From positions 1,249,208 through 1,313,207 of the forward strand of contig WASS01000020.1 in NCBI GenBank assembly GCA_009712635.1: a stretch of 64,000 nt of DNA. Reading direction: 5' to 3'. Below, piece after piece: positions 1 through 64,000 of the stretch. Under the pieces are notes generated by a model, which worked only from the letters and a program-made list of their open reading frames with translations, was not told where the DNA came from and did not search any database. The stretch is from Hungatella sp. Its GTDB lineage: Bacteria > Bacillota > Clostridia > Lachnospirales > Lachnospiraceae. Within the stretch, counting starts at the first letter, position 1. Each line of letters starts with the position of its first letter. The position numbers and the translations under genes were made by a program.

Positions 1-99
1 AGTCACTGCCGAATCAATAATATTATCAACGAGAGCTCCCATTGCTAATACTTTTTGCTTCACTTCAGTTATCTTCTGTGTAAAATGTTCTCTAACCAA
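1..99 (-). CDS. phoU: PhoU, phosphate signalling protein (5' end only)
   Basis: This is the first 33 codons of a gene that runs off the left edge. The translation opens with a TTG start, then VREHFTQKITEV and MGALVDNIIDSA, which fits the N-terminal helix of PhoU. The start is chosen because AAGGAG lies about 10 bases upstream. It sits 16 bases after pstB2 and is the last visible gene of the pst operon. PhoU proteins restrain Pst uptake and PhoR-type kinase signalling when phosphate is plentiful. The call rests partly on position, since most of the protein is outside the window. Confidence 0.85.
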   Translation of the reverse strand, partial: MVREHFTQKITEVKQKVLAMGALVDNIIDSAVT

Positions 100-115
100 A
101 ATTTTCGTCTCCTTT

Positions 116-877
116 TTAGCCGAATCTACCGGTGAGGTAGTCGTTAGTTCTCTTATCCTTAGGAAATGAAAAAACTTCCTGGGTGTAACCTTGTTCTATT
201 AAATCTCCCATCAGCATAAACGCTACCCGGTCTGCAATACGTCCCGCCTGCTGAACCGTGTGTGGAGCTATAACAATCGTGTACTGCTCTTTCAGCTGTA
301 CTAAAGATTCTTCAATTTTGGCTGTTGATATAGGGTCAAGAGCCGAACATGGACGGTCAAGTAAAATTACCTCTGGTTCAAGTGCCAGCACTCTGGCAAT
401 GCACAGGCGCTGCTGCTGACCGCCGGATAATCTGGCTGCAGGCGTATCCAGTCTGTCTTTGACATCATCCCACAGAGCCGACATCCGAAGTGACGTTTCC
501 ACTTTTTCTTCCAGATCTGTCTTTGACTTCATTCCTCCCATACGGGGTCCCAAAACCACATTGTCAAAAATGGACATAGGCAGCGGTGTTGGTACATCAA
601 AGACCATACCTACTCTGCGGCGCAGTTCTGTTACATTAACGTTAGTATCAAAGATATTCTTCCCGTCTAACAGTATCTCACCCTCCTGACGGGCTCCTGC
701 TGTTAAATCACTGAGACGGTTCAATGTGCGAAGCAGTGTGGTAATACCACTGCCTGCCGGGCCAAAAACACCCAGAATCCGGTTTTCGGGTATTTCTAAG
801 TTTAATTCTTTAATGACCTGTTTTTGTTCAAAAAAGAAATTTAATCCCTTTATATCTATTTTTGCTTTCTGCGTCAT
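116..877 (-). CDS. pstB: Degenerate PstB-type ATPase (PstB2), predicted catalytically silent partner
   Basis: This is a full-length (253 aa) phosphate ABC transporter ATPase, but key catalytic positions have changed. Walker A reads GPAGSGITT, with Ile45 in place of the lysine. The Q-loop glutamine is Asp94. Walker B reads VILLDRP, with Arg175 in place of the catalytic glutamate. The signature LSGGQ (150-154), D-loop SALDP and H-loop His206 are kept, and the C-terminus still ends in the YLTGRFG pattern shared with PstB1. The frame is open and the fold motifs remain, so this looks like a conserved pseudo-ATPase rather than a decaying gene. It lies between pstA (10-base gap) and phoU. Inference: it pairs with PstB1 (3496-4293), whose defect is complementary. 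An alternative is a regulatory, non-transport subunit. Confidence 0.9.
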   Translation of the reverse strand: MTQKAKIDIKGLNFFFEQKQVIKELNLEIPENRILGVFGPAGSGITTLLRTLNRLSDLTAGARQEGEILLDGKNIFDTNVNVTELRRRVGMVFDVPTPLPMSIFDNVVLGPRMGGMKSKTDLEEKVETSLRMSALWDDVKDRLDTPAARLSGGQQQRLCIARVLALEPEVILLDRPCSALDPISTAKIEESLVQLKEQYTIVIAPHTVQQAGRIADRVAFMLMGDLIEQGYTQEVFSFPKDKRTNDYLTGRFG

Positions 878-887
878 TTTTCACCTC

Positions 888-1724
888 TTAACGGCCCTTC
901 GCTATAAATCGATTGACCAGCATATTAAATCCTACATTAAGCAGAAGAATCAGAATAATGAGTAGCGCTGCTGTTCCGTAAGCGTTATCCATGGATATTC
1001 CCTCTCTCGCCAATATATAAAAATGTACTGCCATCGTCCGGGTCGGGGAAAACAGTGATTCAGGCATACGAAGTGCGGAACCAGCCGTTAATATGACAGC
1101 TGCTGTTTCAGCTACACATCTGCCGATACTTAATATCACACCATTTACAATACCAGGAAGGGCTGATGGAAGTACTGTCCTGGTTATTGTCTGTAATTTC
1201 GTCAATCCCAGAGAGAAGCCAACCTCCCTGTATAGCTGGGGAACCGTACGGATCGACTCTTCCGATGTACGTATAATCGTTGGCAGAATCATAATCGCCA
1301 TAGTTAATCCACCTGACAATATTGACCAGCCCATATTTAAGTATATCACAAAAAAGATAAATCCGAAAAGTCCATACACAATAGAAGGAATCCCCGCCAG
1401 AGATTCGGCGCTGAAACGGATAATCCGGGTGATTCTTCCCTCTCTTGTGTATTCCGTAAGATAAATTGCTGTTCCAATTCCAAATGGTGTTGCCACAATT
1501 ACTGCCACCGCAGTTACAACCAGTGTCCCTACAATGGAGGAGGAAATACCGCCGGAACGGCCCATGTCCCTGGGAATATCCGTCAAAAATTCCCAGCTGA
1601 GCATCGGGATGCCCTTTACCAGAATATATGCAATGATGGAAAAAAGAATGGCAATAACAAAAAGAGCTGCCGCCCAAATGGTAAACTTGGCTATCTTTTG
1701 AGAAGTGTTTGCATTCATTTTCAT
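888..1724 (-). CDS. pstA: Phosphate ABC transporter permease PstA
   Basis: This is an integral-membrane permease of 278 aa that forms the phosphate channel together with PstC. It has about six hydrophobic segments and the inner-membrane loop typical of binding-protein-dependent permeases near EVGFSLGLTKLQTI, the site that contacts the ATPase. The start is placed at ATG 1724 because AGAGGTGAGG lies just upstream. An in-frame GTG/ATG further upstream would overlap pstC. It begins 7 bases after pstC ends and is followed 10 bases later by pstB2, so translation is probably coupled along the operon. Confidence 0.95.
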   Translation of the reverse strand: MKMNANTSQKIAKFTIWAAALFVIAILFSIIAYILVKGIPMLSWEFLTDIPRDMGRSGGISSSIVGTLVVTAVAVIVATPFGIGTAIYLTEYTREGRITRIIRFSAESLAGIPSIVYGLFGFIFFVIYLNMGWSILSGGLTMAIMILPTIIRTSEESIRTVPQLYREVGFSLGLTKLQTITRTVLPSALPGIVNGVILSIGRCVAETAAVILTAGSALRMPESLFSPTRTMAVHFYILAREGISMDNAYGTAALLIILILLLNVGFNMLVNRFIAKGR

Positions 1725-1731
1725 AGTGACC

Positions 1732-2577
1732 TCACCTCTTTCGTGTAATGTACTGGGCAGTGGCATTTAAAATCATGATAATAACAAATAATACAATACC
1801 CGTGGCAAAAAGCGCCTGCTGATGTTCACCGGATGCATATCCCATTTCAATACCGATATTGGTAGTCAGTGTTCTGACTGGGTCAAGAACGGAATGGGGA
1901 AGCGCAACCGCATTGCCCAGAACCATAATTACAGCCATTGTTTCACCAATTGCTCTACCTAAACCTAAAATAACAGCAGCTACTATACCAGACTTGGCAG
2001 CCGGCAGCAACAGGGAACGAATTGTCTGCCATTGTGTCAGTCCCAGTGCAAGTGCGCCGTCCTTATAGTGGCGCGGCAGTGCAAGAAGGGATACTTCGGT
2101 AATGCTTATTATGGTAGGCAAAATCATAATGCCCAGAATGATGGAACCTGCCAGTATGCTAAGGCCCGGTCCTCCCAGGTATTTACGGATCGCAGGCACA
2201 ACGAATAAAACTCCCCAGAATCCATATACAACGGAAGGTATGGCGGCCAGTAACTGAATAGCAGGCCGGAATATATTCCGAAGCTTTACAGGCGCAAACT
2301 CAGCCAAAAATATACTGCAGCATATGGCGATGGGTACTCCTACGATAGCTGCTCCTATGGTAACCGATACTGATCCGACAATCATTGGGAAAATACCGTA
2401 ATAGCCCTGGCTGGGTGCCCATTTCATCCCAAAAACAAAGTCGATAATGCCTACCTTGGCAATGATGGGCATACCTTTTATAAATATAAAAACAGTGATG
2501 AGCGCCAATACCGATAAAGTCGAAAGAGCGATTAAGAGAAACACACGCTCCGTTAATTTTTCCTTAAAACTTTTCAT
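1732..2577 (-). CDS. pstC: Phosphate ABC transporter permease PstC
   Basis: This is the second channel subunit of the Pst importer (281 aa). It has an N-terminal helix at about residues 12-35, roughly six membrane spans in all, and a permease loop around KDGALALGLTQWQTI. PstC pairs with PstA and receives phosphate from the lipoprotein PstS. Its ATG overlaps the pstS stop by four bases (ATGA), a sign of translational coupling. Length and motifs are ordinary for the family. Confidence 0.95.
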   Translation of the reverse strand: MKSFKEKLTERVFLLIALSTLSVLALITVFIFIKGMPIIAKVGIIDFVFGMKWAPSQGYYGIFPMIVGSVSVTIGAAIVGVPIAICCSIFLAEFAPVKLRNIFRPAIQLLAAIPSVVYGFWGVLFVVPAIRKYLGGPGLSILAGSIILGIMILPTIISITEVSLLALPRHYKDGALALGLTQWQTIRSLLLPAAKSGIVAAVILGLGRAIGETMAVIMVLGNAVALPHSVLDPVRTLTTNIGIEMGYASGEHQQALFATGIVLFVIIMILNATAQYITRKR

Positions 2578-3422
2578 TTTGCTGCCCCCTCTGCTGACGG
2601 GATAAGTCCCTCTTTGCTAAGTAAATTCTGCCCCTCCAAAGAAAGGGTATAATCAATAAAACTCTTTTGTATTCCTGTTGGCTCACCATCGGTAACAAAC
2701 AAAAACTGTCTGGACAGTTTATAGCTGTTATTCATGATATTTTCCCGTGTGGCTTCAACGCCGTCTAAGCTAACCGCTTTTACTTCTTTGGAAACCAGCC
2801 CTAACGATATAAATCCTATGGCATTTGGGTCATCTTCAACCAATTGGCGTACTGCTCCATTGGAGTCCTGAACTATGGCTTTGGGAGTTATCTCTTTCTT
2901 CCCCATAAGCAGTTCAGTAAAAGCACTTCGTGTACCGGACCCTTCTTCTCTTGCAATAATATTAATCTTGGCTTTTGTGCCTCCCACCTGACTCCAGTCC
3001 GTAATTTCAGCCGCATATATATCACGGATCTGGTCAGAGGTAAGGTTTTTTACAGGGTTTTCTGGATTTACAATAATTGCCAGACCATCCTTTGCAATTT
3101 CTACGCTCCAAAGGTCCTTCTCACCCTCTTCCAGAGAACGGGAAGACATACCAATATCAGCACTATGAGTCTGGGTTGCCGTTATACCAGCGGAGGAGCC
3201 TCCTCCCTGAATATCAATCACAGCCTCCGGATCTTTGGCCATAAAAGCTTCTGCCAAAATCTCAGCATATGGCTGTACCGAAGTTGATCCTGCAACGATG
3301 GTGTCTGACTCCGTCCCCTGGGTGCAGCCAGACAGTAAGCCCATAGAAAGGGTCAGTATTACTGCACAGGCAGATATTTTTATTCTTTTTAATAATTTGC
3401 TTGTATTAATCCTTTTTTTCAT
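2574..3422 (-). CDS. pstS: Phosphate-binding lipoprotein PstS
   Basis: This is the extracellular phosphate-binding protein of the Pst importer, anchored as a lipoprotein. The N-terminus has basic residues, a hydrophobic stretch and a lipobox LLSGC. Phosphate-binding segments follow: AGSTSVQPYAE, GGGSSAGI and EEGSGTRSAF. Start choice is uncertain: ATG 3422 is used, but an in-frame TTG at 3431 is also open, and neither has a strong ribosome site nearby (the closest GGAGG is about 35 bases upstream). It lies downstream of pstB1, an unusual place, since pstS more often leads the operon. Confidence 0.93.
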   Translation of the reverse strand: MKKRINTSKLLKRIKISACAVILTLSMGLLSGCTQGTESDTIVAGSTSVQPYAEILAEAFMAKDPEAVIDIQGGGSSAGITATQTHSADIGMSSRSLEEGEKDLWSVEIAKDGLAIIVNPENPVKNLTSDQIRDIYAAEITDWSQVGGTKAKINIIAREEGSGTRSAFTELLMGKKEITPKAIVQDSNGAVRQLVEDDPNAIGFISLGLVSKEVKAVSLDGVEATRENIMNNSYKLSRQFLFVTDGEPTGIQKSFIDYTLSLEGQNLLSKEGLIPSAEGAAK

Positions 3423-3495
3423 ATTTTGCAAAAATCAAACATTTATTTCCAATGCCTGATTTCCTCCATTTCTCTGAATATAGAAAAACCAGTTT

Positions 3496-4293
3496 TCAAC
3501 CAAACCTGCCTGTAATATAATCTTCAGTGCGTTTGTCCTTGGGATTTGCAAAAATCTGTTCTGTAGGAGCATATTCCACCAGGGTTCCTGCTCTGTCCTC
3601 ATCCATCATCATAAACGCAGTCATATGAGACACTCTCGCTGCCTGTTCCATGCTATGAGTCACGATAAGAATTGTATATTTTTTAGCAAGCTCTTCCATT
3701 AATCCCTCAACCTGCATGGTGGATTCCGGATCCAGCGCACTGCATGACTCATCCATTAACAAAACTTCAGGCTCTACAGCCAGTGCACGGGCAATGCAAA
3801 GCCGCTGCTGCTGTCCTGGGGAGAGGTCAAAAGCGGATCCCTTCAGCTTGTCCTTAAGTTCGTCCCATAAAGCCACCTGACTTAAGTAACTCTCCACAAT
3901 CTCATCAAGACGTGCTTTTTGCTTTATCCCATGATGTCTGGGGCCAAAAACCATATTATCATAGACTGACATGGGAAATGGATTCGGCTTCTGGAAAACC
4001 ATGCCCACTCTTTTTTTCAGTGCAACAACATCCATACTTTTATCATAGATTGAAGTATCATCAAGCAAAATTTTTCCTTCTACCCTGACTCCCGGTATCG
4101 GGTCATTCATACGGTTAAACAGACGCAGAAGTGAAGATTTACCGCAGCCTGAAGGACCAATGATTGCTGTAATAGCACATTCCTGAATATCCATGGTAAC
4201 ATTTTTCAGAGCCTGGAAGCTGCCATAAAAAAGGTTTACTGAATCTGTCTTTATCTTGGCTCTCTGCCCAGACTTTAATATAAGATCATCCAT
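3496..4293 (-). CDS. pstB: PstB-type ATPase (PstB1) with a broken signature motif
   Basis: This is the phosphate importer ATPase (265 aa) and first gene of the operon. Walker [10 protein letters not shown] (46-54, Lys52), Q-loop Gln101, Walker B LLMDE (Asp181, Glu182), D-loop and H-loop His213 are intact. The ABC signature reads LSPGQ (157-161): the first glycine of LSGGQ is proline, a change expected to disturb gamma-phosphate contact. In an ABC dimer each ATP site uses Walker motifs from one subunit and the signature from the other. This subunit can therefore supply the good Walker half, while PstB2 (116-877) supplies the good signature. The start has AAAGGAT about nine bases upstream. Confidence 0.93.
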
Positions 4294-4346
4294 ACGTTTA
4301 TCCTTTACTATACTTTGATTTTACAACTTCTTTACATCCGCTATTA

Positions 4347-4412
4347 ATTATACATGAATTAAGAAAAGTTAAAGCATTATCTATGTGAATTATACGTAAA
4401 ATTCTTGTAAAA
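4347..4412 (-). promoter_or_regulatory. Pho-box-like triple repeat and -10 of the pst operon
   Basis: Read on the minus strand, three units follow each other at an exact 11-base period: TTTTACAAGAA, TTTTACGTATA and ATTCACATAGA (4412 down to 4380). The core resembles the TTHACA repeat bound by PhoP in Bacillus. A TATAAT -10 lies at 4352-4347, 27 bases past the last repeat, with TTTAAC in the -35 area. The rest of the 324-base gap (4294-4617) shows nothing else except the terminator of the neighbouring gene. Confidence 0.6.
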
Positions 4413-4575
4413 TTTTTTCTGTATCAAAATGCCATAAATTTACAAATAAAAAGCTTACTACTATATATACTGCCCAATTTCCTGATATTTTTATGATTTA
4501 AAATCCATTTTTAGAGATTTTAATTTATTTTCTTAATTTTCTTTCGTATTTTGTAAAGTATGGAAAGAGCAAAAT

Positions 4576-4607
4576 GTAAAAAAAGAGAAGCATCTGAGCG
4601 CCCCTCT
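4576..4607 (-). terminator. Terminator of the 4618-5079 gene
   Basis: On the minus strand AGAGGGGC and GCTTCTCT pair (8 bp with two G-T pairs) around an 8-base loop and are followed by seven T residues. It lies just after the stop codon at 4618. Confidence 0.75.
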
Positions 4608-4617
4608 TTCTTCACAA

Positions 4618-5079
4618 TTAATTCGTTGAATTAATTACCCTGTATTCCTGCAGGTAATATTGATTTCTAAAATGTCTATAGTAATATTCTTTCATTAATC
4701 CCAAATCCTTTTTGTACTTCTCAACCTCCATGGCGCATACTCTCATCCATAGCAGCCTGTCTATGGATACAATTAAAACATTTCCTTCATCAATCGCATT
4801 CTTTAGAAAAAAATCATAGTCAATCAGTACAATGCTTCGCCAAATCTCAAATTTATTTATGATAAATCCCAAATCACCATACAGATCTTTTTTGTTATCC
4901 GGATACTGTTTTGAAAGTACATGATAATCATCTTGTGAAATGATTAAATCAATATCCCTGCCTGCCTTACGCATTCCATAATATTCCATAGCCATGCCGC
5001 CTATTATGATTGGTTTTTTTATAAAAGACAAAGGAATCTCATTCAGACCTTCATTTACATCTATAATCACTTGATTCAT
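4618..5079 (-). CDS. Nucleotidyltransferase-fold protein
   Basis: This 153-aa protein has the pattern GGMAMEYYGMRKAGRDIDL at about residues 27-45. A GG helix followed by an RDxDL acidic pair is the usual metal-binding core of minimal nucleotidyltransferases, such as MNT or AbiEii-like proteins. The substrate is unknown. No HEPN or AbiEi partner is next to it, so a toxin-antitoxin role is not supported. It sits 27 bases after the VOC gene on the same strand and may share its transcript. Confidence 0.6.
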   Translation of the reverse strand: MNQVIIDVNEGLNEIPLSFIKKPIIIGGMAMEYYGMRKAGRDIDLIISQDDYHVLSKQYPDNKKDLYGDLGFIINKFEIWRSIVLIDYDFFLKNAIDEGNVLIVSIDRLLWMRVCAMEVEKYKKDLGLMKEYYYRHFRNQYYLQEYRVINSTN

Positions 5080-5106
5080 CGATATTTTTCACCTCATATC
5101 CCGCCA

Positions 5107-5502
5107 TTACTCTTTCCTTACGCCGGTTACATTACCATCTTCGTCTGTAACATATCTGCCCTTTGTCATGTCCAGTATCACATATTTGTTATCCCATTTA
5201 TCGAGGATCACTGCACAGCGTCCGATGGGAACATCAAACGGGCCATATTCCACTGTTCCGCCTGCTTCCTTGATTTTTTCTATGGATTCGTCCACAGACT
5301 CCACCTTTATATCAACAAGAACCTGTTTTCTCTGGGATTGTAAAACGATCTCAGTAATATCATTCTCCATTCCCAGTCCAACCATATCCTCATTCCGCCA
5401 GAGAAGTTTTAAACCCATGCTGTCACAATAATATTGTATTCCTTCATTTATATCAGAAACATAAAACTCAATACAGTCAATATTTTTAAATATATTTGCC
5501 AT
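5107..5502 (-). CDS. VOC (glyoxalase/bleomycin-resistance fold) protein
   Basis: This 131-aa single-domain protein has two beta-alpha-beta-beta-beta halves. The first begins DCIEFYVSDINEGIQYYCDSMGL and the second carries VDIKVESVDESIEKIKEAGGTV and a final FDVPIGR-to-DKWDNKYVIL strand set. VOC proteins act as lyases, dioxygenases, isomerases or drug-binding proteins. Metal ligands cannot be assigned with confidence. A run of G residues (GGGGGG) lies about eight bases before the ATG. It is followed by the nucleotidyltransferase-like gene. Confidence 0.8.
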   Translation of the reverse strand: MANIFKNIDCIEFYVSDINEGIQYYCDSMGLKLLWRNEDMVGLGMENDITEIVLQSQRKQVLVDIKVESVDESIEKIKEAGGTVEYGPFDVPIGRCAVILDKWDNKYVILDMTKGRYVTDEDGNVTGVRKE

Positions 5503-5530
5503 GGCAACACCCCCCTTTCCATTTTTTATA

Positions 5531-6370
5531 TTACATAATTGGAATCAATAACCGGAATCTGTTCACATCCGGATTCTGAAAGATTCCATCATATGCCTCA
5601 ATAATATCGTTGTCTTTTAAGGCATAACCCAGACTTCTCGCATAACCAATTGCTCCAGCATAAGCATCCGGCGTGCTGATACGATCAGGAACACTTGCCT
5701 GAAAAAAGTTTTGGGGTGATATGAATTTCTTAGTCATACCAGGCGGTATATCAGTTCCAGAATCCATACCAATGGCAGCCATATAGGTAAATCCTCCATT
5801 AATGCAGGTTTCATGTTCACAAATACCATACATGGTCACTTTATCTTGTGTCAGCTGGATTTTTTCCAGACGTTCTAAGAATTCACTCCACAATCTGCCT
5901 ATGGCTCCGTCACTATCCCACTGCACAGCCTTACACTCAAGTCCGGCAACAGTAAAGCCTTCCGTATGCAACAGACTGAACTTCATTTGATGTTCATCTA
6001 TCACAGATTGATCGCTTATCGCTGTCAATCTTTTTAGAGGCACTAAAGTACTACTTTTACGGTACTTGCTTGGAGACATTCCATACACTCTTTTAAATGC
6101 CCTGGTAAATACATCGTGGGATTCGAAGCCATATTCAAATGCTATCCTTACAATAGATTTATTACTATCCACCAAATCATTTGCAGCCAGGGATATCTTT
6201 CGCCTTAATATATAAGCACCCACGGTATCCCCCGTCAATCTTTTAAACAGCCGGTAAAAATGCGGTACTGAAATTCCAGCTTCCCGTGCTATATCATAAT
6301 AGCTGATATCTTTGGTCAAGTTTTTCTCAATATAATCCATGGCTTTTTGAAGAGACTGTTCCTTCGGCAA
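5531..6370 (-). CDS. AraC-type regulator with GyrI-like ligand domain
   Basis: This regulator has 279 aa. Residues 1-105 form a double helix-turn-helix of the AraC family (DYIEKNLTKDISYYDIAREA; FESHDVFTRAFKRVYGMSPSKYR). Residues of about 125-279 form a GyrI-like domain that binds small, often cationic or amphipathic, ligands in Rob and BmrR relatives. A TTG start at 6370 is chosen over a longer upstream frame because AGAGGAGGTG sits seven bases ahead of it and the HTH begins at once. Three further proteins with this architecture occur in the window. Its target is not evident; the VOC gene directly downstream is a candidate. Confidence 0.85.
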   Translation of the reverse strand: MPKEQSLQKAMDYIEKNLTKDISYYDIAREAGISVPHFYRLFKRLTGDTVGAYILRRKISLAANDLVDSNKSIVRIAFEYGFESHDVFTRAFKRVYGMSPSKYRKSSTLVPLKRLTAISDQSVIDEHQMKFSLLHTEGFTVAGLECKAVQWDSDGAIGRLWSEFLERLEKIQLTQDKVTMYGICEHETCINGGFTYMAAIGMDSGTDIPPGMTKKFISPQNFFQASVPDRISTPDAYAGAIGYARSLGYALKDNDIIEAYDGIFQNPDVNRFRLLIPIM

Positions 6371-6467
6371 ACTGACACCTCCTCTTATAATAATAACATT
6401 TATTTGAATTTTTTCTCGACTATTCTTATCAAATTTTGTCCACATGTACAGAACTATACGTCCATAT

Positions 6468-6508
6468 AAAAAAGGCAAAAACCATCTTTCGTGGGTTCTT
6501 GCCTTTTA
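6468..6508 (-). terminator. Terminator after the YoaP-like gene
   Basis: On the minus strand AAAGGCAAGAACC pairs with GGTTTTTGCCTTT around a 9- to 10-base loop and is followed by more T residues. The stem has A-rich flanks on the other side too, so it could work in both directions. Confidence 0.75.
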
Positions 6509-6517
6509 TTATCTCAA

Positions 6518-7270
6518 TTACTCTTTTTTCAGTATTCGTTCCAGGCTGGCCGCATCTAATAAGTTTACGGTCTGAAATTTACCTTTATAGAACACGCCCC
6601 AGTTATTGAAAACGCAGGGCAGTTCTTTTGCTTTTTGCAGCGTATCCACTGGAATGACAGAAACCGGAATTTTATTTATATCGCAATACTTCTTTACCGT
6701 CTCAAGATTTTGATAGATATAGGGGCATTGCATATCATAATAAATGGTAAGCTCTTTCTTTTCAATCCCCTTGTTTTTTACACTTTGGGAAAACCTGGGA
6801 GATGTTCCGTCTAAGGAAAGGGCAAGTAATTCATATCCCTGTTCAGTAGTATCAACAACTTCAAAACCAAACTTTTTCGCGAAAGTCTGGTCAGAAAGCC
6901 AGGCTTTCTGCTTATTTGATCCAAGCATACAAATACCAGATTTTCCATTTTCCCTGGCATCTGCAACGCAATACTCCATCAGCGCTCTCCCATACCCCTT
7001 TCCTTTACAGCTTCCTGATACCCATAAGCAATACACATAATAATAGTTGTCACCAGTTATGGGAACCCAGGCGGTTTCCAGAGGAGCATATTCAATAAAT
7101 ACTGTTGCCTTTTCATTTAACTTTCTAAAAACGTGTCCCTCTTTCAACCGTTCTGAAAGCCATTGCCTCTTCGCTTCAATTCCGGGATGTGTCTTTTTAC
7201 TTCGGATAATGCAGCATAAATGCTCTTTTTCAAGGTTTTCTGCTGTCAGATTTACAAAATCATTGCTCAT
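6518..7270 (-). CDS. GNAT acetyltransferase with YoaP-like C-terminal domain
   Basis: This protein has 250 aa. Residues of about 10-155 are a GNAT fold with the acetyl-CoA loop [15 protein letters not shown]. Residues 170-250 match the YoaP-like extension: a thioredoxin-like segment starting [20 protein letters not shown] and ending [17 protein letters not shown]. The length is close to Bacillus YoaP. The acceptor substrate is unknown. AAGGAGGGG lies ahead of the ATG. The start overlaps the end of the alanyl-tRNA synthetase gene by about 11 bases, so the two are cotranscribed and probably share T-box control by uncharged tRNA-Ala. Confidence 0.8.
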
Positions 7271-9047
7271 GTTTCCCCTCCTTTAAAACTGCCTTTATTC
7301 GCCTTACGCCTGCCGAAGAAGCCTCTTCTTTAACAATTTTAAATAAGCCTAACTCCCCGGTATTGCCCGCGTGAGGACCACCACAGATTTCCAATGAATA
7401 ACCGGGTATGGAGTACACTTTAACAGTTTCTTCGTATTTATTTGCGAATACTCCCACCGCATTTAATGCATAAGCTTTATTCAGATTCATTTCCTTCATG
7501 GATACTTCTATTTTTTTATCAATTGCTTCATTAACAATCTTTTCTACTTCTCTCAGTTCTTCTGGTGTCACTTTTCTATGAAAAGAAAAATCAAACCGAA
7601 GTCGTTCAGGGGTTATATTACTGCCCCGTTGGGAAACCTCATCACCAAGTACTTTTCTTAGCGCAGCGTTTAACAAATGGGTTGCTGTATGAAGTCTGGC
7701 AGTTTCCATACTATGATCCGCCAGCCCTCCTTTGAATTTTTCTGCTGCTCCTTCTCTGGACTTGTTTTGATGGGCTGTAAACTTTTCCCGAAATGATTCC
7801 ATATCAACAGAACGCCCTCTTTCCCGGGCTAATTCACAGGTAAACTCAATTGGGAAGCCGTATGTGTCATATAACTTAAATGCCAACTCTCCGCTTAAAG
7901 CGGTGTTTTCATCTGTTTTTTCCAGATATTGATCCGCTTTTTTTAATCCCACATCCAGGGTTTTTAGAAACAAATCAGTTTCATTTTGTAATTGCTCTTT
8001 TATAAATGTCTGGTTATCAGCTAATTCAGGATATGCATCCTTATATTGCCGGATCATCACTTCTGCAAGATCACATAAATAATTCTGATTAATTCCCGCA
8101 TTTTTAAACAGCCGGATCATTCTTCGGATCAGACGTCTTAGTATATAGCCCTGTTCTGTATTGGATGGGCATATCTTTTGAGGATCACCCAAAATGAAAC
8201 AGACTGCTCTGATATGCTCGCAGATAATCCGTTTATCTCTAATAGACATTTTAGCGTCTAATTCTCCAATAATGTTGTTTAACTGTGTCATAACCGGAAT
8301 AAACAGCTCTGTATCGTAAACATTGGTTTTTCCATTTAATATTGTCAGGACCCGTTCCAGCCCCATGCCTGTATCCACGTTTTTCTGCTTAAGTTCTGTG
8401 AAACTTCCATCTGCCTCTTTATTAAATTTCATAAATACATTGTTCCATATCTCAACGTATTTTCCGCATTTGCATGCAGGCCCGCAATGATCACTGCATT
8501 TTGGCTTCCCCATATCATAAAATATTTCCGTATCGGGACCGCATGGTCCTGTCTGGCCAGGGGGTCCCCACCAGTTCTCTTCCCGGCCATAAGAGTATAT
8601 CTGAGTCTGCTTTAATCCTTTGTTCTTCCATATAGTCTCTGTTTCGGTATCCCGAGGTACAGTCAAATCCCCTTCAAACACGGTTACTGCGATTCGCTCA
8701 ACAGGAATATTCAAAACATTTGTCAAAAAATCAAAACTCATGGAGATAACTTCTTCTTTGAAATAATCCCCGAGGGACCAGTTTCCCATCATTTCAAAGA
8801 ATGTTAAATGAGTATCATCACCTACCTCATCTATATCCCCTGTCCTCAAACATTTTTGAATGGAGGTAAGACGTCTTCCCTGTGGGTGGCTTTCCCCTAA
8901 TAAATAGGGTACCAGGGGATGCATTCCCGCTGTGGTAAATAAAACTGTAGGATCATTTTCTGGCAAAAGTGAAGCAGACGCGATTACTTTGTGCCCCTTT
9001 TCTTTAAAAAAATCCACGTACATCTTCCTTAACTCACTTGCTGTCAT
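7260..9047 (-). CDS. alaS: Short alanyl-tRNA synthetase lacking the C-Ala domain
   Basis: This class II synthetase (595 aa) charges tRNA-Ala. The catalytic core has TTAGMHPL and [14 protein letters not shown], followed by [13 protein letters not shown] cysteine cluster [11 protein letters not shown] lies just before [10 protein letters not shown] and may bind zinc. The editing domain carries HTATH and CGGPH, the His/Cys zinc ligands. The protein ends soon after the editing domain, about 250-280 residues earlier than standard AlaRS, so the DHHA1/C-Ala part is absent. No frameshift is evident, and the next gene starts inside its end. Start ATG 9047 follows AAAGGAG; the longer frame from 9065 begins in the ribosome site. 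Probably a second, specialised AlaRS, which cannot be proven from this window. Confidence 0.88.
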
Positions 9048-9080
9048 TAATAATACTCCTTTCATTTATTTACCCAAAAC

Positions 9081-9342
9081 AAAAAGCCCTAAGCCGACTT
9101 GTTGTCAACTTAGGGCGAACAATTATGTCCGTGTTACCACCTAATTTCAGATTTCTCTGCACTCTGTCAATACGGGTTATTTCCGATATTGCTTCCCAAA
9201 TAACGGTGGAACTCCGTTGAAGCCTACTTAGATCTTTCTGTTCGGTTCACAGCTCCGTGACTGCTTCCATATTAGATCAATGAAGATTCGCACCAACCAT
9301 CTTCTCTCTGTGAGATCCCTAATACTTACTATTTCACATCAT
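9081..9342 (-). ncRNA. T-box leader with GCA (alanine) specifier
   Basis: The leader of the alaS-yoaP unit. On the minus strand Stem I closes with GTGA/TCAC and TATTAG/CTAATA. The loop between them has AGTA on the 5' side (9330-9327) and GAAGCAG on the 3' side, giving the specifier codon GCA (9264-9262). The T-box sequence AGGTGGTAACACGGA spans 9142-9128; its TGGT fits the ACCA end of a tRNA with discriminator A. The terminator GCCCTAAG/CTTAGGGC with a T run lies at 9116-9081. Uncharged tRNA-Ala is expected to favour readthrough. Confidence 0.92.
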
Positions 9343-9367
9343 AGCCTTTTTGTTTTAAGTTTAATTA

Positions 9368-9396
9368 ATGCTATCATACGGGATCTGCACTGTCAA
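9368..9396 (-). promoter_or_regulatory. Promoter of the T-box alaS operon
   Basis: On the minus strand TTGACA (9396-9391) is followed after exactly 17 bases by TAGCAT (9373-9368). Transcription would begin roughly 20 bases before Stem I of the T-box. Confidence 0.75.
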
Positions 9397-9408
9397 CTAA
9401 AATAGGCA

Positions 9409-9834
9409 CTATTTATTAATTAAAAAAAATCCCATAATATATAGAACAACACCCACTAACTTCTTTATTGTGATTCCCTCTTTAAATACTAATACACCAA
9501 TAATAAGAAGAATAACTGCTATACACATGTTTGATATCAATGAACCTTTGCTGATTTCCCAACCACTGCGGTACATAAGAATATAACCACCTTCAATACC
9601 AACTACAACCAGTCCTAATAGAATATTGGATATACTTACTTTTGTAACTTCCTCAATAAAATCATTTTTTGAAGTAACAAAAAATGCAAGAGCACTTATT
9701 AAGCAAGCAACTCCATATGTTATAATCAGACCCATATATGTATTTGTAGTACTCGAAATATTCTTACTAATCAAGTGATAACAAACATTACATATGATTA
9801 CAACAAGAAGTGGCATGAGATAATTTATATTCAT
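9409..9834 (-). CDS. Half-size DMT/EamA-type membrane transporter
   Basis: This 141-aa, very hydrophobic protein has about four or five membrane helices: residues 4-22, 33-54, 68-88, 95-115 and 118-139. The final GVVLYIMGFFLINK resembles the last helix of EamA and SMR-like proteins. Such half-size members dimerise to export small cations or metabolites; the substrate here is unknown. Its ATG overlaps the end of the upstream acetyltransferase gene by four bases, so the pair is one transcript under the attenuator at 10273-10350. Confidence 0.7.
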   Translation of the reverse strand: MNINYLMPLLVVIICNVCYHLISKNISSTTNTYMGLIITYGVACLISALAFFVTSKNDFIEEVTKVSISNILLGLVVVGIEGGYILMYRSGWEISKGSLISNMCIAVILLIIGVLVFKEGITIKKLVGVVLYIMGFFLINK

Positions 9835-10262
9835 TTATCCATATCCCCCAAATTCTTTTTCATCCAAATATGCGGACAATCTTCATCCAGATAGGCTTTT
9901 CCTTGCTTTTTGTACCCTTGCTTTTCATAGAATTCTGCAACTCGTACTTGTGCTGACAACATTGCACTTTTTCCACCTTCTGTTTTTATATAATCTTCTG
10001 CAATATTTATTATTTTCGTCCCAATATTTTTCCCCCTCCATTCCTTTACGACAGCGATTCTTCCTATGACAAATGATTGTTTTTCGCTATTAAAGTAAAT
10101 TCTGCATGTTGAGATTGGCTGTTCTTTTTCATACAAAACTATATGCTTGGCAATGCCATCAATTTCATCAAACTCTTCAACGAATCCCTGCTCTTTTACA
10201 AACACATCAGTTCTTATTTTTATAGCTTCTTCTGGTAAGTGGTTATACTCTTTAATAATCAT
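9831..10262 (-). CDS. GNAT family N-acetyltransferase
   Basis: This 143-aa single-domain acetyltransferase has the acetyl-CoA loop VKEWRGKNIGTKII at about residues 72-85 and a C-terminal AEFYEKQGYKKQGKAYLDEDCPH. It resembles the ElaA/YjcF-like group. ATG 10262 is chosen because AAGGAGG is placed eight bases before it. The longer frame up to 10379 would run through a terminator-like hairpin. It is followed by a coupled half-size DMT transporter. A modify-and-export pair for a small amine is a reasonable guess, but nothing in the sequence names the substrate. Confidence 0.8.
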   Translation of the reverse strand: MIIKEYNHLPEEAIKIRTDVFVKEQGFVEEFDEIDGIAKHIVLYEKEQPISTCRIYFNSEKQSFVIGRIAVVKEWRGKNIGTKIINIAEDYIKTEGGKSAMLSAQVRVAEFYEKQGYKKQGKAYLDEDCPHIWMKKNLGDMDK

Positions 10263-10272
10263 TTTGGCCTCC

Positions 10273-10350
10273 TTAAAAACAAAAGGCACCCAAAAGCTAA
10301 CCTTATAGTGTGATAACACACCGTACCTACGGTTGGCTTTTGGATGCCTT
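10273..10350 (-). promoter_or_regulatory. Branched attenuator hairpin in the acetyltransferase leader
   Basis: On the minus strand a 20-base arm (10350-10331) pairs almost perfectly with a second arm (10302-10283) and is followed by TTTTGTTTTT, as in an intrinsic terminator. The loop holds two smaller hairpins, CCGTAGGTACGG (10332-10321) and GTGTGTTATCACAC (10321-10308). The T run ends right at the ribosome site of the gene. It lies between promoter and gene, so it should act as an attenuator. I do not recognise it as a known riboswitch class. Confidence 0.7.
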
Positions 10351-10402
10351 ATAATGCAATCATCCGGTGATGAAAGCATAAGCTCTTATTTATTTTTGTT
10401 AA

Positions 10403-10431
10403 ATTATATCTAATAAAATATTAGAAGTCAA
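10403..10431 (-). promoter_or_regulatory. Promoter of the GNAT-DMT operon
   Basis: On the minus strand TTGACT (10431-10426), 17 bases, then TATAAT (10408-10403). The transcript would carry a leader of roughly 130 bases containing the branched attenuator. Confidence 0.75.
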
Positions 10432-10474
10432 CAACAAATTACCCGACTGCATACACAGCTAAAATAATTAATTA

Positions 10475-11233
10475 TCACTGAGACGGCTCTTTATACTGAT
10501 ATCGACTCCTTTTAGCAGTAAATTTTCCATATTGTACGGCTGATTGTCTGCAGTTATGAATGCACTTTAGACAAAAGGTGCATTCTCCCTCCCAAACAGG
10601 TTTCCCATTCCTCATATGTATGGCATTGCATGGACAACCTCTCTCACATTCTTTACAACCATTGCATTGCTGAGTAGCAAAGAATTTTTTAGTATGATCC
10701 GTTTTTCTATAGGCGTATCTGGTAACTGGAGTGACAAAAGCTATTACACCTTTTTTTATATATTGGGCATTTGCTCTGCGTTTAATCATAGATATAATTT
10801 TGTCGATCTCCAGCTCAGCATTATTTAGTATAATTCTCTGTTTATTTATGTCCACAATATCATAGCCCACCACGTAATTGTCTACCATCTTTACCCCAAA
10901 TACTCCACTTAGCTTCACTTGCTTTTGCTTTAAGATCTGGGTCAATCTGTCCATAACATTACCGGCAGCAATCCCATAAGTTGTTACAGCATAGACATAT
11001 TGCTTCTCATACCCCCATAAATTCAATTGATTTATAAATTTCTCAACGATTGTTGGCATACTATACCAATATACCGGAAAAATAAATCCAATTCGTTCAT
11101 CTTCCCCAACTTCATACGTTTCATTTTTCTCTATTGCACGTTCACAGATAGATACAATTCTTTCACCTGTGCTATTTGCTATTTTATCCGCAATGTGTTT
11201 CGAATTACCTGTTCCGCTAAAATAAAATATCAT
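10475..11233 (-). CDS. EFR1-type flavodoxin/ferredoxin fusion protein
   Basis: This protein has 252 aa. The N-terminal flavodoxin-like domain begins MIFYFSGTGNSKHIADKI, the FMN phosphate loop. The C-terminus carries two 4Fe-4S motifs: CNGCKECERGCPCNAI at about 188-203 and CTFCLKCIHNCRQSAV at about 219-234. The arrangement matches EFR1 family ferrodoxins of clostridia, probable electron carriers or flavin reductases. It is the third gene of a MarR - small membrane protein - EFR1 operon and starts four bases after the middle gene. Confidence 0.85.
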   Translation of the reverse strand: MIFYFSGTGNSKHIADKIANSTGERIVSICERAIEKNETYEVGEDERIGFIFPVYWYSMPTIVEKFINQLNLWGYEKQYVYAVTTYGIAAGNVMDRLTQILKQKQVKLSGVFGVKMVDNYVVGYDIVDINKQRIILNNAELEIDKIISMIKRRANAQYIKKGVIAFVTPVTRYAYRKTDHTKKFFATQQCNGCKECERGCPCNAIHMRNGKPVWEGECTFCLKCIHNCRQSAVQYGKFTAKRSRYQYKEPSQ

Positions 11234-11237
11234 CGTA

Positions 11238-11516
11238 CTACCCCTGCTTCCGATCTTTTATATGATTGACGATTGTTCTGATACTATATTTTTTTCTTAT
11301 TTTTAATGCTACATTCCGACCGATCATCAGACTGCCCACCCAAAATATAACTTCACTTATTGCCATCATTATTCCTGTTATTCCTGCAATTGTACACACT
11401 GAAAATGGTAAACAGGCGTTAAAAGGCATAATTGCGTATAACACAAAAGACATTACAATTAAGCTAATTGCAATAATACGATATACCTTCTTTCTGTTCC
11501 CGTCTTCACATTCCAT
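11238..11516 (-). CDS. Small two-helix membrane protein (transporter-suffix type)
   Basis: This 92-aa protein has two hydrophobic helices (about 11-33 and 38-63) followed by a basic tail GRNVALKIRKKYSIRTI. The sequence pattern resembles the short proteins annotated as transporter suffix domain proteins. The function is unknown. It overlaps the end of the MarR gene by 11 bases and precedes the EFR1 gene by four, so all three are cotranscribed. Confidence 0.7.
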   Translation of the reverse strand: MECEDGNRKKVYRIIAISLIVMSFVLYAIMPFNACLPFSVCTIAGITGIMMAISEVIFWVGSLMIGRNVALKIRKKYSIRTIVNHIKDRKQG

Positions 11517-11949
11517 ATGTTTTACTCTCCAATTTATCCACTAATTCAGAAATAATATGTTCGACAATTGCATATTCCTTTTCATCCGCTGCAATATTTC
11601 TGATGGTATCTGTAACCCATTTATAAACTGCTTTATCGCCTTGCAGAATGTGAGTTCCCTTTTCCGTAAGTTCAACGTAATACATACGTTTATCCTCTTT
11701 TGATTGCAATTTCTCAACAAGATTCATATGAATCAACTTTCTTATGATTGCAGATACAGCTGGTTTTGTCACAGATAACCGCTCTGCTATCTGTGAGAAA
11801 TTTGGCCTCTGCAGTGACTGGATTACCAGCAAATAGTAATAGTCATTATTAGAAAATTTATTTGCTTCATCCTCTGTTAGTGTTTCATTAAGATTTCTGA
11901 TGCATTCTTCCCAAAGTAAATTAACAAGACTGGCAAATTTGTCTTCCAT
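11506..11949 (-). CDS. MarR family regulator
   Basis: This 147-aa winged-helix repressor has a recognition region LQRPNFSQIAERLSVTKPAVSAIIRKLIHMNLVEK, with the wing at QSKEDKRMYYVELT. It is first in a three-gene operon with a small membrane protein and an EFR1 flavoprotein. A 30-bp symmetric palindrome lies across its transcription start (11979-12008), so autorepression is likely. The inducer is unknown. Confidence 0.88.
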   Translation of the reverse strand: MEDKFASLVNLLWEECIRNLNETLTEDEANKFSNNDYYYLLVIQSLQRPNFSQIAERLSVTKPAVSAIIRKLIHMNLVEKLQSKEDKRMYYVELTEKGTHILQGDKAVYKWVTDTIRNIAADEKEYAIVEHIISELVDKLESKTYGM

Positions 11950-11978
11950 TCATACCTCCGATTGCACTGCGTGAGTTG

Positions 11979-12038
11979 GTTAAATTCATTTAATTAAATT
12001 ACATTAACTATATTGCCACAAAAAAAATGCACTGTCAA
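11979..12038 (-). promoter_or_regulatory. Promoter and probable MarR operator
   Basis: On the minus strand TTGACA (12038-12033), 17 bases, CAATAT (12015-12010). Just downstream is a 30-bp imperfect palindrome (11979-12008) centred at 11993/11994, with a perfect 12-bp core ATTTAATTAAAT and outer GTTAA/TTAAC arms. The position over the start of transcription fits repression by the MarR protein encoded next. Confidence 0.65.
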
Positions 12039-12094
12039 TAGTACATTTTTATTTATGCCAATTAAGACAACATAGTAAACCCAGTAAGCGAGTG

Positions 12095-12544
12095 TCAGCT
12101 ATTAGATACCAATTCAGCAAAATCAGCATCTCTGGCTCTTTCCGCCATAATACGAAGCTTATTGAGTACAAATTCCTGAGTTTCTTTATCTATTCCACCT
12201 GATATATAATCAAACCAGTTTTCTATCAGGCTAAAAATATGTTCTTTATGTTCCTTTCCTTTATCTGATATATAAAGGTTTTTAGCTCTTTTATCTGTTT
12301 CACAAACTTTTCTTATTACAAAGCCTTTTTTCACCAGTGAATTTATCGTTTTTGCTGTAATTGATTTATCCATTAAAAGTATGGAAGAAAGCCTCTCCTG
12401 GTTAATCCCCTCATTCTCATATAAATTTACAATAAATATACACTCCCAGTAATCTAAATCCAATGCTTTGAAAGCAACATTAATATAATTATGAAGTTGT
12501 CTGTTTAAAATCCCAAAAAATCTTGCATCATGTCTTATATTCAT
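12095..12544 (-). CDS. MarR family regulator, divergent from the esterase
   Basis: This 149-aa MarR-type protein has NQERLSSILLMDKSITAKTINSLVKKGFVIR as the helix-turn-helix and CETDKRAKNLYISDKG as the wing. It stands alone on the minus strand, divergent from an esterase/EamA pair across 376 bases that hold three inverted repeats. Inference: it represses both itself and the esterase operon. It is not close to the other MarR protein nearby beyond the shared fold. Confidence 0.87.
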   Translation of the reverse strand: MNIRHDARFFGILNRQLHNYINVAFKALDLDYWECIFIVNLYENEGINQERLSSILLMDKSITAKTINSLVKKGFVIRKVCETDKRAKNLYISDKGKEHKEHIFSLIENWFDYISGGIDKETQEFVLNKLRIMAERARDADFAELVSNS

Positions 12545-12920
12545 TTCTCTCTCATATAACCCAATGAACCGTTTCTAAGTTGACTGAATTATATATTCCT
12601 TTCTTTTTACTATTTATACCGCCTAGTCTTATACCCATTATAATTCTTACCAATAAATACCAGGTGGATATTTAGTTGTATTTTCCAACTATATTATATG
12701 TATTTTGGCCCGTATTGTCAACTTATCGTCGTAATGTTGATTGGTCACATTATAACTTTACGTTATAATATTACAGCATATATATAGTTTTTGATTGATT
12801 TTTTAATAAAAGCTTAAATAATTTCAAATTTATAATAGTAGATTTTTTCAACTACTATTGTTATAATAGCATCAACCGTCAATAATATAAGTTCATGAAT
12901 AAGAAAGAAGGTTTTTAATT
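12545..12920. promoter_or_regulatory. Divergent regulatory region with three inverted repeats
   Basis: This gap of 376 bases holds three inverted repeats. They are TAGTTG-N7-CAACTA (12673-12691), ATTATAAC-N5-GTTATAAT (12749-12769) and TAGTAG-N10-CTACTA (12836-12857). The third ends five bases before a TATAAT -10 (12862-12867) that would serve the plus-strand esterase gene and has no good -35. Sites one and three share the CAACTA half. No gene is seen in the gap. Confidence 0.55.
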
Positions 12921-13856
12921 ATGCCACTAAATTTAATATTTAAAAAATTATTGGAAACCGATTTTGACAATATGTATTCCCTTAGCCTTGAGGAGCTGAG
13001 AGACTATTACGAAAAAAGCTGGGATGATTTTAAAGGAGAGATTATAGATGTAGGAACTGTAATCAATCGCACCCTTAAAACGGCTAAAAGAGATACTCCA
13101 ATCAGAATTTATAATCCAAAAACCAAGGGAATCCACCCTGCATTTATATGGATACATGGAGGTGGATTTATTTTTGGCAGCATGGAGGTTTACGATTCCA
13201 TATGCCGTAAAATAACAAATAATGTAAACTGCACTGTAATATCCATCAATTATGGTCTGTCTCCCGAACACAAATTTCCAGATCCCGGGGAAGAATGTTA
13301 TTCCGTAATTAGATGGGTACATGAAAATGCTGAGGATTTAAATATTCGGCCAGATAAACTTGCAGTAGGCGGTGACAGTGTGGGCGGAACTCTCACGGCA
13401 GCTGTTACTCAGATGGCAAGAGAAAGAAAAGAATTTACAATTACTTATCAGGTATTGATTAATACCATGTTTGATTTGCTTGGTGTAACAAAGCCTTTAT
13501 CCAGAGTAGAAAACGCAAAGGGATACAGACTGGAAACACATGCAATTGAAGGATGGTATGTCCCTAAATATTTAAATGACTTACATGAAGCTAAAAATCC
13601 TCTTGCTTCCCCATTGCTTGCAGAGAGTTTCAAAGATCTTCCTGATGCATGCATCATCACATGCGAATATGATCCATTAAGAGATGAAGGGGAGCATTAT
13701 GCAAAAAACTTATCAGAAGCTGGTGCTGACGTATGTCTTAAAAGGTATGATGGAATTATTCATGGCTTTTTTAATATGCAGGGAACGGTTGGTGAAGCAC
13801 GGGATGCTCTTGATTTAGTATGTTCAAAATTAAAAGAAGCTTTTGACTTTATATGA
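12921..13856 (+). CDS. Alpha/beta hydrolase, HSL-type esterase
   Basis: This serine hydrolase of 311 aa shows the hormone-sensitive-lipase pattern. The oxyanion-hole motif is HGGGFIFGS at about 74-82, the nucleophile elbow GGDSVGG at about 153-159, the acid Asp in CEYDPLRDEGE near 250 and the catalytic His in HGFFNM near 281. It should cleave short-chain esters; the natural substrate is unknown. AGAAGG lies ahead of the ATG. An EamA transporter gene follows after 24 bases, so the two form an operon, probably under the divergent MarR protein. Confidence 0.88.
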   Translation: MPLNLIFKKLLETDFDNMYSLSLEELRDYYEKSWDDFKGEIIDVGTVINRTLKTAKRDTPIRIYNPKTKGIHPAFIWIHGGGFIFGSMEVYDSICRKITNNVNCTVISINYGLSPEHKFPDPGEECYSVIRWVHENAEDLNIRPDKLAVGGDSVGGTLTAAVTQMARERKEFTITYQVLINTMFDLLGVTKPLSRVENAKGYRLETHAIEGWYVPKYLNDLHEAKNPLASPLLAESFKDLPDACIITCEYDPLRDEGEHYAKNLSEAGADVCLKRYDGIIHGFFNMQGTVGEARDALDLVCSKLKEAFDFI

Positions 13857-13880
13857 TGAAAGGGAAACGGTTGGTAAAAT

Positions 13881-14780
13881 ATGAATGAAGGAAACCCCAA
13901 AAAACTGCCATGGATATTATTATTTCTTGGAATTGTATGTATTTCTATATCTGCTTATTTTGTGAAGAAGGCTAACGTTAACGGCATTTCCGTTTCATTT
14001 TACAGGGTGTGCTTTGCAACGTTATTCATTTTACCCTTTTATATTCAGGTAAAAAATAAGAATATGAGTTTGAAAAGTATCTGCCTTTCAATACTGGGAG
14101 GTGTGTTTTTCGCATTTGAACTGATCTTCTGGAATACTGCTGTAATCATATCCAACACAACATTTCCTACATTGATAGTCAACCTTTCTTCCGTATGGGT
14201 CGGGATCGGAGCAATGTTACTGTTCCGGGAAAAATTGAACCGCTTCCATTGGGCGGGAAATATGATAGCGATTCTTGGGGTTGCAATCATCATTGGGATT
14301 AATAATATCATACATATGAAAATTGATACCGGTTTTTTATTCTCCATTATAGCCAGTATGTTTCTCGCTCTATACATTTTATCGGTAAAAGAAGTCCGAC
14401 AAAAAAACAGCACGATTCAGGTCATCTTTTTCACATTTCTTGGGAGCACAATTACTTTATTGATTTGCTGTATCGCTACAGGAAGCACATTATATGGTTT
14501 TTCCCTGCCTTCCTGGGTCTATTTGCTATGCCTGGGTCTGATCACACAGGTTGGCGGATACTTTTCAATTAATTATGCTCTTGGCTACATTGATTCATCC
14601 ACCGTATCAATACTTACATTGCTTCAGCCCATACTTACTGCTGTATTTGCCGTAATTGTCCTGGGTGAGGCCTTTACTGTCCACCATATTATAGGCGGTT
14701 GCATGGTGCTGGGAGGACTTATTATCGCTTTGTTATTTAAAGATGATGGTCATATTGTGAAAAAGTTTACTAAACGATAA
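13881..14780 (+). CDS. EamA family (DMT) transporter
   Basis: This 299-aa protein has about ten membrane helices arranged as two EamA repeats of five. The second begins near GFLFSIIASMFLALYILSV and ends ILGEAFTVHHIIGGCMVLGGLIIALLF-like, with the usual glutamate before the last helices. Such proteins export amino acids or drugs. Cotranscription with the upstream esterase suggests export of a hydrolysis product, which is speculative. It converges on the VanX-like gene with only six bases between stop codons. Confidence 0.88.
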   Translation: MNEGNPKKLPWILLFLGIVCISISAYFVKKANVNGISVSFYRVCFATLFILPFYIQVKNKNMSLKSICLSILGGVFFAFELIFWNTAVIISNTTFPTLIVNLSSVWVGIGAMLLFREKLNRFHWAGNMIAILGVAIIIGINNIIHMKIDTGFLFSIIASMFLALYILSVKEVRQKNSTIQVIFFTFLGSTITLLICCIATGSTLYGFSLPSWVYLLCLGLITQVGGYFSINYALGYIDSSTVSILTLLQPILTAVFAVIVLGEAFTVHHIIGGCMVLGGLIIALLFKDDGHIVKKFTKR

Positions 14781-14786
14781 TAACTT

Positions 14787-15464
14787 TTATATTTGCTCAC
14801 GAACCATTACTATATCCTCTTCCCTGACACCGGAATATATGGCATCACAATGATTTAAGCAAGCCCAATAACAATCCCCATATGACCAGTGCCACCATTC
14901 GGTTGGGTAATTGATAAATCCTGCTTTCTCCATACATTCAATCAGGATATTACGATTTGCTTTCGCATCCTCGCTGATAAATTGAGAATATAAATAAGTT
15001 AAGTTTTCCGGTTCATAAGGAATATCGTTAAACTCTGTTCCCATGTCCACTTCAATCCCATCTTTTAATAATGTTATATCGATTGCTCCTCCCGTAGGAT
15101 GCCCTGCCACTTCAATTGGGGCAACATATTGGCAGGTTAAACCATAGATTTCATCCTGGCTCTTTAATGGATATTCAGATTTATAGCTTTCAAACGCTTC
15201 TTCAAAAGACTTTTTTTGACGGGAAAGAGGCCTATATGCCTCTTTCACCAAAAACTGATAACCGGTTGGTAAACTGTGAACTGCCATTTTCAGTCTGTTT
15301 ATTACTTCTTCCCGTGCATAGCAAAATAAGTCGGACTTACTTGATATCTGACTTCTTGACTCATCAATAAATATATCTTTATGTATATTTCTCAGGGTTA
15401 CCATTTCTTCTTTGTTGTCAACACAAGTAACGTTCATAACTCTTTCATCATTTAAAAGTATCAT
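14787..15464 (-). CDS. VanX-like D-alanyl-D-alanine dipeptidase (M15)
   Basis: This 225-aa zinc peptidase of the M15D type carries all the family motifs. They are EAYRP with the transition-state arginine, GHPTGGAIDIT with the zinc His and Asp, and EWWHW with the catalytic Glu and third zinc ligand. It should cleave D-Ala-D-Ala. No vanA/B ligase or vanH gene is near, so a role in wall peptide recycling is likelier than glycopeptide resistance. No signal peptide is seen, which fits a cytoplasmic enzyme. Confidence 0.87.
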   Translation of the reverse strand: MILLNDERVMNVTCVDNKEEMVTLRNIHKDIFIDESRSQISSKSDLFCYAREEVINRLKMAVHSLPTGYQFLVKEAYRPLSRQKKSFEEAFESYKSEYPLKSQDEIYGLTCQYVAPIEVAGHPTGGAIDITLLKDGIEVDMGTEFNDIPYEPENLTYLYSQFISEDAKANRNILIECMEKAGFINYPTEWWHWSYGDCYWACLNHCDAIYSGVREEDIVMVREQI

Positions 15465-15582
15465 GATCTCTATCCTTACTCCATCTTTTCTATAATTTGT
15501 ACTTCTATATTGTTCTTAATTTCATTCATATATTATCACATTTTCTCCCATTTATTATCATTTATTTTTTTTTATGTCACAC

Positions 15583-15614
15583 AAAAACAGAGGTACTCCC
15601 CATCAGAGTACCTC
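15583..15614 (-). terminator. Terminator of the sugar ABC operon
   Basis: On the minus strand GAGGTACTC pairs with GAGTACCTC (9 bp, 7-base loop) and is followed by TGTTTTTGTG. It lies 11 bases after the stop of the last permease gene. Confidence 0.9.
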
Positions 15615-15624
15615 AAAAATTAAA

Positions 15625-16509
15625 TTATCCTTTCACTCCTCCTAACACAATACCTTTCACAAAGTATTTCTGCAGGAACGGATATACCACTACAATGGGA
15701 AGGGAGCCTAAAAATATCTGTGCGGATCGAAGTGTCCGGTCTGATATTGCTGCCATCTGCTGAATTTCCTCTCTCGTCATCATGCTGAAGGAACGCTGAA
15801 CGGCAATGGTCTGGATATAAGTCTGCAACGGATAATTGTCTGGATTATTCATGAGAATCAAACCATCAAACCAATTGTTCCAATTTGCTACCAGGGAGAA
15901 AAGAAGCAGTGTAGCAAGAGCTGGTTTTGACAAAGGTACATAGATTGTTAATAGAGTGCGCCAATGCCCTGCCCCGTCAATAAATGCCGCCTCTGCAAGT
16001 TCCTTGGGCACCTCACGGAAAAAGTTAAGTAAGAGTATTACACTGAAAACAGGTACCGCACCCGGAAGGATCAAAGCCCAGATACTGTCCAGCAGGCCAA
16101 ATTGCCGGATTACCATATACCAGGGAATCATTCCTGCATTAAAAATCATTGTAATAAAGAAGAACCATGCATAAACGGTACGGAACCGAAAGCTTTCCTT
16201 TGGCTGAGACAATGGATACGCTGCCGTAATCGTAAGCAGGATGCTTAAACCACCGCCAAGGATAATCCGTATGATTGAGACTTTCATCGAGCGCCAGAAT
16301 GCAGGACGCTTCGCCACAAAGGCATAAGAATTTGTTGTAAATTCCTTGGGCCATAAGGATACACTTCCTGCAGAGGCCGCCGCACTGGAGCTAAAGGAAA
16401 CAGCAGCTACATGAATAAGCGGTATTATGCAGATCAATGCCAGCGTGAGAAGAATGGCAGTGTTGATTACCGGAAACCACTTTATTTTCTTATTCCTTTT
16501 CATATACAA
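15625..16509 (-). CDS. Carbohydrate ABC permease, LplC/YtcP type
   Basis: This 294-aa inner-membrane permease has about six helices and the permease loop EAAFIDGAGHWRTLLTIYVPLSKPAL, which contacts the ATPase. The family imports oligosaccharides and works with a shared MsmX-type ATPase encoded elsewhere, which fits the absence of an ATPase gene here. It lies nine bases downstream of the other permease and ends the operon. Confidence 0.92.
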   Translation of the reverse strand: MYMKRNKKIKWFPVINTAILLTLALICIIPLIHVAAVSFSSSAAASAGSVSLWPKEFTTNSYAFVAKRPAFWRSMKVSIIRIILGGGLSILLTITAAYPLSQPKESFRFRTVYAWFFFITMIFNAGMIPWYMVIRQFGLLDSIWALILPGAVPVFSVILLLNFFREVPKELAEAAFIDGAGHWRTLLTIYVPLSKPALATLLLFSLVANWNNWFDGLILMNNPDNYPLQTYIQTIAVQRSFSMMTREEIQQMAAISDRTLRSAQIFLGSLPIVVVYPFLQKYFVKGIVLGGVKG

Positions 16510-16517
16510 TTCCTTTC

Positions 16518-17417
16518 TTAAAACAGCTGATAATCTGCGAACTTATATGCAAACCAGTAGGAGACTGAAATTAAGGTCAGGGAGATCACTGATTTAAACA
16601 AACCTACTGCAGTGGCAACTCCAAACTGAGCTTCTAACATACCAATCCTGTAAACGAACGTATCAATAATATCTCCGCTTGCATACACAGGCGGGCTATA
16701 TAAGTTAAATACCTGGTCGAATCCGGCATTTAATACATTACCAAGACTTAATACCATTAACAGAACAATTACCATTCGCATCCCCGGAAGGGTAATATGC
16801 CATATTTGATTCCATCGGTTTGCTCCGTCAACCTGCGCTGCCTCATATAAGCTTAAATCAATACCTGTGATTGCCGCTAAATACACAATCGTGCCATAAC
16901 CAAAGGATTTCCAGCTTTCCGTAACGATTAACGTTAATGGAAACCATTTATTATCACCTAAAAAGAAGATGGGCTGACCCCCAAATGCTTTTATAATCTG
17001 ATTAATCAATCCGTCGCCTGGAGCAAGTATATCAATAAAAATACCACCTAATACTACCCATGATAAAAAATGCGGCAGATAGATTGCTGTCTGAATGCTT
17101 CTTTTTAAAGCACTGTTTTTCACTTCATTAATAAGAATCGCTACTACGATTGGGATTAAAAGTCCTAATATTATTTTCATGATCGCAATGAAAAGAGTAT
17201 TCCAAAGAACACTTACGAAATTCGGCAGCTGAAACAGATAAATAAAATTATCAAAGCCAATCCATTTCTGTTTCCCAAATAATCCTTTTGCCGGTATAAA
17301 CTTCTGAAATGCAATGATAATTCCTCCCATTGGTAAATAGCTAAAGCACAGCAGCAAGATCATGCTGGGCAAAATCATCAGATGCAATGGCAGTTCCCGC
17401 TTACGTCTATGTTTCAT
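16518..17417 (-). CDS. Carbohydrate ABC permease, LplB/YteP type
   Basis: This 299-aa permease has an N-terminal helix after a short basic segment (MKHRRKRELPLHLMILPS), about six spans in all, and the loop YEAAQVDGANRWNQIWHITLPGM. It is the partner of the LplC-type permease next to it. It follows the binding-protein gene across a hairpin that may lower its expression relative to the lipoprotein. Confidence 0.92.
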   Translation of the reverse strand: MKHRRKRELPLHLMILPSMILLLCFSYLPMGGIIIAFQKFIPAKGLFGKQKWIGFDNFIYLFQLPNFVSVLWNTLFIAIMKIILGLLIPIVVAILINEVKNSALKRSIQTAIYLPHFLSWVVLGGIFIDILAPGDGLINQIIKAFGGQPIFFLGDNKWFPLTLIVTESWKSFGYGTIVYLAAITGIDLSLYEAAQVDGANRWNQIWHITLPGMRMVIVLLMVLSLGNVLNAGFDQVFNLYSPPVYASGDIIDTFVYRIGMLEAQFGVATAVGLFKSVISLTLISVSYWFAYKFADYQLF

Positions 17418-17448
17418 AAACAGACCCCTTTCTTCTATGAATAAAAAT

Positions 17449-17481
17449 GAGAGGATTAGTTTCTGTCAAACCTCTCCTCTC
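17449..17481 (-). terminator. Intercistronic hairpin after the binding-protein gene
   Basis: On the minus strand GAGAGGA pairs with TCCTCTC and a further GGTTT/AAACT segment extends the stem; ATTTTTATT follows. It lies between the abundant lipoprotein gene and the permeases, a common place for partial termination or transcript protection. Confidence 0.65.
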
Positions 17482-17493
17482 ATCAATCATTTT

Positions 17494-19221
17494 CTATTTT
17501 TTAACAGATTGATACCATTCGTTTACTTCCTTTGTCATCTGGGCACCGCCTAACGCATTCCAGTTATCAACGAACTTATCAAACTCATCTACGGGCACAT
17601 CACCCATAATAATCCGCACGAACATCTCAAGCTCCATGGTACGAAGAGAGGACTGTTTATCTACCATAGTAGGCGTAGGCGCACCTACAAATTCTTCTCT
17701 CATGACCTGGCCATTTTCAATATATCCGTTTAAAGCATTGAAAACCCCGTCAGGTCCGTATATCTTTTCCCATCCCCATTGAGTTGTGTCACCGGCATAA
17801 AACGCTTCCAGATTCTTTTGAATAATAGCCGGTTCTCCTTTTAAAATACTCATATCTCCCAGTTTGCGGGCTTTTTGAATTTCATTAAATGCCTCAAGGT
17901 TTTTATTGGTAGGAGCCGGAGTAACCGGTGAGAATTTCCACACACCCGCGCCTTCATTTTCAGCAGGCATATAATAATGATCAAATTCGTTATTTTCGCC
18001 CCAGTTTTTCTCCAGGTGAAGATTAATTAATTTAACCACGGCTTCGGGATTGGCATAATCTTTACGAACGGCATAATACCACTGAGTACGGAATTTCTGG
18101 GGAACTTTGGGTAATTTATCATCGGCAGATACAATGGGATAACCTACCCAGTCAGCCGTCGGATCATTTTGGTAATTACTGATCAGGGGATACATGGGAT
18201 TCCACTGTTCACCAAAGTCGATACCCAGTTTTCCTGCTGCAACCAGTTCTGCCATCTTTGCACCGTCTTTAATTCCGAATTCCGGATCGATTTCCCCTGC
18301 TTGATACATTTCAGACAGTGCGCGTAAGGCATCTTTTGTTTCTGGGAGTACGCTGCCCCATGCCAGAGTACCATCGTCCTTTTTCACCCACATATTGGGA
18401 TAAGAATGATATCCTGCAAAGAAACCTTCTACACCCATGGCTCCGTTATATAAATTTTTTGTAATTGCCATTGCATAAGTATCATTTTTGCCGTTTCCAT
18501 CTGGATCAAGGGTAATGAATGCACTGGCTATTTTCCTTAAATCCTGCATTGTTTTAGGTGGTTCCAGATTAAGTTTATCCAGCCAGTCCTTACGAAGCCA
18601 TAGATACTGGGTGCTTTCAACCGATGCATCTGCATAAGGCACTGCCATTAAACGCCCGTCAAAGGTAGCTGACTCAAGAATACCAGGTCCCTCAGAATTA
18701 TAAACCTCCTTTGTAAGCTTACTGGCATACTGATCATAATAATCTGTCATATCAACTATCATATCTGATTCAGCCAGCTGCTTTAACTGGGTACGGTTTA
18801 CAATCAGTACGTCTGGCAAATCTCCGGAAGCAATTGTAACGTTTAACTTCTGTGTATAAGCATCGTCATTGAGTCCGCCCCTGACACTCCAGGCATAGCT
18901 GATATCAATACCTAAATCCTTTGAATACAAATCCAGCCACCGGTTTTTGTCAATTGTTTCACCCGGAGTTTTTGGCAGTATGTTGTCGTTTAAATCATTA
19001 TCGACCGTTCTGGCAAACGTCATCTTAACAGATGGTTCGTATTTGCCGAATGGATCAGCATCTTCTGCCCCCGCAGAATTGCCTGTTTCAACAACAGAGC
19101 CTGTTTCACCAGTACTGCTTACCGTTGATGATGAAACCCCAGTCTGACTGCTGCAGGCAGTGAGCAGCAGGCCCCCAATCAGTATGGCAGATAAACCAGT
19201 GGGAATAATACGTTTTTCCAT
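17494..19221 (-). CDS. LplA-type extracellular sugar-binding lipoprotein
   Basis: This 575-aa solute-binding protein has a signal peptide ending in the lipobox LLTACSSQ (Cys23) and a Ser/Thr/Gly-rich linker to about residue 60. Large family-1 binding domains follow, with GSVLPETKDALRALSEMYQAGEIDPEFG. ATG 19221 is chosen because AAGGAGGATCTT sits directly before it. It should capture an oligosaccharide, perhaps a plant polysaccharide fragment, and pass it to the two permeases. No hydrolase is nearby to identify the sugar. A TATAAT (19271-19266) with a weak -35 marks the promoter, which the YesMN pair upstream may activate. Confidence 0.92.
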   Translation of the reverse strand: MEKRIIPTGLSAILIGGLLLTACSSQTGVSSSTVSSTGETGSVVETGNSAGAEDADPFGKYEPSVKMTFARTVDNDLNDNILPKTPGETIDKNRWLDLYSKDLGIDISYAWSVRGGLNDDAYTQKLNVTIASGDLPDVLIVNRTQLKQLAESDMIVDMTDYYDQYASKLTKEVYNSEGPGILESATFDGRLMAVPYADASVESTQYLWLRKDWLDKLNLEPPKTMQDLRKIASAFITLDPDGNGKNDTYAMAITKNLYNGAMGVEGFFAGYHSYPNMWVKKDDGTLAWGSVLPETKDALRALSEMYQAGEIDPEFGIKDGAKMAELVAAGKLGIDFGEQWNPMYPLISNYQNDPTADWVGYPIVSADDKLPKVPQKFRTQWYYAVRKDYANPEAVVKLINLHLEKNWGENNEFDHYYMPAENEGAGVWKFSPVTPAPTNKNLEAFNEIQKARKLGDMSILKGEPAIIQKNLEAFYAGDTTQWGWEKIYGPDGVFNALNGYIENGQVMREEFVGAPTPTMVDKQSSLRTMELEMFVRIIMGDVPVDEFDKFVDNWNALGGAQMTKEVNEWYQSVKK

Positions 19222-19369
19222 AAGATCCTCCTTGTTTTTATACTTTATAACCAACTCCTTCTCATATTATACGGGTATTTTTCGTCATTTTCCATAAACA
19301 TCTTTTGATTTTCTTGGCATTTATTTACCATTATCAATTTCTGTCTTATCCTTTATTTACATTTACAGA

Positions 19370-21073
19370 TTATGTATTACTGATCCGTCTTTTTTCTGCA
19401 ATTGATAAATCACGATATTCCTGGGGGGATATTCCCTCTGCTTTTTTAAAGAAGCGGGTAAATGAGGCTGCTGTATCGTACCCCACTTTCTTTGCGATTT
19501 CATATATCTTTTCATTGGGATTTTCAAGTAATTCCTTTGCTTTTCTGATTCTTGAACTCTCGATAAAACTGGAGAGCTTGTGTCCGGTTGTCTGATGATA
19601 AAGCCTGGAAAGGTAGGAGGGATTCAAATAAGTTTTTTCCGACAGACTGGTCAATGATAAATCCTCAGATATATGAGCTTCAATATACCGCTGGACAAAA
19701 TCGATGGTATCATTTGTTCTCTTGCTCTCTTCTTCTTTTTTTAATTCAATCAGCATCTGAGACAATTGGAACAGATGCCTGGCTGCCTCTTTCCAGGTAT
19801 TGTAATTTCCACTATGGTACAGATCATTAATGTGATTGGATTGTGTAAACCTCCCCCTCAGTTGAAACCGGTTGATACAGGAAAGAAAAAAAGTAAGGAT
19901 CGTCTGATAGGCTTCCAAAGCAATTACATTGTCTTTGTCCTGTATCTCCCCAAGTGGGTCCAGCCAGTCTTTCAGGGAATTATAAAAATCCTGCTCCTCA
20001 CCAGTCTCAATAGAATGCTGCAGATTGCTTAAATCCTTCCGGTACAGAAGTCCCTGCAATAACGTAGTGGCATTGTCTGAACTAAATGCAGAAGACTGAA
20101 TAAATGTCTGTTTTTGTTTCCGGAAATCTCTTTCATCAATAATTGTTTCCATGTCATTGCTGACATGATAATTCAGCAAATCAATAAGGGATACATACTT
20201 ATCTGCAATTTCTCCCCAACTACACGGTTTTTCTGCCAAGGCGAAACTGACTGGGGCCTGTAGTCTGTCCCGGCAGGCAGACTGAACGATTTCCAAAGTC
20301 CCTTTTAAAAATACATTCATACTTCCATATGGATTTTCAGAATAAGTTTGTGTCTTTTGTGGTTGTACAAATACTGCAAGTTTTTCATCCTTAAGGGGAA
20401 CCACCAGGCTGTTGATATGAATTGCAAAATACCTGACGATCAGCTGCTTTATGGAATACATGATCTGATTCTTCTCCCAGAAATCCACTGACTTAGGCAA
20501 AATTAATATTTCACCTAAGATTAGCATCACCGGTTCATCTGCGTTTAAATGGATAAAGAGCCGTTCAAATTCTTCCCCATTTATTTTTAACGAACGGTCG
20601 TTATTAAGCAGTGCATAGAAATACTTCTGGCAAAACAAATCCTGGGCAATATTAATCTGATTCTTTGCATTTTGTATTAATTCATTTGTCTGATTTTCAT
20701 CCACTAACTCCTGTATCACGCTTTCAACTGATTTAATAATCTTACCGTATCCTTCTGTCTTCAATATGTATCTCACATTGCTAAACTGAATTGCTTTATA
20801 TGCGTAGTTAAATTCACTATGTCCTGTGAGGAAAATCACACGGCACCATGGCCAGCGTTTTTTTATTTCCTCCAACAGATACAGACCATCTATTTCCGGC
20901 ATATTAATATCAGTCAGTACAATATCCATTCTTGTTCGACCCAGCCACTGAATTGCCTCTTCTCCTGAATAGGCTTTATAAACATCCAGATCCAGATTCT
21001 CCATACTTGAAAAAATATCATATAACCCGTTTACAATGATCTCCTCATCATCAACAATTAAAAGTCGATACAT
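19370..21073 (-). CDS. YesN-type response regulator with AraC output domain
   Basis: This protein has 567 aa. The receiver domain (1-120) has the acidic pair DDEE at the start and the phosphoacceptor Asp in VLTDINMPEIDGL near 54. A long middle region of unclear function follows. A C-terminal AraC domain (about 455-560) carries IEAHISEDLSLTSLSEKTYLNPSYLSRLY-like helices and GYDTAASFTRFFKKAEGISPQEYR. The gene starts one base after the kinase gene ends. It very likely activates the sugar ABC operon directly downstream. Confidence 0.92.
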   Translation of the reverse strand: MYRLLIVDDEEIIVNGLYDIFSSMENLDLDVYKAYSGEEAIQWLGRTRMDIVLTDINMPEIDGLYLLEEIKKRWPWCRVIFLTGHSEFNYAYKAIQFSNVRYILKTEGYGKIIKSVESVIQELVDENQTNELIQNAKNQINIAQDLFCQKYFYALLNNDRSLKINGEEFERLFIHLNADEPVMLILGEILILPKSVDFWEKNQIMYSIKQLIVRYFAIHINSLVVPLKDEKLAVFVQPQKTQTYSENPYGSMNVFLKGTLEIVQSACRDRLQAPVSFALAEKPCSWGEIADKYVSLIDLLNYHVSNDMETIIDERDFRKQKQTFIQSSAFSSDNATTLLQGLLYRKDLSNLQHSIETGEEQDFYNSLKDWLDPLGEIQDKDNVIALEAYQTILTFFLSCINRFQLRGRFTQSNHINDLYHSGNYNTWKEAARHLFQLSQMLIELKKEEESKRTNDTIDFVQRYIEAHISEDLSLTSLSEKTYLNPSYLSRLYHQTTGHKLSSFIESSRIRKAKELLENPNEKIYEIAKKVGYDTAASFTRFFKKAEGISPQEYRDLSIAEKRRISNT

Positions 21074-21074
21074 A

Positions 21075-22817
21075 TTACTCCCTTCTGGGGCCTAAAATCA
21101 GTTCAACCCCAAGTCCTCCCAACGGACTTCTATCTAGTACTACCCCACTGATCTCATCATATTGGAGCTTCAAACGTCTGTTGATATTAATCAATGCCGT
21201 TACTTCTCCATCATCGGGCTGTAATACCAATGTTTTCTGCAGTTTATTAAGTTCCTCATCTGACAGGCTGGTTCCATTATCTTCCACTGTTATATGCAGT
21301 CTCTCCTCCCGTACTTCAAATGAAATGGAGATGATCCGGTCCTTCATTCTTTTTTCCGCCGCATGCTCAAACGCATTCTCAATTAAAGGCTGTATAATGA
21401 GCCGGGGAACGGGATATTGTTCAAATTCCTTTGGGCAGGAACCAAATTCCACCGTCAGATTCTTTGTGAAACGCATGGACAAAATACTGGTGTAAGTACG
21501 TGCGTGTTCAATTTCCTCGTGAAGCGGAATTATATCTGCTGCATTTCTGGTAAGATAGCGGTAGTATTCACCCAAATGATTGGTGAACTCAATTAAATTA
21601 TCATCTCCAGTCTGTGCCATGGTATTAATGATAAAAAAGCTGTTATAAAGGAAATGGGGTTTAATTTGTGCCTGTAGTTGTTTAAGTTCTGCACGCTGAG
21701 TCAGGATTTTCTGTTTATAAGCCTGATCGATCAGCATATTCAGACTGTCAACCATTTTGTTGAATCTGGCGTACAGATAGGCAAATTCTTTTGATTCTAC
21801 GTCATCGGTATTTAAACTAATCTGCAGATTTCCTTTTTCCACCTGTCGGAAGACTTCCACCAGTTTTTTTATTGGTTTGTTTATAAAGCGGTTCATAGTT
21901 AATGCGAAAATTACTATTACCAGAACTGATACCATGATAAATATCCAGATCCAGCTGGTAAAATTACGCATGGGCGTAAAAACCAGATTTTCCGGCAGAT
22001 ATCGGAGCAAAAGCATATTTAAATAGTCAGACCTGGCATACACAGAGTAATAACGGAACGAATCTATTTTTCTAAGGCTGGTCCCGCTTTGAAGAGTGGT
22101 GCCAAAATCCTCCAATATTGAACCGGACTGCAGAATTTTCCCCGTATTGGCCATTGCGATTTCTTTCCCATTGGTTAAATCAATCAAATAGGATCCGCTG
22201 TCCGGATATAGATTAAATTGTTCCAAATCCTCCTTAAATGCCTCCTGATTTAACTCAATTTCTATGACATAGCTGCTGTTTGAGCCTGTTTTATCCGAGG
22301 GATAAACGGTTGTCAGATATAACCGATCTTTGTATCTGATAATCTGAGCACCTGATAAACCGGCAGCATCCTTCGTGCGCTCATAAGCCTTGGCATCCAA
22401 TGGATCAACCCCTCTGGTAGAGGAAACTGTTTTATGAATGGAAAATATATGGGCGCTGACATTCTTGACATAGCTGCTGCTATAAGCAATTGTTATGAGA
22501 CGAGACTGCAGCTGTTTTAAATTACTCACTATTTCATAATCACTCATAATACTATACTGGACTGCGAGACGGTTTAGAGATTCGTCATTTAAGCATGTGT
22601 ACTGTAATATTTTAAGTCGTTCGATTTCCTTTTCCAGCTGGTTTAAGTAAAATTCAATCTGAGCGGTTGATGATTTCGACAGCTCTTCCCGTACTGTACT
22701 GGCTCCCCAGTTACGGATATAGATTCCAAGTATAAAAATGGGTGCTATTACGATTAAAAAAACACTGATTATTTTCTTGAAAAGACTGATATTCAGTTTA
22801 TGAATTAATGAATACAT
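21075..22817 (-). CDS. YesM-type sensor histidine kinase
   Basis: This 580-aa membrane kinase has a first helix at about 15-36, an extracellular sensor region to about 275, and a second helix WIWIFIMVSVLVIVIFALTM. A HAMP domain follows, then the His_kinase motif QIKPHFLYNSF with the phosphorylated His, and an ATPase domain ending near EDNGTSLSDEEL and GGLGVELI. ATG 22817 is chosen because GGGGGGAAGT precedes it. It pairs with the YesN-like regulator and probably senses extracellular sugar, perhaps through the lipoprotein. Confidence 0.92.
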   Translation of the reverse strand: MYSLIHKLNISLFKKIISVFLIVIAPIFILGIYIRNWGASTVREELSKSSTAQIEFYLNQLEKEIERLKILQYTCLNDESLNRLAVQYSIMSDYEIVSNLKQLQSRLITIAYSSSYVKNVSAHIFSIHKTVSSTRGVDPLDAKAYERTKDAAGLSGAQIIRYKDRLYLTTVYPSDKTGSNSSYVIEIELNQEAFKEDLEQFNLYPDSGSYLIDLTNGKEIAMANTGKILQSGSILEDFGTTLQSGTSLRKIDSFRYYSVYARSDYLNMLLLRYLPENLVFTPMRNFTSWIWIFIMVSVLVIVIFALTMNRFINKPIKKLVEVFRQVEKGNLQISLNTDDVESKEFAYLYARFNKMVDSLNMLIDQAYKQKILTQRAELKQLQAQIKPHFLYNSFFIINTMAQTGDDNLIEFTNHLGEYYRYLTRNAADIIPLHEEIEHARTYTSILSMRFTKNLTVEFGSCPKEFEQYPVPRLIIQPLIENAFEHAAEKRMKDRIISISFEVREERLHITVEDNGTSLSDEELNKLQKTLVLQPDDGEVTALININRRLKLQYDEISGVVLDRSPLGGLGVELILGPRRE

Positions 22818-23011
22818 ACTTCCCCCCTGATTTGGTATTACTTGTAATGAGTACATAAGAAATTAAAAGAAGCGGTTAAATACAAAACAATTTATTGCAG
22901 TAAATATCTGTCAGTTAGTAATTATGTATGGGAATTGGCGGTTAGCTTATCTAATTATTTATACTATTTTTTATAACACATATCAAGTAAAACTGATTTA
23001 CAATGCTAAAA

Positions 23012-23040
23012 TAAATAGTGGCGCTCCTTGTGGGAGCGCC
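23012..23040 (-). terminator. Terminator of the 23064-23939 regulator
   Basis: GGCGCTCC and GGAGCGCC form an 8-bp stem around five bases (23020-23040). On the minus strand the following ACTATTTATTTTAG is only moderately T-rich. The rest of the 22818-23011 gap shows no gene. Confidence 0.7.
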
Positions 23041-23063
23041 TAGAAATGTTATATTCCATATCT

Positions 23064-23939
23064 CTATTTTTTCTTCTTTACCGGAATCCAAATTTCACTT
23101 TTATATTTGGGGTTCTCCGTATCCTTACTTTCATTCCATAGAATCTCCGGTCCCTCTACTGCCTCATAACCCGAAGACGGAAACCATTCTGAGTAAATCC
23201 TGCCCCACACAATTTGAAGTGTTTCAGGAAATGGTCCAACTGAGTCAAAAATGGCCCAGGTGCCAGCGTCAACGCTTAACTCATCAAATCCGGTAGTTTC
23301 ACTGCTTGTGGTTGCTACGCCAATATAATGATCAAGTTCTCCACGTTCTTCCATTCTTTCTTCTGAAAAATTTGTTGATGCACTGATGATACCAGTCGGA
23401 TCAATATTGGACAGAGTTTTTAGCCGTTCTATCACTTCAGGTGTCATAAGTTGGTACATTTTTGCGATTTCAGGATTTACACCATTAAAAATAATAGGAA
23501 CTCTTTTCTTAATTCCCACTAATTTAAACGATCCTTTCTCCACTATTCTATAATTCATTTCACATCCTCCATTAATTGATAATTGAAAGGTCATTCTGGG
23601 ATAAGCCTTTCGTTTTGTCTGTTCATCCCTTGCCTCAGAAGGCAGAATACCATGCATGTTTTGAAAAGCGCGGGAGAAAGAATCAGCTGCGTTATAACCG
23701 TATTTCACCGCAACATCAATGATTCTGGAATTCTTATCCTTCAGATCAAGCGCGGCTAATGTTAATCTCCTTCTTCTGACATATTCTGATAAACTGATAC
23801 CTGCCAGAAGTGAAAACATTCGTTTAAAATGATATTCGGAACAATGGGCAATTTTAGCTACCTCAGCATAATCCATTTCTTCCGTTAAGTGTTCTTCCAT
23901 GTATGATAATGCTTCATTCATACTACTGATTGAATCCAT
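23064..23939 (-). CDS. AraC-type regulator with GyrI-like ligand domain
   Basis: This protein has 291 aa. Residues 1-110 carry the AraC double HTH ([52 protein letters not shown]). Residues 135-291 form a GyrI-like domain ([21 protein letters not shown]... to [10 protein letters not shown]). ATG 23939 follows AAAGGAGGTT; the longer frame starts in untranslated sequence. This is the same architecture as the proteins at 5531, 30072 and 31606, though clearly diverged. It stands alone with its own terminator. Confidence 0.88.
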
Positions 23940-24040
23940 AAAACAACCTCCTTTCATCAAACATAATAACATAGGATATATTGAAAGATCCGATAATCCG
24001 TGCATTATTTAGTCGTATCATAAATATTACGTACTAAAAC

Positions 24041-24064
24041 GAAAACCCCCAGCGAACTGAGGGT
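24041..24064 (-). terminator. Terminator of the cupin gene
   Basis: On the minus strand ACCCTCAG and CTGGGGGT pair around TTCG, with one G-T pair, followed by TTTTCG. It lies 40 bases after the cupin stop codon. Confidence 0.8.
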
Positions 24065-24104
24065 CTTTATCTTAGCAGAATTCAGTATATACCTGAAAAA
24101 ATGA

Positions 24105-24452
24105 TCAGACATTTGCGTCTGTCGCAAATGCCTCGGAACCCATTGGAGAAATAGTTACAAAGAGACGTAAGACTTCGCTGCCAATATTGATAACCTGTAA
24201 GCTTTCCTGCCCGTCAACCTGCATTAATTCTCCCACCTGAAGCAGAGTCTCATTGCCATCCGTAACAACTTTTGCATCTCCTTCCATGACCTGCAAAAGA
24301 AGGGTTGATTCCATATGTGTATGCCCTGGCAGTATTTCCCCTTTTGCAATATTCAGAACAAAAGCAATTACATTATCACTTTTATAAAGCATACGCTTTG
24401 CGATTTTTCCCTGAGGCACATGATAATAATCATTGAATATAAACTTGTTCAC
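24105..24452 (-). CDS. Cupin-domain protein
   Basis: This 115-aa single cupin barrel has GHTHMESTLLLQVMEGDAKV (the first metal motif, HxH with a following Glu) and QVGELMQVDGQESLQVIN for the second motif, in which the usual histidine is not clear. The start is GTG at 24452, supported by AAAGGAG 11 bases upstream. Cupins of this size often act as metabolite sensors or small dioxygenase-like enzymes. It diverges from the QueG-like gene. Confidence 0.75.
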   Translation of the reverse strand: MNKFIFNDYYHVPQGKIAKRMLYKSDNVIAFVLNIAKGEILPGHTHMESTLLLQVMEGDAKVVTDGNETLLQVGELMQVDGQESLQVINIGSEVLRLFVTISPMGSEAFATDANV

Positions 24453-24535
24453 AGATAAATTCTCCTTTCATTTATGCTTAAACTCTAATATACCCCCAAT
24501 TGAGTTACCTTACTACTTTAAACATAATCTGGCTC

Positions 24536-24579
24536 TTGACAGTCGTTTAAGCGCCTGATATTATATGTATATACATATA
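24536..24579 (+). promoter_or_regulatory. Promoter with palindromic operator for the QueG-like gene
   Basis: TTGACA (24536-24541), 17 bases, TATTAT (24559-24564). A perfect 18-bp palindrome TATATGTATATACATATA (24562-24579) overlaps the -10 and start site. The same arrangement, with a close copy of the palindrome, precedes the MarR gene at 25673-25715, so this is probably that MarR protein's operator. Confidence 0.75.
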
Positions 24580-24617
24580 TTTTAATCAGCAAAGACAAAA
24601 AAAACCGAGGTATCAAT

Positions 24618-25676
24618 ATGATGAATAAAAAAATTGATTCAGATAATTCCATCGCTAAGCTGATCCAACAAAAAGCACTTGGTTTAGGTTATGAAAAATG
24701 CGGCATTATTCCCGTTGAAATGATGACTGGCTATGAGGAGAAATTTAATGAGCGGACACAAAAAGTACCGGAATCCCAGCCCTTTTATCAAAATCAGCAA
24801 CGTCTTATCCGATTCCAGGAAGATTTTGATTGGGCAAAGTCCATCGTAGTTTTGGTCAAGCGATATTCCAAATACCACATTCCGGAATCATTAAGGGGAC
24901 ACATTGCAAAGCATTATTTAACGGATTCCCGCATAAATGAAAGTACAAAAGAATTTCAAAACAGTACCGCTCTGGAACAATATATGCAAGAGCTGGGTTT
25001 ACGCACTGCGACCAATCGTAAGTTTGGAATAGTGGGAGTGCGCTGGGCTGCATTACAGGCAGGTCTTGGCATGATAAGGCGGAATAACTTTTTTTATACA
25101 GAATCCGGTTCCTGGATCAGCCTGGAAGCATTTTTAACTGATTGTGAAATGGAATTGATTGAAAAACCAAATCTTCCTCCCTGTCCGCCTAATTGCAACC
25201 GCTGTATGAAAGCCTGTTCCACTGCTTCTCTGTCCGATGCTTATACCATGAACCCCCTTCGCTGCATTTCCTTTTTAACAACCTTTGGAGGGCGAAACTT
25301 ACCCAATGAACCTCTGGCTTCTGATTTTGGTGACTGGATTTATGGCTGCGATATGTGCCAGGATGCCTGTCCAATGAATCATAACAAATGGACTGGACAG
25401 AACGAATTTCCTGGGCTTTCAGAACTTGAGCCTTACCTGACTATGGAGCATATTTTAGAAATGGATGAAGACTTTTATCGTCAGAACATTCAGCCTAAAT
25501 TTTTCTACCTGTCACCAGATGAATTATGGAAATGGCAGGTAAATGTATTAAACTTTATGGATAACCGGTATGAAGATCATTTCGCCCCGGCTATTATAAA
25601 GGCTCAGAAAAGCAAATATGAGCAGGTTCGTGAGATGGCAGGCTTAATCTCCACAAAGCATGGACTACACACTTGA
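24618..25676 (+). CDS. QueG-like double 4Fe-4S cluster protein
   Basis: This 352-aa protein resembles epoxyqueuosine reductase QueG in layout. An N-terminal domain comes first, then RWAALQAGLGMIRRNNFFYTE with GSWISLEAFL, then two 4Fe-4S motifs: CPPNCNRCMKAC and YGCDMCQDACPMN. It differs from true QueG in the first cysteine set and probably acts on another substrate, perhaps with a corrinoid. The promoter carries a palindrome shared with the MarR gene that follows, so its expression is likely to be inducible. Confidence 0.75.
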   Translation: MMNKKIDSDNSIAKLIQQKALGLGYEKCGIIPVEMMTGYEEKFNERTQKVPESQPFYQNQQRLIRFQEDFDWAKSIVVLVKRYSKYHIPESLRGHIAKHYLTDSRINESTKEFQNSTALEQYMQELGLRTATNRKFGIVGVRWAALQAGLGMIRRNNFFYTESGSWISLEAFLTDCEMELIEKPNLPPCPPNCNRCMKACSTASLSDAYTMNPLRCISFLTTFGGRNLPNEPLASDFGDWIYGCDMCQDACPMNHNKWTGQNEFPGLSELEPYLTMEHILEMDEDFYRQNIQPKFFYLSPDELWKWQVNVLNFMDNRYEDHFAPAIIKAQKSKYEQVREMAGLISTKHGLHT

Positions 25677-25715
25677 CAAAGTTTCTTTTTTTAACTATCT
25701 TATATGCATATACAT
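25673..25715 (+). promoter_or_regulatory. Promoter with matching operator for the MarR gene
   Basis: TTGACA (25673-25678, overlapping the stop of the previous gene), 17 bases, TATCTT (25696-25701), then TATATGCATATACAT (25701-25715). This matches 14 of the first 15 positions of the palindrome at 24562 and lies at the same place relative to the -10. It suggests autoregulation by the MarR protein. Confidence 0.7.
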
Positions 25716-25734
25716 CTGCATGGGAGAAATAAAA

Positions 25735-26178
25735 ATGGAAGAACAAAACGATCAAAACTTAAATCTGTCGGAATGCGCATGCCGAAGCCTCCGAATGACC
25801 ACCCGGGTAATCACACAGTATTACGATAAAGCCCTACGTGTTTCCGGACTCAAATCCCCTCAATTTTCCCTGTTAAATGACATTTGCTCAAGAGAAAATG
25901 GAATCTCCGTAAATGAACTGGCAAATCAGGCAATGATGGATCAGACAACGGTGACAAGAAATGTGGAAATTCTGCGCAAAAAAGGATACGTTGATGTTAA
26001 TACGGAGGACGGCGATTCCAGAAAAAAGTGTATTACAGTCAGTGAAACAGGGAAGGAAAAACTTGCACTTGCCATGCCCCATTGGCAGGAGGCACAATCC
26101 AAGTTAGAGCAGATTGTGGGGAAGGAGCAGTATGTTGAACTTCTGAAAACACTTTCCGTCTTAAGGAGTATTAATTAA
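25735..26178 (+). CDS. MarR family regulator of the QueG-like unit
   Basis: This 147-aa winged-helix protein has the HTH SVNELANQAMMDQTTVTRNVEILRKKGYV and the wing NTEDGDSRKKCITVSETG. ATG 25735 is chosen because GGGAG lies nine bases upstream; the longer frame from 25660 would start inside the promoter. It follows the QueG-like gene and has its own promoter with the same operator-like sequence. Its last 18 bases overlap the end of the convergent membrane-protein gene. Confidence 0.88.
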   Translation: MEEQNDQNLNLSECACRSLRMTTRVITQYYDKALRVSGLKSPQFSLLNDICSRENGISVNELANQAMMDQTTVTRNVEILRKKGYVDVNTEDGDSRKKCITVSETGKEKLALAMPHWQEAQSKLEQIVGKEQYVELLKTLSVLRSIN

Positions 26179-27003
26179 ATTAAAATACCAGGTTAGTGAT
26201 AAATAGTAGCCAACTATCGGTGATATTCCATATCCCATCAGAGGGACAGGAAAATTTCCAAATAAAGTAGATAACAGTATAACGATATAGTAACATCCAA
26301 TATATCTTGAAACTGACACTGCATTTTTCGGTGGAAGCAATATGAATGGAGCTGGTAATATTGCTAAAGAAATAACGCCTGAAACGAACCAGAACCATCC
26401 CATATCTGCCACCATCACTAGAATTCTTTCTACATAATTAACTGGCGGCAAATGATCCAGACGAATCCAGGATAAAACAATGAACAAAACAGATACACCT
26501 GTGATAAAAAAACGTATCTTTTTACTACGCGTATTCAGGCTTAGCATAATCATCATCGGAATGGCAAATCCGGTTAATTGTGAGGCATCCGGCTGAAAAA
26601 ACAGCGCCAGTAATATGATGAACGCGCTGACACCTGCATACATTAAACCTCTGATTTTTAATACTTGATATAGTTCTAATAGAATCATGGGCAGTACAAT
26701 CATGGCAACATTTAATTTTACTGCCCCTATGGATATCCATCGGTGAACCCCCTCCATACCCGGGTTTGCAAATGAAAGAATTATAGCACATATGGCGACG
26801 GGTAATAATAATCGATTGTATCTATTTCCTGTAATCTTTGATTTATGTGTTATCAGAAGTAAGGAAATAACGCTCATTAAAATAAGACAACCAATATTCT
26901 GACCCCAGATAGCAAATGGAACATGGTTGTGGTACATTGCAAGCACACCTATTACAATGGATGGTATGGTAAGTGTAAAGGTTATAAGTTTTCGAAGCGG
27001 CAT
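26161..27003 (-). CDS. FtsW/RodA-like polytopic membrane protein, function unclear
   Basis: This 280-aa protein has about eight to nine hydrophobic helices. The segment GMEGVHRWISIGAVKLNVAMIVLPMIL resembles the RWI-x-lG region of FtsW/RodA glycan polymerases. The protein is much shorter than the family and lacks the QPSE continuation, so polymerase activity is doubtful. It follows the sugar acetyltransferase gene by 37 bases on the same strand. Its 3' end overlaps that of the MarR gene on the other strand. Confidence 0.55.
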   Translation of the reverse strand: MPLRKLITFTLTIPSIVIGVLAMYHNHVPFAIWGQNIGCLILMSVISLLLITHKSKITGNRYNRLLLPVAICAIILSFANPGMEGVHRWISIGAVKLNVAMIVLPMILLELYQVLKIRGLMYAGVSAFIILLALFFQPDASQLTGFAIPMMIMLSLNTRSKKIRFFITGVSVLFIVLSWIRLDHLPPVNYVERILVMVADMGWFWFVSGVISLAILPAPFILLPPKNAVSVSRYIGCYYIVILLSTLFGNFPVPLMGYGISPIVGYYLSLTWYFNLINTP

Positions 27004-27040
27004 TTATTTTCCTTTCTGATTATGCTGCCATTTCATCTGG

Positions 27041-27655
27041 CTATTCGATCGGTACATCAAATTTATTTTTTTTATAATAATAAGTTCTGTCTTCTTCTGT
27101 AATTTCTCGCACTATTTTACAAGGATTGCCCATTGCAATTACATTCTCTGGTATATCCTTTGTCACAACACTGCCTGCACCAATCACAACATTATCCCCT
27201 ATTTTTACACCAGGAAGAATTACCACATTACCGCCAATCCAGACATTGTCTCCAATCGTAATGGGAATCCCGTACTCATAGCCAGTATTTCTGGTATCCG
27301 GATGGATGGGATGCCCAGCTGTATAAATTGATACATTCGGAGCCATCTGAACATTTTTCCCGATCGTAACTTTTGCCACATCCAGAATGGTAAGATTATA
27401 ATTAGCAAAGAAATTCTCTCCTACTTCTATATTCCAGCCGTAGTCACAATGAAAAGGGAAAGGGGCTTCTATACAAATGTTCTCACCTGTTTTTCCTAAA
27501 ATATCTTTTAACATTAAAGTAGCTGATTCATTTAAATTCGGTGAAAGATTATTAAAGTCATAGATTTTCTGCTTACACGCAAATCTATCCTCATCTAATC
27601 CATCTAACCATGCTTTGTATGGTAATCCTGCTAACATTCGTTCTCTCTGGTTCAT
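27041..27655 (-). CDS. Maltose/galactoside O-acetyltransferase family protein
   Basis: This 204-aa left-handed beta-helix acetyltransferase begins MNQRERMLAGLPYKAWLDGLDEDR, the Maa/NodL N-terminal domain. It continues with hexapeptide repeats and the catalytic His region SIYTAGHPIHPDTR, then GDNVWIGGNVVILPGVKIGDN and ending MGNPCKIVREI. It acetylates sugars or galactosides with acetyl-CoA. AAAGGAG precedes the ATG. The region upstream to 27874 holds no gene. Confidence 0.9.
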   Translation of the reverse strand: MNQRERMLAGLPYKAWLDGLDEDRFACKQKIYDFNNLSPNLNESATLMLKDILGKTGENICIEAPFPFHCDYGWNIEVGENFFANYNLTILDVAKVTIGKNVQMAPNVSIYTAGHPIHPDTRNTGYEYGIPITIGDNVWIGGNVVILPGVKIGDNVVIGAGSVVTKDIPENVIAMGNPCKIVREITEEDRTYYYKKNKFDVPIE

Positions 27656-27874
27656 AATTTATTCTCCTTTTATAATTGAATAAAACTAATACTCTTGTAT
27701 TTCTTTCCATACAATTAAGTCAGATGAACTCCACTATAAGCTGTTGTGCCAGGGTTTCTCCAATTCTTCCCTGGTTCTTGCCTACCTTGTATTATAAACC
27801 TGTTTATTAAGTTTCTACAAGCTTATATGGCTTTTAAATATTATCTCATTTGCATACTGTAATATTAAGTAATC

Positions 27875-27927
27875 CAAACAAAATCCCCTGCCTGCATACT
27901 TTTAACAAGTAAACAAACAGGGGATTT
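27875..27927 (-). terminator. Terminator of the dehydrogenase gene
   Basis: On the minus strand AAATCCCCTG and CAGGGGATTT pair (10 bp) around a long loop and are followed by TGTTTGG. It begins directly after the stop codon at 27930. Confidence 0.8.
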
Positions 27928-27929
27928 TC

Positions 27930-28964
27930 CTATTTCACATAGAGCTGCATTGGGTACGACAGGTATTCCAACTCATCTAATTTATCAACGGTAACATACC
28001 CGGATGGGGCGTTTAGAACACTGGGAATTCGGTTTACAATCGTGGCACAGGTATGCTCAACAGTGGCGGGTTTTGATACATAAAATGTGGTATCTGGTTC
28101 TCCTTTTATCTTCCAGTCGCACATGTCCCCGTCTTCTGGTCCATATACTTTACCTATGCATTGTGTTTCGATGACAGGTCCCTGAAAGGTTTCTGTCGTA
28201 ACTACCGCACTCATACCGATACAATTCCCCTTAGGAATGGTTTTTCCTAATGTTTGGGAATATAAGTCGGTGTCATAAAAATAAGGTACACATTTCTGTG
28301 ATTGTGACTTAATGGTCCAGCCCATCTTGGAACAAAGAGCTTCATTGGAGTTCCATACATAGCTTGGCTCTAACGTTTCCGGATGTGCAATCTGCGCTTC
28401 AAATTCTTCCGGTGTTAGTCCGGCTCCATGAGCTTTTGCAAGTGCAAGTCCATAATCTTCTACATTGTAGCTTACAGCTCCTTCAATCCGCTCAATATTG
28501 TGTACACCGCCAGCTACGCAGCCAATCATATTAATCCAGTAAATATCCTGCATACCGGCACCTACAACTGTACAATTATGATCTTTGGCGAGTTTGTCTA
28601 ATTTGTTGGTAAGAGTAGCCGATGTGGTCCATGGATAAATTGCTTCTTCACAGGTGGTGATTACATTGATACCACGTTTTACACATTTCTCAAAATATGG
28701 GTAGACATCTTTCATGAAACTGAATAATGTAACCACTGCAATATCAGCATCACATTCATCCAGCACTGCATCTGCATCACTGCGAATGGGTACACCAAGC
28801 TTAACACCCAGTCCTGCCCAATCTCCTGCATCCATACCCACAACATCTGGGTTTACATCAATTGCGCCAACAATTTCTGCACCCTTTTCGTACAAATACC
28901 GCAGGATGTACTTTGACATTTTTCCACAGCCATACTGAACAACACGAACTTTTTCATGATACAT
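27930..28964 (-). CDS. DapB-fold NAD(P)-dependent amine/amino-acid dehydrogenase
   Basis: This 344-aa protein has a Rossmann start [19 protein letters not shown], then [16 protein letters not shown] and the dihydrodipicolinate-reductase-like segment [14 protein letters not shown]. The family includes 2,4-diaminopentanoate dehydrogenase of ornithine fermentation. No other ornithine genes are here, so the substrate stays open. AAGAGG precedes the ATG. The promoter in front of it has a 19-base spacer typical of MerR control, and a MerR-type gene lies immediately upstream. Confidence 0.75.
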
Positions 28965-29018
28965 AATGATAACCTCTTTCCTATGATTTTTTGAGGATTA
29001 TATGAATCCCATGTCAAA

Positions 29019-29049
29019 AGTATAGAGGTTATAATTACTATAATGTCAA
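29019..29049 (-). promoter_or_regulatory. MerR-type promoter with 19-base spacer
   Basis: On the minus strand TTGACA (29049-29044) and TATACT (29024-29019) are separated by 19 bases, longer than the usual 17. The spacer region holds a small dyad, TATAG-N12-CTATA. This geometry is the mark of promoters that MerR-family activators twist into shape. It lies between the merR-like gene and the dehydrogenase gene. Confidence 0.8.
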
Positions 29050-29067
29050 TAGCCAATTGATACTTTA

Positions 29068-29898
29068 TTAACAAAATTTTATGGGGATCTGCAGCCGCAA
29101 ATACATCCCTCTTTCCTCATGGCTGATGATGGGAAGCTCCGTAATCACTTCACATAAATAATCACCGTTTATCAGGTAGCCTTTTGCTTCAATCTGCTCT
29201 AAAAGACGCTTTGCATACTCTTCCTCTTTTTGAAAGGAATCGCAGTAAATACAAAGGTAATTATTGGCCGGGATTTTTGTAGTGAGTTCATCTGCTAAAA
29301 CATCATGATCCACAAAGACAAATACCTCGGTTGAAATAAACCGGCTCTGAATCAGATTCTCCTGCCTTAATATTGTACCAGCATTACAGAAGTAGATTTG
29401 AGGAAGATGAACCGCAATAAGACTTTCTTTAAATTCCCGCAATATCTTTTCATAGGTATCAATATCATAATCGTAAATATTTACTTGGGAATCAATATAA
29501 TACATGGTTCTGCTTCCGATGTATTCTAAAAGAATGGTCCCATCCTTAGGAGCGCTTTCGTATCGCTCCAGGCTCTCGATGGTACGTTCCACAGCCCTTT
29601 TCTGGTATTTAAGTTTTTCAGTTTCTTCCTCAATCTGGTGCTGTTTTTGCCTCAAAATATTTTTAATGTTTGGAATGTACAGGTTATCAAGCTGTTCCTT
29701 AATATCTTTCAGCTGCATCCCCAGCGATTTCATATATTGAATCATATCAAGCTGGGCACTTTGCTTAATATCATAAAATCGATAGCCGTTTTCGTCATCC
29801 CGGCTCACAGGAACCAAAAGCCCCATTTTATCATATAGCCGAAGTGTCTGTTCTGTAACATTGTTAAGTTTTGCCATCTGTCCGATTGTTAGCCGCAT
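29068..29898 (-). CDS. MerR family activator with GyrI-like effector domain (BmrR-like)
   Basis: This protein has 276 aa. Residues 1-75 form the MerR winged helix (LTIGQMAKLNNVTEQTLRLYDKMGLL; DENGYRFYD). A coiled dimerisation helix lies at about 90-120, and a C-terminal GyrI-like ligand-binding domain follows. The arrangement matches BmrR, which senses lipophilic cations. The 19-base-spacer promoter just past its stop codon is its likely target. GGGGGGAGG precedes the ATG. Confidence 0.88.
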   Translation of the reverse strand: MRLTIGQMAKLNNVTEQTLRLYDKMGLLVPVSRDDENGYRFYDIKQSAQLDMIQYMKSLGMQLKDIKEQLDNLYIPNIKNILRQKQHQIEEETEKLKYQKRAVERTIESLERYESAPKDGTILLEYIGSRTMYYIDSQVNIYDYDIDTYEKILREFKESLIAVHLPQIYFCNAGTILRQENLIQSRFISTEVFVFVDHDVLADELTTKIPANNYLCIYCDSFQKEEEYAKRLLEQIEAKGYLINGDYLCEVITELPIISHEERGMYLRLQIPIKFC

Positions 29899-30023
29899 GA
29901 TTTACCTCCCCCCCATGATACAATTATATTTCAAAAACCTTATAGTAACAATAAGCTTTTCTAAGATTTTTTGTAAGAACCAATGTTTGGAAAAAAAGTC
30001 GGGTAATGTTTTTACCCATAAGC

Positions 30024-30052
30024 TATAATACAAATATAACTTGCAAGTTATA
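30024..30052 (+). promoter_or_regulatory. Promoter and palindrome of the plus-strand AraC gene
   Basis: TATAAT (30024-30029) lacks a good -35. Five bases later is a perfect 18-bp palindrome TATAACTTGCAAGTTATA (30035-30052), in the position of a repressor site over the start of transcription. It lies between the divergent MerR and AraC genes. Confidence 0.55.
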
Positions 30053-30071
30053 GGAACAGGAGTAAACAGAT

Positions 30072-31019
30072 ATGAATTATTACCAAAGGATCCAAAAGGC
30101 AATTGATTTCATAGAGGATCATTTAGATCAGGCGATTACCATAGAATTATGTGCGAAGGAAGCATGCATGAGTATTTCAGGATTCTACCGCATGTTCCTG
30201 TCGGTGGTTGGCTACAATGCCAAAGAATATATTCGGATGCGCAGATTGACAGCCGCATATTACGACTTATTGCAGACAGAGGAAGGGGTTCTTTCAGTCG
30301 CCATTAAGTATGAATACAATTCTGCTGACAGCTTTACCAGAGCATTTAAAAAACAATTTGGTATGTTGCCCTCCAAGGTAAAATCTGTTACTTCACAACA
30401 TGGCATCAATGAATTTGTGAGGTTAAATATTATGGAGAAGTATTTTGAGGCAGGGAATAAAGAGTTAGAAGAAAAATATCCGGATATTAAGGTAATCAAA
30501 GAACTGGAAGATATGAAAGTCGCTTGTTTTACTTATTACGGGAAAGATCCCGAACATCATGCGTTTGAGACAATGAAAAAATGGGCGAATGAAAATGATG
30601 TATACTTCCATGATGCGTCCTATCGAATCTTTGGATACAATCATCCAGATCCGTCAAACGTAGATGATTCCCAGGAGATTTACGGTTATGAAGTCTGTGT
30701 AACCATATCAGATGAGCAGTTTTTGAGACTGAATGACGTTCCTGCTGATTTTGTAAAGGGTACATACGATGAAGTAAAACGCCGGATACTGAGCGGCGGT
30801 AAGTACGCTGTTATGTCTGTGAAACGTGATGATACAGGTGATATTGGCAGTAACATTATTGCTGCCTGGAAGCGGTTCGTTTTATGGATTGGAGAAAGCA
30901 AATATTTGTGGGGAGGAAGCCAGTATCTGGAAGAACATCTTGGATTTTCAGAAAAAGATGATCACATTGGCGGCGTAGATTTATATATTTCAATAAAAGA
31001 TACTAACAAAAGACAATAA
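30072..31019 (+). CDS. AraC-type regulator with GyrI-like ligand domain
   Basis: This 315-aa protein has an AraC HTH pair at 1-105 (IEDHLDQAITIELCAKEACMSISGFYRMF; YNSADSFTRAFKKQFGMLPSKVK) and a GyrI-like domain from about 140 (IKVIKELEDMKVACFTYYGKDPEHHAFETMKKWANE... to GGVDLYISIKD). It is divergent from the MerR-GyrI gene, so two GyrI-type sensors of different families share one 173-base intergenic region. A strong hairpin follows its stop codon. Confidence 0.88.
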   Translation: MNYYQRIQKAIDFIEDHLDQAITIELCAKEACMSISGFYRMFLSVVGYNAKEYIRMRRLTAAYYDLLQTEEGVLSVAIKYEYNSADSFTRAFKKQFGMLPSKVKSVTSQHGINEFVRLNIMEKYFEAGNKELEEKYPDIKVIKELEDMKVACFTYYGKDPEHHAFETMKKWANENDVYFHDASYRIFGYNHPDPSNVDDSQEIYGYEVCVTISDEQFLRLNDVPADFVKGTYDEVKRRILSGGKYAVMSVKRDDTGDIGSNIIAAWKRFVLWIGESKYLWGGSQYLEEHLGFSEKDDHIGGVDLYISIKDTNKRQ

Positions 31020-31042
31020 CCAGAGGAATTTGATGAAGTAAA

Positions 31043-31069
31043 AACAGGGGCGATCGGTTCGCCCCTGTT
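31043..31069. terminator. Bidirectional terminator between convergent genes
   Basis: AACAGGGGCGA pairs with TCGCCCCTGTT (11 bp, 5-base loop). A residues lie before it and T residues after it, so it can serve both the plus-strand AraC gene and the minus-strand oxidase-like gene. Confidence 0.85.
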
Positions 31070-31082
31070 TCAGTAAATCAGC

Positions 31083-31574
31083 TTAATTAATTCCCCCGTT
31101 TTTCATATCAGTCTCATTAACAAAATCCATGTGGTATAATTTCTCCCAATGATTAATGTTTAATGTTCCCTTTGTGAGATGAATTGCTAAATAGATGCAA
31201 TTCTCGTCCTTTTCATTATTTGCCATGTCATACCACTCAGAAAAAGCCTTGCGTAATTTCGTTCTTAATTCAGCATTTTTCGGGTCAAGCACCCAGCCCA
31301 GGTTTTCAGCTACTCCATTGGCAGTAAACATCTCCAGACATCCCGCAACCGAAACCTCCTGGTTTTCAGCGATCTGCTGCATTTTATGTGACTGTCCATT
31401 GGTAACAACATAGAATGTACGGTCTTCATAATAAGCGTCCACACTGCGGACAACAGGACGTGGTTTTCCATTGGCGCCAGGCTCCAGTGCTACGGTAGCC
31501 AGTGATATCAAATTGTCTTTCCCGTTTCCAAATTTTTCTTCCAGCAGCTTTAGTCCTTCCTGGTACATACTCAT
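31083..31574 (-). CDS. Pyridoxamine 5'-phosphate oxidase-like flavoprotein
   Basis: This 163-aa FMN-binding split-barrel protein shows GKPRPVVRSVDAYYEDRTFYVVTNGQSHKMQQIAENQEVSVAGC. This corresponds to the beta strands and K/R residues that hold flavin phosphate. ATG 31574 is chosen because GGAGG lies eight bases upstream. It follows an AraC/GyrI gene by about 30 bases on the same strand, so the two are likely cotranscribed. The substrate is unknown. Confidence 0.82.
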   Translation of the reverse strand: MSMYQEGLKLLEEKFGNGKDNLISLATVALEPGANGKPRPVVRSVDAYYEDRTFYVVTNGQSHKMQQIAENQEVSVAGCLEMFTANGVAENLGWVLDPKNAELRTKLRKAFSEWYDMANNEKDENCIYLAIHLTKGTLNINHWEKLYHMDFVNETDMKNGGIN

Positions 31575-31605
31575 ATTCTTTTCCTCCATAATTAAAAATT
31601 ATATA

Positions 31606-32511
31606 TCATCCTCGTTTTTTAAACGGAATCCATAATTCCGTATAAACGATATCAGATTTGCTTTTATAATACATTTCAGGAAAGAAACCGTCGGCAGTTA
31701 AACCGTGCTTTTTCAGCCAGAACCGGGTGTATTTCATTGCTTTCCCCATATTAGCCACCATCTGATCCTTGTTTTCTGATTCAAATCCACATACCACATA
31801 TTCCCGTGATGGAAGCTGCCAGCGAATAAAATTATGGTCGGTCTCTTCCTTTTTAATTTCCGCTCCGATAAAGTAGCTGGAATAGCCTTCCGGCGCGTCT
31901 CCCTTAAACGAAACACCAATCTGACGCCCCTCCGGAAAACGGGGAATATTGGAAAGTTCTTTATAAAATCTGCGCCAAATATCGCCAACCATATCAATAC
32001 CGGTCTTTTCGCCAAGCATTTTACCAGAACGAAATGCATAATAGCCTATTACTCCCAGAAAATCTATTGGTTCATCAAGAAATTTTCGATTCATTTCAAG
32101 AACTAATCCATCGCTGATCAGCGGTATCCCTTCATTGATTACAAGATAACTAAGTAATAAATCAGGCTTTTCAAAATTCTGAAGACTAATACGGTTGCTT
32201 CGATACTCGGATGGGGTGATCCCATAGGTCTTTGTAAAGGCGCGTGTATAGGTTACATGACTTCCAAAACCGTAATTCAGCGCTATGTCTATAATGCGGT
32301 TTTCCCTGGTGCGCAGCATCACTGTTGATTTTGCTAAACGACGCAGCTTAATATAATCCCGAACAGAAGTTTTTACCAATCGTGTGAATAATCTCTGATA
32401 ATAAAATGGTGACAGCCCGGCAATCTCAGCCAGAGTATCAATTTCAATTTCTTCCCCAAGATTTTCTTCAATATGATTCAGAGTTTTTTGAATGGATTCC
32501 CATGCGTGCAT
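31606..32511 (-). CDS. AraC-type regulator with GyrI-like ligand domain
   Basis: This 301-aa protein has an AraC domain at 1-105 (IEENLGEEIEIDTLAEIAGLSPFYYQRLF; FGSHVTYTRAFTKTYGITPSEYR) and a GyrI-like domain from about 135 to the end (YTELWIPFKKRG). GAGAGAGG precedes the ATG. It is the third minus-strand member of this architecture in the window, and the downstream FMN protein is its probable target or operon partner. Confidence 0.88.
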   Translation of the reverse strand: MHAWESIQKTLNHIEENLGEEIEIDTLAEIAGLSPFYYQRLFTRLVKTSVRDYIKLRRLAKSTVMLRTRENRIIDIALNYGFGSHVTYTRAFTKTYGITPSEYRSNRISLQNFEKPDLLLSYLVINEGIPLISDGLVLEMNRKFLDEPIDFLGVIGYYAFRSGKMLGEKTGIDMVGDIWRRFYKELSNIPRFPEGRQIGVSFKGDAPEGYSSYFIGAEIKKEETDHNFIRWQLPSREYVVCGFESENKDQMVANMGKAMKYTRFWLKKHGLTADGFFPEMYYKSKSDIVYTELWIPFKKRG

Positions 32512-32580
32512 ATTGATTACCTCTCTCCAAACAATTTACCACAGACTGGGAAAAATTGCTTAACCGTGTCTGCTCTTTTT

Positions 32581-33132
32581 TTACTTTTGATCTTTGATCC
32601 AGACATCTGCCTTTTGTACCTTGGCAAATGTCCTGTCCAGTGCTGCCATATATGCACACTGAGCCAATTCTGCCGAAACTGTAACTTCTCCCCATACCAA
32701 ATCCCTTGTTGCACAGGCATCTTCAATTAATTCAACAGAGTATCCGTAATTATTGGCAGATCTGACGGTTGTATCAATGCACATATGCGTCATCATACCG
32801 CACACAACCAGCGTATCAATCCCTTTTTCCTCCAGCTTATCTTTCAGGTCCGTACCCTGGAAACTATCAGGTTTATGCTTAATTATGATTTCTTCTCCGC
32901 TCAAAGGACTGCACTCTTTATAAAATTCAGCACCAGCAGTCTCTGGTATAAAAAATACTGCACCCGGGTTTATACTGATGTGTCTCACATGGTAAATCGG
33001 CAAATTGTGCTCTCTAAAAAATGTCAGAATTTTACTCGCCTGTAATGCCGCATGTTCTGGATTAACCAGTTCATACTTTCCACCCTTAAAATAATCATTT
33101 TGAATATCTACCAGAATCAGACCTACGTTCAT
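32581..33132 (-). CDS. Isochorismatase-family cysteine hydrolase
   Basis: This 183-aa protein has the catalytic triad of the family. The Asp is in LILVDIQNDYF near residue 10, the Lys in IIKHKPDSF near 90 and the Cys in GMMTHMCIDTTVRSA near 125. Members hydrolyse nicotinamide, isochorismate or other amides. ATG 33132 is used because a short AAGAGGC lies about 14 bases ahead; a start at 33153 is also open. It sits downstream of the HxlR gene and may be its target. Confidence 0.87.
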   Translation of the reverse strand: MNVGLILVDIQNDYFKGGKYELVNPEHAALQASKILTFFREHNLPIYHVRHISINPGAVFFIPETAGAEFYKECSPLSGEEIIIKHKPDSFQGTDLKDKLEEKGIDTLVVCGMMTHMCIDTTVRSANNYGYSVELIEDACATRDLVWGEVTVSAELAQCAYMAALDRTFAKVQKADVWIKDQK

Positions 33133-33208
33133 AATAACTGCCTCTTTTCTCATAATTATTTAGTTTCTTACTGAAAGTTTACGGCTTACAAAATAAAAAG
33201 TAAATTAC

Positions 33209-33592
33209 TTACTTTTTGGTAGGTATCTGATTGGTACAGATAATACCTTTTTGCTCAAGCAGCTCTGTCTGTCCATGTTCTATCATATAATCCACTCCTA
33301 TCTCCTGCATAATCAGAACAGCGTCTAATAGTTTCGTTCCCCGGTCTGTCAGAGAGTATTCCACATGAAGAGGATACCCCACAGAAGATGTCTTATGAAC
33401 AATTCCAAATTCCTGTAACTCCTTTAATTGCTGAATTAACATTTTTTCTGAAATACCCTGGATTCCATACTTCAATTGCGAAAATGTCTGTGTCCCTTTT
33501 CTTAGTTGAAATATCAATATTGTTTTCCATTTTCCTTTTACAAAATCATGAACAATCTCCAGTGGGCAAGTATAATTCTCCCTGATTTTCAT
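33209..33592 (-). CDS. HxlR family regulator
   Basis: This 127-aa winged-helix protein has the family signature CPLEIVHDFVKGKWKTILIFQLRKGTQTFSQLKYGIQGISEKMLIQQLKEL with the conserved N-terminal Cys, and the wing at VEYSLTDRG. HxlR proteins often sense reactive electrophiles through that cysteine. It begins about 10 bases after the small membrane protein gene and precedes the isochorismatase gene. Confidence 0.88.
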   Translation of the reverse strand: MKIRENYTCPLEIVHDFVKGKWKTILIFQLRKGTQTFSQLKYGIQGISEKMLIQQLKELQEFGIVHKTSSVGYPLHVEYSLTDRGTKLLDAVLIMQEIGVDYMIEHGQTELLEQKGIICTNQIPTKK

Positions 33593-33602
33593 ACACGTTT
33601 CC

Positions 33603-33851
33603 TCATTTTATACGCTTTAAATTCAACACATTGGAAATCACAGTAGTTACACCAGCAAGCAAGCTTCCAATCCCCCATATACTGCCCCAAAATGAACCTG
33701 CCATTCCAATTATCACCAATGCAATACCTATAACAAATCCAATAACAGAACCTGTCTTTGCTACCCGTTTCGACGGATAGACTCCTCTCGCAGCATTTTT
33801 CGAAAACTCAAATACTTTTGCGTTGTGTTCTTTTAAATCAAATTTTTTCAT
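33603..33851 (-). CDS. Small membrane protein in the TetR operon
   Basis: This 82-aa protein has an N-terminal charged part (MKKFDLKEHNAKVFEFSKNA) and two hydrophobic helices at about 34-52 and 53-74 rich in Gly. I do not recognise the family. It lies nine bases after the TetR gene and ten before the HxlR gene, so it is part of that transcript. Confidence 0.65.
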   Translation of the reverse strand: MKKFDLKEHNAKVFEFSKNAARGVYPSKRVAKTGSVIGFVIGIALVIIGMAGSFWGSIWGIGSLLAGVTTVISNVLNLKRIK

Positions 33852-33860
33852 CGTATTCTC

Positions 33861-34439
33861 CTATTCAAATATATCGTCAATTAAATGATCCAGCATAAAG
33901 TCAAAGACATCAAAATGATTACATACCAGCTTATCCTTGCCCGTAATTAAAAATAGCAATGACGCCATGACAGATAATGCTTTTTCTTCACTGATACGGA
34001 GCTTCAAAAAGGGTTTTTCAATCATTTGCTTTGCTCCATAAAGACTGTCAAAAAATATACTTTGCTTTTCTTCCTCAGAAAGTTTGTTGATAAAACTTGT
34101 AAAGTCTGCTTGTGAAGTGTCATATAAAAAAGGGCTTTTATCATATTCCGCATAAACTGCCTTTAATGCCTTTGCTACTCCATATTTATTTTGTTCTTTT
34201 AATAAAATCGATTCAATCAGGTCATATAATTTAATTTGAATCACACTTAAAGTTTCCAGGAAAAGAGCTTCCTTCGATCCAAAAAAGAGATAGAAGGCAC
34301 CTTTTGAGATACCGACTTTTAAACACAATTCATCAATGCTGGTTTTTTTATAGCCATACTTTTCCCAATTTTCTTTACATGCCTCAATCAGCTTTTCACG
34401 TATATTATTTTTTTCCTGTTCACTAAATCCTTTTGGCAT
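33861..34439 (-). CDS. TetR family regulator
   Basis: This 192-aa protein has the TetR HTH (IREKLIEACKENWEKYGYKKTSIDELCLKVGISKGAFYLFFGSKEALF) at about 10-55 and a helical ligand domain. AAGGAGG lies ahead of the ATG. A 7-bp inverted repeat overlaps its promoter, which suggests autorepression. The downstream small membrane protein is the nearest regulated gene; the divergent Vat-like gene is another candidate. Confidence 0.88.
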   Translation of the reverse strand: MPKGFSEQEKNNIREKLIEACKENWEKYGYKKTSIDELCLKVGISKGAFYLFFGSKEALFLETLSVIQIKLYDLIESILLKEQNKYGVAKALKAVYAEYDKSPFLYDTSQADFTSFINKLSEEEKQSIFFDSLYGAKQMIEKPFLKLRISEEKALSVMASLLFLITGKDKLVCNHFDVFDFMLDHLIDDIFE

Positions 34440-34455
34440 ATTTCCTCCTTGTTGT

Positions 34456-34513
34456 GACTATATTTATTTTTATAGTCATATATATTTATAACTGAAATAT
34501 ATTTATTTGTCAA
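34456..34513 (-). promoter_or_regulatory. Promoter and operator of the TetR gene
   Basis: On the minus strand TTGACA (34513-34508), 17 bases, TATAAA (34490-34485). Downstream lies GACTATA-N8-TATAGTC (34456-34477), a symmetric site of TetR-operator size placed over the start of transcription. Confidence 0.7.
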
Positions 34514-34620
34514 TGAGACTTTTTGTTATTACGCTGTTTAGGCACTGGAAATATACAGCAGACTATGGTATGCTGATAATTTAATAATACAATTTCTATC
34601 AAATACAGGAGGGGTTTTAT

Positions 34621-35259
34621 ATGCAGTATGGACCAGATCCCAATGCCATATATCCCAATGAGGCGATTAAGAGTGTGTGCTATATTAAAAATGTGGTGAC
34701 ACGTCCCAATATAATCATCGGAGATTACACATATTATGACGACAAAAACGGTGCTGAATCGTTTGAAGAACATGTGACGCACCACTATGATTTTTTAGGG
34801 GACAAGCTCATTATCGGGAAATTTTGTGCCATAGCAAAGGGCATTGAATTTATAATGAATGGTGCAAATCACAGAATGAACAGCGTTACCACCTATCCCT
34901 TTAATATTATGGGAGGCGGCTGGGAAAAAGCAACACCAGCACTGGCAGACCTGCCGTTAAAAGGCGATACTGTAATTGGCAATGATGTATGGATCGGGCA
35001 GAATGTAACCATAATGCCTGGTATTCATATTGGAGACGGGGCAATTATCGGTGCTAATTCTGTTGTAGCAAAAGATGTTCCTGCTTATCACATTGCAGGA
35101 GGAAACCCGTGTAAAATACTGAAAAAAAGGTTTGATGATGAACTTACCAAGCATCTTCTCACGATTAAATGGTGGGATTGGCCTGCAGAAAAAATATTTG
35201 AACATCTTGATGTTCTGTGCAGTGGAGATCTGAAAAAGATTATGGAAATTAAACCATAA
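34621..35259 (+). CDS. Vat-type (xenobiotic) O-acetyltransferase
   Basis: This 212-aa left-handed beta-helix enzyme is close in pattern to streptogramin A acetyltransferases. It opens with MQYGPDPNAIYPNEAIKSV and has GDYTYYDDKNGAESFEEHV, then IMNGANHRM with the catalytic His. It continues with KGDTVIGNDVWIGQNVTIMPG and AGGNPCKILKKRF before KWWDWP. These match the order and spacing of Vat proteins. Substrate specificity cannot be read from sequence; related enzymes also acetylate chloramphenicol or unknown hydroxyl compounds. AGGAGGGG precedes the ATG, and a strong terminator follows. Confidence 0.85.
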   Translation: MQYGPDPNAIYPNEAIKSVCYIKNVVTRPNIIIGDYTYYDDKNGAESFEEHVTHHYDFLGDKLIIGKFCAIAKGIEFIMNGANHRMNSVTTYPFNIMGGGWEKATPALADLPLKGDTVIGNDVWIGQNVTIMPGIHIGDGAIIGANSVVAKDVPAYHIAGGNPCKILKKRFDDELTKHLLTIKWWDWPAEKIFEHLDVLCSGDLKKIMEIKP

Positions 35260-35292
35260 AGAAACAGCCTTTTAAACCCGGGCTGTTTCTTT
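35258..35292 (+). terminator. Terminator of the Vat-type gene
   Basis: AAAGAAACAGCC pairs with GGCTGTTTCTTT (12 bp, 11-base loop); the 3' arm itself supplies the T-rich end. A residues on the other side could allow use in the reverse direction too. Confidence 0.85.
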
Positions 35293-35319
35293 GGACTATT
35301 AAGCTATCTGGCAGTACAA

Positions 35320-36027
35320 TTATTCACCGGATACTGTAATAATTAAGTTTTTAATTTTTCCATTATAAAGTGTAAAACAGAAATCCAATGGAATGGGGCT
35401 TCCATCGAAATCACCTGAAATGACAGCAGTGACAACCATTTCACCATTTTTTTCTGCATAACTGGTGACTTCGGTCATAACTTTTGCGCCCCTGTTTGCC
35501 TCTATAATATGCCTGCTGACCGCTACTGGTCCATGATATGTCTCACCCTCATCTACCAGCATTGCATCCTCTGCAAAGCATCCGGCAAGCAGGTTTTCAT
35601 CAAATATATCTGAGGCATGAAAATAGGCTGCAATCGGCTGCGGCAGTGGAATGGCCCTGCTGTTAGAGGAACGTACATTACAAAGCCGTGTGATTTTATC
35701 CCCTTCCATTGTAAAATGAAAATCAAGATACAATGGATCAGGCAGACCAGCCTTGTTGTATTCACCATCACATTTTGCAGTAACAACAATTTCTTTGCCA
35801 TCTTGAACGGCATTTATGACTTCCAGTCTCAAATGCACACTAAAATAATCGTGGTCACTCCACTCTTTAATGTCCGGTTTTCCATGATATTCTTTTCCTG
35901 CGTCGATTACAACGGCATTCTCTCCAAAAATAGAAAGAAAGGCGGCTGGGTCACCCGCGTTCGTTGCCTGGAAATGTGTCTCAACTGCTTTTGGTAATTG
36001 AAATTGATTGTTTGTCATAGTCATCAT
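35320..36027 (-). CDS. Tandem SnoaL/NTF2-like domain protein
   Basis: This 235-aa protein is built from two repeats of one NTF2-like fold. The first has VETHFQATNAGDPAAFLSIFGENAVVIDAGKEYHG; the second has IAAYFHASDIFDENLLAGCFAEDAMLVDEGETYHG. Each ends in a beta-rich part (LYLDFHFTMEGDKI and IPLDFCFTLYNGKI). Single-domain members bind polyketides, steroids or other small ligands; the fused form is less usual. It lies seven bases downstream of an SDR gene and is probably cotranscribed with it under WYL control. Confidence 0.82.
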   Translation of the reverse strand: MMTMTNNQFQLPKAVETHFQATNAGDPAAFLSIFGENAVVIDAGKEYHGKPDIKEWSDHDYFSVHLRLEVINAVQDGKEIVVTAKCDGEYNKAGLPDPLYLDFHFTMEGDKITRLCNVRSSNSRAIPLPQPIAAYFHASDIFDENLLAGCFAEDAMLVDEGETYHGPVAVSRHIIEANRGAKVMTEVTSYAEKNGEMVVTAVISGDFDGSPIPLDFCFTLYNGKIKNLIITVSGE

Positions 36028-36033
36028 TCTCCT

Positions 36034-36837
36034 TTATACTGCGCGGACAATTCCGCCATCAATTGTATGTTCTGCACCCACAATGTAGGACGCTCTGTCT
36101 GACACAAGAAACGCTGCAAGTTCAGCTACTTCCTCCGGACGTGCTGTTCGTCCTATGGGGATTCCTCCCAAAGAATTCATTAAAATCTGCCTTGCATCGT
36201 TATAACTGCAGCTGCGTTCCTGGGCCATCCGCTCAATGAGCCTTTCTGCTGCCTTTGTTTCCGTAAACCCTGGGGCTATGCTGTTAACACGGATTCCCTT
36301 TGGCGCAAGTTCTGTCGCAAGTGCCTTGCTGTAATTACCAAGCGCTGCTTTTGCTGCCGAGTACGCCATGGTGTTTTCTCCTGGAAACCGGCGCTGTATG
36401 GAAGTGATATGAAGGATTACGCCACTGCCTTGTTTCAGCATTGGCGGCAACAATCCGCGATCCAACCGAACCGCTGCAAAAAGATTGGTATCGAATGTAC
36501 GCTGCCAGTCCTCATCTGATTGCCTGAGTACGCCGCCGGTAGGAGTGGAAGAACCGCCGACATTGTTAACGAGAATATCCACACCTCCAAAACGTTCCAT
36601 AATATATTCCACAATTTTTGCAGTGCCCTCAGGTGTGCTGATATCAGCTTGTATAAATAATTCCGGCTTCTCTAATTCTTCCGGAGTGGTTCGCGCTGTT
36701 GTAATGACAGTCGCACCAGCTTTTGTAAGGCGTTTAACAATAGCCTCACCCATTCCGCCCTTCGTACCTCCAGTTACAAGAACGCGCTTTGCCTGGAGTT
36801 CCTTGGGATCAATTGATATATGGCTAAAATTCTCCAT
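36034..36837 (-). CDS. Short-chain dehydrogenase/reductase
   Basis: This 267-aa NAD(P)-dependent oxidoreductase has the nucleotide loop VTGGTKGGMGEAI at about 19-31 and NNVGG. The catalytic Ser is in HITSIQRR, YSAAKAAL carries Tyr and Lys, and the C-terminal pattern is FLVSDRASYIVGAEHTIDGG. ATG 36837 follows AAAGGAGG. The promoter carries a WYL-type inverted repeat. It leads a two-gene unit with the tandem NTF2-like protein. Confidence 0.92.
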   Translation of the reverse strand: MENFSHISIDPKELQAKRVLVTGGTKGGMGEAIVKRLTKAGATVITTARTTPEELEKPELFIQADISTPEGTAKIVEYIMERFGGVDILVNNVGGSSTPTGGVLRQSDEDWQRTFDTNLFAAVRLDRGLLPPMLKQGSGVILHITSIQRRFPGENTMAYSAAKAALGNYSKALATELAPKGIRVNSIAPGFTETKAAERLIERMAQERSCSYNDARQILMNSLGGIPIGRTARPEEVAELAAFLVSDRASYIVGAEHTIDGGIVRAV

Positions 36838-36883
36838 GAATGAACCTCCTTTGATTGATTTGTAAGAATTTATCAACACTTTG

Positions 36884-36923
36884 ATTATATAAAATATAAC
36901 CTGACAGCATCGTGTCAGGTTAT
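36884..36923 (-). promoter_or_regulatory. WYL-type operator and -10 in front of the SDR gene
   Basis: ATAACCTGACA-N6-TGTCAGGTTAT (36896-36923) is a perfect inverted repeat with 11-bp arms. The stop codon of the upstream WYL gene lies inside it. On the minus strand a TATAAT (36889-36884) lies 20 bases from the centre of symmetry. An equivalent site precedes the WYL gene. Confidence 0.8.
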
Positions 36924-37828
36924 GTTTTATATTTCATGGTAATTTTATTTAATTCAAACTGAAGCATATCACGTATATGCTGTGGGCTTTTTACTTCAGC
37001 TTCGGAGCCAAAAGACAGAATATACCGGATCAGCCAATCACTTTCAGGCAAAGTGGTCATAATGGTGAACGAGCCATCCGTGTTCTTAGTAATTTCTTTC
37101 TCCTCAAATTCATCATATACGCGGTAGGCTCCATCAGCAGAAATAATTAAGCATAGTTCAATCCACTTCTGAGTTTCCTGCACCTTACCGCCGCCTGGCA
37201 ATGGTTCGGGGATCATCTGGGTGAAAGGATCCTCTGTCACCTGGACATCTGCCATTCTTACAATTTTAAACATTCTTAATTCATTCCTGGTCAGGCAGAA
37301 CGCCTGTAAATACCAGGCATTTATTTTAAATATGAGTTTCATTGGTTCAACTCTTCGGGAGGTTTTCTCACCTGAAGAACCGAAATAATTAAATTCAATA
37401 ATTTTATGACTCAGGATGGCATCCTTTATTCGCGTAAATTGACTGAATCCCTTATCATCACTTCCCCATGGACTGAAATCCACTTCAATCCAGTTTGTTC
37501 TGCTCTTATTGAACAGACTGCTCAGTTTGGCAAGAACTTTATCTGCCTCAGGAACCTGTGTGACGGTCAGGCTCTGCAGCGCATATAATATCTCATTTTG
37601 CTCTCTCTCTGATAAAACCGATTTATCAAGAACATAGTGTTCCAGCAGGGAAATGCCTCCGCCCTTTCCCTGAAGAGCATAGATTGGTATCCCTGCTAAA
37701 GACAGCGTATCTATATCACGATATATAGTTCTGACCGATACCTCAAAATGCTCTGCCAGTTCATTGGCAGTCATAAACTTTTTGTTCAGTAAAAGATATA
37801 TTATTTCGAAAAGTCTGTTTATCTGCAT
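36920..37828 (-). CDS. WYL-domain (YafY/DeoR-type) regulator, copy 1
   Basis: This protein has 302 aa. An N-terminal HTH carries FMTANELAEHFEVSVRTIYRDIDTLSLAGIPIYA, a WYL middle domain holds INAWYLQAFCLTRNELRMFKIVRM, and a C-terminal WCX-type extension ends with SFGSEAEVKSPQHIRDML. It is a clear paralogue of the plus-strand protein at 61242-62138. AGGAAGGAAT precedes the ATG. The gene is bracketed by two copies of one inverted repeat, so it probably controls itself and the SDR unit downstream. Confidence 0.9.
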   Translation of the reverse strand: MQINRLFEIIYLLLNKKFMTANELAEHFEVSVRTIYRDIDTLSLAGIPIYALQGKGGGISLLEHYVLDKSVLSEREQNEILYALQSLTVTQVPEADKVLAKLSSLFNKSRTNWIEVDFSPWGSDDKGFSQFTRIKDAILSHKIIEFNYFGSSGEKTSRRVEPMKLIFKINAWYLQAFCLTRNELRMFKIVRMADVQVTEDPFTQMIPEPLPGGGKVQETQKWIELCLIISADGAYRVYDEFEEKEITKNTDGSFTIMTTLPESDWLIRYILSFGSEAEVKSPQHIRDMLQFELNKITMKYKT

Positions 37829-37846
37829 ATTCCTTCCTCCAACTTT

Positions 37847-37887
37847 ATTATAGACAAATAACCTGACAACTGCATGTCAGGTTATTT
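37847..37887 (-). promoter_or_regulatory. WYL-type operator and -10 in front of WYL copy 1
   Basis: AAATAACCTGACA-N6-TGTCAGGTTATTT (37856-37887), perfect 13-bp arms. On the minus strand TATAAT (37852-37847) lies 19 bases from the centre of symmetry. No standard -35 is present at 17 bases, so the site itself covers the -35 zone. Confidence 0.8.
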
Positions 37888-37903
37888 AATAAATTATATT
37901 TAC

Positions 37904-38653
37904 TTAGTTGATAATTTCCCCTTTGCTTTTTGCTAAATTTTCACGCCATTTACTTAATTCTGTAGTAGTAATTTTGTTCCACCCGGTCTCCTCACCAATA
38001 ATTTTCAAAGGTTCTTTTGAACGGTAGGAACGTGTTAAGTTACCTGGGAATTTTTTGTCAGTAACATTGGGGTCATTTTCAAATTCCCCCATTGGTTCTA
38101 TTATATAAACCCGTTCTCTTCCTTCCCCTTTTGCCAATGCCGCTGCAAGTCCCGCACCATTGATATTCGCAGTAAAATATATATGATTCATTTGAAGCTC
38201 AGGCTTATAATTTGAAATTCCACCCGCAGTAAGAAGATCACCTACTTTTAAATCTGCCTTAGTCCCATGATAAAATGGGCCTTTATCAGAAGGGGCTCCT
38301 TTATATGATTCACTTAATTCAGTATATTTTTTTGCATTATCAGAATCATGCAACTCCTCATAACACCCGGAAATATCTGCATATAATGTTGTGTATGCAC
38401 TCTTTACATTCTCATCATTTATATTTCGTGCACACTGTAAGGATATTTCCAGCCATTTCAATTTATCTGTAATATTCTTTTGTCGATGGGCAAAATGATA
38501 CGCCGCAATAAATTTTTCATAGTCATCTGCCGCCTCATCCCATGCTTGCTGAAACGTCTTGTTCGCTTCTTCAACATTTCCACTATCTTCTAAACTCATC
38601 CCTATTACACAGAGTTTAATCACGTTGTTGTTAGGATCAAATTTTATATTCAT
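37904..38653 (-). CDS. arr: Rifampin ADP-ribosyltransferase (Arr) with N-terminal helical extension
   Basis: This protein has 249 aa. Residues of about 125-249 match Arr, which transfers ADP-ribose from NAD to rifamycins. The segments are FYHGTKADLKVGDLL, GGISNYKPELQMNHIYFTA, GEGRERVYIIEPMGEFENDPNVTDKKFPGNLTRSYR and LKIIGEETGW. Residues 1-115 are an unusual helical, TPR-like extension (GMSLEDSGNVEEANKTFQQAWDEAADDYEKFIAAYHFAHRQ). The full-length start is supported by GGAGGTAAAATTAA just before the ATG, so the fusion is real. It is followed by nothing on its own strand until the WYL gene; an ABC exporter gene lies directly upstream. Confidence 0.9.
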   Translation of the reverse strand: MNIKFDPNNNVIKLCVIGMSLEDSGNVEEANKTFQQAWDEAADDYEKFIAAYHFAHRQKNITDKLKWLEISLQCARNINDENVKSAYTTLYADISGCYEELHDSDNAKKYTELSESYKGAPSDKGPFYHGTKADLKVGDLLTAGGISNYKPELQMNHIYFTANINGAGLAAALAKGEGRERVYIIEPMGEFENDPNVTDKKFPGNLTRSYRSKEPLKIIGEETGWNKITTTELSKWRENLAKSKGEIIN

Positions 38654-38687
38654 TTAATTTTACCTCCGAATTAATGATACCGCGGCA

Positions 38688-40304
38688 TCAAATTATTTCT
38701 GTCTGGGCATGTACAAGGCTGGTATACACGGAACCATTTTTCATCAGTTCCGTATGTGATCCTGCTTCCGCCACCTTTCCATTCTCAAAAACATAGATCT
38801 TGTCTGCGTTCTGAACTGTGGACAGACGATGGGCAATAATAATTGTGGTTTTCCCCTGGCGTAATTCATCCATATTTCGTTGAATCTGACGCTCTGTCTC
38901 AAGATCCAATGCAGATGTTGCCTCATCAAGAATTAATACATCCGGGTCTGCTGCAAGAGCTCTTGCCAGGGAAAGTCGTTGCTTCTGACCGCCCGACAAG
39001 CTGATTCCCCGTTCCCCTATCATAGCATCATACCCAAGCTCCAGGTTCATAATATCTTCATGAATCTGTACCAGCTTACAGATTTTCATCATTTTTTCAT
39101 CGGTTATCCGATTTCTTCCAAACAATATGTTGTTTCGAATGGTATCCGGAAAAAAGTAAGGCTCCTGAAAAGCAATATTGTAACAGGAATCGTAGTCATG
39201 TTCCTTTATCTCTTTCAATTTCAATCCATTGATTCGGATTGCACCGGTTGAAGGCTCATAGAACCGAAGGAGTAGTCTTGCGACGGTTGACTTTCCACTT
39301 CCGCTGGACCCAACAATTGCTACCTTTTTACCAATTGGAATTGAGAATGTTAATTCATCCAGCACCTTTTGAGAACTTTCTGAATATTGAAAAGAAACTT
39401 TATCAAAGGCAATTTCATCAATCTGATTCAGGGATTTTTCTCCGGTCTCCGCTTCAGCACTTTCGATTACCGATCTGACACGCTCAATGCTGACTTCGAA
39501 AGAGGTCCAGCGTACATGAAATTCATAAACTGCCTGTAAAGAGGTGGTCATATTTAATGAATACTGATATAAAATCAAATATGTACCAAGAGTCATCTGA
39601 TTATGCAATACCAGATATCCGCCGTATATTAAAACTACAAGATTGGTTCCCCATTGCAGCGGAGCAGTCAAAAACAATTGCTCATTTATTATTTTTACTT
39701 CTTCCATTATTTTTGTATAATACTTTTTAAATAACCGATGGTAAATTTTCTCTTCCCATCCCATTCGGTCATATGCAATTACTTCTCTTGTGGAAGAGAT
39801 TCCCTCCTCAATATGAACCAAAAGATTGGTTCTACTTTCCTTCACCTCTTTTGACTTGGACTTCATGCGCTCTTTGTAGCTTTTGCCTATGATAAAATAT
39901 AAAACTATCATGACAGTCAGTATGATTAGTACCGAAGGACTTAAATATGCCATAATGCCGATTAGAACAATTAATTTAATCAGATCCTGAAGGGTAAGGG
40001 GCAAGCGGTAAACATTCTCGCCAATGGATTCCACATCATTTGTGAAATAGTCTACATATCTCGTAATTCTCTCATTTTGAAACTTTGAAATGGGCATACG
40101 GTACAATGCCTTCATTAATACTTCTCCAACATTAACCCTCACTCCATATCCGATCTTATGAAGTATCCACTCCGACCAATAAGGGGTAACTGCTCCTAAC
40201 AAATAAGCAATTGTAATAAATATAAGCAGCTTAGGAAGTAATTGATAATTTCCCTGTGTAAAAACAGAGTCAATTAACCATTTTTGAAGTCCGATCTTTG
40301 GCAT
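38688..40304 (-). CDS. ABC exporter half-transporter lacking the first membrane helix
   Basis: This 538-aa fusion of membrane and ATPase domains has intact ATPase motifs: GSSGSGKST, LSGGQKQR, VLILDEATSALD and the H-loop IIAHR. The membrane part begins KWLIDSVFTQGN, which in type IV exporters lies after the first helix, so about 35-45 residues are missing. An in-frame stop two codons upstream of the ATG and only about 70 bases of upstream space mean the helix is not encoded nearby. The ribosome site is weak (GGATAG). It may be a truncated gene, or a natural short form needing a partner. It lies upstream of arr. Confidence 0.85.
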   Translation of the reverse strand: MPKIGLQKWLIDSVFTQGNYQLLPKLLIFITIAYLLGAVTPYWSEWILHKIGYGVRVNVGEVLMKALYRMPISKFQNERITRYVDYFTNDVESIGENVYRLPLTLQDLIKLIVLIGIMAYLSPSVLIILTVMIVLYFIIGKSYKERMKSKSKEVKESRTNLLVHIEEGISSTREVIAYDRMGWEEKIYHRLFKKYYTKIMEEVKIINEQLFLTAPLQWGTNLVVLIYGGYLVLHNQMTLGTYLILYQYSLNMTTSLQAVYEFHVRWTSFEVSIERVRSVIESAEAETGEKSLNQIDEIAFDKVSFQYSESSQKVLDELTFSIPIGKKVAIVGSSGSGKSTVARLLLRFYEPSTGAIRINGLKLKEIKEHDYDSCYNIAFQEPYFFPDTIRNNILFGRNRITDEKMMKICKLVQIHEDIMNLELGYDAMIGERGISLSGGQKQRLSLARALAADPDVLILDEATSALDLETERQIQRNMDELRQGKTTIIIAHRLSTVQNADKIYVFENGKVAEAGSHTELMKNGSVYTSLVHAQTEII

Positions 40305-40388
40305 AATCTATCCGGTTTTTAATTTCTATATAGTATACCATTAGTTTGATGAGCATACAATTATTATAAATAAGTGGAAGGAAGAAAT

Positions 40389-41282
40389 ATGGGGTCCTCA
40401 AAAAATTATAGATGTTATTTAAAAAAATTACTTTTAGTCATAACTTACAGCTTGTTATCAATCTCTATCATCAAAAGTATTTATAAAATCAACGCGGTTT
40501 CTTCCGTACAAACCGTTGATGGAATTATAGTTCCGATCATTATGTATCATCAGGTAAAAGACAGTGGTTTCGGCAATGATGTCATTAGCCCCTCTGAATT
40601 TGAAAGTGATTTAAAGTATTTAAAAGATAATAATTACAATACTATCACGATGACACAATTAATAGATTATGTTTATGATAAGAAAGATTTACCCCCAAAT
40701 CCAGTCATCCTGGCCTTTGATGATGGGTATCTTAGTACCTATTTAAAAGTTTATCCAATGTTAAAAGAATACAATATGAAAATAGTTCTATCTATCATTG
40801 GAAAAAGTGTGGATGAGTTTTCGAAGGTAACGGATGAAAATATTGAATATTCTCATGTTACATGGGATGAAGTAAAAGAAATGCAGGAATCCGGACTGGT
40901 TGAAATGCAAAACCACTCCTATGGTTTGCATAAAATTTCAAAAGAACGCTATGGATGCAGTCAAATGGCAAATGAAACTCAGGAACACTATGAAGAATTT
41001 ATAAGGAATGATCTGAATATGCTGCAGAAAAAATTAATGGAAGTAACAGGAAGCTGCCCAAATACATTTACATATCCATATGGCAGATATAACGATAATC
41101 TGGAAAATATAATTAAAAAACTTGGTTTTAAAGCAACTGTAACTTGCAAATTTGGGGTAAATGTGATAAATGATAATCCCGATACGTTGTTCAGTCTGAA
41201 AAGAATACGCAGGGCACATAATCAAAGTATTGGAACTATGTTAAAAAAGGGAATGGCTACCGTGAAAATCCCTCATAATTAA
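40389..41282 (+). CDS. NodB-type polysaccharide deacetylase
   Basis: This 297-aa protein has an N-terminal membrane anchor or signal (LKKLLLVITYSLLSISIIKSI). A NodB domain follows with IIMYHQV, the Asp pair in LAFDDGYLSTY, the zinc region VEMQNHSYGLHK and FTYPYGRYND. It should remove acetyl groups from cell-wall or extracellular glycans outside the membrane. ATG 40389 is chosen because GGAAGGAAG sits six bases before it; a GTG at 40374 is also in frame. Confidence 0.88.
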   Translation: MGSSKNYRCYLKKLLLVITYSLLSISIIKSIYKINAVSSVQTVDGIIVPIIMYHQVKDSGFGNDVISPSEFESDLKYLKDNNYNTITMTQLIDYVYDKKDLPPNPVILAFDDGYLSTYLKVYPMLKEYNMKIVLSIIGKSVDEFSKVTDENIEYSHVTWDEVKEMQESGLVEMQNHSYGLHKISKERYGCSQMANETQEHYEEFIRNDLNMLQKKLMEVTGSCPNTFTYPYGRYNDNLENIIKKLGFKATVTCKFGVNVINDNPDTLFSLKRIRRAHNQSIGTMLKKGMATVKIPHN

Positions 41283-41315
41283 AAATCCTCCCCCTATAGC
41301 AGAAGGAGGATTTTT
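41281..41315 (+). terminator. Terminator of the deacetylase gene
   Basis: AAAAATCCTCC pairs with GGAGGATTTTT (11 bp, 13-base loop), directly at the stop codon. It has T residues at both strand ends, so it could work in both directions. Confidence 0.85.
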
Positions 41316-41366
41316 AGTGTCATATGTTATCTTGATGTGTTGTAGAACAGAGACCTTTGTCCATGA

Positions 41367-41591
41367 TCAGGAGTCTTGCTCCTCTTTGGTCTGTTCCTCT
41401 GATGAAGTTAACACAGATTCCAGAGCTTGCTGGTATTCCTTCATTTTTGACAATTGTTCCTTCAATATCCCCAGTACAAGCTCCTCTGTCTGTTTCTGTT
41501 TTTCAGGATCAGCATGAATAGCTTCTACTTGGGCAATCAGATCTTTTTTTGCCTCAAGCTCTTTTCTGATCTTATCATATATATAATCCAT
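41367..41591 (-). CDS. Small helical coiled-coil protein
   Basis: This 74-aa, strongly charged protein begins MDYIYDKIRKELEAKKDLIAQ and is almost entirely predicted helix with heptad-like spacing and a Glu-rich tail. ATG 41591 is chosen because AAAGGTGG lies about six bases upstream; a GTG four codons earlier is also open. The function is not recognised. It stands alone between a terminator and a gene-free region. Confidence 0.55.
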   Translation of the reverse strand: MDYIYDKIRKELEAKKDLIAQVEAIHADPEKQKQTEELVLGILKEQLSKMKEYQQALESVLTSSEEQTKEEQDS

Positions 41592-41925
41592 ACTTTTGGC
41601 CACCTTTCCTAATATTGTATCAATAGCGCCGGTTTATTGCATACCAGGATGTTTCGAAGTGCCAGATTGTAACTGGCATCAGTATGGGGCGCCAGCCCAT
41701 GTTGAACTGGATTCATTTTGCTCAATAATACTAAAGTTTGAAAAGACTTCGAACTCATTCTGGCATATAACCATTATATGCCAGGGCTTATCCAACGGTG
41801 AAATGCAAGCTGTTTCATTGTTTGTACTTGTCAATTATGCTATAATTGAAAACAGATTTATAACTATGTTATATTAGGTATACTAGATATGAATTTCAAA
41901 GAGGGGGGAAAAGAGGAGGAAGCTT
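41592..41925. other. Gene-free stretch with palindromes and a plus-strand promoter
   Basis: The stretch holds TGCCAG-N7-CTGGCA, an 11-bp-arm inverted repeat CTGGCATATAA-N3-TTATATGCCAG (41760-41784), and TTCGAAGT repeated in inverted form. A promoter TTGTTT (41818-41823), 17 bases, TATAAT (41841-41846) would serve the DUF5131 gene. A 93-codon open frame crosses it but has no ribosome site or family resemblance. Confidence 0.5.
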
Positions 41926-42648
41926 ATGAATTGGGAGCCGTGGACAGGTTGCTATAAAACAAGTGATGGTTGTACAAATTGTTATTTTTACGGACCGTAT
42001 GGGAAACGCTATGGTCAAAACACCATACAGAAAACAGATGAATTCGATTGGCCCATAAGAAGAAATGGGAAAGGAGAATATAACATTAAAGGGAATAAAA
42101 TCCTTGCAACCTGTTTTGCAACTGATTTTTTTCTTCCAGAAGCAGATGAATGGCGTAAAGCTGTTTGGGCTGTCATCAAAGAAAGAACTGATATAGAATT
42201 TTTAATTTTGACAAAGCGGATTGACCGTTTCCCTGTATCGCTTCCATCTGATTGGGGCACAGGGTATGACAATGTGAATATCGGTTGTACTGTGGAAAAT
42301 CAGGAATTAGCCGATTACCGGCTTCCGTTATTTTTGTCCTATCCGATAAAGCGCCGCTTTATCGCATGTGCTCCGCTTTTAGAACCGATAGATCTAACCC
42401 CGTATCTTCACGGAGTGGAGCATGTGACCGTTGGTGGTGAATCCGGGCGGGAAGCTCGTGAATGTGACTATGAATGGGTTCTTAATATCCGTGAACAATG
42501 CGTAAAAGCCAATAAAACATTTTGGTTCAAAAATACTGGCTCATTTTTTAAGCGAGAGGGCATAGTAGAAAAAATAAATCCGTTTAAACAAACAGCGAAA
42601 GCGAAAGAATTTGGTATTAATATTTTAAATGGTCAAAAATTATTTTAA
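41926..42648 (+). CDS. DUF5131 (phage Gp37/Gp68-like) three-cysteine protein
   Basis: This 240-aa protein has the family start NWEPWTGCYKTSDGCTNCYFY, a C-x6-C-x2-C set that may hold an iron-sulphur cluster. It continues with ILTKRIDRFP, NVNIGCTVENQ and VTVGGESGREARECDYEWV. Family members occur in phages and bacteria and look like radical-SAM relatives, but no activity is established to my knowledge. No phage genes surround it here. GAGGAGGAAG precedes the ATG. Confidence 0.82.
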   Translation: MNWEPWTGCYKTSDGCTNCYFYGPYGKRYGQNTIQKTDEFDWPIRRNGKGEYNIKGNKILATCFATDFFLPEADEWRKAVWAVIKERTDIEFLILTKRIDRFPVSLPSDWGTGYDNVNIGCTVENQELADYRLPLFLSYPIKRRFIACAPLLEPIDLTPYLHGVEHVTVGGESGREARECDYEWVLNIREQCVKANKTFWFKNTGSFFKREGIVEKINPFKQTAKAKEFGINILNGQKLF

Positions 42649-42708
42649 CCATCTGATCGGCAGGTGGATTACCTGCCGATTAGACCGTTAAAAGCATAAC
42701 CGATATAT

Positions 42709-43008
42709 TTACTGATTTTCCTGTTCAAAGTTATAAAGTTCATCTTCCATACGCTCCAGTTCAATTTCAATAATTCCATTATCACGGCATACAAAATAAT
42801 CCTTATCTCCTACCGCCTGCTTTCTTAAATTATTGCATTTAGGGTATATGTCTGCCAAGGTGGCATAGCAATATTTGTCTAATTTATTGACCGTAGTATC
42901 AAAACAATGCTTCTTGATAATGATCTCATCGCCTTTTTTAAAAACTGGGCAATAATTATTCTTCTTAACTACGGTCATTTTTATTACAGTTTGTGGCTTA
43001 AGTTCCAT
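42709..43008 (-). CDS. Small cysteine-containing protein, TIGR04076-like
   Basis: This 99-aa protein has the pattern YCPVFKKGDEIIIKKHCFD, then YCYATLADIYPKCNNLRK and KDYFVCRDNGIIEIELER. It resembles the small TIGR04076 family with conserved Cys and a KKGD motif. The function is unknown. AGGATG precedes the ATG. It lies 33 bases after the alkyltransferase-like gene on the same strand and may share its transcript. Confidence 0.65.
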   Translation of the reverse strand: MELKPQTVIKMTVVKKNNYCPVFKKGDEIIIKKHCFDTTVNKLDKYCYATLADIYPKCNNLRKQAVGDKDYFVCRDNGIIEIELERMEDELYNFEQENQ

Positions 43009-43041
43009 TTTTTCATCCTCACTTTTGTATTATTAATATAG

Positions 43042-43341
43042 TCATATTCCATATATGGAAATATCTATGTATCCCTCTTCCGATACTTCTACACCTTCCG
43101 ATATAAGAAGTTCTCTTTGAATCGCTGCATATCTGGCATCCGTGATTGATATCCTGCCCTTGGAGTTAATGATCCGGTGCCATGGAAGATCATATTTCTC
43201 AGTCATAGAATGGAGTATCCTGGCTACCTGCCTGGCACCTCTGTTATTTCCTGCAAACCTTGCAACCTGTCCATAACTCATGACTCTCCCGTATGGTATT
43301 CTCTTTATTATTACAAGCACTTCCTCAGTGAACTGTGTCAT
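43042..43341 (-). CDS. Alkyltransferase-like (ATL) DNA repair protein
   Basis: This 99-aa protein matches the C-terminal domain of O6-alkylguanine-DNA alkyltransferases: IIKRIPYGRVMSYGQVARFAG with the HTH and arginine finger, and NRGARQVARIL. The active-site PCHR is PWHRII here, so the acceptor cysteine is tryptophan. This is the mark of ATL proteins, which bind alkylated guanine without removing the alkyl group and pass it to nucleotide excision repair. The length is normal for ATL. Confidence 0.9.
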   Translation of the reverse strand: MTQFTEEVLVIIKRIPYGRVMSYGQVARFAGNNRGARQVARILHSMTEKYDLPWHRIINSKGRISITDARYAAIQRELLISEGVEVSEEGYIDISIYGI

Positions 43342-43381
43342 ATGAAATCTCCTTAAAAAGTCTCTAAATTTAAGTGCTATG

Positions 43382-45010
43382 CTACTGCTCAGTCAAGAGA
43401 GCAGGGTCCTTTTTATTACAGCCTGCCATTCCGATACTAAGCAACAGCCACATAATTGGAGAAGTAATCGGCACACTTATATTAACCACCGCCTGTGTAA
43501 TATAGCAGATTATGGCAAAGCAGCAGCCTATTATATAAGGCTTTGTTTCTACACTTTTCCACATACGGGTGACTGCAGAACCCAGGAAAGTAACATAAGC
43601 GATTAAACCCATGGGCCCAATCGTAATGAAATACTGTAAATATTCATTATGGGCATTTTCAAAACGCTCTGGCATCTCTGCCCCAATTTTGCTAACGGTA
43701 AGTATTCCAAATGTGTCTGCCCCATGCCCGAATAATTTATGCATTGGCTTAAAATCTCTATATAATTCAAAGGATTTTCTCCATATATAGCCCCGGTTCG
43801 TTCCCCAGCTGTCATTAAACACCAGATACTTCCCTAATGCACCATACGTTTCTGCATTGCCTCCCACGTTTGCATCAAACATCAGAAATCCCACCAGCAA
43901 CACTGAAACCGACAGAAAGCCAATCCAGCCATATACCAGCACCGAACCAACTGGGTCAGCCCAATTCTTACTGTTTTTACTCAGTAAACAGACTACAATA
44001 TAAGCCAGCCACAGGCCTGTCACTACATATATCAGGCCATTAAAATTAGTCAATATCTCAAATAAACCGTCCAGACCAATCACCGTATCCGCATGGGCCT
44101 GGTTAATAAAGTCAATGCATTGTATCACAGTGCCGAATGTAGCAATCATCAGCAGGTATCGCCTGATCCCGGTTTTACTTTTAAATAATATCAGAGGCAG
44201 GAAAGTAAATAAAGCGGCCAATGCCAGATAAGCATTGTCACTGCTTCCCATGATAATTGCAAAAAAGCAAACCACCATGCACAGATAACACCAGATTGCT
44301 CTTACCTTACTCTTTGTGATGGCAAACCACGCAGCTGCAACACCCAGTATCATAGCAATATAAGCTGTATAGAAATTAATATTTCCAATCGTCGAAGTAA
44401 ATATATCCCAATGCTCTGGCGCAATAATATAACGAAAATTTAAAATATCCATTCTGAAATAATCGGTAATTCCCACATAGCATACCCCCATTCCACTGAT
44501 CAGGAACATATCCAGAATCCATACCTTTGCTTTCCAAAAACGGCTGATCATGAAATATGTTGCTACATATAGTGTCAATAGAAACAGGCCGGAATACCGT
44601 CCTTCGTTCCCCCAGAATGACTCATAAAAATAATCTGATTGCAACGTTGAAATAACCAGAATAACCCAAAAAATTATAACCGATATGTCGGCGGCGCAAA
44701 ATGTTTTCCTCCAATTCTTAGGCAGCAGCCTGGAAAAAAACATTTTTGCACGTTTCCCCCCATTCTTTGAGACATCAATAACCAGCATGATAATAGAAAG
44801 AATGAGGCACAGCCCTAACATGGCTACTACACACCCCCAATAGAACTGATATTTAAAAACCAGAATATCTATATACGAGTTGTTATATATCAGTGGAAAT
44901 ATCATTATTAATAATATTGTAAAAAAGCAGATTACTCCATTTATAATAGATGCGTAAACCTCTGAGAAGATGTCTCTGTTATCTTCTGTTTTTTCATAGT
45001 TTGATCTCAT
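43382..45010 (-). CDS. O-antigen-ligase-like polytopic membrane protein
   Basis: This 542-aa protein has about twelve membrane helices and a Wzy/WaaL-type loop after NRGYIWRKSFELYRDFKPMHKLFGHGADTFG, then FENAHNEYLQYFITIG. Proteins of this type join oligosaccharides to lipid or protein carriers or polymerise them. In a Gram-positive host the partner may be a wall polymer or glycoprotein. No glycosyltransferase is next to it. A GGGGGG run lies ahead of the ATG. Confidence 0.82.
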   Translation of the reverse strand: MRSNYEKTEDNRDIFSEVYASIINGVICFFTILLIMIFPLIYNNSYIDILVFKYQFYWGCVVAMLGLCLILSIIMLVIDVSKNGGKRAKMFFSRLLPKNWRKTFCAADISVIIFWVILVISTLQSDYFYESFWGNEGRYSGLFLLTLYVATYFMISRFWKAKVWILDMFLISGMGVCYVGITDYFRMDILNFRYIIAPEHWDIFTSTIGNINFYTAYIAMILGVAAAWFAITKSKVRAIWCYLCMVVCFFAIIMGSSDNAYLALAALFTFLPLILFKSKTGIRRYLLMIATFGTVIQCIDFINQAHADTVIGLDGLFEILTNFNGLIYVVTGLWLAYIVVCLLSKNSKNWADPVGSVLVYGWIGFLSVSVLLVGFLMFDANVGGNAETYGALGKYLVFNDSWGTNRGYIWRKSFELYRDFKPMHKLFGHGADTFGILTVSKIGAEMPERFENAHNEYLQYFITIGPMGLIAYVTFLGSAVTRMWKSVETKPYIIGCCFAIICYITQAVVNISVPITSPIMWLLLSIGMAGCNKKDPALLTEQ

Positions 45011-45042
45011 GTTGAAGCCCCCCGTTTTAAAAATACTAGCAA

Positions 45043-47436
45043 TTATAAGGATGTTATGGATTCAGAAATACTCCTGGTCTTTATCCGTTTCAACGGACTT
45101 ATAACTGAGATCGCCGCTGTTATTATACATATTAACAATGCCAGTATTACCTGCCATATAGGAAATGTCCAGTCGGTTCCAAGAATATTAAGAAGTTTTT
45201 TTTGAAGAAAAATCCCAAGAATGCAGCCTGTGATACAGCCCGTTAAGCTGTAAGTAATCGCCTGAGCCAAAACCATTTTATTAAGCTGTTTACCCGACAT
45301 GCCAACAGCCCGCATAGTTCCCAGATAATTTATCTTAGCTTCGATACTTGTATTCATGGTATTTATTATATTCAGCACGCTGATCAGCACAATCACACCT
45401 AAAAAGCCATAAATGAAAACTGCAACTGTCATAAAGGCATTGTCTGCCTCGGTATTAAATTGACGTTTATCATGAAAAGTTACTGATTTATCAATTATCC
45501 CTTGAATTTTGCCTATAGTCTGTTCCTGGTTTTTATCATCAAGCTGAATATCAATCGTCTTATATAAGGTATCATTTGATACTTCCTTAAATAGTTTTTC
45601 GGTGGTGATAAATGTTGTCATCGTAAGCTCATCTATTGAATATGGAGCCGAATCTATGATTCCTATTACTGTAAATTCCTTTGTTCCCGTCTTTGATTTA
45701 ACATATACTTTATCACCAGGTTTAAAATCCGTAGTTTTTATCAGCTCACCGTTTCTTTGAATTTTTCGAACCGCTATAATCCCATCCAGCTTATTAAGCT
45801 GGTTTTCATCACAGGTCCCCTCCAACAAATAATCTTTCGCCCATTTCAGCTGAGTCTTATCATAGGAAACGAACCATGATTTTTCGGGTGGGGCAGTTAA
45901 TTCATTGTCTGTTGTTTTTATAGATCCGATAGAAGCCTTATACGTATCCGTAAGTCTGGAAGAGTCAAAGGCAGCGCTGGCAAAACTGCTCATTCTGCCG
46001 AATACATTTTTTATTCCACCCATACTGGACAGATTCTCAATTAAATCACTGCTTATTCCAATATCCGATGAAAGACTAATGTCGGCAGTGTATGATTTTG
46101 TGGTATTCATTCCCATAAACGCCGGATTGACAAGGACGCTGAATGCAAAAAACAAAATTATACTGATTGCTATAGAGCTTGACATTAGTATAAGAGTTCG
46201 CTTTTTATTTACAGCATTGTTAATCCCGATTGCGGTTTCAATATGAAACCATTTTGTGAGAAAACCTTGTTTCTCTTTATTTGAAATTTCATATTGCCCG
46301 CTTCCGGTAACCGAATTAACAGGAGAAACCTTTGCGGCTTTTTTTGCAGGTAACAGCGAAGCTGTAAACACCGTAAGAAATCCAGTCATTACCCCCATAC
46401 CGATACCAATTGGGCTGACATTAAAAATCAAAATATCTCCAAATAAATTTTTGTTATAATACTTTAATACGGCGGAGCAGGCAAATGTTATTAACATGCC
46501 TGCAAGCACTCCGAAAGGGATTGCTTTAAGGGATATTATAAGGCATTCTCTCCTGACAAGTCTTTTAATTTGTATTTTCGAAGCCCCGATGCATCGTAAT
46601 AATCCGAATTGCCGCACTCTGTCCATAACGGAAATGTTAAAGGTGTTGTATATCATGACAACTGCAGTTACCAGCACCAGGCCGAACAGCACCGTTCCTA
46701 TTGCGTATAATTTTATCACACGATTGTTATTTGTTTGCAGCATGAACGCCAAAAGGCCTTCATTGTAACCAATTCTGCGATCAGGAATCTGTAATGAGGA
46801 TGCAATTTCCACCTTCGCATTTTGAATATTGACGCCGTCTTTAAATAAAATAAAGTATTGACTGTTTACAGCATCCAGGGTTTTAGATGCTTCTTTAGAT
46901 AAAAATACAAATGGAATGGCTGCGGCCTTTGTAGCACCCCAGTTATTCATTATTCCGCTGATAATATAACTGCTGCTTGTTCCAGCCGCAAGAGAAACCG
47001 TTACTTTGTCTCCAACTTTTAAGCCCGATCGCTCCATATACCATTTTTCAAGCATAATTTCATTAGCATGAACCGGAGCATTGCCTTTTGCAAGTTTAAA
47101 ATTAAGATTTTCAGCGAAATTGGCGTCAATGCTTCCTAAAGCACATTTCACATTATTTAGTAGCCCATAGCCGTAGTCATTAAGTACTCCGGAATTTTCA
47201 ACGTCTATACGGCTCCCGATCGACTCGATCTCATTCTGGGCCGGATTTCGGATCAGTATATGATAATTGCCCTCATTCTTTAATACCTGCATTTTTTCGA
47301 ATTTAATAAGTGCATCCAGCATGGAATATATCCCGACGACAAGAGCTACTGCCATTACAACGCTCACTATGGTAAGTCTTGTTTTCTTTTTGTGTCCGGA
47401 CAGATATTTAGGCGCGATAGCAAGATAACTGTTCAT
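45043..47436 (-). CDS. FtsX-like ABC permease (large, duplicated)
   Basis: This 797-aa permease has an N-terminal helix at about 20-42 and two FtsX domains (about 255-370 and 680-795). Two large extracytoplasmic regions and an internal second signal-like helix near RTLILMSSSIAISIILFFAF complete it. The duplicated plan is that of peptide-resistance or lipoprotein-release transporters. The start overlaps the ATPase stop by four bases. It is the last gene of a regulator-kinase-ATPase-permease operon, which points to sensing and resisting an antimicrobial peptide. Confidence 0.9.
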   Translation of the reverse strand: MNSYLAIAPKYLSGHKKKTRLTIVSVVMAVALVVGIYSMLDALIKFEKMQVLKNEGNYHILIRNPAQNEIESIGSRIDVENSGVLNDYGYGLLNNVKCALGSIDANFAENLNFKLAKGNAPVHANEIMLEKWYMERSGLKVGDKVTVSLAAGTSSSYIISGIMNNWGATKAAAIPFVFLSKEASKTLDAVNSQYFILFKDGVNIQNAKVEIASSLQIPDRRIGYNEGLLAFMLQTNNNRVIKLYAIGTVLFGLVLVTAVVMIYNTFNISVMDRVRQFGLLRCIGASKIQIKRLVRRECLIISLKAIPFGVLAGMLITFACSAVLKYYNKNLFGDILIFNVSPIGIGMGVMTGFLTVFTASLLPAKKAAKVSPVNSVTGSGQYEISNKEKQGFLTKWFHIETAIGINNAVNKKRTLILMSSSIAISIILFFAFSVLVNPAFMGMNTTKSYTADISLSSDIGISSDLIENLSSMGGIKNVFGRMSSFASAAFDSSRLTDTYKASIGSIKTTDNELTAPPEKSWFVSYDKTQLKWAKDYLLEGTCDENQLNKLDGIIAVRKIQRNGELIKTTDFKPGDKVYVKSKTGTKEFTVIGIIDSAPYSIDELTMTTFITTEKLFKEVSNDTLYKTIDIQLDDKNQEQTIGKIQGIIDKSVTFHDKRQFNTEADNAFMTVAVFIYGFLGVIVLISVLNIINTMNTSIEAKINYLGTMRAVGMSGKQLNKMVLAQAITYSLTGCITGCILGIFLQKKLLNILGTDWTFPIWQVILALLICIITAAISVISPLKRIKTRSISESITSL

Positions 47437-48116
47437 CTCGCTCCACCCCCCAGCTCTTTGACCATTCCATCCTCCACATGAAGTACCCGGTCTGCAAACA
47501 ATGCGTAATCCTGGTTATGGGTGATCATAATCAGGGTCTGGTTATACCGGTCGACAGACAGCTTAAGTAAATTAATTACCTCTTTGCTGTTTTTACTGTC
47601 AAGGTTTCCGGTCGGCTCGTCAGCGAGAATTATAGCAGGCTTAGTTGCAAGGGCCCTGCCGATCGCTACTCGCTGCTGCTGACCGCCTGAAAGCTGGCTT
47701 GGCAAATGATGTTTTCTCTCTGTCAATCCAAGAATACCCAGCAATTCAGCAACGTAGTGTTTGTCTGGTTTTTGATAATCCAGTAGTATCGGCAGGATTA
47801 TGTTTTCCTCCACATTTAGTTCGGGAACCAGATTAAACGCCTGAAAAATAAATCCAATATTGCGCCTTCGAAATACCGATAGTGCCTCTTCCTTCATTGT
47901 GTAAATGTCCCTGCTGTCAATTGTCACTTTTCCAGACGTTGGAAAATCCAGCGCTCCAATTATATTAAGCAGAGTACTTTTTCCTGAGCCTGATGGTCCG
48001 ATAATGGAAACAAACTCGCCTTTTGACACTGAAAAGGATACATTTTTTAATGCTTCAACCTTTGTTTCTCCTTTACCATATGTTTTGCATAAGTTTTGTA
48101 ACGTTAAAATATTCAA
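47433..48116 (-). CDS. ABC ATPase of the FtsX-type transporter
   Basis: This 227-aa MacB/LolD-type ATPase has GPSGSGKST, LSGGQQQR, AIILADEPTGNLDSKNSKEV and MITHNQDYA. All catalytic residues are in place. It pairs with the FtsX-like permease, to which it is translationally coupled by a four-base overlap. The kinase gene ends 67 bases upstream. Confidence 0.95.
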   Translation of the reverse strand: MNILTLQNLCKTYGKGETKVEALKNVSFSVSKGEFVSIIGPSGSGKSTLLNIIGALDFPTSGKVTIDSRDIYTMKEEALSVFRRRNIGFIFQAFNLVPELNVEENIILPILLDYQKPDKHYVAELLGILGLTERKHHLPSQLSGGQQQRVAIGRALATKPAIILADEPTGNLDSKNSKEVINLLKLSVDRYNQTLIMITHNQDYALFADRVLHVEDGMVKELGGGAR

Positions 48117-48183
48117 TGTTCACACCTCACATGTCTTTTTTGAGATGATAGCATACTAAACTTACCCTCAAGTGAATTTAGTC

Positions 48184-49428
48184 TTACAAAGTTGAAAGCT
48201 TGGGAAATATAAAATGGAATGCACTCCCTCTACCCAATTCGCTTTGGACGGTAATAGTGCCTCCATGTTGTTCAACAATAGCCTTTGCAAGTGCCAGCCC
48301 GATACCCACACCCTGCCTGTCCTTTGAATACCTGCTTCTATAAAACCTTTTAAAAATATAATGAATATCCTCCTGATAAATGCCGGTACCGTTGTCTCTG
48401 ACAATAATTTCAGTCGATATCACCGTTTCCGCGCAGGTTATCTCAATTTGATCTCCTGCATCTGTGTGGTCCAGGGCATTTTTGATTATATTACAAACCG
48501 CTTCACCAAGCCATACTTCATCAAAGCAAAGCGAAGTGGAATTATCGCATTGGAGATTTATACTCTTACCCTCCATTTCAGCACGCGTGATAAAAGCACC
48601 CAGGCACTTCTCCAAAAAGTCATTGAGCCTGTGTAATTTCTTTTCCGGCTCTATAGCTCCTGCATCAAGCTTTGCAAGCTTTAAAAGGTTCTGAATCAGG
48701 TTTTCCATACGCGAAAGCTCACGCTTACTTTTAAACGTAAAGTTTTCCACTACTTCATTTCCAGTTTTTTCATCCATAATGATCTCGTTATACATTTGCA
48801 ACGCAGTCAGCGGGGTCTTTAGTTGGTGTGATATGTCGGAAATTGTATCCACTAGAAACTCCCGGCTGTGCTTTTCCTTTTCTATATGGGAATTTAGTGA
48901 GGTTGCCATAGTGTTGACATCTGCGAAGAACCTGGAAAGATTATCTTCCTTGCTGTCCTCCAGACGGATGGCAGTATTCCCATCCATGAAGCGCCGGATC
49001 TTTTCACCGGCATTTTTAAGCTTTTTGTCACACTTCAGCTCAAAGCTAAAGAATACAGTAAGAAGAACGAGAGAAAATAATACTGAAAATACAAGTACCG
49101 TCAGCGAATATTTTTGATGGAGCTTCTCAGTCTCAGGCAACAGACTGTTTTTTATACTTTGCTTATATCCTGAAGCAGCCAGTAAAACTGAGCCTGCTTC
49201 CGCATCTTTATCTGTTTTCTGAGAGGTAAAGGCCAAAATAATCTGATGATTATCTATGCCGTTCCTGGACAGATACCCGGCAACTGCATTATCATGGGCA
49301 AACATGGTTTCTTTATATCCATTTACCATCAGCATTACGGTTATTTGATTTATAAAGATAAGGACCAATAAGATTGATACAATTATGATGGCATGAATTT
49401 TGACGTTTTTATCGTTAAGAATCTGCAT
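48184..49428 (-). CDS. Sensor histidine kinase
   Basis: This 414-aa kinase has a first helix at about 12-34, an extracellular loop of about 80 residues and a second helix at about 107-128. A HAMP-like linker follows. The phosphorylated His is in DTISDISHQLKTPLTAL, the N-box is NIIKNALDHT and the G-boxes are DNGTGIYQED and GVGIGLALAKAI. It partners the OmpR-type regulator ten bases upstream and probably controls the ABC genes downstream. Confidence 0.92.
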   Translation of the reverse strand: MQILNDKNVKIHAIIIVSILLVLIFINQITVMLMVNGYKETMFAHDNAVAGYLSRNGIDNHQIILAFTSQKTDKDAEAGSVLLAASGYKQSIKNSLLPETEKLHQKYSLTVLVFSVLFSLVLLTVFFSFELKCDKKLKNAGEKIRRFMDGNTAIRLEDSKEDNLSRFFADVNTMATSLNSHIEKEKHSREFLVDTISDISHQLKTPLTALQMYNEIIMDEKTGNEVVENFTFKSKRELSRMENLIQNLLKLAKLDAGAIEPEKKLHRLNDFLEKCLGAFITRAEMEGKSINLQCDNSTSLCFDEVWLGEAVCNIIKNALDHTDAGDQIEITCAETVISTEIIVRDNGTGIYQEDIHYIFKRFYRSRYSKDRQGVGIGLALAKAIVEQHGGTITVQSELGRGSAFHFIFPKLSTL

Positions 49429-49437
49429 ATTCAGTCC

Positions 49438-50124
49438 TCACTTTACAACATTCCATTTATATCCCAGCCCCCTCATCGTTAATAAAAATAATGGACTTTC
49501 CGGGTTATCCTCAATCTTACTTCGCAGCCTGCGAACATAGACCGAAAGGGTGTTATCATCAACGAAACTGCCACTTTGGTCCCAAAGTTTGTTCAGTATA
49601 TGCGTTCTTGTTAAGACAATATTGGGGTTTTGCATGAACAGGCATAAGAGCCGGTATTCAGCAACAGTAAGTTCTATTGCCTGATCTTCCTTTAGCACCC
49701 GGTTTTCATCTAGTTTAATGGTTATTCCATTGCATTTCAATTCAATATTGGAGGAACTCGATAATCCTGCCCGGCGCAACAGTGCATTGATTCTGGAAAT
49801 AAGCTCGTTAAGCTTAAAAGGTTTGGTTATGTAGTCGTCACCGCCCAGATCAAGGCCCATGACAATATTTACCTCTTCATCGGAAGCAGTCAGAAAAATA
49901 ATGGGGACAGATGATGTCTGCCTTGCTTTTTTACATATCTCAAACCCATTGCCATCCGGCAGCGTAAGATCAAGAAGCAGCAGGTCATATCTTAGCTTCA
50001 AAATTTTCGATAAAGCTTCCTGAACTGTCCTGGCTACATCAACCCTGAACCCGCTCTTATGAAGCGAGAATTCAAGGCCTTCAATCAGGCTCAGATCATC
50101 TTCCACCATAAGAATATTATTCAT
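49438..50124 (-). CDS. OmpR-type response regulator
   Basis: This 228-aa protein has a receiver domain with EDD near the start, the phosphoacceptor in DLLLLDLTLPDGNGF (Asp about 53) and KPF. The winged-helix output domain ends with DDNTLSVYVRRLRSKIE and TMRGLGYKW. It is the first gene of the kinase/ABC operon. The 240 bases upstream (50125-50364) contain no gene; a short hairpin with TTTTTT near 50330 is a weak terminator candidate for nothing identified. Confidence 0.93.
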   Translation of the reverse strand: MNNILMVEDDLSLIEGLEFSLHKSGFRVDVARTVQEALSKILKLRYDLLLLDLTLPDGNGFEICKKARQTSSVPIIFLTASDEEVNIVMGLDLGGDDYITKPFKLNELISRINALLRRAGLSSSSNIELKCNGITIKLDENRVLKEDQAIELTVAEYRLLCLFMQNPNIVLTRTHILNKLWDQSGSFVDDNTLSVYVRRLRSKIEDNPESPLFLLTMRGLGYKWNVVK

Positions 50125-50364
50125 TCGTTTTATCTCCTTTTTTCTGCCTGACTTGCTGTAGTCCCTATTTTTCTCCAGCTTCCTTAACTGTTAACTATTC
50201 CATTACTTGACCACCAATAAATAACATATCCATTACAGTATATTTCGGGATAAAGATGAAAATCAAGGGATTATTTCTTAATATTTATGTAGATTATTTA
50301 AAGTTTATCTATAAAGCGGAAAAAACCCTTGCAAAAGGATCAGGAATACAACTTTCTATTTCTT

Positions 50365-51609
50365 TCATTCCGTATATGGTTTGGCAAATCTTTTTTTAAA
50401 AGCACCATTTTTCTTAAGGTTTAAGTCCCAATAATAGTTTGTTAATCCAGTTAATGAAAGTATTGAAAATAATAATTGTGTACCTTTAGACAGGTATTCC
50501 GATTTTTCATATTCTTTTTTCAAGTTTAAATCCATAATTCCTTTGCCAGCATACGTTCTCCCTATTTGCTCCATCTGATCAAGTAACCTTTTAATGGCTT
50601 TTTCAGGTTTCATCCGAATGCCCTCCACACCGCCTTTTATGATTGTTCCATCAAAGGATACTCCCAGCCTTTTTGTAATTAACTCAAGATAAGGTCTCAA
50701 ATAATACGACTGACTGGTCTCAGGAAATCCGGACTGAACGAAAAATGCCATATGCACTTCTTTGTTGTTAATTGGCTTTAACAGTTCAATAAATTTCATT
50801 ACCGAGCCTGGCATAGCATGAACATAGAGCGGAAAAACAAATAAATGATTTTCTGCAGAGCTAAAATTTTCTGCCCACATTTTATGTTCTTTTATATTGA
50901 TCAGATTCCTTACCTCGATATTTTCTGCCCCTTGTTCTCTCATTCCTATTATTATCTTTTCTATGATCAGTTTACTGTTGGAATGATTCCCTCTTGGAGA
51001 GCCGTTATAAATCACCCATTTACCGGTTGCTTTTCTTTCAGTAATTTCCTTTGACAGAACCTCTGCCATTGGCTTTGGGTTTTCTACGTCAGCTGTTTTT
51101 ATGCTGTTGTTTTCATATAACAATTCTTTACAGGGACTTTGAAAATGGTATGCCATCCGCGCAAGATAATTATTGATGACCATTACTTCCTCTTTACTTA
51201 ATCCGTCTTTTTCAAAATAGAAGTTAATAATTGGATATTTATCATATCTTTTTAAGTGTCCGCATTCACCATTTCTTAACTTGATGTAGGGTAAGTAATG
51301 TTGTATTAATCGGTCCAGAAATGTTTTTCCTTTGCCATCAATAAAACCATTCTCCGTATGAAAAAGAATGACCACTTCATCACTGTTTATATAGTCTTTA
51401 TATAATTTATCAGCACCATCGTTCAAAGCACATGTACCGGGAGTCCTCCACCAGCAGCTCCAGCATCCAATGCAATCCATTATTTCGGTATCCATAGCAT
51501 CATGGACAACTATCTCCGCTTCACTTTTTGTTTCCATATAATATTTCTTAATCTCCTGAGCCAGTAATTCCTTATTCTTACATATTCCCAAATCAAATAC
51601 AGATACCAT
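50365..51609 (-). CDS. Tandem flavodoxin-like/NADPH-FMN reductase-like protein
   Basis: This 414-aa protein consists of two flavodoxin-fold halves. The first (1-160) keeps the cysteine motif IGCWSCWWRTPGTCALNDGADKLYKDYINSDEVVI of the NAD(P)H-dependent oxidoreductase group but lacks a clear FMN phosphate loop. The second (about 195-340) has the loop YNGSPRGNHSNSK and FPLYVHAMPGSVMKFIELL. So one half may be redox-active and the other structural. It is coupled (TAATG) to the PadR gene upstream, its likely repressor. Confidence 0.75.
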   Translation of the reverse strand: MVSVFDLGICKNKELLAQEIKKYYMETKSEAEIVVHDAMDTEIMDCIGCWSCWWRTPGTCALNDGADKLYKDYINSDEVVILFHTENGFIDGKGKTFLDRLIQHYLPYIKLRNGECGHLKRYDKYPIINFYFEKDGLSKEEVMVINNYLARMAYHFQSPCKELLYENNSIKTADVENPKPMAEVLSKEITERKATGKWVIYNGSPRGNHSNSKLIIEKIIIGMREQGAENIEVRNLINIKEHKMWAENFSSAENHLFVFPLYVHAMPGSVMKFIELLKPINNKEVHMAFFVQSGFPETSQSYYLRPYLELITKRLGVSFDGTIIKGGVEGIRMKPEKAIKRLLDQMEQIGRTYAGKGIMDLNLKKEYEKSEYLSKGTQLLFSILSLTGLTNYYWDLNLKKNGAFKKRFAKPYTE

Positions 51610-52163
51610 TATGACTCCTCCTCAATCCTTTTAATGTAATCTTCAAACCACTTTGTAACGAAATCAGAATACGCCAGACCAAATTCCAGAGCATCATTTT
51701 CATATTTAGACGGCTTATGATTTTCTATCGTTAGCCCCATTCCTTCAAGTCGTAATTTCCCCTCATCTCTTATATTTACCAGGTCTCTGCGCATATTCTT
51801 AAAGTTATTAATATGAATCTTTATGGATTCCAGCCGTTCCTCTTTGGTTAACTCATGAAAGAAAAACATTTTCAATAATTGTGTGGACTTATACTTATCA
51901 GAACCCCAATCCTGCCTCATTAACATGCTAAATCGTTCTCTTCCGGAATCTGTAATGCTGTATAACTTTTTTGTCCTGTTATTTTTGACTTCTTCCTTTG
52001 AAGTTATATATCCATTCTTCTCAAGTTTCACTAAGGCCGGATGGATTGCTCCCTGACTTGTGCTTGCGAAATATTCGGTGCTTCTTTCCATTCCCTTTTT
52101 TATGTCGTATAAGGTGAGAGGATGATAATTAGATAAAAATCCTAATATGATCAGTTCTATCAT
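51609..52163 (-). CDS. PadR family regulator
   Basis: This 184-aa protein has a PadR winged helix (ELIILGFLSNYHPLTLYDIKKGMERSTEYF... GAIHPALVKLEKNGYITSKEE with the wing NRTKKLYSITDSG) and a C-terminal helical dimerisation part. Its stop and the next start overlap (TAATG), so it is cotranscribed with the tandem flavodoxin gene and probably represses both. Confidence 0.9.
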   Translation of the reverse strand: MIELIILGFLSNYHPLTLYDIKKGMERSTEYFASTSQGAIHPALVKLEKNGYITSKEEVKNNRTKKLYSITDSGRERFSMLMRQDWGSDKYKSTQLLKMFFFHELTKEERLESIKIHINNFKNMRRDLVNIRDEGKLRLEGMGLTIENHKPSKYENDALEFGLAYSDFVTKWFEDYIKRIEEES

Positions 52164-52601
52164 GCAATTACTCCTTTATTGGATTAAGTTTAATATGTCG
52201 TTTAGACATATATTATTTGAACAGTACTCTTATTTTAGTATTTTGTCAAGTTATTTTAAATCATTACTTAAAAATTATATATTATTACATTTCATATGAT
52301 AAAAATTATGAAAATCAGGATAGAATATGGCGAGAATAAGAGTTATAAAATAATAAATCAGATAGTCTCTGAACGACTATCTGATTCGTATTTAGAGTCA
52401 GTTATTGAATTTCTCATTGTCAAATTTGTGCAGCAATTATTGCGCAAATAGATCGCAGCCTATATTCCTTTGCCAAATACTGAAATTAACTGTGGTTGCG
52501 GCATTGTTACGATAAGTGACAGTGGAGTTACGATGTGTGTATGGACTAATATGGTCCTTTGTTGTATGCTTTTGTAAAACGTTTAGGAAAGAGGATATTA
52601 T
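52164..52601. other. 438-base gene-free region with a perfect 12-bp hairpin
   Basis: The region carries AATCAGATAGTC-N7-GACTATCTGATT (52356-52386), perfect 12-bp arms. Read on the minus strand it is followed by TTTATTATTTTAT, like a terminator, yet no minus-strand gene lies before it. A second, smaller repeat TTTGTGCA/TTGCGCAAA lies at about 52420-52446. Short stop-broken minus-strand reading frames cross 52390-52500 without a family match. Confidence 0.45.
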
Positions 52602-53264
52602 ATGACATTAGGAGAAAAAATCAAACGCCTGAGAACTGAAAAGGGAATTACGCAGGAAACACTGGCAGAAGAAGTTAATGTGTCTCGTTCTGCTATTGCT
52701 AAGTGGGAAACAAATAGTGGTGTCCCAGAAGTTAGTAATCTTATAATGATATCAAGAATTTTCAATGTTAGTGTTGACGAGCTGGTGGATGATACAAAAG
52801 TGATTGATAAAACAGATGTTAAAGCTGAAAAAAAATCAGATTGTTCGGAGTATGCAGGTAACTTTTATGATATCGAACTAAATGGGTGGAATGATGGGGT
52901 TGAAGATGTTCTTATTATTAATGAAGATGAAAATTTTTTATTCTACCAAAAGCCATTAAAAAGGGAAAATGTGTTTGGTCTGATTGGAAAAAAATATATT
53001 ACATCGTTAAAAGCGTCAAAACCATCTGATATTGTACAAAAAGATATTAAGGTAATAGGTAAAAATTATTTTTGCAGTAAGCATGTATTGGTTGAATTAG
53101 CTGTAAAAGAAGGTTTCATAAAAGGATTTTTTGATTTTCGCAATGATGATTATCAAGATGTTGTCATCCAGTCTTTTACTGATTCAAAAGTTCTATTAAA
53201 GTTTGGAAAAGAAATAGATATTAGCACCATCTCTAAAATAGAGGAATTAGAGGTAATGGCCTGA
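52602..53264 (+). CDS. XRE-type regulator with a C-terminal beta-rich domain
   Basis: This 220-aa protein has an HTH at 1-65 (LGEKIKRLRTEKGITQETLAEEVNVSRSAIAKWETNSGVPEVSNLIMISRIFNVSVDELV). After a charged linker comes a domain of about 130 residues rich in beta strands that I do not recognise. It stands alone with AGGAAAGAGG ahead of the ATG. The target is unknown. Confidence 0.85.
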   Translation: MTLGEKIKRLRTEKGITQETLAEEVNVSRSAIAKWETNSGVPEVSNLIMISRIFNVSVDELVDDTKVIDKTDVKAEKKSDCSEYAGNFYDIELNGWNDGVEDVLIINEDENFLFYQKPLKRENVFGLIGKKYITSLKASKPSDIVQKDIKVIGKNYFCSKHVLVELAVKEGFIKGFFDFRNDDYQDVVIQSFTDSKVLLKFGKEIDISTISKIEELEVMA

Positions 53265-53305
53265 CAAAACTATTTCTCCATTTCCATATACCGGCATTGT
53301 TGCAA

Positions 53306-54352
53306 CTAACCAATACGCCTTTGTTCTTTCATAATTCTGTGATGTGCAAAAGCATATACAACATAGCTGATTAATAGAGGAAAATAAAAATTAATAATTC
53401 TGCTTAAGACCATAGCCGAGGGGAGCTGATCCCCCTGATAAAACTGACCAAACACGTTCAAATATGCTTTTTCTGCAATTCCCACTGAACCTGGAAGGGG
53501 AACTGCAGCAACTGCAATATTAATAAATGACTGACCTGCCATCAGATCAAAGCAATCATTCTTCCTGTAACCGAAGCTTAAGTATACCAGGTATGATACA
53601 AGACAGTATGCAATCCATTGAAATACTGTGATCACAAATACCTTTAAAAACAAATCCGGGTTTTTTATAATCAATCTGGACTTTTCACGGTAAGAAATTA
53701 TTAAAAGATCAAACTTTTCCTTTATCTCCTCTGGTTTTTTATACAGATGAAGTTTTTTGCCAAGTTTTAAGACAAGGTCAATAAGAAAAGGGATAACAAT
53801 TCTGGAAAACATCAATGCTGATAAAACAGCCGTCAGGGAGAGCATAACACCTGTTCCTGCAAGTAACAGCCAGATAAACCAGTGTGCTGATTTAGCTAAT
53901 ATATTAAATCTCAGCAACGCAAATACTCCCCCCATCAAGACAATTACAATCTGGCTGACAAAAACCATTAAAAATATTGTGATGGCAGAGATATCAACAT
54001 AGATCTTATCTTTATTCATATAATACATCTGGGCGGGCTGCCCTCCGCACGCTCCAGGAGTTATTGCGCTAAAATAATTTCCAATGTATGCATAATCAAT
54101 ACAATTTTTATAGGAAACCTCCTGTTTTAATCGATGCATAATCATATAGAAATTCATGGCCTGACACCCTGCATAATAAAACATCAATGCAATTCCGGTA
54201 ATAAGATATAAAAAATGGACACTTCCAGCCACTTTTACTAATTCTTTAATGGAATACTCTTTTAAAAGAACTGAAATAGTGACGGCCATTAAAGAGGTCA
54301 TAACTAAGATGCTTCTTATCTGATTTTTTTTACTGATTATTTTATCCCGCAT
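53306..54352 (-). CDS. Flippase-like membrane protein (LPG-synthase TM/UPF0104 type)
   Basis: This 348-aa protein has about eight helices. The motif FSAITPGACGGQPAQMYYM and the later FINIAVAAVPLPGSVGIAEKAYLNVF are the two conserved loops of the lysylphosphatidylglycerol-synthetase membrane domain family. It lacks the catalytic aminoacyl-transfer domain, so it probably moves a lipid or lipid-linked sugar across the membrane. It is monocistronic, with no partner seen nearby. Confidence 0.85.
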   Translation of the reverse strand: MRDKIISKKNQIRSILVMTSLMAVTISVLLKEYSIKELVKVAGSVHFLYLITGIALMFYYAGCQAMNFYMIMHRLKQEVSYKNCIDYAYIGNYFSAITPGACGGQPAQMYYMNKDKIYVDISAITIFLMVFVSQIVIVLMGGVFALLRFNILAKSAHWFIWLLLAGTGVMLSLTAVLSALMFSRIVIPFLIDLVLKLGKKLHLYKKPEEIKEKFDLLIISYREKSRLIIKNPDLFLKVFVITVFQWIAYCLVSYLVYLSFGYRKNDCFDLMAGQSFINIAVAAVPLPGSVGIAEKAYLNVFGQFYQGDQLPSAMVLSRIINFYFPLLISYVVYAFAHHRIMKEQRRIG

Positions 54353-54569
54353 AATTAATCCCTCATGTTGAAGTTGATACTTTTTATTATTACCAGAGCT
54401 TGCGAATCCTATGTTAATGTCTTAAACAGATTAATAACGGCTTTATTCCAAAAAACACCAGAACAGTTAATCTTATCATGCTCTTTATTATTAGTAAATA
54501 AAGGTTATAAATACGATAAAATATTAAGTTTCAATCACATAAACTTAAAATTATGAAATAATGCAACTA

Positions 54570-54600
54570 AAAAAAGCGACCACAATTATTGTGATCGCTC
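54570..54600 (-). terminator. Terminator of the beta-glucoside operon
   Basis: On the minus strand AGCGATCACAA pairs with TTGTGGTCGCT (11 bp with one G-T pair, 3-base loop) followed by TTTTTTAG. It lies 15 bases past the glucosidase stop. The gap from 54353 to here shows no gene. Confidence 0.9.
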
Positions 54601-54614
54601 TTCGCAAGAAATGC

Positions 54615-56075
<1,461 letters not shown>

Positions 56076-57464
56076 TTATTGATATATACTCTCGCCTTTA
56101 TATATAACAAGAGTAGTTACAAAAGTTACAATGATACCCAGAATAATACTAATCACCATAAATATAAAGTTAGAGCTATTTGGTCCCACAAAGCCAGTGA
56201 TACCAAGAATTCCTGCACTTCCGCCTAAACTGTACATGTATACCTTCATTAAACCTGCAAAAGCTGCTGAACAAAAATTACCAAACATAGAAGCATATAA
56301 TGGCTTCTTCAATTTCATATTAATACCAAACATAGCCGGTTCTGTTACACCGCCAAAAATTGCAGTTATTGCACTGGATCCTGCGGTTGATTTTGTAGCT
56401 TTATCTTTACATTTAAATGCGACTGCTGCTGCAGCGGCTCCCTGATTAATATTTGATAAAACATTTGCTGTCGCAACAATTGGTTCATAACCAAAGGTAA
56501 CTAATGAATTGAACATATATGGAAATAATGCACCATGCATACCTGTAAGAATTAATAGTGGATAAATGGTTGCCAATACTGCCACACCAAAGAAACCGGT
56601 TGTTTTATACAGCCACATAATTGCTATTGCTAGATAATTTCCAAGGAAAGCACCAGCGGGGCCTATTAAACCTAAGGTTAATGGAAGCATAACTAATATG
56701 GTTCCAAGAGGTACTACAATTGCCTTTATAGATTCTGGTGCTATCTTTTTGAAAAACCGTTCCACATGGGACATCACATAGACTGCCATAATAATGGGAA
56801 AAATGGTGCTCGTATAAGTTGCTGCGTATACAGGAATCCCAAAAATACTCATAGGTACAGAACCTGCTACATTTGCTACCATGGTAGGATGGATCATAAT
56901 TGCACCAAGAAGCATACCAAGTCCCATATTTGCTTTGAATTTATTAGCAGATGTTGCACCTAAAAATATGGGAAGGAAATAAAAACCTGCATCTGATGCA
57001 AAAGTAAGTACTGCGTGAGTTTGCATATCCGGAGTTAATAATCCAGTCAGCTCACCTAAGATAATAACAACCTTCAGCATACCTGCACCAATGATGGCAG
57101 GAAGCAGAGGAATTAAACTGCCTGTAATACCATCGATTATTGCAGCAAAGCTGATTTTTTTCTTTTTCCCTTTATCTAAATTTTCATCAATGGCTTTTTC
57201 CATCTCAAGACCAGCTTTTGCAGCAACAATGCTGTATACTTCACCAACAGACTGTCCGATAATAATCTGTAATTGCTCGTTGGACCACTGTGCTCCAACA
57301 ACACCCGGAAGCTTTTGTATTTCAGACAGATTTATAATGCTTTTATCCTTTAATTGAAATCTAAGACGTGTCATACAATGGCCCAAATAGCTGATGTTGT
57401 CCTTTCCACCAACTAACTCTAACACGTTTACAGCCAGTTCATCATATTTTTCTTTTTTTGACAT
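56076..57464 (-). CDS. Beta-glucoside PTS transporter, EIIBC
   Basis: This 462-aa protein has an EIIB domain at 1-90 with the phosphocysteine in YLGHCMTRLRFQL, then an EIIC membrane domain with about ten helices (including GGVTEPAMFGINMKLKKP). No EIIA domain is attached, so phosphate must come from an EIIA encoded elsewhere. ATG 57464 is chosen because AAAGGAG lies seven bases upstream. The gene is under a ribonucleic antiterminator in its leader. Confidence 0.93.
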   Translation of the reverse strand: MSKKEKYDELAVNVLELVGGKDNISYLGHCMTRLRFQLKDKSIINLSEIQKLPGVVGAQWSNEQLQIIIGQSVGEVYSIVAAKAGLEMEKAIDENLDKGKKKKISFAAIIDGITGSLIPLLPAIIGAGMLKVVIILGELTGLLTPDMQTHAVLTFASDAGFYFLPIFLGATSANKFKANMGLGMLLGAIMIHPTMVANVAGSVPMSIFGIPVYAATYTSTIFPIIMAVYVMSHVERFFKKIAPESIKAIVVPLGTILVMLPLTLGLIGPAGAFLGNYLAIAIMWLYKTTGFFGVAVLATIYPLLILTGMHGALFPYMFNSLVTFGYEPIVATANVLSNINQGAAAAAVAFKCKDKATKSTAGSSAITAIFGGVTEPAMFGINMKLKKPLYASMFGNFCSAAFAGLMKVYMYSLGGSAGILGITGFVGPNSSNFIFMVISIILGIIVTFVTTLVIYKGESIYQ

Positions 57465-57507
57465 ATCCGTTCTCCTTTTTTTGTGTTCCTTTTCAAACTC
57501 CGAGGAA

Positions 57508-57580
57508 ATAAAAAAACCGAGGGAACGCACAATATTAGTGCGTTTACCCTCGGTTATGCCTCCATTACGAGTGACAATCC
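57508..57580 (-). promoter_or_regulatory. LicT/BglG-type antiterminator target (RAT) and terminator
   Basis: On the minus strand GGATTGTCACTCGTAATGG followed by AGGCATAACC (57580-57552) matches the RAT consensus. Its end overlaps the 5' arm of a terminator, AACCGAGGG pairing with CCCTCGGTT (57555-57515) followed by eight T residues. The two structures exclude each other, as in bgl and lic operons. No bglG/licT-like gene is in the window. Confidence 0.92.
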
Positions 57581-57612
57581 TTAGATTAATTTCTTGTTAC
57601 TATCATGTGATT

Positions 57613-57641
57613 AGTATAGGGGAAAAGAGTTATTATGTCAA
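57613..57641 (-). promoter_or_regulatory. Promoter of the beta-glucoside operon
   Basis: On the minus strand TTGACA (57641-57636), 17 bases, TATACT (57618-57613). The transcript would start about 25 bases before the antiterminator target. Confidence 0.8.
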
Positions 57642-57732
57642 TGTAATATATTTCATAAAATTACAAATACTATTTTGTACAATATATACAACTCTCATAT
57701 TCAATTTTCACTGCTGTTAAACTAAACTTAAT

Positions 57733-58434
57733 TCACATCACATCTTCTTTTTCAACGTTATGCACAGTAAGAAATCCGCAGATCAGGGAAACACCAAATA
57801 AAAAAACCGGAAGAATCATATTTGCCCTTAAAGTCAGGTCTCCTATGTTTCCATTCATAACTGAAAACAATAAAAATGAAGTAATAATAACTGCCCTCGA
57901 TGACTTCATCAATTTTCCTATATATAAAGGGATAAACGCCAGGGTCACAGTAAGAACCGTCTTTAAAATGATCTGCAAGTAGAAATTTGCACTTAGCATA
58001 TCATAGCCCAGCGGTAAGCCGGTCCCCACCTCAGAGGATAAGGCCAGAAGCAGGCAAATAAACAGTTTCCCAAGGAAAAGAGCCACCGCACAGAAAATCC
58101 ATACTGCCATCATCTGAGATAGTATTATTTTTTTTCTGGAGATGGGATAGCAAAACATCAGACTCTGAGTTTTATTGTTATACGCTTTGATGATAAAGGA
58201 AGACAACATGGAAGAGGTAAAAACTAAAAACACGAGATTGGTAAGCAATTCAATTTGCTCTTTCATATTAGCAGCCTCAGGTGCAGATTCCGATATTCCT
58301 AATTCAGCATCAATGGGAACGTAATAACACATTGCAAAGAAAAGAATTCCAAGGACTACAAATACAACTGCCTGTTTGATTATATATTTTTTCGTATGAT
58401 ACTTTTTCCATTCCAGTCTGATTAATTTCCACAT
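57733..58434 (-). CDS. ABC-2-type permease
   Basis: This 233-aa membrane protein has six helices: about 22-40, 75-98, 109-131, 146-168, 177-195 and 200-222. The segment KAYNNKTQSLMFCYPISRKKIILSQM is typical of bacitracin/lantibiotic-immunity permeases. It overlaps the ATPase gene by 13 bases. With the kinase/regulator pair upstream, it suggests a peptide-antibiotic export or immunity system. Confidence 0.85.
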   Translation of the reverse strand: MWKLIRLEWKKYHTKKYIIKQAVVFVVLGILFFAMCYYVPIDAELGISESAPEAANMKEQIELLTNLVFLVFTSSMLSSFIIKAYNNKTQSLMFCYPISRKKIILSQMMAVWIFCAVALFLGKLFICLLLALSSEVGTGLPLGYDMLSANFYLQIILKTVLTVTLAFIPLYIGKLMKSSRAVIITSFLLFSVMNGNIGDLTLRANMILPVFLFGVSLICGFLTVHNVEKEDVM

Positions 58435-59348
58435 TCGCTCTCACCTCCTGTGACTTTCAGGAAATACTCCTCCAGGGATTCTGTCTGAGAATGAAATCCC
58501 TGAATTTCAATCTGATTTTCCGTTAACGCCTTCATAATCTCCCGTGACGTAGCTTCTTTTGTATAGACCCGGATCAGATTGTTATTTAAAACTTTGAAAT
58601 TGGAAATATTAAGGCACTCTGTAAAAACATAGGAGGCTCTGGTTATTTCTGATGTTCTGATTTCCAGATACTCAAGTCCCTTATCCGTAAGCTCTTTCAT
58701 AGAAATTTCTTTTATCAGTCTGCCTTTATGAATGATTCCTATGGTATGTGCAAGGCTTTCAATTTCAGAGAGCAGGTGGCTTGATATAAGAATGGTCATC
58801 TCATACTCTTTACACAGCATCCGGAACAGATCGCGGAACTGTTTCATACCAGCCGGATCCAGACCATTCGTTGGTTCATCTAACACCAGAAATTCCGGCT
58901 TTGTAAGAACAGCTCTTGCAATACCCAGCCGCTGCTTCATTCCCAGTGAAAATTCTTTTACCTTTTTTCCTCTGTTATCTGACAAAGACAGCAGGGACAA
59001 TGCTTTTTCTACACTGTCAGGACTGTAATACCCCATGTATTCACAGTGCAGCTTTAAATTCTCTTCCGCCGTCAGCTCATTGTAAAACACTGGAAACTCA
59101 ATCATGCTGCCCATACGTTTTAAAAACGAATAGGAATCAGGGAGCAGTTTCTCACCAAATAAAACAATATCTCCTGAAGTTGGTTTCCATTGATTGGTGA
59201 TCATCTTCATCACCGTAGTTTTTCCCGCACCGTTGGGTCCAAGAAAGCCATAAATCTCTCCTTTGGCAATATGCATGTTCAAATCGGATACAATGGTCTC
59301 TGCTCCAATTTGTTTGGTTAAATGATTGGTTGTTAAAATCGTCTGCAT
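58422..59348 (-). CDS. ABC ATPase, BcrA-like
   Basis: This 308-aa ATPase has GPNGAGKTT at about 38-46, the signature FSLGMKQRLGIA, Walker B FLVLDEPTNGLDPAG and the H-loop ISSHLLSE. The C-terminal extension of about 90 residues is typical of BcrA/DrrA-like exporters. ATG 59348 is chosen because AAAGGAAG lies nine bases upstream; the longer frame starts in untranslated sequence. It pairs with the ABC-2 permease. Confidence 0.93.
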   Translation of the reverse strand: MQTILTTNHLTKQIGAETIVSDLNMHIAKGEIYGFLGPNGAGKTTVMKMITNQWKPTSGDIVLFGEKLLPDSYSFLKRMGSMIEFPVFYNELTAEENLKLHCEYMGYYSPDSVEKALSLLSLSDNRGKKVKEFSLGMKQRLGIARAVLTKPEFLVLDEPTNGLDPAGMKQFRDLFRMLCKEYEMTILISSHLLSEIESLAHTIGIIHKGRLIKEISMKELTDKGLEYLEIRTSEITRASYVFTECLNISNFKVLNNNLIRVYTKEATSREIMKALTENQIEIQGFHSQTESLEEYFLKVTGGESECGN

Positions 59349-59432
59349 TTTGTCACTTCCTTTCATACCCATAATTCTAGCAAGTGATTTCTTCAAAACT
59401 CTTGAATAAATCTTACGAATTTCTTTCTTGAA

Positions 59433-60302
59433 TTAATAATCCAGCTGCTGGAGCTTTAAAGTAAATACGGTTTCCTCATTCTGAATACTCCTTAATGTCA
59501 GTGTACCATTGATTTTTTCTGCCAGACTTTTTGCTATGGTAAGACCTAATCCATTGCCCTGAATCTCCCGGTTCCGGGAATCCTCCAACGTATAGAGGCG
59601 GTCAAATACGCGGGGAATTTCCGTATATGCAATTCCCTTTCCATGATCAACCACATCCACAAACACAAAGTTGTCTTCCTTGCGAAGGGTCAGTCCCAGG
59701 TAATGACCTGCATCCCCATAACGGATTGCATTGCTGATCAGATTGTTAAGAATGCGTCCCAACGCTTCCCTGTCTGCATAAACGAAAACAGGAGACTCAG
59801 GAATATGGATGTTCACATCAAATTTTTTCTCTGTTAAGATATTATAAAAATCAACAATGATCTCCCGGCAGAATTCATTTAAATCTATTTTGGACATCGT
59901 CAGCATTGTATCACCGGCTTCTAACTTTGCCAGTGTGAAAAACTGGTCAATTTGGTCCTTTAATTCATTTGCTTTATGAGAAACCTTTTTTATCATACTC
60001 TTTTCAAGTGTTTCCTGCATTAAAAGCATTTCCAGATATCCGATAATAACAGTCAAAGGTGTCTTCAGATCATGGGATATATTGGAAAGCATCCGTTTGA
60101 TATTCAGTTCCGATCTGCGATAACCGGCATTTGCATTCTGCCTGTCTTCCAGGATACGGTTAATCTGTTCCAATAGATGTTTGATTTCCTTATCTTCTGT
60201 AAATAACATCACTTTTTCATTGGTATCCTCATCTAAAATACGTTCCAGTTCATCACTGACAGTTTGAATTTGTTTTAACGTCCTTCTATTTAACAGAGAC
60301 AT
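59433..60302 (-). CDS. Sensor histidine kinase without membrane helices
   Basis: This 289-aa kinase has the phosphorylated His in MLSNISHDLKTPLTVIIGYLEML, the N-box LISNAIRYGDAG and the G-boxes DHGKGIAYTE and GLGLTIAKSL. The first 75 residues are charged and helical with no membrane segment, so it senses through the cytoplasm or through the ABC transporter. ATG 60302 follows AAAGGAG. It begins four bases after the response regulator gene. Confidence 0.9.
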   Translation of the reverse strand: MSLLNRRTLKQIQTVSDELERILDEDTNEKVMLFTEDKEIKHLLEQINRILEDRQNANAGYRRSELNIKRMLSNISHDLKTPLTVIIGYLEMLLMQETLEKSMIKKVSHKANELKDQIDQFFTLAKLEAGDTMLTMSKIDLNEFCREIIVDFYNILTEKKFDVNIHIPESPVFVYADREALGRILNNLISNAIRYGDAGHYLGLTLRKEDNFVFVDVVDHGKGIAYTEIPRVFDRLYTLEDSRNREIQGNGLGLTIAKSLAEKINGTLTLRSIQNEETVFTLKLQQLDY

Positions 60303-60306
60303 GGTT

Positions 60307-61002
60307 TCACTCCTTTGCACTTCCCAGCTTGTACCCAATTCCCCAAACGGTCAGGATATACTGCGGCTTCCTGGGATCATCCTCAATCTTTGTACGAAGG
60401 CGGCTGATATGAACATTGACTGCGTTTTCATCACCTAAATAATCATCCTGCCATATAAAAGAATAAAGCTGCGCCTTGGTATAAACCTTTTTGGGATTGG
60501 AAAGAAGCAGACGAAGGATTTCATATTCCTTTGCCGTCAGATCCACTGTCAGCCCATTTTTATGCACTGTGTGACTTTCCAGATTCATTTCCAGATCTCC
60601 CAAACCCAAACAAACCTCAGGGGTTTCTGTTACGGATGAATACTGGGTAGTACGCCGCAGATTTGCCTTCACTCTGGCAAGCACCTCAGTTAGGGAAAAT
60701 GGTTTTGTAATATAATCATCCGCTCCCAGTCCCAATCCAAAAATCTTATCTGACTCGGTGTCTTTAGCGGACAGAATTATAATCGGAACCACACTTTCCT
60801 TTCTAATCCGCTTCATAACCTCCAGTCCGCTGATTTTGGGCAGCATCAGATCTAAAATCACCAGGTCATAGGAACCGCTGAAAAATGTCTTTACCGCCTG
60901 TTCTCCGTCAAAGGAGCCATGAACTTCAAAGCCCTCCATCTGGAGAAAATCAATCAGCATCTCACTGATTTCCCTGTCATCTTCTACCAACAATATCTTC
61001 AT
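60307..61002 (-). CDS. OmpR-type response regulator
   Basis: This 231-aa protein has a receiver domain with EDDRE, the phosphoacceptor in DLVILDLMLPKISGLE (Asp about 52) and KPFSLTE. The winged-helix output domain ends GDENAVNVHISRLRTKIE and TVWGIGYKL. It is the first gene of the regulator-kinase-ABC operon. The 61003-61182 gap upstream holds no gene. Confidence 0.93.
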   Translation of the reverse strand: MKILLVEDDREISEMLIDFLQMEGFEVHGSFDGEQAVKTFFSGSYDLVILDLMLPKISGLEVMKRIRKESVVPIIILSAKDTESDKIFGLGLGADDYITKPFSLTEVLARVKANLRRTTQYSSVTETPEVCLGLGDLEMNLESHTVHKNGLTVDLTAKEYEILRLLLSNPKKVYTKAQLYSFIWQDDYLGDENAVNVHISRLRTKIEDDPRKPQYILTVWGIGYKLGSAKE

Positions 61003-61182
61003 CTTTCAATTTTCCTCTCTTCATAGAGCAAAAAAGGTCTTGCTATAATGGTATAATCATAATTTCGACCTACATTGTCCTCTACACCAACATCTTATCA
61101 TAACTCTGATAGAAAAATAAAGATAGCTTAAGAATATATGAGAGAAAAATAGGCCAGATTGAAGGGGTTTTGTATACGCGTA

Positions 61183-61220
61183 AACCTTGACATACATTGT
61201 CATGGTTCATATACTATAAT
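61183..61220 (+). promoter_or_regulatory. WYL-type operator and -10 in front of WYL copy 2
   Basis: AACCTTGACA-N5-TGTCATGGTT (61183-61207) is an inverted repeat with one mismatch. TATAAT (61215-61220) lies 19.5 bases from the centre. A TATACT at 61210-61215 would also be 17 bases from TTGACA, so two readings of the promoter are possible. Confidence 0.75.
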
Positions 61221-61241
61221 TATGACACAGGAGGTGGTTGT

Positions 61242-62138
61242 TTGAAAGAAAGTCGACTGTTTAAGATTATCTACTTTATTTTAGAAAAAGGACGGGTTAC
61301 TGCTCCAGAACTGGCAGAAAAATTCGAGGTTTCCGTCAGAACAATTTATCGTGATGTAGATGTGATTAGTAGTGCTGGTATTCCCATTTACGTTACAACC
61401 GGCAGAAGTGGTGGAATACAGATTCTTGACAACTATGTTTTGGATAAAGCCTTTTTTTCGGATAAAGAAAAGCACGATATCCTATCCGCCTTGCAAAGTT
61501 TTTCCGTTATCGATAACACCTATGAACGAGAGCTGTTAACAAAACTCTCTGCACTTTTTAACACACAGCCAGAAAACTGGGTTGAAGTAGATTTTAGCCG
61601 CTGGGGCAGCAAAACACAGGATAATGCCAAGTTTGAGCAATTGAAAAATGCAGCTATCAACCACAAAGTTGTGACAATTGTTTATGTAAGTTCCTACTCA
61701 AAAAAAACAAAGAGAAATATCCATCCTCTAAAACTCTATTACAAGTCCAAAGAATGGTATGTAAAAGCCTATTGTACAGAAAAGAATGATTTTCGTCTCT
61801 TTAAAATAAATCGTATTATCGATTGTGAAATTTTGGATGAGGATTTTATACCTGTTGAATTTCCTGTATTACAAGATGCAGAGCAGAATGGCTATAACAA
61901 AATTGTACTTCGCTTCCCGAAGGAAATGGCTTACCGTGTCTATGACGAGTTTACTGAGGATGAAATTACAGAACAGGAAAACGGCGATTTTATTGCGGCT
62001 GCCTATATGCCGGAGGATACATGGCTGATTGGATATCTTCTTTCCTATGGTGTGTATGTAGAAGTGATTGAGCCTGGTTATTTACGGAAGATTTTGTCTG
62101 ATGAAGCAAAGAAAATTTACGAAAAATATAAACCTTGA
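61242..62138 (+). CDS. WYL-domain regulator, copy 2
   Basis: This 298-aa protein has the HTH RVTAPELAEKFEVSVRTIYRDVDVISSAGIPIYV, a WYL domain with SKEWYVKAYCTEKNDFRLFKINRI and a C-terminal extension. It is a close paralogue of the protein at 36920-37828. A TTG start at 61242 is chosen because AGGAGGTGG lies just before it; the longer frame would start within the promoter. Its stop codon is inside the second operator copy. It probably controls itself and the ClbS/DfsB-like gene that follows. Confidence 0.88.
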   Translation: MKESRLFKIIYFILEKGRVTAPELAEKFEVSVRTIYRDVDVISSAGIPIYVTTGRSGGIQILDNYVLDKAFFSDKEKHDILSALQSFSVIDNTYERELLTKLSALFNTQPENWVEVDFSRWGSKTQDNAKFEQLKNAAINHKVVTIVYVSSYSKKTKRNIHPLKLYYKSKEWYVKAYCTEKNDFRLFKINRIIDCEILDEDFIPVEFPVLQDAEQNGYNKIVLRFPKEMAYRVYDEFTEDEITEQENGDFIAAAYMPEDTWLIGYLLSYGVYVEVIEPGYLRKILSDEAKKIYEKYKP

Positions 62139-62168
62139 CAGATGATGTCAGAGTTTATGTGCTATTAT
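62131..62168 (+). promoter_or_regulatory. WYL-type operator and -10 in front of the ClbS/DfsB-like gene
   Basis: AACCTTGACA-N5-TGTCAGAGTT (62131-62155), partly symmetric, contains the TGA stop of the WYL gene. TATTAT (62163-62168), preceded by TGC as an extended -10, lies 19.5 bases from the centre, the same spacing as at the other three sites. Confidence 0.75.
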
Positions 62169-62211
62169 TTCATTATAGCGACACAAACTATAATATTAGG
62201 AGGATTATTAC

Positions 62212-62754
62212 ATGGGCAGAGCAGCAACAAAGTCAGATCTGATAGCATCGGCAAATAGCAATTTTGAAAAACTGAACATGCTTATTTCCGGATTGACAGA
62301 GAAAGAATTGTCAGCTCCATTTGATTTTACAGCAGACATTAAAAAGAAAGAAGCGCATTGGGGCAGGGATAAAAATCTTCGAGATGTTCTGATTCATCTT
62401 TATGAGTGGCATCAGCTGCTGCTTAATTGGGTTCAGACGAATATAAATGGAGAAGACAAACCATTTATTCCAGAGCCTTATAACTGGAAAACTTATGGAG
62501 CCATGAATGTGGAGTTTTGGAAAAAGCATCAAAACACATCATTAGACGATGCAAAGAATTTGTATGAAAAATCACATGCCGATGTGATGAAGTTAGCGGA
62601 AAAGTTTTCTAATGAAGAGCTGTTTTCGAAAGATATTTATAAATGGGTTGGCGGAAGTACGTTAGGTTCGTATTTTGTCAGCACTACAGCAAGTCATTAC
62701 GATTGGGCCATTAAAAAGCTAAAGGCACACAAAAAAAGGTGTTTAACCCTGTAG
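62212..62754 (+). CDS. ClbS/DfsB family four-helix-bundle protein
   Basis: This 180-aa protein has the family pattern: KSDLIASANSNFEKLNMLISGL, GRDKNLRDVLIHLYEWHQLLLNWV and PEPYNWKTYGAMNVEFWKKHQ, with the late Y-x-W-x-GG segment YKWVGGSTLGSYFVSTTASHYDWAIKKLK. ClbS protects colibactin producers by opening the cyclopropane warhead; most relatives are uncharacterised and related to DinB-type folds. Here it is likely a protection or detoxification protein under WYL control. Confidence 0.87.
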   Translation: MGRAATKSDLIASANSNFEKLNMLISGLTEKELSAPFDFTADIKKKEAHWGRDKNLRDVLIHLYEWHQLLLNWVQTNINGEDKPFIPEPYNWKTYGAMNVEFWKKHQNTSLDDAKNLYEKSHADVMKLAEKFSNEELFSKDIYKWVGGSTLGSYFVSTTASHYDWAIKKLKAHKKRCLTL

Positions 62755-62763
62755 GGAAAGCAT

Positions 62764-62810
62764 AAATGCACTTCGTGAAAGCAAAAGATTGCTCACACGG
62801 GTGCATTTTT
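62764..62810 (+). terminator. Terminator of the ClbS/DfsB-like gene
   Basis: AAATGCAC pairs with GTGCATTT, with an inner CGTG/CACG extension, followed by further T residues. Confidence 0.75.
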
Positions 62811-62836
62811 TGTGAATATGGCTGCTTTAATTTTAT

Positions 62837-63379
62837 TCACTTTAATTGAGGAAATGTTGAATGAATCATCTTACTTGCAACTTGCACAATAATGTTATTA
62901 TACGACTCATCAAAATGAGACTTTGAGGCTGTAACGGCCGTTATACAGCATTGTACTCTTACACGATTTTCAATTGTATTTTCCACATAGTTAACAGACA
63001 TAAGTCTGTCTAAAAGTAATTCAGTTACATAATATGGTAAAAAAAGACTATGAGTTCCTTCGTTAAAAAAAGGAAATGTTTCTTTGATATCATTTTCTCT
63101 GAAATCATGAAGAAATTTTTGTAAGAAACTTTCAGGTTCAGTAAAGAACTCTTCATAATAATTCAGGGAACCAATGGTGTTCTCAATAAAATCCGATACA
63201 AGTTCCTGATATAAATCATAGATATCGGAGTAATGGTGATAAAATGTTCCCTTGTTTATCAAAGCATGGGAGGCAAGTTCCGTAACCGTGATTTTTTCTA
63301 TGGGCTTCTTCCTCAACAAATCCATCATAACACTTTTAATATTTCTTTTTGTTTTAATAACTCTCAAATCTTCTTTCAT
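62837..63379 (-). CDS. TetR family regulator
   Basis: This 180-aa protein has a TetR HTH at about 10-55 (IKSVMMDLLRKKPIEKITVTELASHALINKGTFYHHYSDIYDLYQEL) and a TetR_C-like helical domain. It is divergent from an ABC exporter gene across 165 bases that contain a TTGAAC/GTTCAA inverted repeat. It is the likely repressor of that exporter. Confidence 0.9.
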   Translation of the reverse strand: MKEDLRVIKTKRNIKSVMMDLLRKKPIEKITVTELASHALINKGTFYHHYSDIYDLYQELVSDFIENTIGSLNYYEEFFTEPESFLQKFLHDFRENDIKETFPFFNEGTHSLFLPYYVTELLLDRLMSVNYVENTIENRVRVQCCITAVTASKSHFDESYNNIIVQVASKMIHSTFPQLK

Positions 63380-63476
63380 AAAAACCTCATCTTCTATTCA
63401 ACAGATTCTTTTCCCATGGGTTAATCAACGAATTCAAGAAATCGTTTATTATTGAACCATATATAATCATTGATGA

Positions 63477-63505
63477 TTGACTAATCAACTATAGTTCAAT
63501 AAAAT
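63477..63505 (+). promoter_or_regulatory. Promoter of the ABC exporter
   Basis: TTGACT (63477-63482), 17 bases, TAAAAT (63500-63505). A distant pair of arms, ATTATTGAAC near 63449 and GTTCAATAAAAT near 63494, flanks the region and may be part of the TetR operator. Confidence 0.65.
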
Positions 63506-63544
63506 AATACTCGCTCACAAAACAAAAGTAAAGGAGAAAGTAAT

Positions 63545-64000
63545 ATGATAAAAACGTTGATGAAGAGTATTAGAGAATATAAAAGAGCCTCTATTTTAAC
63601 ACCAATATATATAACTTTGGAAATAATATTAGAATGCTTATTACCATTGGTGATGGCTAATTTAATTGACAAAATGACCGGTTCATCGTTAACACCAATC
63701 ATACGCTATGGAGTTATATTAATTATTATGGCAATGTTATCCCTATTCTTTGGATATATGTCAGGAAGGATTGGTGCTACGGCATCCTGCGGGTTCGCCA
63801 AGAACTTAAGACAGGATGTTTTTTATAAGATACAAGGCTTTTCTTTTGCTGATATTGACAAATTCTCCACATCATCTCTGGTGACAAGAATGACAACGGA
63901 TGTGACCAATGTGCAGAATGCATATCAAATGATTATCAGAATCGCAGTTAGAACACCACTTATGCTTATTTTCTCAGTCATTATCAGTCTGACCATCAGT
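63545..64000 (+). CDS. ABC exporter half-transporter (5' part, cut by window edge)
   Basis: The first 152 codons are visible and stay open to the end of the window. The start MIKTLMKSIREYKRASILTPIYITLEI is followed by membrane helices (LECLLPLVMANLI; GVILIIMAMLSLFFGYMSG). The intracellular-loop motif KIQGFSFADIDKFSTSSLVTRMTTDVTNVQ is typical of multidrug/peptide ABC exporters. AAAGGAGAAAG lies before the ATG. The ATPase half and any partner gene lie outside. It is divergent from the TetR gene. Confidence 0.9.
   Translation, partial: MIKTLMKSIREYKRASILTPIYITLEIILECLLPLVMANLIDKMTGSSLTPIIRYGVILIIMAMLSLFFGYMSGRIGATASCGFAKNLRQDVFYKIQGFSFADIDKFSTSSLVTRMTTDVTNVQNAYQMIIRIAVRTPLMLIFSVIISLTIS

Follow-up and report, generated by a model that had tools for sequence, protein, structure and literature searches.

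Complementary motif losses in the two PstB subunits of a Hungatella pst operon suggest an asymmetric phosphate importer

A pst operon with two different PstB proteins

At the left edge of the window, as we call the whole stretch of 64,000 nucleotides of Hungatella sp. DNA that was analysed, lies a pst operon with the following genes and features (motif codons were read in the DNA, except for the PstB1 Walker stretch, and motif positions were computed from the open reading frames):

1..99, reverse strand: start (TTG) of phoU, the rest lying beyond the left window edge (= L010 4654-5307); TIGR02135, 219.8 bits against a cut-off of 130.25
116..877, reverse strand: pstB2, ABC ATPase whose Walker side is dead and whose signature is intact; TIGR00972, 346.1 bits against a cut-off of 343.2
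353..355, reverse strand: PstB2 codon 175, Arg (CGT) for the catalytic Glu
416..430, reverse strand: PstB2 intact signature LSGGQ, residues 150-154
596..598, reverse strand: PstB2 codon 94, Asp (GAT) for the Q-loop Gln
743..745, reverse strand: PstB2 codon 45, Ile (ATT) for the Walker A Lys
888..1766, reverse strand: pstA, permease; TIGR00974, 281.5 bits against a cut-off of 193.45
1732..2577, reverse strand: pstC, permease; TIGR02138, 297.5 bits against a cut-off of 196.45
2574..3431, reverse strand: pstS, phosphate-binding protein; TIGR02136, 231.2 bits against a cut-off of 206.6
3496..4293, reverse strand: pstB1, ABC ATPase whose Walker side is intact and whose signature is broken; TIGR00972, 380.9 bits against a cut-off of 343.2
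3811..3825, reverse strand: PstB1 broken signature LSPGQ, residues 157-161
4132..4158, reverse strand: PstB1 intact Walker stretch, from the open reading frame and motif reading
4320..4336, forward strand: TTTACA-N5-TTTACA direct repeat, PHO-box-like (weak evidence), the start codon of pstB1 lying 26 bases away

As in PstSCAB importers, PstS, PstC and PstA are encoded together, each above the cut-off of its family, and phoU, which begins 16 bases after pstB2, belongs to the operon. The pstB1 and pstB2 genes are separate open reading frames (265 and 253 amino acids) flanking the permease and binding-protein genes at opposite ends; both products exceed the TIGR00972 cut-off, PstB2 only barely, and the PstB2 ortholog in G087 falls below it (330.2 bits). 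A second pst operon of this genome, pstSCAB-phoU, lies on another contig (L009 2300-6628) and encodes a PstB with all motifs intact.

The replacement of Walker A Lys, Q-loop Gln and catalytic Glu in PstB2 (Ile45, Asp94 and Arg175), next to an intact LSGGQ, had been proposed in the initial annotation and was confirmed codon by codon; Asp174 (GAC) and His206 (CAC) are also retained. To encode the consensus residue, any of the deviant codons would need two or more base changes, and a single miscalled base therefore explains none of them. In PstB1, the signature is broken and Lys52, Gln101, Asp181, Glu182 and His213 are kept, as had been claimed, although its Walker B was too generously described as perfect, since the residue after Glu182 is Ser (DESCSALDP) rather than the Pro found in this genome's canonical PstB. 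The AlphaFold2 model of PstB2 (mean pLDDT 93.9) has as its nearest solved fold the E. coli PstB (TM 0.91-0.94, 49% identity), the closest solved relative of this subunit. Judging from these motifs, PstB2 probably has no catalytic activity by itself, and neither homodimer would contain a consensus site, in agreement with the initial proposal. Two different nucleotide-binding domains (NBDs) with complementary motif losses are the mark of heterodimeric ABC transporters with one degenerate site.

Co-occurrence of the two forms in Clostridial-type loci

The Walker-less PstB2 was identified at 32 loci, in Lacrimispora, Anaerobacterium, Clostridial MAGs and one MAG labelled Treponema (L041-L066, 26 loci from the best 80 of 314 matches, together with the window, G087, G336, G860, G1459 and G1572), always with an acidic Q-loop residue, Arg for the catalytic Glu, and LSGGQ. 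The two degenerate forms were expected to occur together and, in fact, the partner signature is broken in all 28 Clostridial-type loci where it could be read, with 15 different spellings, while the partner Walker motifs are intact. The partner is unreadable in four of the 32 loci: it is cut by the contig end in L043; the contig starts inside the operon in L049/G927 and G1572, and no PstB1 match was found elsewhere in these genomes; and in G860 (96% complete) PstB2 and a canonical PstB were found but no PstB1, the contig ending about 100 bases after pstB2. Among 25 Lacrimispora genomes, judged by score and place and not all read residue by residue, PstB2 was matched in 14; PstB1 was matched in 13 of these, and in the fourteenth it is truncated at the end of a contig. 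PstB1 was not matched in any of the 11 genomes that lack PstB2. For the order, class and phylum samples the best 20 loci each were taken, and the carrier counts there are lower bounds.

A motif survey of 355 distinct PstB core sequences gave the same picture. Because its sequences were collected for their similarity to PstB2 and the PstB family, proportions within this sample are not natural frequencies; the sort excluded partial sequences and matches below 200 bits and defined "canonical" by motifs. The Walker A Lys is missing in 35 sequences, all of which have Asp or Glu at the Q-loop and Arg in place of the catalytic Glu, with LSGGQ and His preserved, a regularity that excludes chance. In another 69 the signature is broken; these retain Lys and Gln by the sorting order, and all of them retain Glu and His as well. 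Defects on both sides are found in only one of 147 defective sequences, an outlying paralog. No genome had more than one PstB match in the class-level search (49/100), and published papers are the only source here for the tandem pairs of Bacillus and Enterococcus.

Given that this genome has a canonical pst operon, the changes in the second, redundant one might be put down to decay or to sequencing error, but we regard the probability of this as negligible. The frames are open, and comparison with relatives gave dN/dS values of 0.043-0.060 for PstB2 and 0.036-0.075 for PstB1 (five pairs each), about 0.05, which means that both subunits are under strong purifying selection. Moreover, the same residue types recur in the 32 loci, from isolates and MAGs, with every deviant codon as distant from consensus as described above. 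Private decay of this operon is ruled out by the relatives with the same pattern and is refuted in substance.

Most carriers of the pair also hold a canonical PstB (a match in its score range is present in 24 of 25 Lacrimispora genomes), which in most carriers could pair with PstB1 or PstB2. That either subunit indeed pairs with the canonical PstB of the second operon seems highly improbable to us: G860, with PstB2 and canonical PstB, would agree with it, as would the Lacrimispora count, but PstB1 and PstB2 are encoded in a single operon that has a pstA and a pstC of its own, and six of the 25 Clostridial-type carriers searched (not all 32) have no other PstB match at E 1e-83. These six genomes differ in completeness (G336, 96%; G936/G504, 89%; G934/G309, 77%; G938/G530, 73%; G928 and G932, not stated), and the absence of a canonical PstB is firmly established in just one of them. 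ASCUSBR21 (G924), at first a candidate for an asymmetric Pst alone, was ruled out and left out of the six, since a laxer search recovered its canonical pstB as two overlapping pieces.

Chloroflexota relatives, exceptions and trees

PstB2 relatives in Chloroflexota have lost the Q-loop Gln and kept Lys and Glu. This Gln-less form was read in 42 Chloroflexota genomes (22 of 54 matches were left unread) and, with G1093 outside the partner count, a broken-signature PstB is present in 38 of the 41 genomes examined. It adjoins the Gln-less form in some, such as L210 and L216-L222, and lies on another contig in G1020, G1022, G1066 and G1261. In the three exceptions (G979, G1397 and G1292) the Gln-less form was found with LSGGQ partners only, bar a distant LSIGQ paralog in G1292; the G979 PstB L360 carries LSGGQ though it falls inside the broken-signature group of the tree. 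G1270 has Asp for the Q-loop Gln, keeps Lys and Glu, and shares with the window the gene order B1-S-C-A-B2, its partner signature being LALGQ.

Trees built without the motif columns, whose bootstrap values have not settled, unite Clostridial and Chloroflexota PstB2 (100/98 and 99/85), with G1270 branching beside the Clostridial form (99/76) and long-branched LSIGQ/LSTGQ paralogs placed beside the PstB2 group (99/93). The PstB that joins Clostridial PstB1 (100/99) is L102, which has LSGGQ and is the only PstB found in its Dehalococcoidales genome. Two independent, convergent signature losses were considered and dropped, since the AU test did not reject a single B1 clade for both phyla (p-AU 0.28, 124-row tree). 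To us, the Chloroflexota Gln-less form looks like an earlier stage of PstB2 decay.

Carrier genomes also have, in other clusters, PstBs whose signature differs at the first glycine (LSRGQ in G939; LSIGQ in G1292, G1074 and G966), so that a broken signature may not in every case point to pairing with PstB2. PstB1 might then work as a homodimer tolerating its odd signature, with PstB2 as a pseudo-ATPase in a regulatory or signalling role, for instance with PhoU. The position of pstB2 next to phoU agrees with this, as does the presence of a phoU-like frame after pstB2 at 20 of the 26 loci L041-L066, and the roles of PstB1 and PstB2 in E. faecalis are not equivalent according to the accessible text of PMC12096839. 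Nevertheless, LSGGQ is kept in all 35 distinct PstB2 sequences, and a regulator with no Walker partner would not need it; furthermore, the PstB1 signature is broken in every readable carrier, yet the near relative L102 keeps LSGGQ. We consider a PstB1 homodimer improbable. The LSRGQ PstB of G939, taken as an example of a homodimer tolerating a broken signature, is weakened as such, because G939 also has PstB1 and PstB2.

The proposed importer and known systems

We consider it likely, from the motif and co-occurrence patterns, that PstB1 pairs with PstB2 in an obligate asymmetric heterodimer within a PstSCAB-type phosphate importer. The two subunits would dimerise beneath the PstC/PstA permease pair. 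One composite site, formed by the Walker A/B, Q- and H-loops of PstB1 and the LSGGQ of PstB2, would bind and hydrolyse ATP, whereas the other, with the dead Walker side of PstB2 and the broken signature of PstB1, would not hydrolyse and probably keeps the dimer partly closed. The PstB2 lineage extends to the Chloroflexota, where the Q-loop Gln is gone but Lys and Glu remain, Walker A Lys and catalytic Glu having probably been lost later, on the branch to the Clostridial form. The motifs and their conservation, the co-occurrence, the operon, the selection and the PstB2 phylogeny are observed; physical pairing, the site of turnover, phosphate as substrate and the direction of the changes are what we infer here.

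As for the substrate, there is a slim chance that the heterodimer is real and transports something other than phosphate. Phosphate is already served by the canonical operon, and PstS identity between the window and distant carriers is only 55-66%, less than that of PstC. PstS stands, however, above its family cut-off, its best solved relative is a phosphate-binding protein (4gd5, E 6e-61), and its GSTS, SSR and RE-GSGTR stretches align with solved phosphate-binding proteins; phoU is attached as well. Weaker evidence comes from the upstream repeat, which we take to be PHO-box-like from an assumed consensus: allowing up to one mismatch, TTTACA-N5-TTTACA has six matches in the 64 kb against 3.68 expected, a number reached in 14 of 100 shuffles. 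The repeat at 4320..4336 is the only mismatch-free one of the six, and a match also lies upstream of the canonical pst operon (L009 2191-2207).

A more speculative reading, doubtful in our view, is that the degenerate site of the heterodimer needs no nucleotide, an internal salt bridge between the acidic Q-loop residue and the Arg (Asp94 and Arg175 in the PstB2 of the window) replacing bound ATP-Mg, so that one ATP would be spent per phosphate. The acid/Arg pairing is strict across the 35 distinct Lys-less sequences, the Walker A Lys position being taken by a hydrophobic or small residue. If true, one ATP per phosphate would be a saving for energy-poor anaerobes, and the Chloroflexota would preserve steps from a symmetric ATPase to a half-ATPase.

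The role of degenerate ATP sites has been studied mostly in exporters. Here, one importer family appears to show a series from symmetric PstB, through Q-loop loss with Lys and Glu kept, to loss of the whole Walker side, accompanied in most cases by a partner with a lost signature; the order and consequence of each loss may thus be testable within one family. This raises the question of whether a half-dead importer spends one ATP per substrate. If both proteins are simply annotated as PstB, the annotation conceals that one of them is probably not catalytic by itself.

The principle of one dead site is already known, and what seems to be new is its Pst version; in fact, no degenerate PstB was found among the listed titles and abstracts of open PMC papers (subscription papers fall outside this scope). 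TAP1/TAP2 and TM287/288 likewise have one consensus and one degenerate composite site, but are exporters. The initial annotation was right in placing the principle in exporters; it is not confined to them, since, according to the accessible text of PMC11466899, the B. subtilis importers RbsA and NupO also have complementary halves, with a second Walker A lacking Lys and one deviant signature. Its view of Pst as normally containing a PstB homodimer holds for E. coli PstSCAB, where the structures (PDB 9k3s, 9k3x and 9k3y) have one PstB sequence and two chains per entry, and does not extend to E. faecalis (PMC12096839) or B. subtilis (PMC11466899), in which, as in the window operon, two PstBs belong to one Pst, going by the accessible parts of both papers. 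B. subtilis PstBA and PstBB were modelled in one complex (PMC11466899), and the tandem E. faecalis PstB1 and PstB2, unlike the pair described here, retain all four motifs (PMC12096839), as far as the accessible texts go. The two consensus sites of the PstB homodimer in PstSCAB would be absent from the window importer.

Pdr5 resembles the PstB pair in having lost nearly all motifs of its deviant site (Cys for the Walker A Lys, Asn for the Walker B Glu, and LNVEQ as the signature of the partner), but is a fused eukaryotic exporter (fungal PDR) that lost the H-loop His, which PstB2 keeps (PMC7756269, accessible text). In human degenerate sites, the same text describes the signature as always changed, Glu to Asp being the next most frequent change, and its accessible part describes no joint loss of Lys, Gln and Glu for degenerate exporter sites.

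RbsA and NupO differ from PstB1/PstB2 in having both NBDs in one polypeptide and in the class of permeases and substrates; the RbsA type has Arg for the Walker A Lys, where PstB2 has a hydrophobic residue, with Asp or Glu and Arg elsewhere. Five stretches of this genome were also taken for fused two-NBD proteins, which we presume to be RbsA-type. In two of them the pattern is not complementary or not readable, as the second Walker A keeps Lys in L401 and is unmatched in L399; the complementary pattern is present in the other three (L400, L402 and L403), where the first Walker A has Lys next to an odd first signature and the second Walker A has Arg next to LSGGN.

Composition of the asymmetric pst operon

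The opening 4.3 kb of the window are occupied, on the minus strand, by a pst operon whose five proteins all exceed the NCBIfam curated cut-offs, PstB2 by a narrow margin.

Features of the pst operon
3496-4293, minus strand: pstB1, open reading frame, above the NCBIfam curated cut-off
2574-3431, minus strand: pstS, open reading frame, above the NCBIfam curated cut-off
1732-2577, minus strand: pstC, open reading frame, above the NCBIfam curated cut-off
888-1766, minus strand: pstA, open reading frame, above the NCBIfam curated cut-off
116-877, minus strand: pstB2, open reading frame, 346.1 bits vs a cut-off of 343.2
from 99, past the left window edge: phoU

The initial annotation had described complementary motif losses in the two PstB proteins, and reading codon by codon confirmed every residue it named. 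In PstB2 the Walker A lysine, the Q-loop glutamine and the catalytic glutamate are replaced by Ile45, Asp94 and Arg175, and LSGGQ and the H-loop histidine are kept; PstB1 has intact Lys52, Gln101, Asp181-Glu182 and His213, with LSPGQ in place of LSGGQ. The residue following the catalytic glutamate is serine in PstB1 and proline in the canonical PstB of the same genome, which retains every motif and belongs to a second operon, pstSCAB-phoU, on a different contig and therefore invisible to the initial annotation. Since the AlphaFold2 model of PstB2 is confident (mean pLDDT 93.9) and E. coli PstB is the closest solved fold, PstB2 is, as modelled, an NBD with an intact fold that lacks a functional Walker side.

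Between the window and its relatives, dN/dS was 0.043-0.060 for PstB2 and 0.036-0.075 for PstB1 (five pairs each), and 0.014 and 0.044 for the two computable pairs of canonical PstB. One high value, for pstA of locus L045, arises because the pstA frame is split in that record, a complete Lacrimispora chromosome (G924, CP070896) in which the canonical pstB also appears as two overlapping frames (C1:3327669-3328408); both splits reflect either frameshifts or long-read errors.

Each of the two pst operons is preceded by a mismatch-free TTTACA-N5-TTTACA repeat (window 4320-4336; locus L009, 2191-2207), and a TTTTAC repeat common to Lacrimispora relatives is found farther upstream. The number of PHO-box-like matches, 6 against 3.68 expected, did not exceed chance, and these repeats are statistically weak candidate PhoP sites, suggested by their placing only.

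Conservation and distribution of the Clostridial type

When one genome per species was scanned, the best 80 of 314 matches included 26 loci (L041-L066) 65-99% identical to PstB2, followed after a gap by PstBs of at most 57% identity. Together with the window and genomes G087, G336, G860, G1459 and G1572, these form a Clostridial-type set of 32 loci, all of which retain LSGGQ and carry I, V, T, L or A instead of the Walker A lysine, D or E instead of the Q-loop glutamine and R instead of the catalytic glutamate. The partner signature was readable in 28 loci and was LSGGQ in none, being spelled in 15 ways (e.g. LSPGQ, LAPGQ, LPAGA, LTAGE, LGAGE, LAVEQ, LAIGR), always with the first glycine substituted and beside intact Walker motifs. 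The Walker-less and broken-signature forms, whose joint occurrence the initial annotation had proposed to examine, hence accompany each other in 28/28 readable loci.

Both genes are present in 22 of the 26 loci (one with pstB1 cut), in the order pstB1-S-C-A-B2 wherever they share a locus, and a phoU-like frame follows pstB2 in 20 of the 26; in L051 such a frame lies between pstB1 and pstS. PstB1 was not found in G860, a 96% complete assembly whose contig ends about 100 bases past pstB2. Genome G939, a MAG, holds PstB1, PstB2 and, in another cluster (L349, 6654-9287), a third PstB with signature LSRGQ, which adjoins a frame of about 600 residues matching PstA.

PstB2 carriers comprise 14 of 25 Lacrimispora genomes and, where motifs were read, at least 2/299, 4/246, 3/391 and 4/299 genomes in family, order, class and phylum draws, respectively. 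Because carriers are scattered and sit in differently named lineages, horizontal spread is suggested. The operon proteins of L064, a record named Anaerobacterium chartisolvens, are 72-94% identical to those of the window (87-94% except pstS and phoU), reflecting either a recent transfer or a misnamed record.

We sorted by motif the 355 distinct PstB core sequences of the fetched loci: 208 were canonical, 35 lacked the lysine, 43 lacked the glutamine and kept the lysine, and 69 had only a broken signature. Among the 147 deviant cores, a single one, an outlying paralog in G1207, was defective on both sides, and none of the 355 had lost the catalytic glutamate while keeping lysine or glutamine. 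Proline precedes the H-loop histidine in 35/35 Lys-less and 42/43 Gln-less cores, and threonine in all remaining ones.

A milder form in Chloroflexota and its ancestry

The relatives scan also returned L089, a Chloroflexota locus whose PstB2 has alanine in the Q-loop and keeps lysine and glutamate, next to a PstB with signature LALRQ. Its PstB2 gave 54 matches at E <=1e-95 in 150 genomes of its class, and in 30/30 loci read there the glutamine is lost and lysine, glutamate and LSGGQ or ISGGQ are kept. We read 42 Chloroflexota genomes with this Gln-less form and sought a partner in 41: 38 have a PstB whose Walker motifs are intact but whose signature is broken (mostly LSLGQ), adjacent to the Gln-less form, divergent from the operon or on a separate contig. 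No such partner was found in the other three (G979, G1397, G1292), so the Q-loop glutamine can be lost even where the partner signature is not broken. G979 has LSGGQ in a PstB placed within the broken-signature group of the tree, and LSIGQ paralogs in other clusters of carrier genomes also have a changed first glycine.

The B1-S-C-A-B2 order of Clostridia recurs in G1270 and G1033; PstB2 of G1270 has the Clostridial Q-loop aspartate but keeps lysine and glutamate, and its partner signature is LALGQ. With motif columns removed, Clostridial and Chloroflexota PstB2 grouped in a tree of 124 sequences (100/98), and still did so in one of 174 (99/85), in which G1270 PstB2 adjoins the Clostridial form (99/76). 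From these branchings, the Q-loop glutamine was likely lost first, an acidic residue then appeared there, and lysine and glutamate were lost last. The Clostridial and Chloroflexota broken-signature groups are separate in the trees, with Clostridial PstB1 neighbouring the LSGGQ PstB of a Dehalococcoidales genome (100/99), the sole PstB found in that genome; a single clade for both groups was not rejected (p-AU 0.28).

Other arrangements were observed in Chloroflexota. An outlying PstB-like paralog with LSIGQ or LSTGQ (L389, L390, L392 and L393, from G1292, G1074, G966 and G1207) has L-A ahead of the Q-loop position and adjoins a PstA-like permease. PstB2 of G1056 (L236, 5881-6654; L208), alone among the 43 distinct Gln-less sequences, additionally lacks the H-loop histidine (VPQS). 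In L235, L350, L351 and L355, the asymmetric operon adjoins a canonical pstB-phoU cluster, with a divergent broken-signature pstB between them.

Predicted ATP sites and known systems

Every ATP site of an ABC dimer is composed of one subunit's Walker side and its partner's signature, as outlined in passages of PMC7756269, and by sequence the only consensus site here is that of PstB1-Walker with PstB2-signature. We hypothesize that PstB1 and PstB2 most likely form a heterodimer in which this one site would work and turn over ATP, since their losses are complementary, LSGGQ is conserved in the Walker-dead PstB2, and no other PstB was found in 6 of 25 carriers searched (one 96% complete, the rest less complete or of unstated completeness). 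Against this reading stand G860, in which PstB2 was found and PstB1 was not, the three Chloroflexota exceptions together with the LSGGQ PstB of G979, and the PstBs with a substituted first glycine in other clusters (LSRGQ in G939, LSIGQ paralogs). An acidic Q-loop residue invariably accompanies arginine at the glutamate position, which suggests a putative salt bridge in the dead site. Phosphate is the likely substrate, given PstS and phoU.

For exporters, degenerate sites have been described in detail, Pdr5 being the most extreme case (PMC7756269, in part), and excerpts of PMC11466899 place them also in the fused importers RbsA and NupO of B. subtilis. Both NBDs of Dpp are able to hydrolyse (passages of PMC12136057), and in E. 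faecalis all four motifs are intact in both tandem PstBs, whose roles are not equivalent (passages of PMC12096839). E. coli PstSCAB structure entries contain a single PstB sequence in two chains, whereas two distinct PstBs are encoded here. The principle is thus already known from exporters and fused importers, and no report of a degenerate PstB was found in the open PMC literature. In the genome of the window, three of five putative fused two-NBD proteins have the complementary layout of RbsA and NupO; of the remaining stretches, one keeps the second lysine and one has an unmatched second Walker A.
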